Below are positions 1 to 64,000 of a stretch of DNA of 64,000 nucleotides, in pieces. Below the pieces are notes generated by a model. That model was not told where the DNA came from and did not search any database. It worked only from the letters and a program-made list of their open reading frames with translations. This DNA comes from Apostichopus japonicus (lineage: Eukaryota; Echinodermata; Holothuroidea; Aspidochirotida; Stichopodidae): the NCBI RefSeq assembly GCF_037975245.1, contig NC_092579.1, positions 13,128,678 to 13,192,677 of the forward strand, given 5' to 3'. Position numbers and translations under genes: made by a program. Every line of letters starts with the position of its first letter. The first letter of the stretch is position 1.

Positions 1-97
1 AGGGGACACCCCCTCACCTTAGACCCCTCCCCCAGGCCGGCCATCAGTCTTCAGCCCCCCCCCCCCCCCCACTCAAAAGTACCTTCCTACGCCACTG
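1..97 (-). mobile_element. hAT-type MITE, partial copy at window edge
   Basis: Reverse-oriented fragment of the same element found complete at 6057-6421 and 25128-25493. It ends at the terminal motif CCTACGCCACTG at 86-97, and the body shows the shared GGCCGGCCATCAGTCTTCAG block and the C-rich run. The other end lies outside the window, so the target duplication cannot be checked. Confidence 0.8.
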
Positions 98-770
98 CTA
101 CTATATATCCCATATTTTGCTGTGCCCACTTATTGTTCCTATCTAGGCCCTGTGTCTTTCCCTTCCTCTCATTCTGCCTTTCCTTTTTCGACAAAGTGTG
201 TTAATCTCCATCCGATAGAGATGGTACCCGGCTTGCACGTTGTATTATAAAACTACTGTTGAACTCCATGAACTTGTATTTTCAATGTGGGGAAGTTTGT
301 TTCGTTACGAACCGAGGATGTGGTCTTCTTCAAAGTCCCTTTCAATACGCAAGAATCTGACAATAGAACAGATGACGTTAAACTTCGTGGCTGATGCAAT
401 ACCTAAATGCGATGTACAAAGAGCCGAATTATTCATTTTGTTAATGTTTCTCCGCGTAAAAACAAAGTTATACTTCTCCAAGATGTGGCACCAATAGAAA
501 TAATTTCGGTTCATTTCCCCCCTAGCAACAAAGAGTATCATAACATTTTTTAGAAGGTTCCCGTTCAGATTTTATGAAAGAAATTTCATCGCGAGAGAAA
601 CAGATGGGTTCGTTGTGAAAGAATAATCCGCCGGTGATCACTACCTCAGTCGCGCGAAAAGTGCATACGTACGTGTGTTTATGTACATAACACACAGTAT
701 AAACATAGATTGTACGTACAATTATACATATATTGTACTATCGCAAACTTTCAACATTGCCTTTTACATA
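98..770. other. Upstream region of the ATF4-like gene
   Basis: No gene is supported here. Two short overlapping open frames on opposite strands (240-497 and 305-541) have no recognisable domain. The ATF4 transcription start must lie somewhere before 832, but I cannot place it. A TATA-like GTATAAAC near 697 and an A/T-rich stretch around 700-740 are the only core-promoter hints. Confidence 0.4.
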
Positions 771-831
771 ATCATGCTGAAAAGAAGAGAAACTCACCGC
801 ACCGAAGGAAAACCTGATTTAACGCTAATCA

Positions 832-846
832 TGGCGCTTTTATAGC
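832..846 (+). promoter_or_regulatory. uORF1 of the ATF4-like mRNA (Met-Ala-Leu-Leu-stop)
   Basis: ATG GCG CTT TTA TAG in a strong initiation context (A at -3, G at +4). It lies in the leader exon that ends at 911, with 60 nt between its stop and the uORF2 start. In vertebrate ATF4 a 3-codon uORF1 allows ribosomes to resume scanning and reinitiate. The position, size and context here match that role. The 5' end of the transcript is not visible, so its inclusion in the mRNA is inferred. Confidence 0.75.
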
Positions 847-906
847 AAAACGGCAACCCAACTCTGTGCAATTCCAACGCGGATTGTGCCCGGCAACATA
901 TTAACC

Positions 907-2207
907 ATGGCGTAAGTTTTTTGGGGGAATAATTTTATCCTAAACTTCATTGAGGAAGTGAGGTTGTTAGCGTATGACTAACTACGCAATACGCCTAATG
1001 TTAAATATTAGTTCGTTAGGCTATTTAGGTCACGGTTTTCAAACATATGTTCGAAATTGAATTACAATTTACTAATAAATAGTTGGATTGTTTGACAAAA
1101 TTACTCATTTTATTAATCACAAGTTATTTCTCCCTTTGTAACGAATGTGAACGAGTGTTTGGTCTAGGCATATTCGAAAAAATAAATCCCTGATTTTCTC
1201 AAGTTTTGGGAAGTGTGATCTGTTATGGAACTTTGATGGATACACGTACGTAATGTTCAACAGCATATTGTATTGGGCACGACATGGCATACAAAACCTA
1301 GGAATTAATGAATAAGGGTAAAGCTGGGACATGTCATGAGTGGTACAACAGTTCTAGACTTAGGCCTAGGCCTAGTTTCATCAAAATTAGTGCATCCAGG
1401 ATAGTAAAACAATTCACACAATGTTAAAATTGCATCACAAATGCAATAATATAGCCTAGGCATCAGCACCTTGGAAAAATGTAATCTATCCTATAGTCTA
1501 GAAAACAGAAGATTCCTGCAAAAAATCATGCATAGATGGACATCAAATGCCCTTCAAAACTTCATAAGTTTGACACTCTTTATGAAATGATACCCATGTC
1601 ATGTGAATGCAAATGAATACCCTCCTATTGAATAACTATGTCACAAGCCTCACCACATCAGCAGGTACATACTTTATGATTTGTATGCAAATAATTGAGA
1701 AGTGAAACTCCTGGAGTTGCAGGTACTTGGCTCCAAAATGTGCAAACCTAGTTACTGTCATGATTACCATACCAATGTATGTTTTGCTCATAGCCATGTT
1801 TGTACCAACATGCTAAGTAGGGAAGCATATGTTTGTCCTGTGCAAGCTGATGGATGTTCTGTGCTGGCTTTTCAGTTGTTGCACCACATTCTTACCAAGA
1901 GTTAGCCATGGATGTTAGTTGAAACTATGATGGTTATTGGTCTATTGAGTTGCATTTTGCAAAACATGTTTTCAAATATAAACTTACAGTATGTTAAAAT
2001 GTTACTCCTTTCTATTCCTTCAGGACCTACAAATCCCAATACACTCGGCTTGCCTTAGCAGCATATGATTTCGTGGAACCATCATCAAAACCAGTTGATT
2101 TATTTGAAGAGTCTTTAGATGAGTTACAACAGCAACATGATGACTTCAATGGAGACCATCACATTTCCGTCGTCCCTCGTAGGGGACGACCTCTCAATTT
2201 GGTCTAA
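907..2207 (+). promoter_or_regulatory. uORF2 of the ATF4-like mRNA, spliced and overlapping the main ORF
   Basis: Begins at ATG 907 (A at -3, G at +4). The exon ends at 911, before a GTAAGT donor, and resumes at 2024 after the acceptor TTCCTTCAG. Spliced, it encodes 62 aa, starting MATYKSQYTRLALAAYDF and ending at TAA 2205-2207. It is out of frame with the bZIP ORF and overlaps it by 89 nt if ATF4 starts at 2119, or 68 nt if at 2140. Human ATF4 uORF2 has about 59 codons and overlaps the main ORF by about 83 nt. It is expected to block ATF4 translation except when eIF2-GTP is limiting. Confidence 0.8.
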
Positions 2208-3583
2208 TGACCTCCTCCCTAAGAATGAATTCCAGGATGGAGCCTCCCTGGATACTACCATCCAGCTTATGGATGCCCTGGTCGCCTGCAAGCAGGACCA
2301 AAAATCCTCATATCTCACTGCAGGTTTGTGTTTAAGTTTGAAGTTATATTCTTGTTGACAATCACAGGAACCACCCTATGGGTCCTTTCCTGACATTTGT
2401 ATCTACCTAGATAGGCTTCTTTCTTTTAAGTAAACTTGGCAGAAGAAAAGATGACATAATTGGGGGGGGGGGGGTGAGTGAGGGGGATATGAAAGTGTTG
2501 TCTATATTGGTTTTTCACAAAAGGTTGTGGACTAAGTTCTGTGTTTGGGGCTTAGTGTGTCACTTTGTGTCTACTTCACATCCTGTATTAAATTATTTGA
2601 CAAATTTGGCAGGTGTTGTGGGGTAGGGGAGAGTGGCTCTGGCTTATGTGGGATTGAAATTTGATGGGTACCTTTGGAACAGTTATTTCAATCTCAGCAT
2701 TGTGATTCAACAGAGTTGCATAATGGTCCGAATTTAATAAGATAACAATATTCTGGTTTTGTTTGTGTCTTCAGGTGATCAGAATGACCCACTCCCTGAC
2801 TGGATGTCAGAGAAAGTAGATGTCAGTAATTGGCTGGATGTTTTCGCAGGTAATTCTGCAAACCAAATGAATGAACTTGAAATGGACAGAATGTCACCTG
2901 CCAATGAACTTCTAAATACCTTTGAGGCGGATGAATCCAACATGTCAGATTTCTTCCTCCCGAAGACTTGCCTCGACGAAGAGCCATTCATGGCGTCTTC
3001 TCCGGGAAGTTCTATCGGAAGTGGGGGTTCTGGAGTTAACAGCAGTGTCTCCACCATGCCATCCAGCCCATATTCCATGGGAAGTGAGACCTCGGAAGGC
3101 GATTCCCTTCGGGAAACGGATCTCGGTACAGAAGACCCTGTAAGTCTGGAGTTACTCCTCAACACTTGCAAAGACGCCGACGTTTTCTTGCAACTCGCAG
3201 ACGTGCTTCCCATGGATCTGCCCTTGCCAGCAGAAGGAGACCTCAAAATGTTAGAGGAGACTGCAAACCAGATGCAGAGTGACCTTCAAAGAAAAGAAAA
3301 ATCAGCGTCGAAAGTCGGCAGAGGCAAGTCCAAGTCGAAAGGGGTAACGAAGGAGAGGAGAGAGAGGAAGAAAGGCCAAAACAAGGAAGCAGCGACAAGG
3401 TACAGGCAGAAGAAGAAGAAGGAAAGTGATTGTCTGTCCTCTGAGATGGAAGTCCTAGAGAAGGCCAATGGGGAACTTAAAGGCAAAGTCAGCTCCCTTG
3501 AACAAGAAATTCACTATCTGAAGGACCTCTTACAAGAGATCTGTAAGGTCAAAGGTCAAATTCAAATCCTCCAGTCACCGTAA
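2119..3583 (+). CDS. ATF4: ATF4-like bZIP transcription factor
   Basis: Two coding exons, 2119-2323 and 2775-3583, join in phase (G|GT) to give 337 aa; human ATF4 has 351. The N-terminus MTSMETITFPSSLVGDDL resembles the vertebrate ATF4 start, and a DW-M-EK motif follows in exon 2. The C-terminus is a bZIP: basic region NKEAATRYRQKKK near residues 271-283, then a leucine zipper ending in EIHYLKDLLQEI. This factor binds C/EBP-ATF composite sites and drives stress and amino-acid response genes in the nucleus. ATG codons at 2119, 2137, 2140 and 2149 share the frame. Those at 2137 and 2140 have A at -3, and alignment to vertebrate ATF4 favours 2140. The middle is Ser/Glu/Asp-rich, but I do not see a canonical DSGxxS beta-TrCP degron. 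The two leader uORFs imply translational control. Confidence 0.93.
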
Positions 3584-4926
3584 CTTTTTGTGATCATCGT
3601 AAAGTTATAGTTATAACAGAAGACACTGTGCCCCCATCACTCCATCCGAAGGGGGGGAGGAGGGATTTGGGTTTGTCACTCTGCAGCAGAAAAGGCTGTT
3701 TGTGGAGATGAGATCTTGTTCGAGTTGGAAGTATGTGTTTTCACTGAATATTGTGAAAATCCATGCAATGACTTTTGATGATTAGTGTTATTGTAGTGCA
3801 TGGATTTAGCCGGCCTTGTCGGTTGACATGTAGAGGATTGTCAAGAAGAAGAAGAGCTAATTCATAAAATCGCTGTACTTAAGCAAGATGTCAAGTTATA
3901 TAGGTAAAGGGACATTGATAGTTCAATCAGTATTGTACATTTCAGGTAGATGGATTTGGAAGGAAGTAGACCATTTCTGTGTACTTTTAAGGTTTAAAGA
4001 ATTTTTTTTTTTAAATAAAACATTCAAGGATCAACCTGAATTGATGGAGTCATAAATTAGCATTTATGTAACCATCCTAGATGCAGTTAATGATACTGTA
4101 AAGCATCCAGCCACTTAGTGAGAATAAGAGTATATAATACCTAACAAAAAGCCAAATTTTGTCTGGAAACTTTAGTTTCCAGGGAGGCTCCACTTTGAAA
4201 AGTCATTGTTAATCGAGTTTTGCAGCAAGTTTCACTATGTGAACTAGTAAGTAATCTTTAAAAAAATTGAGAGAAAAAAAATGGTCAGCATAAAATGTAG
4301 CTAATTAGGAATCAAAATGGAAACAGTTGACTTCAAATGATGCTAAACCATCCAAACCAAGTTTGAATATTAATATCATTCCTAAGGCAATGTTCAAGAA
4401 TTATATTGATGTTGAATTATTATTTTTCATACCACACTATCCATATACAAACAAGAGTTTTTCAGTCATCTTCAGTTGTAATAACAGCAGTAGTTAACAG
4501 CTATTCCACTGAAATGCCTCAATTAACATCTTTTGTTGGACAGTTCACATCAACCTCATCTACCATCATTTCCTAAAATGTTGTGTCAAGTGTAGTGAAA
4601 ATTGCCTTACTAGTTGTTATTCTTGTTGATTTTTCTTGGATATCTTTCTAAGCATACATAACCAAGTAATTTTGAAAGTTGTGTAGCATTGCACTCCAAA
4701 AGTTTGAGATCATTCTGTAAATACATTTTCTTTTTCGTTTTGATGTTTAGATATATGGTGTTGGTAGAGATAGAATTCCTCGCAAAATGTTTGTCTGTTT
4801 CTGTTAGGGCAAATTTTTACGTTTCAAAAAAGGGTGAATCTGCATGGTATAGCTTGTATCAATATTGGGTGCAGGGTGCCCCTCTTGGAAATGAGTTTTC
4901 TCTTTCTTAGTGCAAGGAATGAATGT
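3584..4926 (+). other. ATF4-like 3' untranslated region and flank
   Basis: Follows the TAA at 3581-3583. AATAAA at 4014-4019 is the first plausible poly(A) signal, giving a UTR of about 450 nt. A second AATAAA at 5458-5463 would produce a longer UTR containing the 17-bp minisatellite. Nothing else recognisable is seen. Confidence 0.5.
4014..4019 (+). terminator. Candidate poly(A) signal AATAAA for the ATF4-like gene
   Basis: AATAAA about 430 nt downstream of the stop codon, just after a T-rich run. A later AATAAA at 5458-5463 is an alternative. Confidence 0.45.
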
Positions 4927-5230
4927 CACACAAAGAAACAATACACACACAGAAACAATACACACAAAGAAACAATACACACAAAGAAACAATACACACA
5001 AAGAAACAATACACACAAAGAAACAATACACACAGAGAAACAATACACACAGAGAAACAATACACACAGAGAAACAATACACACAGAGAAACAATACACA
5101 CAGAAATAATACACACAAAGAAACAATACACACAAAGAAACAATACACACAAAGAAACAATACACACAGAGAAACAATACACACAGAAATAATACACACA
5201 AAGAAACAATACACACAAAGAAATAATACA
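4927..5230. repeat. 17-bp minisatellite, about 18 copies
   Basis: Tandem units of ACACACAAAGAAACAAT with one common variant (AAAG to AGAG) and two 15-bp units ending AGAAATAAT. The 17-bp period cycles through all frames and the units contain no stops, so long false ORFs (Thr/His/Gln/Asn-rich on +, Cys/Val/Leu-rich on -) run across it in several frames. It lies in the 3' flank or extended UTR of the ATF4-like gene. Confidence 0.95.
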
Positions 5231-6048
5231 ATGAAGTAACAAAATCAATACATTACAACAACAAAAACTTCAAACAAAACAGCAAGTTTATTGATAAAGA
5301 TTTCGTAGAAATATCGGTTCTTAAAATCAATTTATTTATCTTCTGAAGAAATGGGGGCAAATGTTCATGGGTTAACACATTTATAATATTTTGCGACTCT
5401 TTAAGTATTTCTGTATATGATTTTTCCTTCAGTTGTTCCAGAGCTTTTGTGATATTAAATAAAAGTAGTGTAGTGTAATTTTGTATCTTCTTTTGTTTGC
5501 TTTATACATATAATTGTTGTCTAAGAATTTTGTCGTCTCCTATTTAGAAATTAGTCCACTTAGTCCTGTCATCCAATGTGGTGGTGCCACAGCTTGTCCC
5601 TTTGATCGGTTTGGGGATAGGAAATAGATCCAAACAGATGTTAAAGATAAAATAAAAGATAAATAATAAAGATTAAAAACAGCGCCGGATTTGATTGGAC
5701 ATCATACTGGCCCATACAATATGTGTTATATAATAAGCCACTAGCCAGACATTTTATCTTAACCTGTGACAACACAAATTAAACCTAAGTAACCTGGTGG
5801 GAAGTTGCATGAAGTTTCTCCATAGTGTTTTGGAGAAAACAGTAGTTGAAGTTGACAGGGCATTTAGTCTAGGAGTGAACTTGAAGCAAACAGGTGTGAT
5901 GTCATGGATGCACACTGGCAAATATATTTCATGTAAGTTGTACACGGCATACTAACTTGGAAGCAGAGAACCCCCCCCAACCTTTTTCTTAATGAGCGTA
6001 CCCGGATGCTATTTTGCCAGCGGTATGGTGCATACCATTATCACAAAG
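5231..6048. other. Intergenic, no gene seen
   Basis: A/T-rich sequence with an AATAAA at 5458-5463. No coding region or recognisable RNA gene could be supported. Confidence 0.4.
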
Positions 6049-6056
6049 TACACAAC

Positions 6057-6421
6057 CAGTGGCGTAGGAAGGTACTTTTGAGTGGGGGGGCTGAAGACTG
6101 ATGGCCGGCCTGGGGGAGGGGTCTAAGGGGAGGGGGTGTCCCCCTCCCCTTTGGAATTTTTTTGCATTTCCAGGTGGCCTCAGATGCAATTTGGTGCAAT
6201 ATAGCACACTTCAACACCCACTCCATTTTGTAAAGAATTTTGCATTTTCACCTGGCCTTAGATGCAATTTGGTGCTTCAAATGAGATTTTTTTCTCATTT
6301 GGAAATGAAAAAGGGGTTTTCTGACTTGCGGAGCGGGGGGGCGGAACGATACTTCCGCCCCCCCCATATTTTTCACTGGGGGGCTGGCGCCCCCCCAGCC
6401 CCCCCGGTCCCTACGCCCTTG
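6057..6421 (+). mobile_element. hAT-type MITE with 8-bp target duplication
   Basis: A 365-bp non-coding element with imperfect terminal inverted repeats (CAGTGGCGTAGGAAGG at the left, CCCTACGCCCTTG at the right). It is flanked by exact 8-bp duplications TACACAAC at 6049-6056 and 6422-6429. An 8-bp duplication plus a CAGTGGCG-type terminus points to hAT transposase mobilisation. The body has long G and C runs and CAGATGCAATTTGGTGC blocks repeated internally. A near-identical copy is at 25128-25493. Confidence 0.9.
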
Positions 6422-6689
6422 TACACAACGACTATTTGCTTGATAATCTTAACATTATCTTGAACAGGTGTGAGGGGAACTTCCCCAATATATCCCTAAC
6501 TGTTGATACTTCCCAGAACTCCCGCAATTTGGTATAGACTACGGAATGCTAATGCAAACAAATGTTTTTCGTCGAGTATATTTTATCTAATATACTTAAT
6601 AGTAACAAAATAGGGTAAGGTGTGTTGAGTAGATCCAGACTTCATAGGATAGGGCGGGTGGCAGTTATACCTAACCCCCCCCCCCTTTT

Positions 6690-7090
6690 TCAACCCCCAC
6701 AAAAAAATGACACAACGTTGCGTGTAGAACTAATTATAGATCTAGTTAATAGCCTGATAATGCCTCTGAATGTACCATTTCCCTGCTAAAATATCTATTT
6801 CCAGGTAGGACCCCCCCAAAAAAAAAAAATCCCTACATGGGAGCCACATTTAACAGCCATAGGGCCACACCCCTTCATTCTTAAATCCTGGATCCTACCT
6901 GAGGAGGGGGTGTGGCCCTGGGGCTACTGAAACCGACTCCCGTGTAGGGGTCTGGGCCGGGGTCTTCTCCCATAAAAGTATCACAAATTTACACGTCAAA
7001 TGGTACATTCTGAGGCGACTAAAAGACTTTAAATTAGGTCAAAACAAAAAGCCTACACGCATGGTTATTCTCTTTGGTGTGTGTAGTTGT
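6690..7090. mobile_element. Foldback (long inverted-repeat) element
   Basis: Two arms of about 190 bp fold on a centre near 6895. Matching pieces include GCCTCTGAATGTACCATTT with AAATGGTACATTCTGAGGC, GGGCCACACCCC with GGGGTGTGGCCC, and CCCTACATGGGAG with CTCCCGTGTAGGG. The left arm resembles 38880-39137, so this is a repeat family, not a unique hairpin. The outer limits are approximate and no target duplication was identified. Confidence 0.65.
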
Positions 7091-9146
7091 TAATTTCTCA
7101 ACAGTTAAAAGTGATATAGAAATACACATTGAACTGGTAGCAGTGCTTTTGAACGGTCAACACGTACATTATATCAAAATTAATTCCATGCGTAATCTAT
7201 ACAGGAGAGGTCATGCAGTCGTTCATGCGGAGGGGATCTTAAGTTAGGATGGCGAGGGAGTGGGAAACGCATAGAGAAGTTTTCAACTATAGATGCTTTC
7301 TCATACCGACAGGGTAATAACATTTGAATTTCATATCCAGTGTTATATACTTTGCAAGAACCAGAGTGACCATGAATCAGCCTGATAATCAAACATTCAT
7401 CTGTTCTCTCGGCTGCAAACGTGTTTTATTAGGAATTGTATCACTTGAGTGTGATGATCCATGCTTTTTTTGCCGGTGCAGTACGGTCTTTATAGTGGGT
7501 GAACAAAGAGAGTTTCAAAGCCACTTACATCGCACATAGCCATATGTTACATCCGTATAGTTTTATATGATGTCGTATAGAATTACTCTACTGAAGCCTA
7601 TAACAGTTATATGATCCCAGATGCGAGAATGTTTGTCTTGTTACAATATTTCCCGAATAAGTTAATATCTCTTGCTCGTATAATGACACATGTGATTTTG
7701 TGAAGTTATTTCAATCTTCAAGTATATAAATAAGGGAAGCTTTAGCCGGAAATTACGGTGCAAATATATGTTGATGACATTTCAGATGTATTTTATGTCA
7801 TCATGACAAGTAACATTTGGGTAATTATTATTCAAGCAGAAGGAAATGTCACCTTCGTTACCATGGCGACACAATCTTTTATTCTTAAAACACATTTTGC
7901 TATGATGGCCTGCAGCAGACAATTCAGGTTTCAATAACAAATCTTTCGACTCCATATCTGATTGCGACCTATATAAGCTTCAATCCAACTTGTATCTCGC
8001 TTATATCAATTTAGTTTCAAATCTGAATCAAAGACGTCCATTTCTGTACAGGAGACTGTTACTTCGAAATATGGAAGCAAAATATACCGCAGGCGATAAC
8101 ATTGAGCTGAAAATTAATATATTCCAAGGGTATAGCCTAACATATATAAACATTATACATGCAAACCTGCGAGGCATAAGTATTGTGTTCTGTGCGACTG
8201 TTATGGTCCTACTGCAGTTTCGTGCTCTGATACGTCACACAATTATACAAATCCGCCAAACTGCTACAGGAAACCGAAGTCAAATATTAGGGGGGGGGGG
8301 GGGACATGTGGAAGGTTCTTGTTTGTGTGTTGTCAACATAGATTGCTAACTTTTGTCGTTCTTATGTTGAAGACAATGTTATACCATTATCTGTCTTTGA
8401 GCCAGTTAATGGCCTCGGACGTCTTTGCCATAAAACTGACTACTTTTATGTCTTTCTCATTATAAAGAAATGAAAACCAAACAAACACCGCAACAGCCAA
8501 GGCGTATATTATATACGGAAATGCTCAATAAATTCGACATCATTAGAAGGGAATCTATGTCTTTTTTTACCGATAGCAATTGGTCTCTTTCACCATACTT
8601 TGGTTGCTTATAGTTTGTGCATAAATTGTATGAACCCACCCGGCCGACGCCTAGCATTGTTGGAATAGGCTATACCCTTATGTCGGCATATATGGTCTCG
8701 TCAGTTACATGAAGATCAAACCATTTGATGTAACATAATGTAGCAAATTGCATCCATCTTCTCACTCTTGGATAATGATTTTCACATTATAAATACAAAC
8801 TAACACTCGGCGGTGATGTGGCCCTCGCTACTGCTTTCAACTGTGTACATCATTTTGTATTTATCATTTGAAATAATTAGCATCTTTACAACAGCTCATG
8901 CTTCCGCGGTGGAGACTTTACACAAAAAAAGCCGTCTGTATTACAGCCCCCCCCCCTCACCCCCAACCAGGACTACCCAGCCAGTTAGCATGCATGCTAA
9001 ATTTTGTATCTCAAAAATGGTTTTAAATACCGTTATTTAAGTTTAAAAATTCAGTACCCTGGTATGAATGTGATAAACCTCAATTTGGAGAGATAACGAT
9101 ATTGCGATGAATCAATAATGTCTGTGAGTCTGATAACTGAACCGTA
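7091..9146. other. Intergenic, no supported gene
   Basis: Contains only short open frames without recognisable domains (for example 7990-8349). A 14-base G run is at 8290-8303. No RNA gene or complete transposon could be identified. Confidence 0.4.
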
Positions 9147-9390
9147 GATGTATGTATGCATATGTGATCTTCCCGCAAGCAGGAACTCGCGAAAGAAGCC
9201 ATGGAGGCTTGTAGACTCGCAAGCTGACCGAAGCCAATCTCTCGGCACACATCCATTTAACGTCCATGTCGGGAAGTTGTTATTGAACAACACCCTTGCC
9301 AGACGACACACATTGCTGTCGGCGGGGAATCGAACCGGGGATCTCATGACTGGGAGACGCCGGCGTTAACCACTAGGCTATACACTCCGC
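9147..9390 (-). mobile_element. tRNA-derived SINE, copy 1
   Basis: Read on the minus strand it starts GCGGAGTGTATAGCCTAGTG (box A-like) and has box B GGTTCGATTCC about 50 bp later, so the head derives from a tRNA with pol III promoter elements. A body of about 170 bp and a CATACATA-type tail follow. It is almost identical to 15887-16135 and differs at only a few positions, which suggests a recently active family. Confidence 0.85.
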
Positions 9391-10256
9391 TAGATTGATA
9401 GATGGTGACCTTACATGAACTCTCTGATCGATCTTATCATGACGTCACAAAGCCGATGACCTACATTGTGATTTGAGTATATAATTTTGCTATGGCTATA
9501 TATGCACAATAAAGTAGACTATACATGGATGCTATTATATATATACAGTGACCGTGTATAAACATATATTTGGTTCACAACAAAGAATTGATATTAGATT
9601 TGGCATGCTGTGACTCAGTATAATGTCACGTGATACATATTCTCGTTTCTATGAGGCAAGAAGTTTCGGCTGTAATCATACTATGAACAAACCAGATCAT
9701 CAAACGTTGTTTTTCTTTAACAGTAAGATGTATAATTGACCAGCTCATGATTACTATCATAAATTTAACTTAAAAAAGAACTTAATGTAAACTTTAACCA
9801 GGACGGATGAACTTCATAATGTGTTCCGGTCTTACGTCACATTTATGGCAGGAAGAGATTATAGTAATTTAATGAAAGTGTCAGAACAGTGCATGAGACA
9901 ATTATAACTTAAATCGTTTGACTTTCGACATCCATACCACCCCCTCCCCCCCCCCCAACTCCCGCCATCATACCATAACCCAAAAGATGAGCTTAGAACA
10001 ATACCGTGTCCCTACAAATATAACAGCACCCTCTCCCACCTCCCGTAAACGTAAGTAACCGTAAGCAAATGAATATTTTATTTAAAAGCTGGCTCTATGC
10101 TCCTTCAGTTGCCAACCGTCTGAGTCTTAGGACCACATAATCATCACATCCCTATGGCAACGTGCACGTCACTATCCCACTCATGGAAATGATGTCATGA
10201 CAGAGAAATTGTAGAGCTAACGGCTTCGTCTATTCCAACACTTTTTCTAACGTACA
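9391..10256. other. Intergenic, no gene seen
   Basis: Downstream flank of the LRAT-like gene on its minus-strand side. It contains one full CRE palindrome TGACGTCA at 9440-9447. No coding region is supported. Confidence 0.4.
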
Positions 10257-10730
10257 CTAGTAGTTTTCATGCTGTTGGTGGCCATACATTACCACTGGGT
10301 TTACAAGTGACGTCACTTTACTGCTTACGTCAAACTCGGTGTCAAAATTATTATAATAATCAGCAAGGTTTACTTTAACACCGTATCGACAACGGATAGC
10401 GAACATTTCGCAGCCGTAAAATTGGACGTTGTACCAGTCGATTCCGATCTGATCTTCAGCCGTCGATACGATTTCGTTCGGATCCAGAGGAGGATAATTC
10501 ATAACTAAATGTTTGTCGTTGTTAATTCGAACTAGTTTATTTCCCGCCACAACGCTAAGGTGTTCTTTCTTTGTCCACGGATGACGCACGTGTATGACGT
10601 AACCGGTTCCGATATAAACTGCCCAATGATTGAACGTGGAGTCTGGGTACTTTATTTCCAACAAATCCCCGACGTTACATTTCGTAAGAATCCGATCAAA
10701 TGTGGTATATTTATTCGTAGTATTACCCAT
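10257..10730 (-). CDS. LRAT/PLAAT-like NlpC-P60 superfamily protein, intronless
   Basis: 157 aa from ATG 10730-10728 (MGNTTNKYTTFDRILTK) to the stop at 10257. The LRAT domain is clear: VGDLLEIKYPDSTFNHWAVYIGTGYVIHV carries the two conserved histidines (His35, His47), and YGCEMFA carries the nucleophilic cysteine (Cys107). In PLAAT/H-rev107 proteins the last motif is NCEHF; here Asn is Gly and His-Phe is Met-Phe. Family members are thiol-dependent phospholipid acyltransferases/phospholipases, or use retinol (LRAT). The C-terminus lacks the hydrophobic anchor of vertebrate PLAATs, so the protein may be soluble. The lack of introns in transposon-rich DNA fits a retrocopy or an intron-poor family. 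A CRE palindrome lies 64 bp upstream of the ATG. The exact substrate cannot be told from sequence. Confidence 0.8.
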   Translation of the reverse strand: MGNTTNKYTTFDRILTKCNVGDLLEIKYPDSTFNHWAVYIGTGYVIHVRHPWTKKEHLSVVAGNKLVRINNDKHLVMNYPPLDPNEIVSTAEDQIGIDWYNVQFYGCEMFAIRCRYGVKVNLADYYNNFDTEFDVSSKVTSLVNPVVMYGHQQHENY

Positions 10731-10793
10731 TGTGTCGGATACCAAATGAATGATCAATTCACAAACTATAGTTACGGTATACCTTCACATCAA

Positions 10794-10801
10794 TGACGTC
10801 A
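10794..10801. promoter_or_regulatory. CRE palindrome upstream of the LRAT-like gene
   Basis: A perfect TGACGTCA lies 64 bp 5' of the LRAT-like start codon, a typical CREB/ATF promoter position. Two more perfect copies occur at 9440-9447 and inside the coding region at 10308-10315. Confidence 0.4.
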
Positions 10802-13800
10802 CATTTGCTCACAGCACTCGTTCCCATCGACATAACATGATTCTGGTAAAAGTTCACAACATGTAAACTGATGAAAAGATGACACAACTATATACCGAGC
10901 TCGCAAAGTCTTAGCTTAATCTCCAAATTAAAATTCCGATATACCGTGGGTATATTAAGTAAGCTTCATCCATCAATGGCCAGCAATTATTTGATCCAAT
11001 AAATTATATACACCGTCGGTCACGAGTGGCTGGAGCAACTTGTTTTGCTTTTACAAATATTAGGAATACGAAAAATGACAATGCGTATCCTGATCGTAGT
11101 AAAACAGATCATTTCATTGCAACTAAACAAGATCCTGTTTTTAGTTATCAAGTTTTACCCTTGTTTTCGGCCTGGCATTCGCGATTCTGAAGTGTGAAAA
11201 TGAGGATTCTACAAGTTCCGCATCATACCGCGTGCCGAATGCCGATACATATAATAAAAACAAACTATTGCCATAAACCTATCGACACTCAATGCGGATG
11301 GCAAAGTACAATTTATGTTGTTAACAAATCGTGTACAAACTTCGATTCGTGACACATACTCCAAATAGGCGGGACGATAAACTATAGTGCTTTGCTCGGA
11401 AATAAGTTATCAATAGGCTCATTTCTGTGACCAACTCTAGCTGCGCTTGGGTAAACACTGAAACAGAATTAAACAACGTGTGTGAGGTGTTTGACGTAGG
11501 CCGACACGTTGTGCATACCGGTACACAGACGGTGGTTGAATTGTATAGCCTTCTCTAAGGTGGGTTCACTTGAAGGAACTGAAAAAGTTTGAACTCAAGC
11601 TGGACTGCTGGAGGCTGCAATGCTTCTTCTTCACGCGTTGTTTGAATCGATAAATAAATCCCTGATTGGTTTTACCGGCGGCTGTGAGCCCCGTGAAACT
11701 GAAACTATAGCTAGCACAGCTGTAAAATCCAAACGAGGTATTTATATACGGTGAGAATAAGAGAGCTTCTAAATAATACTGACTTCTCAAAATAACTTAA
11801 AAACGTTCACATAAACTGATCTCTCAGTTCATTTCTGTCCGGAAACACAAGCCTGGTAGAATAGACTGAGTGACTGAAATTGACGACATTCACGGGTCAG
11901 TGAAGTGGACACGAATTCGAAAAGACTTGACGGGTACCTCCCAGTGGTGAACACAAATTCCACAACAAGGTTATAGCATGTATGGTTTAGGAAAGCCAGT
12001 CAAAAAGCTCAATGAAAACATTGCGGCTAATCATATCCCGCCAAAATATTATCAATGTATTGCAAAGTGATTTCCTGTCTAGTCTGATTGACTGATGTAC
12101 GGTAACGGCATCCCCCGGTGTCTTGAATACAGAACTGCTCAAACTGATCAATGCGGTAAAAAGCAAGTCCGGGTGGATTATAGCATGGACCCAACTTTAA
12201 CCTCTAATATGGGAACGACTGCCTATATATGCAGATGGTATAGCTTCACGTTAGATACTATATGTGTCGGTCCGTGCATTGTGTTGATTATCGCGTACAA
12301 TGTACAAATTCCATCATTAATATATTTAAGACAGTTGGACAATGAATGATCGATGGATGGTGATTGCGATCTTTCATAAAAATATCGGTGCGGTACGTCT
12401 CGTGAAAAGTGAGGTTAATACAATCGTTCATAATGTCATGGAAACAGTCCGACAAATTAGTGATTTCGGTTAATCATTAGTACAATCGAAAATGTCGTGG
12501 TTCGGCGAAATGTGCTTGTGCTTGAAATGTTGACGCAAGCTTATTCGCTTGAAAATATCTTTAGGCTCATATATCATTCCACAATATTATCCCATAGGAC
12601 ATGCGTGGTCCAAGTCGGCTGCTGTATGAAAGCACTCGGTGTCTTTTTAAGAGTTAGAATGCGGAACTATAATGGGCATCATACAGCAGCTAGGGTACTG
12701 CTGCTCCCGGGAAATTCCCTGCCGCATGTGTAGGTTGGCCACGCGGATACAGGGTTTACGTCACTGAGCCGTCGATTCAACTGTACTACACTGTACTGTA
12801 GCTTAGACCATAACATTCCCCTGCAACATTACTATGTACGACCACCCAAGAAAAGAAAAATGATGGTCAGAGAGGCCAACTTATAAGTCAGCCTGGGCGG
12901 TGATCTGTCTGCAGGTTGACCCGACGACAAAAGTGAACACAAGAAAATACTCCTCTTGCTCGCAGTGAAATAATAAAAAAAAAAAAAAAATTGAACTATC
13001 TCTTAGGATTTTGCAGTCAACTTGGTTAAACAATGGAGCTATAAACGCCGTGCCGTCGTCGATGGTAATTCCCTAATAGAGTTTACCGGTTCCCTGCAGA
13101 GCCTGTGCAACAAGTTTGCATACAAGTTGGCAACACAAACGTGTTTATGTCCGCCGTTAGACTAGTTGTTTATGTATATAGTCAGCCTGTCCCGAGGCTG
13201 CTAACCCGACTGACCTGAACGTTGAGCGTTTCCACCTGATATTATATTAGCAGCTGTCACAGGCCTAGAAATTATAGAAGTAACGTAAGAATTGCTCTGC
13301 GTAAAATTCATATTTGGATACTATCCTCTTGAAAATGCTTTGATTTGTGCAGTTATTCGGGTGTGATATAGCGGAAACCCAAATAAGAATATTGTTGCTG
13401 GTGTCAGAGGTTCGCTCTAATTACCATACTTGGATCTTCTCACACTGAGCACTATATCAGTCAATGATGGTCAGAGAGTTCCGATATAACCTGCTCCAAC
13501 CTGTTACGCCCAACTTCAACTTTATTATCACACGCTTCATGTAAGTCCTATTTGCAAACAGGATAACAACCAGCTCCCAGGTCATACAAATTGGTCACGA
13601 ATTTGACATCATTTTGGTGTCTTGTGGCTTCACAAATCAAATAAATTGGATTTATCAGGACAAAAAGTTCGCTGCAGTTAGTACACGATTTAAGGGTTAA
13701 GCCCGTACTGGGATTTGCTCTAGAAAGGAATGTGTGGAATGTGCCAATCCTTTACCAAAGGCTACGAAAGGGTGAACTTATCGCATCGGCAAAAGAACCC

Positions 13801-14230
13801 CGAAATGAAATCTTCTGTATTTTGTTTTGGTAGTTGAATGCGTACCTTTGCTACATTAAGATGGATCTATTACATCGAGTTGGGGACCTCATTCGTTTAG
13901 GGCACATGAAAAACTCCCTTCATTGAGGGTTTGTTTTCATAAGTTTTTTCCCGTTCAGTAATCTTATTGTCAAGCCCGGAATTCAGTGATGAACACGAGA
14001 AGGAGTAAATCCATCGGGGATATTGTACTGATAAGAAACGGAACAGCAGGAATCTACAATTTGAAAGACCCTCGAGGAAGTAAACTGAGATATCCATGGG
14101 TATTAAATCAAACAATTGTTCGAAAGTTGACGATGCACGCCAACTCCAATTCGTGGAAAGTTTAAAAGTAAAGTAAACTATATATATTCTGCAACCGTAG
14201 AGAAGATGAACGCCGAGAATAAAAAATATT
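10802..14230. other. Intergenic, no gene seen
   Basis: About 3.4 kb with only short unsupported open frames and an A-run near 12976-12990. I recognise no domains, RNA genes or element ends. Confidence 0.4.
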
Positions 14231-14340
14231 TGTTGTTATTATTATTATGGTTCCTTATATAGCGCAAGGACTATAAAATCTATATATTCATATGCGCTTT
14301 ACAGCTGTATGTACAAGTTTTCAAAGCCTGGGTTAAGGGT
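14231..14340 (-). mobile_element. Non-LTR retrotransposon 3'-end fragment
   Basis: On the minus strand it reads CTGTAAAGCGCATATG, then GCGCTATATAAGG, then an ATTATT-type tail (ATAATAATAATAA). This is the usual 3' terminus of CR1/L2-like LINEs and the SINEs that borrow their tail. No coding part remains. Confidence 0.55.
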
Positions 14341-14989
14341 TGGGGAATTCTAAAATTAGAATGGTGAAATGGTGTATTCCGAGGCATATTTAGACAACAA
14401 GTGAGGTCTATAGGGCTAAACGCAAGGTTGTCCTAATAAAAAAAATAGAGCAGTGGCCTAATTAGCCCCGTTGGATGTAAAAAGTACCCCGAATGAGCCC
14501 CCCCCCCCGACGGACGATAAAAGGTGGGGGTGCCCGTCACTGGGCGGAAAGGGTGGGTGAATGGAGGAGAATTTACGGTAAGCTACTACGGTACATCCAT
14601 AACACAAACCTTCTGACGTATATGGCAAGTCATGTGGGACAAACACCGCATAATATATCCGCGTATTAATTCGAATATATACGCGTATTAATTGTACATG
14701 TGTAAAGTTTCGCTTTTTGAAGCAATCTCGCGAGCCCGCCAAAACATTTATCGTTGGTATATGTACACAGCAAGAGCGGAATTGTTTTTTCGTGTATATT
14801 CTAATTAATCCGTGCATATATTGGATTTAATCTCCATATGTACTTTATTTAATACGTGTATATTTTCGAATTAATACGTGTATATATTCGAATTAATATG
14901 TTGATATATTCGAATTAATACGCGGATATATTTAAGCCATATCAGGTGCGTATCCAGGGGGGGGCGTTGGGGGCGCGCGCCCCCCGGGT

Positions 14990-15112
14990 AAGAAAAAGAG
15001 GAGAGAAAAAAAGAGAAGAAAAAAGGGAAAAGGAGGGGGAAAAAAGAAAAGGAGGAGAGAAAGGAAGGGAAAAGAAAAAGAAAAAAGAGAGAAAAAGGAG
15101 AAAAGGAGGGAG
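14990..15112. repeat. 123-nt uninterrupted homopurine tract
   Basis: Every base from 14990 to 15112 is A or G on the + strand, with irregular AAGAGG and GGAGAA variation. Such tracts can form intramolecular triplex DNA. The complement gives false Phe/Ser/Leu-rich open frames on the minus strand. Confidence 0.95.
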
Positions 15113-15777
15113 TAGAAGATAGCCAAGACTTCGGGAAGAGAAAGAGGAACAGTCATAGTTAAAGCGCTGATCCCTATTATATACACAGGGTAGCCAGTGA
15201 CAGATCAAGGATTACGGAGGGGGTGTGCGCCTCACCCTACCCCTTACACCAACAACTCCATTTTTGACGTTTTTTTCCCTCTCTCACTAATGTATCTATA
15301 TAAATACTCTATATATGGTCTATCATAACACGTGTGTGTATGGACGCCTTAAACAATTGTACAATTGTGCTATATGGAACCAACTGTGGCTGGTCTTGAA
15401 CTCGACGGGGTCGTCGGGAACATGACGCATTTCGGGAAGGGGGCGACCGCCCCCCCCCCCCGAGCAAATTTTCTTTATGACATCGCTAGTAATTTCAAAA
15501 TAGACAATGCTTAGGTGCAACTTACAAGGCCTGGGAAGTGTCATTTCCAGCGATCTGGGAGGCATTTTCGGGCAAAATTTTTCTTGTACGCTTCGCGCCA
15601 ACTCATGGTGGCGCTTCGCTTAGATAGTTTGCATACAGGCTTCGCCCCTCCCTTGGCAATTACTCGCTACACGCCTGTTCGAATTTGTAAAGCAAAGAGC
15701 AGACATCACATAATATCAGTGAGCATGAAAATGCATGTTCAAAAATGAACAGCCTCAAAACTGTCTATGTGTGTAGT

Positions 15778-16462
15778 CAAAGGCGTAGGAGCCCAATTGG
15801 ATTTGGGGGCTGTAACGACTTGCCCGAAAAATATAACCAAAATTTTTCGTGCGCAAAGCGCGCGTTCAACATGTTAATGTCAATAGGCGGAGTGTATAGC
15901 CTAGTGGTTAACGCCGGCGTCTCCCAGTCATGAGATCCCCGGTTCGATTCCCCGCCGACAGCAAGGTGTGTCGTCTGGCAAGGGTGTTGTTCAATAACAA
16001 CTTCCCGACATGGACGTTAAATGGATGTGTGCCGAGAGATTGGCTTCGGTCAGCTTGCGAGTCTATAAGCCTCCATGGCTTCTTTCGCGAGTTCCTGCTT
16101 GCGGGAAGATCACATATACATACATACATACATACAATATCATATAAGCAAGCATAGGTCATTACATCGCATGGCATCGTGTACCGTACGGTCCGTGAAA
16201 GTTGCGCAGTCATCCGCAGGATGCTAATGTAAACAACGAAATGTCTTATGTAGATGGAGAAAAAGCATACAGGTCCAATTATGTCAAAACTCTCTTTTAC
16301 AGTAGTAATGGCGAATTAGTCTGCCAAGCTTAGAACTTTATTTTAATTACCAAGGAGATCATTTTTAAACTATTCATTTATTCTCAGCATATTGCCCGAA
16401 TTTTCAGGGGAACAAGTTTGGTTGGGGGGGGGGGGGCTGCAGCCCCGCCTCCTACGCCTATG
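15778..16462. mobile_element. hAT-type MITE carrying a nested SINE
   Basis: Terminal repeats CAAAGGCGTAGGAGCC (left) and the complement of CATAGGCGTAGGAGGC (right). The flanking 8-bp duplications TGTGTAGT at 15770-15777 and 16463-16470 are exact. A SINE at 15887-16135 lies inside it, so about 436 bp belong to the MITE itself. It is itself inside the 14943-17140 insertion. Confidence 0.8.
15887..16135 (+). mobile_element. tRNA-derived SINE, copy 2
   Basis: Starts GCGGAGTGTATAGCCTAGTG (box A-like), with box B GGTTCGATTCC at about 15943, and ends in a CATA repeat. It is nearly identical to the minus-strand copy at 9147-9390 over its full length. Confidence 0.85.
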
Positions 16463-17279
16463 TGTGTAGTGTTCGGTTTCGAAATATCTGATATCGGAAA
16501 TATCTGCTATTTTTCATTTCCTTCAACCAAGTTTTATAATTGCCGTTATAAGAGGTTGTAATATTTCTACACCAATAAATTAACTGTGTCTGAATTTTCG
16601 AAAACTTCCTGACCAACATTCTTCATCATACTTCCCTCTACTCGTAGCAATTTTGACCGGTCTGTTAGGGGTTGAAGGAGGTTTTTCTATATTGGTTGTC
16701 CATAGATTGAATTTTGTGCAACATTATGTATATGTTTTGAAGTGATTTTCTTCACGAGAAATGTGAATTTTCAAATTCTGAACAAATAATGGGCTTTAAA
16801 CTTTGAAAAGTGGGGCTTTCGGATATTGTGGGCCGTGACGTAGAATCACCTACAAAAGCAATGATCAACAGGACATGCAATGAGGTCGAACATGATGTGT
16901 GACTGGTTACAATCTTCAAAAAGGTTATGGATGAAAAAAAAAATATTGGGAAATACTTGGTTCTCAGGCAAAAGTGTACATTTGGTTGGTCATTTTCAAG
17001 CCCGAGAAGTGCCATTTCCGGTGATCTAGGGGGTATCAAAACCTGAAATTTTCTTGTACGCTCCGCGCCAACCGATGGTGGCGCTCCGCTTAGATAGTAA
17101 TTCGCGCCCCCCGGGTTAGAAAATCCTGGATACGCCCCTGCATATGATTGGCTCATAATATATACGCGTATATGTTCCAATTAATACGCGTATAAATTCC
17201 AATGACTACGCGTATATATTCGAATTAATACGCAGATATATTATGCGGTGTTTGTCCCACATGGCTTGCCATAGACGTA

Positions 17280-20200
17280 GGCCTGACATACTTTTCACAT
17301 TCTAGTCGTACATATATTACTGATATGGTAGGGACCGATTATACCCAAGTTCATGTCTCACTTAAAGGGTGGCTCGATCTAAGCACGAAATAAATTTGAT
17401 AATGATGTAGACCGCTAAAACTGAGACACTGCTATCAGCCCTGGCCAGGTTCCTTGATCACTTTAAAGTTAGAGAAATGTCAGTTTAAACATGATATGCA
17501 GGTCATCAATTAAAGTGGCTGGATTTCTTAGTCTAATTCACAATTACGGTAGATCAGTTCATCCATCATGTGTAACACAAAGCTCAATAGGAAAACATAA
17601 AATGTTTATGGTCTCAAAATTAATGACATGTTACAATGCATTATAATAATTTGTCATGGACAAATAGCTTTGAATGTCATACACTGGAGTCATTTTGTTC
17701 ATTAAAGTTAGAAGAATATGATTTGAATTATCAGTATTTATAAAAAACGATTGACTAACATTAACGTTTAGGTATGCACTAAGGAGCCCACGTCATCATC
17801 AATCTTTAAAGGAACATTCCAGAGATGTTATTTTTTTCAAAGCTGAATATCTTGAAAATGAGGATAGAGACATTACGAACACTCAAACTTGATATTTTCT
17901 TCGGCTAAACTTCTGACTTAAGTCATACTTTAAACATATATCTTTTTGCTTGACGATCCACTGACATTTAGTACTTGATGAACTGCACCACATGCTTATG
18001 AGGTGAGCCAGTATAGAATATTGAACGCTAAACGGTGCTCAATATCAACTGAAGTTACAAGTTATACGATTGATGCTGGGGTTTTTTTTTTATTTGGTAT
18101 TGAATTAAGCGAAGAAGGCACAGAATGTTTTCGAGGTCGTAAACACAAAGTATTTACTGAGGCATATCCAAGGTGGTGACGTGACATCGAACCATCCGCT
18201 TTGTTGATTCCGTGAAAATAGCAACGTCGCATATAAGGTAAATCTATTTTGTTGCATACGCCCCTAGTTGGTATTCAATGAAAAACGGTTGGAGGGTCGC
18301 CAAAATTATTCGTAAGAAGAAAGAAACTGCCGATAGTTGTTTAAAAAAGGGGAAATATCTGCAACATAAACAACTAATAAATTGCAAATATAACACCACT
18401 CTGCATTCAAGCACTTTTATTCATAACAAAACCTATTCAACCTTTTCGTACAATTCTAACCCAGAATTGTACAACTCTACAGTTGTACAACCCAGTACAC
18501 TGAACTGTATAACCCAGAACATCACCTGCCACTGGACAAGATGATGAAGGTAAAATTTGCACAATATAACACCATTCTGCAACCAAGCACTTATAATCAT
18601 ATACAAGTTTCTTAATCCGCCCTCCCTCTCAACCCGCCCCCCCCCCCCCCGTAGACCCCTAACCCATGCAGGCACATCTGCCACCGTGGAGGGTCGACTA
18701 GATGATGATGGTGAAAATTAGGGTCACCACACAAAAGTGTTTGAACACCAGAGGTATAAACTATGCAGTGTATCATATGGTGCCAATCTAAATTATTAGA
18801 CAGATGGAATAAAGCACTGGGAGATTGGCTTACAAGCACGTTGCTTGGCTGGCTAGTTGCTATAGATGCTAATTTCGCCCCTGTTGCGGTTTGCGTAAAG
18901 GTCACGGAGCCAGCAACAATTTAAGCCCCAGCCCGTCACTTGCCAAGAGATTGTACCACCACCCCAACTCAATATAAAGGGGTGGGGGGGCACCTTATAG
19001 ATTTCTTGTAACTGAAGGATCATTTAAATCATTTTCTCCTTAGCACATTACTTCTCGTAAAATTATTGGGGTAATGTTACACTCAAGATTCGAATATATA
19101 TTATATTTCCTCAACTACTCATATCTGATCCACACTGTTGTGATGATAGGGTAAGGGGTCGATCCTCTAACACCAATTTTGGTGAGGCCATCATATAAGG
19201 ATATCCCCATTCTATTCGCCCTTCCCTACACCCCTTCGCCACCCCAAACGACGGTGGCTACTTTAAATTTTTATTTCAAGAGCTCCGATGCTGTGGTTTA
19301 TCCAGACACTATACAAAGTTAAACGAAGAAACAAGATACTGTACAACTGAATCAGAAGTTTATTGCAGTTTAATAAAATCAAAACAGCAACAAGGGTCTT
19401 TCCATGTTTCACTGAAAACTTAAAACATATTCACTAACGCTTTTTTATCCTATAAAGATTGTAGTACCAATGATACGCCGCAATTGGCATACTAAACTAG
19501 GGAATCTATGGTTTCATACCACCAGGCTTCAGAATACAGTATTTGCCTGCAAATGCAGCGATTCTAGTGTCTCTTTGGCTATTAGTCTGGACCAATCTCC
19601 TCTAATAATTATCTATCAACATGGACGTTACCACCTTTTTGTGGGGTGGGGGTGGGGGGGGGGTTAGTAAAGTTGTGGTGCTTAGATGCAAAGTAGTGCT
19701 ATAACTGACAATTTTTGGAACAATGTTGAAGAATTGTTGACTGTTGCATATTTATGTACTGTGCACTAGGATTTGCTTGTAATATTCTGTCTGCCAGTGT
19801 GGAGGGAGGGGGGGAGGGAGGGCTGAATACCCCTGATTTTGTTTGTTTGAACAGGCTAAAGCCTCCCCCCCCCATCCCATGTATACGTGGTTGTCTACAT
19901 GAAACATAAAAAGTATTCCTCATGCAATTATTTCATCTAATATTTGTTCGAATAAATAGCATACCTCATGCTGCATTCTAATTCCACCTGCCTGAAACAA
20001 TTTAACTTAATGAAAACTAACAAATTATCCAGTAATGTGACTGAACTTGCACTGATAAATCTCAGTGCCACCCTTTACCTGCCTCGTGACCCGCACCCAC
20101 GGACAAATTGAGAACATCCTGTCAATAACACAACATTAAAATTAATTTGAAGAACAGAACAAGGAACTTAGTAGACAGAATGTTTAAGGCCCAGAAACAT

Positions 20201-21862
20201 GAAAATAGTAATTAAGTCATAAATAAATCTCAGTGCCACCCTGCAGCTGCCTCTTGACTGCACCCACAGACAAATTGAGAACATCCTGTCAAGAACACTA
20301 AAGGTAGGTTCACACTCCAACATGTATCTTGGATGACAACTGTCAACGAACCATATCTTCTTCATCGCAGGTTATATATTTGAACCCTACATGGCTGTTC
20401 ACATCTATCGCGGGTGACCTATATTGCAGTATGAACCTGTCATTGACTCTTGCTTGAATTAAATTGTAATTTATGCAAAGCCTCTATGGTCTGACTGGCT
20501 TTACAACCAGCAGCTGCGATTTTAGAAACAAGTGAGACAGATTTTGGCAGATCTCATTTGAAGATCAACATGTCTTGCTAAAGGAACTTAGTATACAGAA
20601 TAATGTTTAAGGCCCCCCAAAAACATGATCTACTATGAAAGTAAATTTTAGGCCTGGACTAAATGATCATAATTGTTTTGAAAAGGAGCAGCCTATCCTG
20701 AGATATTATCAAAGCAGCATAAATATGCAACATCGCAAACCCAACCATCTTTTTTTCTCTTCTTTTTGCACTAGTCTTGGTAATGTTTTAAAATGGATAA
20801 GATATTGAAACCAAAATAAAATTGTATAAAAGTGTCTTCCTTACATGATATGCAGTCTTATATGAATACTGCTCAGTCAGAAAAAACTTTCCGGTGGTAT
20901 GAAAAGACCGGACTAAAAGTGATTGCGCTGAACGGATTACAGTACGGCTGATAAAATCCATCAATTTATTTGACTTGGATCCTCAATTCTGTTATCAATA
21001 TTAGAAAAATCTGTTCGCAGAAAAGGTTCTGGCATTTTGATACGATCAAAAAGTTTTTAAAAATTTTACGAAATACAAAAATGGACCACAAGTGTACTCT
21101 CAGGAAATTGCAATTTGTTTAATTTAATGGAAGAGGGCCCCAGGATACAAGGATCGGTAGATATCTAAAATACAGGATTTATTGGAAGAGGGGCCCAGGA
21201 TACAAGGGACGGTAAATAATGAAACTACTACCGAAATAGAGGTGCATTTGGAAACATTGGTAGAAAAGCAAAGAACGCCCATGCATTCAGCTTGCTAAAC
21301 ATTAGCACCTAGTGTCTCAGCAAAATTGTATATGCTGATAAGTTTTAGTACCAAAGAAAGGTTTGGGGGGTGGGTGGTCCAGGTCCTCTCACTGGATCAA
21401 CCAGTGAACAGGAAACCAAATCTATAATTGTTATCGTATTGTTAATATGTCACTGATAACATAGAGTTCCACAGATGACCCAATGTGCCTTCTATTAATG
21501 TTGTGAATAAGACCTTACTCGAAATATTTTAAAATGAGACCTTACTCGAAATATTTAAAACGGAGCAGCCCACTCAACACATGTATTTCTCTTTTAACAC
21601 ACATCTTTTTGTTTCTACACGACATATCTTCTTTACAGTTCACAATCAAATGAAATGGACGTAACCTAAAGTCATGCGTTAGTTCAACCCACCACCGACA
21701 ATACTTGCAAACCATTTTCTAATTTTTTTTTTAAAATACTGATTAAAACAACCTGCATGTCTATTTTTCTATGGGAAAGGTTAATTTTCTGTAAAATTTT
21801 AAAACACATTACTGACAACCTACAATAAAATGATCTAGCAGCTTTCGGCTTCATCTTTTGAG
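17280..21862. other. Intergenic region downstream of GTPBP1
   Basis: No conserved coding sequence is seen. Diverged direct repeats are present: 20055-20133 with 20222-20299 (AAATCTCAGTGCCACCC blocks), a pair at about 21127 and 21183 (GGAAGAGGGGCCCAGGATAC type), and a pair at about 18385 and 18560 (ATATAACACCAYTCTGCA). The GTPBP1 3' UTR should begin at 21862 and run leftward. TTTATT at 21178-21183 (AATAAA on the minus strand) is one possible poly(A) signal. Confidence 0.4.
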
Positions 21863-34377
<12,515 letters not shown>

Positions 34378-37300
34378 CTCTATAGCTTCTGTCCAATTTC
34401 AGACAAAACTTGTCCCTTGACGGTTAGTGATCCACAACTGGGTCTGGGGTACTCTTTACTTTTCTTTTCTTTACAGGGCAATTTCTCAACACCAATAGGA
34501 ATACCAACATAGGAAGACTTTCAGCTATACAAGATTTTTTCTCATAATGCCATCTTTCTTTCAGGTTAATAACTGTAATCGAGGTAACGTTAAAGTTCTG
34601 TGAGGAGCTGCAACTGAAGAATGAGTCATCTGGTTCACGATCAAACACATTGAACCGAATAGAAATTTCAATTGAATGAAAACAGAATAGCACGTTCTTG
34701 GGAACATCAAAATAAACAGGGTTTGTCCTTAAATGAAGCAAACAATTATCTGCAAAAGAAAGAAACAATTATCTGCAACCGAATTTTAGTCTTGATATGT
34801 CATACCATGTAAAAAAAAAAATATTTGAGTGTAATGTTTCTATGGCAGTATAGCTGATCAGATATTAACCTTTTTGGAATGATCCTTTGACAAACTTAAT
34901 CATAACATTAACCTCATTAAGTGATGGCTGAAATGTTAACACTTTTCTAATAACTCAACCAAACAGGTGCTTTTAATTTCTTGTAAACACCAGAGCACCC
35001 TTGGATAGCAGTCAACATTACTTATCCTTGACAAATATATGTAATGCATGCATGGTAAACATGTTATTTGAGGCTATAACATTCTTGTTTTCATTTTTTG
35101 TGTTGCATACATGTGAGAAGTTATCCCCAATGTTGATATACAGTAGATTATGTTATCCAGGCCACTCTCAAGGAATCCCTTTTGATTAAAAGGTAATTTC
35201 TCAAAAATTATAAAAGTACAACCTAGAATGAAAGAACATGTTTTTTCACATGTCTACAACTTATCTTACTTAATCCTGTGCCTAGAGTCATGTTTTAAAG
35301 GTGATAGTGTGGATGGCAACATATAAGTTCCACAAAAACGTATTAACCAAAATGATACAAGTTGTTAGTTTGGATTATTGTCACTACGAATGTTTAAATC
35401 TTCCAGAGATGTGATTTCATGTGCTTTCTTCATTTGTGATAAAGTTATAAATAGGCTAGGCCTTTCTAAACACAGCATACTGTAGCTGTTTATGCAAATC
35501 AAAAGCACATAACCTAAATGTGATTAGTATCGCTGACAACCAGCTAGTTTCCCATTCAGTCTTTCCTTCAGTTTATACCAATGTGAGCACATATGTCACC
35601 TATAGTGGTTTTACTGTGAGACTCACAAGTTTGTCTTATCTCATGGTGAAATCACCAAATCTCCCATGGGAAAATTCTTAAACTGGTAAAACAAACAGGA
35701 TACAAAGCTTTTGAAAAAGTCAAAGAAGGCTGCCAATAAATGCAATGCTGAACACAAATACCTAGTAAGTATTTTAATGAAATCAAAAACTTTTATTTGA
35801 CATTGCTGCCTAGGATGTTTAGTAAAATCATAACTTTTGAGCTCTGGTCTCCAGGATTAGTTTTGGAAGTCCACAGGGTTCAGGTTAACACCTATGAGTA
35901 TGACTAGTATGAGGGATAAGTAGGTCTGTCAGAGCTGTCTCAACTTCACCTCAATTTTGCACAAGACCTAGGCTAGTTGTAATTTAGGTTAACAGGCCTA
36001 GGCCTACTACTTAAGTGCCAATCAGCTTTCCTCAGTTGAACTACAAACATTGTCACACTAACATTACAATCCACATATGGTCAGTTCTCAGTCATTTCCT
36101 ATGTAAAGCAGTTTCATATATGTGTCAGTATCAAATATCACCAAATTAACAAGAACTTACCTAATCAATAAGCAGATTTTACAGTGCAATTTGGAGAGTG
36201 GTTACAACACGATCATATGAATATTTTCTGTACACAACGTTATAGTAACACAAATAGTACAGTACTACAAGCAGGTCGAATCATCAATTTCTCCAAGCTC
36301 AGTTATAGCCTACAACAACAACAATAAAGCCTAGTGTTATTATATGTACACGTTGACAGCGTGTTGTGGCACACCAATGCTGTAACACTAACAAGTAACA
36401 ATACTAAAGAAACAACGAAGAATCCAAAACAATTCCGTAATGTTAGAAAGTTTCCTCACAAATTACTTTAAAGTGCATCGAATGAAATCTTTATATACCA
36501 ACCATGACATATGATGCAATAAACTTGTAATCTCAGGGTTATCCATTTCGTCAGATTCAATTCAAGCTTCCTGCACTTAACCAGCTGTAGCCTGTGGTAT
36601 AGGTATGGTACATTTACTAAAGCTTGTTTACCGAATGGGGGCGGGCTAATAAAATTGACATTGCACAATGTGTTGAAACAAGAACAGGTACCTGGATTAA
36701 ATATAAATAACTTCCAAAGAGTGTTGAGTATTGGTGACTAGTTCTGGGGTCTGATTTCATCATGTATTTCTGATTTCAGAAACTTTGATGGTCATCATTT
36801 TATTATGATTATGATCTGATTATGATTATGATCTTCCCGCTCATTTAATTAAAGGTCAATCAGTTTATTTCCTGATTGAATTGTCAACACCCCAGTCGCC
36901 ATGGAAACCATATACATCACACGTAAAGTTTTGCAGTTCAAATAAATTAACATTTGCATATATATCAATTCCATTTTCCTTCTAAATCAAAACCATCCTC
37001 GAAAAGCAACCAGAAATAATTAATAAAACTTTGCATCGAATTTTGTGCGTGTTTCAAGAACAGTATGATGAAATGGATGATGAATCACAAAATTGCAAAA
37101 AGTTACATCAGCCGAACGCCATTGTGGCTACATATATTGATTGTAAAATTGTCTTTCTTCAAGGAAGAATGCTACGGTAGTCCAAACCCTAGATCTATGA
37201 TGTAGACTATTCGAAGTGATTTTGGGATTGAGAAAATACAAGAGAAGCAACGTACGAGGAGTCTGGTGATGTATTGTTTTCAAGTGTCATGTTATCCTAA

Positions 37301-40155
37301 TATTCCATTAGCACAAACTTCCTAATTTTTGAAATTCTGCCTAATTTGTTATAAATACTCATTATGTATTTTCATCGCATGGACATTTAATTTAAATGGT
37401 TTTTAGTGTTCATTGCCTTTTCGTTTTGTTTTCAGTAGGCTACTATAATAAATAACAAAAAATATTAAAGTGGCCGTCACATTGTTTTAAACAAAATTTC
37501 GGTTTACTGGGATATTCTCTAATGTACAAGTTAGGCATCACGGCTTCAGTATATCCAGTGAATTAAGGGACCGACCCTCTCCTCTGAATTTTCGCTCCTT
37601 TGCTGTGTCTAAAGTTAAGCTGGATAATCTTTACTCAATACAAGGTAGAAGGGGAGAATAAAGAGCCCCCTACGCACTGATGTCATTACATCATCAACAT
37701 TACTTAACCAATGTTTTCACGTGCACCGCTATTTCGGTAGTACTTTCAGCATAGCATACTTGTGTTTTTTAGAGGGCTCCCCTCTTGTGAGGCATCATGT
37801 ATAACTGCTTAATTAGTTCTTCAAGCCTTTTGTCGAATTTCATAGGCTCTCCAAGAGAAATTATAAATGGGACTAAACATTTCATCCATCCGGTGTTAAC
37901 TCGATACTGATAGTTCGTTCGTATGACATAACACACGATTCCTATTGGTGGTGGTGTTTCTTTCTTCAATTCATGGTGTAATTTAGAAAAGATTGTGCGA
38001 CAGACTATTGAAAAGGGAAATATCTTCTAATGCAAGATGACGGTGGTGACAAATAGACCCTCGTAAAATATACCCGACTATTTATGAGAGCACTTTATAT
38101 CACTCCGAAGAATGAATGACGTATGTAGGGGTAGTGTTATATTGTTTTGAAATTATTGCGTAAATTTAGACAAGATTGTGCAACAGGATATTGAAAAATC
38201 AAAATTTTCTCTAATGCATCCATGCATGCTATTTGTAAGCATTACTACGGTGGCAAGAAACCCATGTAAATATATTTCGATATTGATAAGAGCAAGTTTG
38301 CTTCGCACCTAATAATGAATGGAGAATGTAGGGAAGTGGTAGGGGAGAGGAAGGCACACAACAGAGTATCTACTAATTCTCAAGTTGCGCCAGTTTTTAC
38401 ATATGTCCAGGACATAGGAGGAGGCAGAGGGGTGGGGGGGGGGGTGGAAATGGGGGAGGGAGGCTTGCAGAGTGTTCATGTATTAATCGCATAGATGATT
38501 AAGAGTGGTGCTTCAATGAATCTTAGTCTGGAGAAAGGATTTATATCAAAAACTAGTAGGCCGATGAGCATAAAAATAATAAAATAGTAGTTAACATATC
38601 AGTTCAGTTTCATTGATATTGAAATATCATTTATTCTCTCCTTCAATGAACAGTACTTCAGTTAAACAATTAGTCATCTTTCACTGTAATGATGCAATAT
38701 GATGCTTGGCACTAATTAAAGCCTGTCAAAACTGTCCAGCACACACTACCAACTTTTGCATGGCAGCTTTTGATATGAGCAGGAGCCCATGTAGTGGTGG
38801 GGTGGGGTTGGGGGAGGGGGGTGTGGTTGGGGTGTTTGTGTATGTACACAAAACATTTTAAGTAGTTATTAGCACAAACCTTGTGTGTAGACCTTAATAT
38901 AGAACTAATTCATAGCCTCAGTATGCCTTGGAATGCATCATTTCACATTTCAATTTTTCTGGGAGGAGTTACTAATATTTCATTTATGTTCATCGTATGG
39001 AGATTAAATTTGATGGAATATTTGTCTATATTCCCATCTCATTTTCCTTCGAAATAAAAACGAGACACCCCCCCCCCCCTACAATACAGTTATCTTCAAC
39101 GACACATTGTCTCCTTTTAAGTCCTGGATACACACCTGATGTTGTAATAGCTTGATATTGATACTTCTGTAAAACACTATCAAAGACTCCTAAACGAGCC
39201 CAGGTCCTCGCAAGCTAGTCGTCCAACGTGCCTGCTTGAATGTATCACTGGTAAAGCAACATTGCTTTTTGCTTTTCCTTGTTTCTTTAATTCTTTATTT
39301 GCCAGTGGCATTCAATTCAAGTAAAGGTGAATGACCTCTGCACACTGTACTTGGATCTATAGGACTGTATTAAGGTATATTTTCTACCCAATTTTTTTAT
39401 GAGAAGATTTAGAAAAAGAATCAGGAGTTAATATGCTGGTAAAACCAATCCTTTATCTACAGTGCAAGAGCCTGAACTGATTGGATATAAGAAGTCACAG
39501 CCTCAACTAGACAAAGAGTTTCATGATGAATATTTAAAGTGGATCGTGCTGCAAAGGTGTTTTTTTTATTAAGGAGGGGGAAGGGAATTCCTTCATGAAA
39601 GATCCAAACAGTCAACCAGGCAACAATTCCAAAAGTATGTATCCATCGAGGGTTCCGTTACTGACATTTCTGAGATCCCTGTTTGTTTAAGTCTGTAGGA
39701 AGTTCAAACTGCATTCCTGTTAACCCCTGTGAGGTACCCCTATCACTACTGGCCTAAACTAAGCAGCCATTTTCAACATGGAACTTTTGACCCTTTGGAC
39801 CAGGCATTTATGTTTATCTCACCTGCAGTACCCAAAAAAGTTGTGGACTACTAGGTGGTCAATTTGAGCAAAAGATTGGCCTATTACAAAGCAGACCTAC
39901 GAATTTACCCTGCCAATAGTTAGATGCAATACTGATGAGCTTCCATACGCTGATGTTTAAATGTCTGGATGTTCTACGTAGAGGAATAACCCTACAACGT
40001 GTCAATGATGCAGTGGTCAACCTGGCAAGGTTTGGAGATGTTTCGTCTGGATGGACCTTTGAAGCCATCTCGAAGACAAGATAGCTCTCTTCTACATTGA
40101 CAATAAGTAGACTGCATACCCTCTATGAAGTCCTCGATGCAATACCTCCATGCGG
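34378..40155. other. Region between GTPBP1 and TELO2
   Basis: Contains the GTPBP1 upstream region. An open frame at 34424-34768 (minus) begins after a good polypyrimidine-TTTGCAG acceptor but has no recognised homology. Diverged direct repeats of about 160 bp occur at 37975-38130 and 38155-38335. A transposon-like fragment at 38880-39137 is related to the foldback at 6690. I see no confident gene. Confidence 0.4.
38880..39137. mobile_element. Fragment related to the 6690 foldback family
   Basis: Shares TGTGTAGA, AGAACTAATT, ATAGCCT and a GCCTYGGAATGCAYCATTT-type block with the left arm at 6690-6893. It ends CCTGGATACACACCTG, similar to the ends at 6893 and 17140. A 13-base C run lies inside. 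The left boundary is uncertain. Confidence 0.5.
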
Positions 40156-40347
40156 TTCTTCAAGCTGGGAATGACTCAGTGTGTCAGTCCTTCAAGCTGG
40201 GAATGACTCAGAGTGTCAGTCCTTCAAGCTGGGAATGACTCTAAGCGTCAGTCCTTCAAGCTGGGAATGACTCAGAGTGTCAGTCCTTCAAGCTGGGAAT
40301 GACTCAGAGTGTCAGTCCTTCAAGCTGGGAATGACTCAGAGTGTCAG
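40156..40347. repeat. 32-bp tandem repeat, exactly 6 copies
   Basis: Six contiguous 32-bp units starting TCCTTCAAGCTGGGAATGAC. Four are nearly perfect; the first and third carry small changes. The array lies about 440 bp downstream of the TELO2 stop. Confidence 0.95.
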
Positions 40348-40784
40348 TTTGGTCTTGTTTAGCTGCTTGTGTCACCTTTCGTCAAGGTTTAATTCCTATC
40401 AAGGAAGCAAAAAAAGGGGAAACTTTGGTACATTTCAAATCAACACAATCGCTGAAATGCGTCTTTGAAAATGGCAGCAATGACCTTACCATTGGCTTTG
40501 AAAGCATTGACATGCCTTATATAGCTAACCATAATTGACTTGGTATATGATGATATAAAAGCAATTTAATGATTCGAAGATAATCCCCTCATTTTGTTTT
40601 AACGGCACAGCCAAAACTTCCCTTAAGTTTTGTTGAGATTGCACAGATCAATGGGCACTTTTAATTTTTTTTGTTATGTCAGACAAAGCATCATTATTCT
40701 ACATAAAACTGTGTAAACTTCCCAAGTTCTTGTGGTAAGTTATGGCACCTGAATTAGACTGCATGTAAGTAAACAGGTTCCTGG

Positions 40785-43700
40785 TTATAGGTAAACTGAC
40801 AAAATGGCTGAAAGCACAAACTGATTTACCTTTTTAATAGCATCCTGCAAGAGAAGTATAGTCTGAGCAGCTTGTTTCTTGCATTCTGGTTCTGGATCTT
40901 TCTCAACAATATCTGACAAGAGAAAGAAGTCATGCAAAATTAGGAAAAACAAAACAAAACTGTGATGTAATATTTATGGAATGTTATTAAATTATTCTGT
41001 AAGCACCTCTTTTTCCCTCCTAGCAGCTCTGAAAATAGTGTCTACTTCTCTGTTCTCACACATAAAGAAAGAGTTAAATTGTTTGTTTTTTAGTGACTGA
41101 CGTTTAATCCTTCTACAACAATGAATTTTTAGCCACAGGTGTCAGTGTTTAGACGGCATGTATTGCTTACTTGGAGATTTCTTTGCTACATTTGTGATTG
41201 GCTCTTTGAAGAGGTTCTAATTAAAATTAATATCTTTGGAGGTGTCTTCTTATTTCGACCAATAAACAGTTCGGATACAACAATATGATACACATATACA
41301 AAATAAATATGATATACATATACAACATGATTGGTAGATTTTTGTAAATCGCCCCAAGTTCAGCAGATCTGACTTACCACTCGAATCAGAAGGATATAAT
41401 CATGATTTTGTTTTACTAACAACCGTGACTAATATGATCTTTTTGATTGAACTTTCACAAGTTTTTCATCGTCGTCCTGACAATAATTTGAGAAAGAGAA
41501 ATAAATCGACTGAAATCAATCCAAACTTTTCATAGTTTATATTGGAATAGCAAATCCTATGTATTTTATAGGCTTTATAGCCTAGCATTTATTAATCAAC
41601 TTCCAGGACAAGGTTCCCTAACCTGAAGTCCATCCTCTATTCCCATGATGGAAGGTAAAACTGAAGATTTGTTTATTTTCACCCTATTTTATGCAATTAT
41701 TGTTGCAATGTAAGCCTACCATGCTAGATTTTAACCCTGATAGAGAGTACTGGACAGCTTAACATTCACTATAAAAATTACAAACTTTTGATCTGATGTT
41801 AAGGAAACACAATACAATGCCTGACTGGGCATCCATTAGCTTTAAGCTGAGGGAGAGGGTAAAGGGGATGTATGGCAGGTATTCCAAACAAAAGCCTATT
41901 ATTAAATTATCAGTCCTAGTTTTTCTTGTTTTTATATTCCTTACCTTCAAGCCACATTTGACATTCAATCAGGTCAGACTGTAGATCCGTTGTTATGGTG
42001 TGAGTTGGCACACTGAGAATCACCATAGAAACAGCAAACATGATGGCCCTGCGAACATAACTGTTCAAAAGAAGGAGTGTATCAAAATTTTGGCCAAACA
42101 GGGTAGAGATAAATATTTTATAACTGAGAGACATAGTCCCACAAAAGTCAGCTAATCTTGAAAGCCACGAGTCATGCATTCAAGCATAAATTAAAAATAT
42201 TTAACTAATGCTGAATGTGAAAGTTATAGATGACAAAACAATAAATTTGTCTCTGCTAATATTGTTACAATATTTGGTAGATCTCCCCCCCAAATTCAAG
42301 AGTAGTTAACACAAATATTGGTTAATGCTGAAAGTTAACTGAGAGTTAAGAAAACATTTCACTTGTCTAAACTCATACTCATAGTGATACAGGTTCAAAA
42401 AATCTCCCCAAGAAATGCACCGTGACATAAAATGCTCATAAAGGATTTCAATTTCCAAATTTTTACATAAAAATATAAAAAAATAAAAAAAGAAGAAAGC
42501 TGCATCCATATTGAATCACAACAAAACCATAAACAAAAAGACTAATGATCAAATTTTGGTGGCATCAGTTTCTGACAGTTGAAACAAATCAATTGTAGAA
42601 CATGTACCAAAAACTCACGGTTCAACGTGATACCTGATCGCCCACGTGAATTGCAAAAGAGTCTTAGCCATTTGACGACAGATCTGAAAGAGAGTAGGGT
42701 ACCAAAAAAAAGTTTCAGATTAGAGAGGGTGTTTTCTTCTTCTTTATCTGTTTAACTTATTTTCAAGTTCAGCAATTTCAGAGGTATAAGTGGGTAATCT
42801 TTTGTGATTCAAAGTTCAGATTTCACCAACAGGCTTCATTCAATTGTTTCAAGAGAATATTACAAAGATAAACAAAGCGATCTATACACAAAGCGTATAT
42901 GTCAGAATAACTTACCGTTGTATTTTGAGCAGAATGGAGGATTATTGCTAGAGTGTGAACCAGTCTTCCAAGCAAGAAAAAGTCACCAGCAAGGAGGTTC
43001 ATGGTATTCATTGGGCTGTCAAGAAAAGACAGAAAAACAAAAGGAGTGAAAAACCAATTCATGAGAAAGAAATTTTATGTAAATGCACCTGGGTGTTTTG
43101 TTAGGTTTATAGTATTTGTTAGGTCCCATTTACATTTAAATTCTTCACATTCCACTAGATCAACTCAGTTAATATGTGTAAGTACAGATTTCTGACTAAA
43201 ATGGCTATTAACTGAAAACCAGCCGATAGCACTTAATAACAATAACAAATTTGCCCCAATGCTTATATGCAAACTAGACTTGCCCTATAGGTGGCCCATT
43301 TGGACAATTTTCTTTATGGTTCTTTCAAGACAAAATTCAAAGCACTTGTATTGACAGTGTTTTCAGGCTCTTGCAGTGTTTGCACTTTCAATGTAAGTGG
43401 ACCATTTGTCATGAGAACATGTCCTTCATACAAAAGGAAGGTACACTATCATATATTAGAAAACTCCAGCAATATTGAATCAAACTTTTCTATTTCTTTC
43501 ACTTTTATTAGCCTTTTTGAATCATTTCAAATAGCATGAGAATAATAAGGGGAAAAAAAACATCAGAATTATTGTATGCAAGTGTTCCCACTCACCTATC
43601 ATATGTCTTCATAAGAGGAAAAAAGAAGTGGCCAGCTACCGCTGCAAATTTATTCGCCGATGCTTGAGGGCCTTGCTTGGTTGCCTAGCAACAGAAAAAA

Positions 43701-46700
43701 AATTCCCATGGCAAACTATGATTAACATGATTATTTTAAATCTATTCCTCTGGAAAGACAAGTGAATATTGTGATATCACACTTGAAATAATCTGACATT
43801 AGACATTAACATGATTTATTAATATTATTATTATTACTTTTATTATTATTATTATTATAACCTTGTTTTTTTTTCCTTCTCAAGCTGTGAGTTTTTCCAT
43901 GACCTGTTTAACTTACAGAGGCAAACCTCCTGGTCTTACTCTCGACTCTCTTCTGGACAATTTCCCTCCAATTCTCTGTTCCCGGCATTTGGTTGATAGG
44001 TATAAGCTGGTCCTTGGAAGAAGACTTTGAGGTTATATCTTTTTGGTCTTGAGTTGGTCTAGAGAGTTCTTGAGCAGCAGAGGACAACACCTATGATTGG
44101 CATAAAATAAAATAATTAATAAATACCAGCGATTAACAGAGAGAATACTAATTGTAATTATCACATTAATCATATGTCCAGTGAGAGGGGTTATTATGGT
44201 GGCAGAATATGTGACATTAATGTCTTAACAAAACAGATTTTATTTGCTAATTCTAAACACTGTTATTTACAGGTGAATTATTTTTTGCCAGGTGAACACT
44301 ATTTCAGGAAATTGATGACAGTGGGTTGCCTGTGATATCATGAGGGTAACGGTGTGTGGAACATACAGTATATCTAAATGTACGTAAAGATACAAAAAAT
44401 GAGAGAATTAAAGTAACTCTAGCTATTTTATTGAACTGTATCCTACAAGAGCCAGTAAATAACTGATAGAGAAAGTAACTTAATGTAAGAACAAAGAAAC
44501 ATGTGCACGTATGACTCGAGATGAACATTTCCTAGGAACTGACGAGCAGACCCACAGACTTGGCACAAGCTTGAACAAAGGCTTGAAGTCATTCTGTCCA
44601 AAGACCAAAAAGATTCAAAATACTGCTTTTGGTTTTAATTTCCATCAAATTAGGATGCATCAGATACCATGTTCACTGGTTTATTGTTGCCATTGTACTC
44701 TCACTGTAAAGTTGGAAACCCTATCAAATCAAAGATCAAAATGATAGAATGAAAAATAAACCAAAACAGCAAGTAAAGCAAAACAAATTTACAAGGATGC
44801 TAAGATTATGCTCTCCTTTCATTACTTAAATATAAATTTACCCCTACACCAACGTTTTAAATGAGTGAGGTGTACGGACACTAACCTCCAACATATCAAT
44901 CCGTTGCCTGATGTTGTAGTTACGGTCATAGAACTGCTCTGTGAGGTAACTTGCCACCTGGCAAGAGAAAGAAAAACACTTTTACAAAAAGTAAAAAGTA
45001 GCAATCAGCAATGGCTACAAGTAATTGTGCATAAGGGGAAAAATGAATCAAAAAAATCCAAATCAAATATTTTATCCCTTTGCTATCAATGGCCATGTAT
45101 CCCTTGTTAATCCTCTCTCAGCCCATTTCAGAGTTGCATAAAATAAAACTGATGAGAGACTTGGTCACAAAGGGATGCAAGGTTCTATGGACTCTGTCTT
45201 TTTACCAATAACAAGCAATACAAGGCTATTAAGGATCAAAATCAAGCTTAGGAGTAACGTGCTGATTCTGAAGTTACTCGAACTAACCCTGCGACGTAAA
45301 TTGCATGGTTAATGGTCCTTTAATACCTTCAGCATCAGTCACTCGGTAAAACAGTCTAGCATCTGAAGTAAAATGTCTCTCACTCTATTTAATTAGTCTT
45401 CCTTTTCAAATCAATCATGCTATAATGATAGTTAGCTGCTGTCTTTGGTACCTCAGTAAACTCCACAGAGTCCACTTCTCTCAATCTTATCTTTAGGCTA
45501 TTGTTAATATCATAAACTGACTAATACTTAACTAGTTTAGCATTCTGCTAAAATTTGAGACAAAAAAAAAGGTCATTTTATAGGTGTATTTAGCAGGGGT
45601 GATAAGCAGTATAATTTGTCAGTTAAATCTGAAATAACAATTCTTTTTGAAAATCTACATGAAGAAGCCAATCAGTGGATGTCTGTTGCCTGGCAATGTT
45701 CTGCTTATGGTCAGCCCCTCATCCTAGCAGTGGTGTCACCAAACATTTCAATCTTGGGGGGGGGGGGGGTGGGGTACAGCAATTAATAAGGGGGGCACAA
45801 ATGTTTATTTATGAATGACATTCTGGGGGAGGAATCTAAGGGAAGGGGATGTCCCACCCCCCTTATAGAATTTTTTTATTAATCAAGGGTCCTTAGATGC
45901 AATCCAGTGCTATATTTTGCAACTTGAAGTAACTTTATGTTCAAGAATTTTTGGGCTTAGCCGGTCCGATATTTATGTTTGTAATTGAGGCAGATAAAGT
46001 TCTTGTTTGAGTATAATTTGTAACACAATAAATTGCATCTGGTGGGGCACCTGGGGGGCACAATTTTTTGGGAGGGTACGTGCCCCCCCCCCCAGGCCAC
46101 CCCTTGGCGACGCCACTGCATCCTAGCATCCTGAATATATCTCTCCAACTCACCGGTACAGGACAATGCACAGTCAATGCACACAAACAGGATAACTTTA
46201 ATTCTGCAAAGTTCTCTGTGTGGTAGTTATCTTCTAAATGTAATAAAATTTTTGCAAATTCCACAGCAATCTAAAAGAGGTAAACAAAAACAAAAAATGA
46301 AAGAAAGAAAATGTCCAGAAGCCTAAATTAAGGAAAAATCGCATGGGTAAAAAAGTTGTAAATTCAGTTATACCTTAGTTTTAGAGTCAATATATGAAAG
46401 CAGAATGTTTGTTGAAATTGAAACCAAGATGGACTATTTGCCTGATTTTCAAATCTCTGAAAGCAAGTTCCAAAGCATCATCTTATTTACTGAAAACTCT
46501 CTGTTGCATTTGTACAAAAAGACTAATGAATGCAACAAAGGGATTTTATGATTTCATTTCATCCTAATTTGACGTTCTCAAATGTAAGCTTGACATTTAA
46601 CTTGCAAGTAATTTGATATACAGACTTCATGACTGACAGAGACAACCCTACTGTCATTGAATGAACCTCACCTCTGATAGATCATCCGGTTTCCTGCGGA

Positions 46701-49700
46701 CGAGTTTCTCTGCTACCTTCAGACTCGCTTCCACCAAATCAGGATTGTCTTTAGCAATTAATCCTTTGAACAATACGAGATGTACGTAACGATTAAGAAA
46801 CCATCAATTTGAGCTGACACTCAGAGATTTCAAAATTACTCTCAAAGTAAATTATTTACTTTATTCACATTTGATGTAACAAAAAATTAGTAAACTAGAA
46901 AGAACAAGTTGGAATAAGTAACCTGAAAAATTCTAGAAGTGATGGTCTGTTAGAAGAATTTCTATCATTTTCTTTCCATCGAATGTTAAAGAGTCAGTTA
47001 TACCCTCTCTATGTTTTTGGTTATGACACAACTAGAATGAAATATAAGTCTCTTGGCAATGGTCGCTTCTATTATGCAGGATCTCCCCTTTGGAATGAAT
47101 TGCCTGCTTCTATACGTTCCATTGAGAGCCTGAGTTTGTTCAAGTCCAAGCTCAAAACACACTTCTTTCACATTGCTTTCAGTTAGTTGCAGTTTGTTTC
47201 ATTTCATTGTAAAGTGCATTATAATGCTAGGCAGAGTTTAGGGCTATATCTTTTTACTATTATTATTAACATGGTGAATGAAAAATATGATAAAATGTAA
47301 ATATATGACAAATTGTAATGGTTTGTGTTCGTTCTTTACTCTTACCTTCCATACAATCTCTAACATAGACAGGTTCCTTCACTTTGGTAACTTTAGTGTC
47401 ACCTGACATGTCATATGGTTCCAAGTCATCATCGCTATAAAATAATATCAAATATCCACATAAAATTGAGACTTTTAAATATGTTCAGAATGCGAATGCA
47501 TGTTCATCAGTCAATTTGGTCATCACATGGAAAGGTTTTCAAACAAATTTTCCACTGGCTTCCTAATCCTTTTGAAATATATGAAACTGAACTAGACAAG
47601 TCAAGATCATACTAAATGAGACTAAACAAACAAGGCAAAGAAATTTAAATACGATAGAGAAACACAAGGTTAGCACTGAAGGTTTTCAAAAGAAGGTGTT
47701 ACACAGAGAAGATTATACTCTGTTACCACACAAAATACTGAACTGGGAGATTTGTATACAAACTGAGGAACAAAGTAATTATATGGGAAAAGATGAAATT
47801 AAAGCAGATGTTAATGATGTTGTAAGGGGATTGTGGTATGAAGAAGGTGGGTCACATCAAGAAGAGAGAGTGACAGCATCAGAGAACATCAAGGGTATTG
47901 GGTTATTGCTAAACAATACATTGCATTTAATAGCAAAGACTATGCTCATTAGCAATATGAAAATATACAAAATCAGAAATGAAAAATGATGATAATAAAT
48001 AAAATAAAATAACCTAAAAAATATGCATGACCTGAACAAGTTTGAAATTGGATTATACAATCACATGGAAGAAACTAATCTGTTTTAATTCAATATTCAG
48101 TGTAAATCGGATGACCAGAGTCGTTTATTTTATTTTGTTTATGAAACCAGCTCATTTGACAGTTGTGGATGTTGTAGCTTAGTTACTTAAATTTCTTTCT
48201 CAGAAACTATCAGAAATAATACAACCATGCAAATGTCTCTAATGTCCATTACTTTTGTGACAATTTGTTTTTAAAGCCCTGGTAATTTGTTTGGTAAGTT
48301 AATTTTTTATTTAAACATTTTTTAACTTACCTGTCAAGCTCTAATTCATCTGGTTCTTGAACTTCATTAATCACATTTTCTTCTTGCTTGGAAACTTCTT
48401 CCTTGCTTGTGATCAAGTCAATTTCTTTGAGGTTACTGTAATATCAATTTTGAAAGCAATCCTGAATTGCCATCAATATATTAAATTCATTTCATTTAAT
48501 TTTGTGAGGATTCAGAGAAAGTGCCATCTAACTTTATGTGATGTGTTTTCATGTCATCTTACAGCAACCATCCCTTCTAGTATAAATGTATCGGAGGAGG
48601 GGAGGGGTAGAGGTAGGGTGACCATGAAGATGAAAGGGAACACCTTAAACACCAAGGGCAAAGTCAAATTTGGAATCATATGGAACAAAGTTGCAATTTG
48701 AATAAACGTAGAATCTTTTGAGTTAGGTAAGTGCATGAATACCCCCTCCCCCTCTTTCAGCTTTGTTGTATAATATGGAGAACGGGGGGGGAGGGGAGGG
48801 ATAACCAGACATATGATACTTGTCAATGCTTTATGTATCATGTACTAGGAAAGCTATAGAGAATGTGCAAACAAATACTGTTTTGAGTCTGCAAAGAAGG
48901 TTTTGTGGGATTCTTTCTTCTCACTCAATGAGTTTTGTGATATTTGCACAACGACTGTTAGGGAGCGTATGACTAGCTTGATTATGTTAGGAATGGGATT
49001 AAGAGGCCTTCTACTTGAGCAAACACTAGGCGTACCCCAGCCTTAAATTTGGTTTTACGTGGGGTCATTATCATACATTTTCATACTCTGATATTAAACA
49101 TGAGAATAAATATAATAATTACCCTGCCCTTTTAATATCCAATTTCCTAAGCTTAAATTACAATAAATTCTTGCCATTTTACCTAATAATTTCATCTAAT
49201 CCAGGATCTTGAGGCAGAGCAAGCAAAGTTTTGAGATGTCTGGTAGTATCGTCCTCCTGATATTCAAAGGTAAGGGCAGGTCCATTCGGACTTAATTTCT
49301 TTGTCAGCGTTTCCGCGACGACCATCCCCATGGTCCTCAGTCTGGATATAGGTGTCTCTAAATGAGCTTGCATACCATTCATCAACTTGTGGAGGAAAAC
49401 TGTGAATAATATGTCAAATAAAGTGAAACTTTACTGGGAAAACAAACACAACAGCAGGAAGAAAGGTTCAGGACCCATGTAAAGAGGCAAACGTAACAGT
49501 TACAGCACCAAAGAAGGATAGAATTTGTTTGAAAATGACAGAAATTTTGTAAAGTTATGTGACACGTGAAAGATAGTTTAGACATTGGAGTATGCTAAAT
49601 GTATTCCAAAGATACTACAAGTTCAAACAATGGTGCTGATGCACTTTTTTTCTGCCAAAAGATATAAAAATTAAGGCACTAATGTTGCTAGATGATACTA

Positions 49701-52700
49701 AAGTAAATCAACCACAGAAAACTGATCGGGAAAGTAGATGATCAGTTGAAAAGAACAACTAAAGTATTGGATAATACAGGATTCCAACCAGTCATATAAG
49801 GATTTACAAGTTCTGGACTCTACCAACTGACCTATCCATTCCCTTGGTTGGTGGTGATTCTCAAGACTTGACCACCAACTCCATGACTATAGCTCTACTT
49901 GCATTAGTTTAAACTATAGAATTTCCCTACAATATAAACACTTAGTTTACTCTGATGGACCATTGGCAAATTTGGTTAAACGGTTTCTAGAGATTACAAC
50001 AGAAGACATGTAATAAACATGTGTTTTAGTAGTAATAACTTATTGAAAGGTTACTGTTCTAGCAATTGTGGACCACACATACATTTCCAAGCCAGGACTT
50101 GTGACAGGTTCATCAATAGGTATGCATTGTAAAGAGGAGCAAATATATTTAACCGGGTGCAAATATATTTAAGTAAGGACATATCATATTTAAGGTGGCA
50201 CAAAATATACTGCTCATGACAACTTTGTGTATTATAGCCAAGGAACATTTTGGGTTGGGAGAAAGGGGTAGCTGGTTGGCAGAGGGGGGCACCAGATCTA
50301 ATGAGGGAACCAGCTCTGATGGGGTATCCAAAGACTTACCATCTTTGTTCTCTTCTAAATATTTCTGTGAGAGGTGAGCTGAACTTATCAATATTGCTTT
50401 AGTTATGTACAAGTGTTGCTCATGTGAGGTGTGTTTGAGGGCACTGCCATCTGACCAGGCATCGAGAAGATTAAAAAGTACCTACGAGAAACAATTAAGA
50501 AGCATGTTCAGAGAATCAATGGTAAAAAAGAATTAAAAAAACAAAAAACAATGGAAGATCAGTAATTGGGTTAAGAACCATGAGCATTACAAAGAGGCCA
50601 TAGGACATCCCATTGGGCATTTTTGTAGATGATTGTAGAGGAAATTGCTTTTTACATAAAAGCTTGGCTATAATACCCACCCCAGTCCCACCCCCTCTGA
50701 ACATTTTAAGACAAACCTTTATGCACATTGCTAAACCTTCCTACTGAATGACTATTTGTTTGTTGAATTGAATGATTTAGAAAACTGATTGGTAAATTAA
50801 TAACAGGAGAAAAATTTGAGGTCAATCATTAGAGTTATTCATCGTTTTTGGAGGGCAGATAAGAGTAGTTTCAGTTTTATCTCCTAGGCAACCTAACTCA
50901 CAGCCATTTAAAAAAAAAGAAGGTTCTTTTACTTTAGATGGAAGGGTGTGGGAGGGGATGGTGGGAGAGTGTGGGAGGGAGGGGGGTAGACTATTTTGCT
51001 CCCTTCTCTCCAGCTGTAAATCTTTTTGTAACTTTCCTTGTTATTTGTAAATTAAATACCTTGATTATCTTTGAAATGAGTAAAAGAAATACACAAATAT
51101 GTAATGAGAATCCTCAAGTTCAGCAATTGGTACAGTAATTATTTCACTGTGTTGCTATGGTAACCAAAATAATATGCATTGCCAATGCCAGCCTGCTATG
51201 TCTTCTGTGGTCTAAGCAGCACCCATGGTCTATTACATTCACACCTCCCACCCCCTCCTCCCCAATCCCCTCCTCTTTCCTAGTCTGGTTCCTTCCCTCC
51301 CTTCAGATGTCATGCTGAAATTATCCTACCTTCGGTAAAAGACAAGCACGACTTGGAGAATCTCCCAGGTAACCAATCACATTCTGTAGGACCAGATCGT
51401 TCTCAGTGTGTCGCAGTAGAAGGAATTTACTGGTCAGCAGATACTTTACTTTCTGGTTGTTTAACACAGCATCTCCAAGAAGCTTGGACATGTGACCATA
51501 CCTGGACGAAGAAGAATAATCCACTAGAAAATATCAGTGTAATATGATGACAATATAATCACAGTATCAGATATTTGTTTCACACCGTATCCATACTTCT
51601 AGGGTCAGTTACAATTTATGTTCCTTGTGCTTACGTGTGACATTGTTCTAGGACATATCAATACATGTTTCGGGGAATTTATCAAATTTATCAATATCGC
51701 TGCTGAAATCTGAAGTATGTAATGGAGAGGATTTACTTGTCATTGTTCGCTTTCATTTCACATTCTCACTTCATCTATTCTGCATAAATAAACATCGCAG
51801 ATACCAAATGAATAACTTTTTTTTACCTAGCTTGTAGGCTGTTATGTATTTCGGATCAACGTACAAACATTTTCAATAAACTAATATCAGGGACACCTAT
51901 CAATCATTTTCCATGGGGTGGGGTGTTGTGAAGGCTGATGAACTTTTACACTAGATAAAATGATGACAAAGAAACACATATTACTGAATTGAACATACCA
52001 TGGAACTTTCTTCAGCAGACAGTCCAGAATGATTTCTAAGCTTCTTTCAGGAGCCCCGACGATGATACGGACCGAGATACGACTCCAGACATAGTTGTTA
52101 GAAGAAAACTTCAATAGATGAGGCAATAAGTTATCAAATAAGACTTCTGTGAATATAAGATAAAGAAAATCTCACATGGAACTGATGCCATGGTAAGCAA
52201 ATAAGTTTCTCAACAAAAGTGTATACACTGCATGGAAAATCAAAATGGCGAGTCTCACAAAGTGGATGTCAAGGTATCTATTCTTCTACAGTACATCCTT
52301 AAGTTTACCCTTGCTCCCAAAACTGTCTTTCTCTCCCTTGAATTTTTAAGTTTTTCAAATAACCTTCAAACTTTGCCCTCCCTTGTCTCCAACCCCTACC
52401 CCTTCTCCATCAACCCATCTCAGGGTCTTTTGTTTGCACCACTACTGCCGATGCTAAACGCATGTTGTAACTTCCAAATAGCAAACTTCAGCTTAGCAAC
52501 TCACCTGAGTAACCACTCACACAAATCTTTCCAATCAACTGGCTGACAAACACCAAGGAGCAGTCTTTTGATTCTAAGATAACAGAAAGAAAAATAGTGA
52601 CAACAGAGTAACATTGAAGCACAAATCACAACAAGATTCCAATACAGTGACACTAATAAAGCATAAACCTTAAAGCACAGCTTGGTGTAAGAAACAAACG

Positions 52701-54642
52701 TTCTTGCATTTTTTTCTCAACTGTTTAGCCTGTACTTTTCAGGAGTACATTTAGCTTTCCACTGTCACATGTCCTGTACATGAATAAGAAGACAGTCGCC
52801 ATTATAATGCAACTTAAATATTTTGCCTAGAAGCCTCTGAATCTAGAATTATTGTAGTAGAGCATTGAAGCATACCTTGGATTGTCATGTGAACAAGCTG
52901 CAGGGTCTTCAAGATATCTTGTGCAAGAAGTTTAAAGTACTGCTTTGGCAAAAATATGTCCCTATCAAATGTGTAATAAAGAAGAAGAAGAGAAAAACTT
53001 TATAAAATGTTGCATAATGACAAAATATCTTTCTCTAACAAAAATTAAGTACACTTATTAGTTAAATCTGAGAGCTGGGGATGGACTAGGATGGGGGAGG
53101 GAGGTGGCAAGAAAGAAGAGCAAATGTAATGCCTGACTTGCCTGTGGCTCTGATAACACCACGAGAGAAGGACAGGGATTTAATAGTCAAGTCAAAATTG
53201 CCTGAAGTGACCAATAGACAGGAGACAGATGAAATCATGCATTTAAATTTGAACCCCTCTTCTGTGCTTTGACCTTTACCAAACAAATTATGCAACTTTT
53301 ACTCACTATGGGGCATCCTTATATTAAGTATGAGATATGCAATCCATGTAAATTTGTCTTCTCGAGATGACATGTTAAAAAGCAACACCACTGGCTATAA
53401 CCACTCATGTAACAACAGCACCTGTACACACATGTCACAGTGGTAGAATAGGCCATGAATGTCATCAAGGTCAAAAATTGCTAGTGACTCTCAGCACTAA
53501 AGCCAACAGGCTTCTACATTTAGCAAGTGCTGAAAAGAGAACCCTTAGTATTAACTTACCAGTTGTCCACCTTTAACATGTTAGCCATTTTATCTGGTAA
53601 ACTTGTCAACAAGCTGATCGATTGATCCCAGGTTACTCTGGTCCTTTCCTTCATGGCTTTTCTTGTGGATGCTTCTTCCTCTGCTCCTTGATTGACCAAA
53701 CAATGATGCCAAAATAATCCAACTAGTCTGTGAGATTGCAAGAATTCAGCAAGAAGAGAAAGGCACTTGTTCCTTTTGAAGCTGGGGCTGAAATAAGGAA
53801 ATGTGTTTTGTTTCACATCCGTCATCCAAACACTGACAACATATAGTATGCTGAAAGGAGAGGTGCACTTTTGTTCTTGAAAATGTGACAAGTACTGTTA
53901 ATATACTCTTACGTCCTGGCTGGTTTTCCTTTTCAGAAAACTAAGGTAAGAGACGTAAAAGCTGGTCTCCCCTAACCCTCTTTCCCAAATCGACCTTCAC
54001 TGTAAAATCAACTTCACTCCTCTACATCTCAATATCATATTGGTACAAAAATGACAGAAAAAGCACTGATTTATTATTATGGCCTATGACTTGAGTGTTA
54101 ATTGAAATTGTCAGGTCATACTATATTATATATGATAAAAGCAAAAACCTTTCCTTTCATGGACAAAGCACTGTATAGTAAAAAACAAAGAAAGTGATAA
54201 AGATACATAGATATTAATTTGCATACCTGCTATTAAAAATTGATGAACAGAGGACAACCATTGCATCTTCTGGAGGTGCCGCGAGAAATACCTCATTGAA
54301 ACACTCCTCTCCATGTTTTTCACGTCCAAACTTTCCGAACCAGTCAAGGCCAAGTTGATTGATAAGATGTTCTGCAAGTTGCACATAATGCATCCTCACA
54401 AATTCTCTCTGGATTACCTTCCATTGAACAAGAGTTCTGCTTCCAGGAAATTTTTCTTGAAGCAAAGCAACCTGATCATCAGTAAAAGTGGACGGCTCCG
54501 TTGTTGGTAGTAACAGCGTAATCAGTTTGAAGATTTGAACGGCTTGGGAAGCATCTTGAGAATTTGACAGATCATGTCTACAAGTAATCACCAATGACTG
54601 GAGATGAGCTCTCTCTTCGGTACTCCAGTTTATCCCAGCCAT
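40785..54642 (-). CDS. TELO2: Telomere length regulation protein TEL2 homolog
   Basis: Nineteen phase-consistent exons: 54642-54227, 53787-53560, 52961-52876, 52573-52505, 52146-51999, 51501-51330, 50481-50340, 49399-49183, 48435-48331, 47434-47346, 46763-46672, 46270-46154, 44957-44886, 44090-43917, 43684-43596, 43015-42916, 42683-42619, 42060-41945, 40912-40785. They total about 874 aa; human TELO2 has 837. It is an alpha-helical repeat protein. Diagnostic blocks include LETPISRLRTMGMVVAE, EPYDMSGD, YVRDCME, SSAAQELSRP, VAGHFFFPL and LGRLVHTL. With TTI1 and TTI2 it forms the TTT complex, which uses R2TP-HSP90 to stabilise PIKK kinases (mTOR, ATM, ATR, DNA-PKcs, SMG1). DSDDDL at 527-532 matches the CK2-site motif bound by PIH1D1. 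The last exon is read through a GTAAAT to a TAA at 40785; a further spliced exon is possible. Confidence 0.93.
43825..43862. repeat. ATT microsatellite in a TELO2 intron
   Basis: ATTATTATT-type run broken by ACTTTT and ending TATAA. It may be the tail of an eroded LINE or SINE, but no body is recognisable beside it. Confidence 0.6.
45728..46118. mobile_element. hAT-type MITE in a TELO2 intron
   Basis: A 391-bp element with terminal repeats CAGTGGTGTCACCAA and TTGGCGACGCCACTG. Exact 8-bp target duplications CATCCTAG are at 45720-45727 and 46119-46126. It is internally G/C-run rich, with a CTTAGATGCAAT block like the 6057 family but different ends, so it is a related subfamily. It sits 35 bp from the donor site of the exon ending at 46154. 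Confidence 0.9.
46975..47270 (+). pseudogene. LINE (CR1/L2-like) ORF2 C-terminus and 3' tail remnant
   Basis: The translation contains GYDTTRMKYKSLGNGRFYYAG, SPLWNELPASIRSIESLSL and FKSKLKTHFF. This is the signature C-terminal segment of reverse transcriptases of CR1/L2/Rex-like non-LTR retrotransposons. After the stop, TTGTAAAGTGCATTATAATG and a TATTATTATTA tail follow, as in intact elements. Only the last 65-70 codons remain, so it is 5'-truncated, as is common for LINEs. It lies antisense in a TELO2 intron. Confidence 0.8.
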
Positions 54643-56895
54643 CTGTCTATATTGTTATTAAAGAACAGAATGTTTCCAGTGCTTAAAGAACAGAATTTTA
54701 CCTGAACCTGCAAACATTTGTTAAGTATTAGGTAACCCTCCTCCTGATTTTATGTGCAAACTTCTTCTTGCCTTCTGAAATGGGCTGCTTGTATGATTTC
54801 ACCTGTAAGACCCAAAGAACGATACTATTCAAGAGCAGAAATCTAACACAGGCTAGCCACGAATTGAAAGTAGTCCTATAGGCCTAAGCTCTCTAACGGT
54901 CATATACAAAACGAGAGATTTTGCTGGCGCATGATCTGTTGGGCGGGGCTTGCAAATTTGATTAAATTTTGTAGAATCTACAGATTCGTTAATAAATCTG
55001 GGGAATTTTATTCAGCTCAAAATGTTTAACGACAGATAATTCAATAAAAATAATGAATATGAAAATTGCATACAGAACGATGTTAATAACTGTTATTTTC
55101 ACTGAGCTTTTAGTTTTAGGGCAGTAAGCTTGAAAGGTAAAAGTGAAAATTTGGCAAACACATATTGAGACTTTAAACAAAAACATTCCAGTACTAATAG
55201 TAATATCAGGAACAGACTATGCAACTAAATTTTACTAGTAATATTACTGGCTCATCGGAATATACATACAAAGTGGCTATTCTTACGACCATTCGTAAGA
55301 ATAATTTCCGAATATGCACGCATGCGCAGTTGCTATTTTTATGACAGGCGTACTATTTTTACAACCAGGAGTAACAATAATTTATTGGTTAGGGTTAGTC
55401 TTAGGGTTAGGATTGGGGTTTAGGGTTAAAGTTAGGGTTACCCCTACTACATGTGCAGTTGCTTTATTTACTTTACTGCGCTTGAATTCGCCTTTGTCGT
55501 AAGAATAGTTTATAATTTATTATTACGACTAGTCGTAAGAATAGCCACGGCCATATACATAACTATTGCCTAGGCTATGCCAATGGCTAATGTTGTGCCC
55601 AGGCTTAGCTCAGTTAGGCCTATCATTTCTGCGAAATTATGATAGGTTTAATTGTCTCAAGTTTCATACTCAATTGCGCAAAAGAAAACAATCTATTGCA
55701 AGTTATTTACCAGTATCCGATCACTTTTCATAAGCTACAATATGATCACACCTTCAAATCCATCGATTTATGTGGAAAAGAAATCCACGATGTATTAGGT
55801 TGGATTGCTTTATCCTTGGTTATGTTTTACCGTCTTGAAGCTATCTCAAGATTCATTCATAGATTCAACTCTCTATTTGTTGGTCGGCCCAACATTAGCA
55901 AGGTACCACTGTGGCTGGAGTTGCATAGTATCTGGTGAGTACTAGGATCCTGAATATCTAAAACACACTTGCCAAGGTAAATAGTCTCCATGATCTCTGA
56001 CACGTGAAATTCAACGAAAAGTCGCAATTTGTTCATTCATAATTAGTCTCAGTCCCAGGTACCCAAGTACTGGTGGTAGACTGTTTTACGTAGCCTAACA
56101 CAACAAGTAACAGTTACGCTATACTTTCGTGGCCCCTAGTCGATACGTTTATTTAGACAAGACAGTAACTTAAGTTTATGAAAGCACGAGACAATAAATC
56201 GGAGACATCCCAATGTTCCCCCGCCCGATGGTATAGGAGGTTAGGCCTACTAGCGATGTGAAGCGGGATAAGGTGGGGCAGAAGAGAAGGGGAGAGAGCA
56301 TGGATGTACGACCATCAGTACTTACTCTATGACCATTGATTTGCACTTTGTTACAATCCTTATATGACTACCAAGATTGCTTGATCAGATCTAATCCTCA
56401 GGTTATTTATCTCTGAATTGTACATGCAACCATGCAATTTATGGTGAGATCTCCAATCAGTTCTGTAATTAGCTGAAAGGTGATAAGACAGTATTTAAGA
56501 AACCTTGACTGGGAGTTTCATCACTGAACTGTCGTCGATACGGACACAAATAGCTCATGATCATAAAATTAGATACAGTGCCTCTGCAAAATAGGAGTTG
56601 AACCATAGTTCTTGATGTGAGTTATAGTTTTTATTTACAAAACACTAGTTACTAGCATGGACCTCATGAAAGTAACTTAAAGCAGATCTTGGTCTGTAGT
56701 GTAAATTTTACAAGCACATTAAAGGAGAATGTGTTTTTCCCCAGACTATCATATAAAACAGTTACAACTCAATCACAAATTTCACTTTCTTCTCACTTTT
56801 CTTTTTTATCCTAGGTCTAAAAGTGGCATTCTTTTGGAAAAACACTACCCTGCCCATGCTCTGAGAGGGTTTTCCTTATCACACTTGAAGGTGGA
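54643..56895. other. Divergent promoter region between TELO2 and METTL22
   Basis: Separates the TELO2 start (54642, minus) from the METTL22 start (56896, plus). It holds the telomere-repeat element at 55273-55548 and an open frame at 55639-55934 that ends at a good donor (CTG|GTGAGT). A CCTAG acceptor at 56810-56814 precedes the METTL22 start, so an upstream 5' UTR exon is likely. TSS positions are not visible. Confidence 0.5.
55273..55548. mobile_element. MITE-like element with telomere-like TTAGGG repeats
   Basis: Perfect 17-bp inverted ends GTGGCTATTCTTACGAC (55273-55289 and 55532-55548), each followed by a small palindrome built on TCTTACGA and TCGTAAGA. The interior at about 55385-55440 contains several TTAGGG/TTAGG units in degenerate order. 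ATATACAT occurs on both sides (55260-55267 and 55553-55560), a few bases from the ends, and may be a target duplication. Confidence 0.65.
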
Positions 56896-59800
56896 ATGTG
56901 TGCTTTACCTGGGGAATTAGTTTTGTCTGATGTTCACAGAGAAGTTTTTCAGCCAGCCAGACAATCATCTGAAACCAAAACAGGTTAATTCAAAATTGCA
57001 GATACTACATAAAATAACAAACAGGCCAACTTAGTTGTATAAATTTGCTCTCTAGTCTATAGTGATTGTAAAGAGTATTGCTTGCATGAGCAGAAAGTTT
57101 GAAATGTTTGCTGGAAGATAAGCTGGGACTTAAATCAGGTTCATTTTCTTTTCTATGCTTTAACCTTTTGCAAAGAAAGTATTTTTCCACTTCTAGATGT
57201 ATCTTGAACAGCATTAGATGTTGGTGATAGATATAATTGGAATTTTGTTTGCAGTTAACAAAAAAATGATGTCCAGTGAATAATTAAATAACTCTTCAAT
57301 GAAACTTCACAATATTTTCTTCTGTCATTACATAAAAGACTTTCATTGTTCATGCTGCTATAAACAAAATATAAATATTTATATACAACAGCTTTTTAAC
57401 TGGATTGTTTAATCTGGGGGAAATATGTGTCTAGTTATGCATCATTTTGATGTGTGATAGTAGTAATTTGAGTAGAAATCAACTGACTTGCAGTATTTGT
57501 GATATATTTTAGCCTATTTGTTTCATTTTCTATGGTATCAAACCTATATGGTGGTTCCAGTCTTATAAGAGCATATTAATTAGTCATTATATCTTATGTA
57601 TTCTGGAGGTGTTCAAACAAGTTTGACAATACTTAGAAACCTTGCTATGGAGGTTGGAAGTACAGTGTCATTTAAGCTCTGGTGAAAATTGGCAGATATC
57701 ACCGATGAAGTTTACTCACCCCTCCGTCCCTCATAAATAGTTGTAGAAGAACTTGTCAAGACATTTCAAACATAATTTTGATCTGTTTCCAGTTTTATCA
57801 AGGTTCCAATTTTCAATCATTTTGGATGGAACGACAGAAGATAAAGAAGAGAAATCTGGACCGGACAAAGATCGATTTGATGAGGATGGAGATCTTATTG
57901 TTATCAGGAGACAGGAGAAGACGATGACAGAAGTGATTACAATAGGTACAGTACCATTGTTTTCAAGCAATCATATCAATTTACCACTGCACCAGATATT
58001 GATCTTTGCTATCACCCTTGACCTCTGTTTATTTAGAAATATGACAATATTTGTTATGTATGATACAGAGTTTGACTTGGAAAGAACTCAAAAGAAACTC
58101 AGCTAAGCTTGTAGGTATGCATAAGCATATGGTTATACGAATAACAGAAGAAAAAGCCAAACAACACAATTTAGCAATCACAAAAACGGAGGAAACAACA
58201 AGAAACCATTCTGTGATTTATTGATGGTTATTAAGTAAGTACTGTTTTTTCTTGAAAGAGCATAAGAATTATGACAATTAATGAAAAAAAAGAGAGACTT
58301 CCAGAGTTTTGGGCCAGTGTACAGTATTAAATATTGCATATTACTGCTGGAACTATACGATAGCAAATCTCAGAATTGTAGAAATTTGGAAAATTTTGAT
58401 TACATTGAATTAAAAGCAGGCTACATCGTTTGTCTTCCCACATAGGGATCCTGTTATGACTATTTGGTGTCATCTACAGGTGTCATTTTGGAATCTTTTC
58501 AACTTTTCTAAAATTTTCTCTAATAGTAAGATCTCCTGTATTGCTCTTTTATGTATAACAGAACATATGATGTCAACTGAAGTAAGCAGAGTTGGTTTAC
58601 AGGTAAACGTTTACTTTTTGCATTATTTGTTTTATTTTTAATCCCTCATTACAATATACAGCTAGTATCATGTGATACATCAATTGGGAAACTGCATATG
58701 CATGTTTGCACTTGGAATGCTTTGCATAAAATATCGTGCGAATCGAAGCCTGTCGGGTCAGTCAACATCTGCTGTTGAATGTTTAAATTATGAGCAAAAT
58801 GAGATCATAGACAGTAATGTAGACATAAGCTGTGTTGCTTTTGGTCTAGATTTAGTGACTACCATTCCCCCCTCCCCCCTTCCCACCCCTTCCACTCCCA
58901 TTAGCCTTTTTAGTTGTCTCAGGTTTGAATGAGAGAGGAACCAGGAGTAGGCAGTGACAATTTTAGAAAGCTTTATGATATTTTTAATCATCTATTGACC
59001 TTCTACAGGTTTGGATGGCCTCCTTTCTGCTATGTGACTTCATTATGGCAAATTCTTCCCTCTTTACTGATCAGCATATCTTAGAGTTAGGGAGCGGAAC
59101 TGGAATAACTTCTATCTTACTCGCATCCACAAACGTTGCTGGTATTTTCTGCACTGGTAGGTATACGTCTAAAGTATCGGAGTAACTATATAGTTACATT
59201 GTATCTTTGCCATACTAGACATCAAAGTTCAACTCATCGGTGTATAATTATTAAACTTTTGATTTGAGGCATGTGTTTAGCTGTCTTTTCAGACATTTGT
59301 AATAAATGCAATGTTAAACTTTTGTGACAGTGATATTGAACCATCTAGATTTCCAATTTGAACACAGGAAGGCAAATTGCCAGTCAGAACAGTTCTTGCA
59401 CCATTCTCATCTTACAAGTCATATTGCTATTTATGTTCAATTTAGGAACCACCTTCAATATCAACTTTTGGATATTCCATGCATTTCCTTTGATTGGTTT
59501 CCCTCACTTTAGATACTGGGATCGATGTCTTAATTCAGTGTCAGAAGAACATCTCCAGCAATACTCACCTGACCTCGAGAGACGGGAAGATGACACCCGA
59601 AGCTGAATCAAAGGTTCTGGTGAGAGAGTTGGACTGGACTCATGACAGCCTCAATGAAGACACCCAGAATGCATTTCACTGGAGACAGAATGACAAAGAG
59701 TTAATGCAGCAAGTTAAGTTTATAGTTGCTGCTGATGGTAAGTACCAAAACCAAGACGTTTACTTGCAAGGTTTGGCGGAGGGAGGGGGGGGGGGATGGG

Positions 59801-60827
59801 AAGGGGATCAAACTAGGATAGAAACATTCAAATAGGAATCTTCTAGCAGAATTAGTTTCTAACATGCTAGCTTACATGTTCTTATCAAAAGGAAATAGCA
59901 CAAGTTTTATATTTTCAACAGGACTTAAATGATTAAGATATCCACAAAGCAAATGGGTAAATTAGTGAGTAGTTGCCAGGCTCAATTGGAAACAGAAAAA
60001 AAGGAAATTAATAAATAACAGTTTTTGTCCTCTGGAAAGAGTAATGGAACAGGGAAAGTGGAAGCAGGTATTAATTATTGAAACATCCATCCAGTGAAGA
60101 AAAAAAAACCCCAGAAGAGAAAGCCCTGTTGTTCCTCCATCCCACTTGATATCATCTCCCTACCATGATGCCCTTGTGGAAGATGGATTATTGCATTATT
60201 GTTTGATCAACAATTTTTTGTCTTTTTTCTTTCTTTCCCCCATCGTCTGCAGTGATATATGATGACAACTTGACCGATGCATTTTTCAGGATTCTTCAGA
60301 AATTAATGAAAGAGAACCACATTCAAAGAGCATTTATTGCTCTAGAGAAGAGGTCAGGAATACCTTTTTCATATTTAACTGGCTATCACACTCAGATTAT
60401 TTAGTAAAAACAGTATTTTGAGATGAAACGAAAGACTTGTCTATGCTAGAATCTCTGTTATTTCAATGCAACTCATTTAATAGTCTGATAGTTATAAGTC
60501 TCAATGATGTACTGTAAATAGGACAATTTGGTTGTGTTTAAATCTCTGTTTAATATTGTCTCATTAGTTGGGGCAATAAAGTTGATAGAATCAAGAAGAA
60601 TCAAGAGGTAATTGCACCATTTTGAGATAACAAAAAGCTTGGATGGTGTCCTTAGTTTCATCGTAAGCAGTCTTGTTTTGTGGATTGCTACTGTAGGTAT
60701 GTTTTGTACAGACGGTCTAACTGTTAACTAGGTATCAAACACAAACTGATTCTGCAAAGTTCAAAAAAGCAGTGTTGCTACATGTAACTATTCCATGGTC
60801 AAGACAGATGTGTCAAATCTATAAGTA

Positions 60828-60861
<34 letters not shown>

Positions 60862-62266
60862 TATATATACAAAATTTACATTAATCAAAAGTAGGAATGT
60901 TATGAATTCGAAATTAATGATTTAATGATCTTTATTTTTTCATGCAAAATATACTACTGATTTCTAGCACTTGTCATTTGTGACCAAGGTCACCTCTGAT
61001 CAAACGATAGTTAGCATTCATGAACCGACTCTTGGCCATTTCAAGACTTTTGTTTTGTGTACATGTTCAGAAAGAAAGAGAAGTTGAGACTAATATAATT
61101 CACAAAAAAACTCTGCTAAATTCTGAAATGTATCATGAAAAATTTGATCCAAGTTATACCAATAACGATAACATTCTGTTGGTACTTGCAGTTATTTATA
61201 TCACAACAGTAGATTTATGGAATTTTACAAAGGTCATTAGGGTTTTTGTTTCCAAAATAAACATTTTCAGGAATAGCTGTAAATCCATTCAAGTGATAAA
61301 TACCATTGACGATAACATTCTGTAGGTATTTACATGTCATGTTATGTCATAACAGTAGTGTTGCGGAATTTTCCAAAGGTCGTTAGGGCTTTGGGTTTAC
61401 ATTAACAGGGTTAACTGTATGGATTCCATTCTCAAATGACCTTTGACCATATGTTTTTAATGATGTCATTTATACCATGCCTCCTTAAAAATGATTATAC
61501 TGGTAATCTAATCCTCATATGCTTTAACACAGATTCATCAAGTATTTTACCACACTTCACAACAGGGTTAATACTAACATTGTTCTCTGCTCACAGCTCT
61601 GTCAAGTATTTCTAAAAGTCTAATCCTTTCTGATTCTGATATTCAAGAAAAACGTCTCTCCTGCCACCTCTTCCTCCTCGTTTAGGATCAACTTCAGTTT
61701 GGATGATCTGGATGTATCCTCCCCTGCTCACGATCATTTCCTTCAATGGGTAGAGGTCTTGAAGAAGACGGAAGGTTTCGACTGCCGACAGATGAAAACA
61801 TCATTTCCAAAACGTTTCAATTACACAAGAACTAAGCAACTGGTAAGCTGTCATGCTGGTTGAAAAATATTGAAATCAAGGTTTTTGCCACAAATTTCTT
61901 TTCTTAATGGCTGGTTCGTTTCTAGGAATAAATGTCCTGCCCATCGCCTGCTCTTAAAGCTCACTGAAAAGGAACCCTGGTACAGGTTTTTGCAATGTAT
62001 ATAAAGAATTAATTGAAAGAAAAACATAATAAAATCAAAGTTTGCCTGGAGATTAACACATAACTAGTTAGACCTTGCCTCAAAGGCTGGGAGCCTACTC
62101 CCAGGAAAACTGGGAGAGTTGGCACTGGGCTGCCATATGTAATGCCATTAGGCATTCCACTTGGAGCTACTGTATAATCATCTGTTTTGCATTTCCACAG
62201 GAGCTATGGCAAATAACCTTCTCTCATGTAAGGATTGAAAGTGAAGAGGTTCATCCAGGGAACTAG
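56896..62266 (+). CDS. METTL22: Methyltransferase-like protein 22
   Basis: Eight coding exons: 56896-56983, 57793-57945, 58562-58602, 59009-59156, 59513-59737, 60253-60352, 61686-61842, 62201-62266, all in phase; 325 aa against 404 in human. The start MCALPGELVLSDVH contains the METTL22 N-terminal VLSDVH motif. DEDGDLIVIRR and the IEHMMST segment also match the family. The seven-beta-strand methyltransferase fold shows the SAM-binding motif ELGSGTG (120-126), VRELDW, AADVIYDDNLTDAFF and EKRINFSLDDLDV. The protein belongs to the METTL21/VCP-KMT group of lysine methyltransferases; human METTL22 methylates the DNA/RNA-binding protein KIN. It is shorter than human mainly because the linker after the N-terminal motif is reduced. 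It is divergent from TELO2. Confidence 0.93.
60829..60862. repeat. AT microsatellite in a METTL22 intron
   Basis: About 15 TA dinucleotides (TATATATA...) followed by GATATATATAC. Confidence 0.9.
61163..61392. repeat. Diverged direct repeat in a METTL22 intron
   Basis: Units at 61163-61245 and 61309-61392 share GATAACATTCTG, GTCATAACAGTAG-like and GGAATTTTMCAAAGGTC blocks. It is a simple local duplication with no coding potential. Confidence 0.7.
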
Positions 62267-64000
62267 CATTCCTGGTGACACATATCATAACAATGCACAG
62301 AGATTGCATAATAGCTGGAGAAGTCCGAAACCACCTGAAGTAATATGTTCATCAAGAGCATACTTTGATCGCCCCGACAAAGATCACCAACGTACCAGCT
62401 GTTGATACCAAGTAAGATATCCCTATGACAGAGATTCATTTCATTAATTCTCATGAACAGAATTAATTTGACCTCTGAAAGGCATAAAAGTTAGATAACT
62501 AGACAAGAAGGTTGGCAAATAGAGGAATTTGGTCCAATAAATTAAAAAAAAAACCTGTTTTTTTGTCATTAGCATCAGTCATTGTTTCATTTTGTGGCTG
62601 GTCAGTTCCCTATGAAACTGTACCCCAGGAAGCTGTTTGTGGATCATTTTTAATGGATTTTTTTGCAACAATTATTAAAAGGTGATGCAAATGACAATAA
62701 ACTGCTTTATATCTTCTACAAAGACTCATACTTTACAAAAGTTTACAGCTTAGTTGCCATTCAGTCATCAAGTCCTTTGTTTCTTTAATAGTCTGTGGGA
62801 AATTATAAATTGTTCAATTTTAAATTTCATTATAGCCTGTCATTTTTCTATCATCATTTTGTTCCTTTTAGCAATTAGTTTGTCTACTACACCTCACATG
62901 ATACATGGTGCTTTTGTAAACATTTTTAGTCTCCTTTGAAAAGGATCCCTCTGTATGGTTGGCATGTTATCTGGCCTTGTTAGGCCTGTGACTTTATATT
63001 AAGTAGAAAGTAACAGAAAATTTTCTTTTCTTTCTCACCTTTGGTCTCAATCTGGCTGTTTGGTACTTTCAAGTACATATTCTTTTTGTATCTGCTTCAT
63101 AATTAGATATGTTCCACCAGTAGCCATCTTGTGTTAACAAATTTACATTTTGTATGTACGTACGTACGTATGTGTGTGTGTATGTGTGTATTTATGTATT
63201 TATGAAAATGCTTTGATTAAACATTTCTTTATACAATTTTCTATCTTTACAGGAAAGATTCATCAGAATTCTAGCATCTTTATTGGTTAAGATGAAAGGA
63301 AGTTTGAGATGAAATAGACACTGTATACATCTCAGGTAGTTTTAATGATAGAGAGTGAACTCTTACATAAATCGCTGTTAGCCTACAATAGGTTTCATTA
63401 TGATTACGTGGTAATCATTTTCAGAGTTGTCATTCTTCCTGTTGCAAGACAGACAGTCATGCTGGTAACACTTTCCAAAATGCTGCATCATAAAGCAAAC
63501 TAATAATTTCTGTAAATTATTAGCAAACTAATAATTTGTTATCCTGCGTCGCTAAGGTGAAGTGCATGGAGGTTGTCTGCCTTATTGGAGCACAATGAAT
63601 AACAAGTGTATTCTGGTGTATTCAGTGATTCAAAGTTAAGCAGTCATATGGTGAAGAGGTTATTTCAATTCATTGGCATTTTACCTATTCACTTAACTTC
63701 TAAGGAAATATAAACGTTACTGTAGTGAAATGTATTTTGTGAGTTTCCGTAGTGTTGTCTGTTATGTAATATTTGGTGTAACTTTGTTTGGCCATACTTC
63801 AAATTGTTCAGATTTAGATGCTTATTTATTCGACCACGTTTGAACGATTCCTTGCGTGATTGGCTTGTTGAGCCCTCATGATTTTGTGTTACGTAATTAG
63901 TCCTTTTCAGTGTCCATTTGGTATATATACATATATATTTGGCGCACATGAGAAAAGGACTACTGGCGTTGGTTGTGTAGTATATTTTACATGCCAGATA
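62267..64000 (+). other. METTL22 3' UTR and downstream flank
   Basis: After the TAG at 62264-62266, AATAAA at 62696-62701 is a plausible poly(A) signal. Beyond it there is a short GTACGTACGTAC/GTGT simple repeat near 63155-63195 and no supported gene up to the window end. Confidence 0.45.
62696..62701 (+). terminator. Candidate poly(A) signal AATAAA for METTL22
   Basis: AATAAA 430 nt downstream of the METTL22 stop codon. Confidence 0.4.

Follow-up and report, generated by a model that had tools for sequence, protein, structure and literature searches.

The closest described systems are the leaders of ATF4 mRNAs. The known ATF4 leader carries uORFs of 3 and 59 codons (PMC6321046) and an overlap of 83 nt (PMC5666893), and an ATF4 cloning primer in print carries an ATGAC..AATG start (PMC8060268). 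Paired ATF4 uORFs are reported in the surveyed metazoa, including insects, Aplysia and Hydra but not nematodes, and a third short uORF that overlaps uORF2 is frequent in the listed non-arthropod animals (excerpts of PMC4176352). According to the same source, ATF4 mRNAs that keep the arrangement also have an extra uORF in poor context 5' of uORF1, which is bypassed or avoided via a later transcription start. In Drosophila S2 cells, mutation of uORF1 lowers and mutation of uORF2 raises reporter expression (PMC4433282). At the middle of the human ATF4 overlap lies a hairpin, SL3 (-15.4 kcal/mol), for which high conservation across vertebrates is described; a near-cognate CUG precedes it by 20 nt, and the region of ribosome queuing spans about 150 nt counted from the AUG of uORF2. 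Codon 17 lies in its loop and A326 in its stem, and breaking the stem raises expression about 1.3-1.8-fold (PMC11058473). The words 'invertebrate' and 'Drosophila' are absent from the main text of that paper.

The window, which is the whole stretch of 64,000 nucleotides of Apostichopus japonicus DNA analysed, carries at its left end on the + strand a gene of three putative exons, whose features are collected in Table 1. A profile search finds a bZIP domain in the exon-3 protein (Pfam bZIP_1, PF00170, 3.7e-14), and this domain is of the ATF4 type: the top PDB match of the protein is 1ci6_A, 'transcription factor ATF-4' (1.7e-11), a chain that we take to be human, and 32 of the 59 aligned bZIP positions are identical to it. 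The genome (671.6 Mb in 35 contigs, the window being on C19) was searched for bZIP domains and gave at least 13 hits; 8 of 13 were compared as loci, each on both strands. The locus in the window, L003, has a self-score of 322 and a score of 160 against ATF-4, and the other seven loci scored at most 77 against L003 and at most 67 against ATF-4. Judged by its sequence, the gene is ATF4, and it appears to be the sole ATF4/5-type gene among the eight bZIP loci compared, a result with which an invertebrate origin is consistent. No relatives of the exon-3 protein were confirmed among 47 pattern matches in genome_contigs and 15 in viral_contigs, which are non-animal collections and uninformative on conservation. 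A search of the entire window against Rfam at gathering thresholds returned no matches.

Table 1. Coordinates of the ATF4 gene, its putative exons and the elements of its leader (positions in the window)
Feature	Position	Strand	Remarks
Exon 1	up to 911	+	predicted
Possible longer uORF1, 23 codons, same stop as uORF1	774..845	+	if transcripts start upstream of 774
uORF1, MALL*, 4 codons	831..845	+	A at -3, G at +4
uORF2, first 5 nt, ATG GC	907..911	+	A at -3, G at +4
Leader intron, splitting uORF2 within its second codon	912..2023	+	predicted from splice signals
Exon 2	2024-2323	+	predicted
uORF2, remainder (62 codons in total)	2024..2207	+	overlaps ATF4 start out of frame
Third uORF, nested, 17 codons	2065..2118	+	weak context
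ATF4 coding part of exon 2	2137..2323	+	starts 2137/2140 (MMTSM); further in-frame AUG 2149
Predicted 9-bp hairpin, CGTA loop, SL3-like	2169..2190	+	in uORF2/ATF4 overlap; from folding
Intron 2	2324..2774	+	splice signals and reading frame
Exon 3, coding part, including bZIP domain	2775..3583	+	coding stop at 3583

We put at roughly 0.8 the probability that the gene encodes an ATF4-type bZIP factor whose leader works as a switch by delayed reinitiation. In this model, ribosomes would translate the short uORF1, remain on the mRNA and scan onward. When ternary complex is plentiful, they would reinitiate 61 nt further on at uORF2, cross the ATF4 AUG in another frame and stop translating at 2207, whereas with eIF2 phosphorylated many would still be uncharged when they scan over the AUG of uORF2 and would get as far as those of ATF4 at 2137, 2140 or 2149, about 180 nt after uORF1, which would amount to induction under stress. 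The hairpin at 2169-2190 may in addition slow ribosomes, both scanning and elongating ones, like SL3 in human ATF4.

In the genomic sequence, a short uORF1 stands upstream of uORF2 and both have good start contexts; in the mRNA, this arrangement would depend on the transcription start. The earlier note had read an A at -3 and a G at +4 at both uORF starts, and these bases are indeed present at 831 and 907. It was also right on the four codons of uORF1, which it had placed one base too far downstream (832-846), and it had counted 60 nt to uORF2, where 61 nt (846-906) separate the two. The join of 911 to 2024 opens a 62-codon uORF2 that closes at 2207 in a frame other than that of the bZIP coding sequence, just as the note had described, and with 912/2023 as the splice, the mature mRNA would have uORF2 running over the main AUG in that other frame. 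Translation of ATF4 most likely starts at 2140, or at the adjoining AUG 2137, because the ATGAC..AATG at 2140 matches the start in the printed ATF4 cloning primer, which is presumably human. A start at 2119 was considered and rejected, as it has a weak context (T at -3) and the ATF4-like ATGAC..AATG lies at 2140. The overlap between uORF2 and ATF4 amounts to 71 nt from 2137 or 68 nt from 2140, and in the spliced mRNA 2137 is 179 nt from the uORF1 stop and 118 nt from the uORF2 AUG. A Pfam search with the uORF2 peptide returned no families.

To estimate how often this layout arises by chance, the leader was dinucleotide-shuffled 20,000 times at each of two lengths (775-911 plus exon 2, and 600-911 plus exon 2). 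The bare layout, defined as a first uORF no longer than 7 codons and, 30 nt or more beyond it, a second uORF that is overlapping and out of frame, arose in 6,137 shuffles of the shorter leader (31%) and 9,317 of the longer (47%), and since it is so frequent it constitutes weak evidence. Strong context at both starts, which was chosen post hoc with the layout already seen, brought the counts to 75 and 139 of 20,000, respectively. The chief support for the layout is its location on an ATF4 gene, where such a layout is expected.

Four stretches of the leader and overlap were folded. Stretches 831-911 and 2024-2136 are unremarkable, being equalled by 182 and 49 of 200 shuffles, respectively. Within the overlap, a stable hairpin is predicted at 2169-2190, with an energy of -14.9 kcal/mol by itself and -16.0 kcal/mol when the flanks are included, and its pairs have probabilities of 0.84-1.0 in partition functions calculated for four assumed mRNA starts. 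The hairpin lies 150 nt past the uORF2 AUG, and its first stem base is 20 nt past the A of AUG 2149, which is in the ATF4 frame. No in-frame CTG equivalent to the near-cognate CUG 20 nt upstream of SL3 is present in 2119-2168, AUG 2149 standing there instead, and a near-cognate ATC is found at 2158.

The chances are about even that the hairpin is incidental to the coding sequence and without function. Local comparisons speak against this: among 1,161 overlapping windows of thirty bases along the spliced mRNA (831-3583), the hairpin is the strongest structure, its placement resembles that of SL3, and its strength is reached by none of 2,000 and 4 of 4,000 synonymous-codon permutations and by 7 of 3,000 dinucleotide-shuffled overlaps. 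Broader comparisons point the other way, given that longer overlap stretches folded as a whole are unremarkable (24/200 and 12/200 shuffles equal, z -1.25 and -1.58) and that 8 of 1,500 randomly placed 71-base segments of the window contain a hairpin as strong. In a perfect-stem scan of the + strand, whose cut-off the hairpin narrowly misses, 9 distinct stronger stems (19 rows) were found elsewhere, mostly in G-rich repeats. The hairpin is also known from one species, and base pairs identical to those of SL3, with AUG codon 17 in the loop, are absent from it.

More tentatively, and with the odds somewhat against it, the ribosome-queuing hairpin of ATF4 might be no vertebrate invention, its strength and its spacings of 150 nt (five ribosome widths) and 20 nt being the same here, as are the Val-Gly-Asp codons, while the arms built around these differ. 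Val-Gly-Asp is presumably present in human ATF4, and we assume that the human SL3 stem uses the same Gly-Asp codons. If this were true, selection would preserve where the brake lies and how stable it is, not its sequence. A hairpin at the same spacing in other invertebrate ATF4 genes would make queuing an ancient component of the integrated stress response, and the overlap hairpin could in this way turn a vertebrate observation into a comparative test. A single species cannot separate a conserved brake from a coincidence, and no invertebrate ATF4 overlap hairpin is described among the literature matches listed, which come from a partial library.

Upstream of the short uORF1, an AUG at 774 is in frame with 831, shares its stop and has an A at -3. 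It is unlikely, on balance, that uORF1 actually comprises the 23 codons from 774, in which case leaky scanning and partial reinitiation would replace the clean short-uORF1 switch. A TATAAA at 698 would, by the TATA spacing rule, put the transcription start near 725-730, upstream of 774; however, AUG 774 is without a G at +4, and the context of AUG 831 is stronger. Still weaker AUGs occur further upstream, at 681 and 604. A poor-context uORF before uORF1 is compatible with the switch in the ATF4 mRNAs that keep the arrangement, and the 23-codon frame would exceed the usual reinitiation limit, a uORF of 20 amino acids (excerpts of PMC4176352). The last two sense codons of uORF1 are CTT TTA, which are not among the GCG or CTG codons at uORF ends that have been linked to DENR dependence (excerpts of PMC7494916).

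The leader intron that completes uORF2 is predicted from its splice signals. Its acceptor at 2023 is excellent, with 3 of the 3,798 AGs in the window, itself included, scoring at least as high. Donors were scored by a frequency matrix, in which donor 912 is 5th of 78 GTs in 700-2023, behind 958, 1665, 1723 and 1318; 238 of the 3,661 GTs in the window score at least equally, and its score of 1.49 is close to the 1.53 of the intron-2 donor at 2324. By U1 pairing, donor 912 is 3rd of 74 in 846-2000, behind 1665 and 1723, and it is the sole GTAAGT there. Donor 912 is therefore plausible as the leader-intron donor, though not top-scoring. Exon 2 is open in the uORF2 frame from 2025 past the start codons, and retention of the intron would reduce uORF2 to MA* and add 42 ATGs to the leader. 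That the main exon-1 donor is another one, such as 958, with which AUG 907 would read MA* and most mRNAs would lack uORF2 and carry only MALL*, MA* and the nested 17-codon uORF, is improbable, for although 958 leads in the frequency matrix (3.32 vs 1.49), 912 is ahead in U1 pairing (-6.4 vs -5.1), matches the intron-2 donor in score and yields an overlapping uORF2 close in length to the 59 codons of the known one. Acceptors for an additional 5' exon are weak candidates, the best in 60-906 scoring 3.75 and ranking about 84 of 3,798 in the window. Overall, the leader appears to be a real ATF4 switch of the ordinary kind, its coordinates now amended, for which we infer the transcription start and the donor from the DNA.

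Several features were observed in the neighbouring sequence. Upstream of the ATF4 gene, TGATGCAAT at 392-400 resembles what we take to be a C/EBP-ATF composite site, and it adjoins a TGACGT at 373-378, presumably a half site; TGATGCAAT occurs 4 times in the window against 1.23 expected, and 4 of 100 shuffles reach 4. Just 3' of the gene lies a tandem array (4927-5230) with a 17-base unit in about 18 copies. A dispersed G-rich repeat at 6125-6404 and 25196-25477 forms very stable predicted hairpins, up to -27 kcal/mol, and similar G-rich DNA was seen by eye from L009 9740-10000 into the window from position 1, abutting the 5' side of the ATF4 locus. Also by eye, coiled-coil-like open frames were seen on the + strand of L009 at 2162 and 4547, which perhaps belong to a neighbouring gene upstream on the same strand. 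On the - strand, 10257-10784 is a stop-to-stop open frame of 175 residues with an LRAT domain (1.2e-18), and the open frames 50149-50481, 53556-53897 and 54214-54654 have sub-threshold matches to the TELO2, EDRF1 and neurochondrin families and are perhaps exons of one or more genes.

Compared with known systems, the locus shares with the mammalian ATF4 leader a short uORF1, a long out-of-frame uORF2 over the ATF4 start and the ATGAC..AATG start itself. The dimensions differ, with 4 and 62 codons here and 3 and 59 in mammals, and an overlap of 68-71 nt against 83 nt, so that the 'exact geometry' of vertebrate ATF4 claimed in the earlier note was too strong. Human ATF4 also has a start-stop element (excerpts of PMC11058473), whereas no ATG directly followed by a stop is present in 300-911. 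The predicted hairpin resembles SL3 in its position at the middle of the overlap, in its energy of about -15 to -16 kcal/mol, in its distance of about 150 nt from the AUG of uORF2 and in having an ATF4-frame start codon 20 nt upstream, the way of counting these 20 nt being unstated in the excerpts of PMC11058473. It departs from SL3 in that an AUG replaces the near-cognate CUG and in that the loop is without an AUG. GGGGAC forms the 3' arm here, whereas the human hairpin has A326 (codon 15 by our count) within its stem and codon 17, an AUG, in its loop. The loop here, at +39 to +42 from 2140, is by our count about 7-12 nt nearer AUG1 than in human.

Paired uORFs are likewise common to invertebrate ATF4 leaders (Tribolium, Drosophila crc, Aplysia and Hydra), in which AUGs upstream of uORF1 also occur, and the nested third uORF at 2065-2118 resembles the third short uORF of non-arthropod ATF4 leaders (excerpts of PMC4176352). 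The overlap in Drosophila, at 125 nt (excerpts of PMC4433282), contrasts with the 68-71 nt found here. In the main texts of PMC4176352 and PMC4433282 the word 'intron' occurs 0 times, and an intron splitting uORF2 in an invertebrate ATF4 was not found in their excerpts. The proposal of an ATF4-like paired-uORF leader in an invertebrate finds good support in the identity of the gene, its arrangement and its start contexts, but comes as no surprise, having already been reported across metazoa (excerpts of PMC4176352). The two-uORF switch is known across animals, in flies, molluscs and mammals, and what this locus would add is an annotated example with a spliced uORF2.
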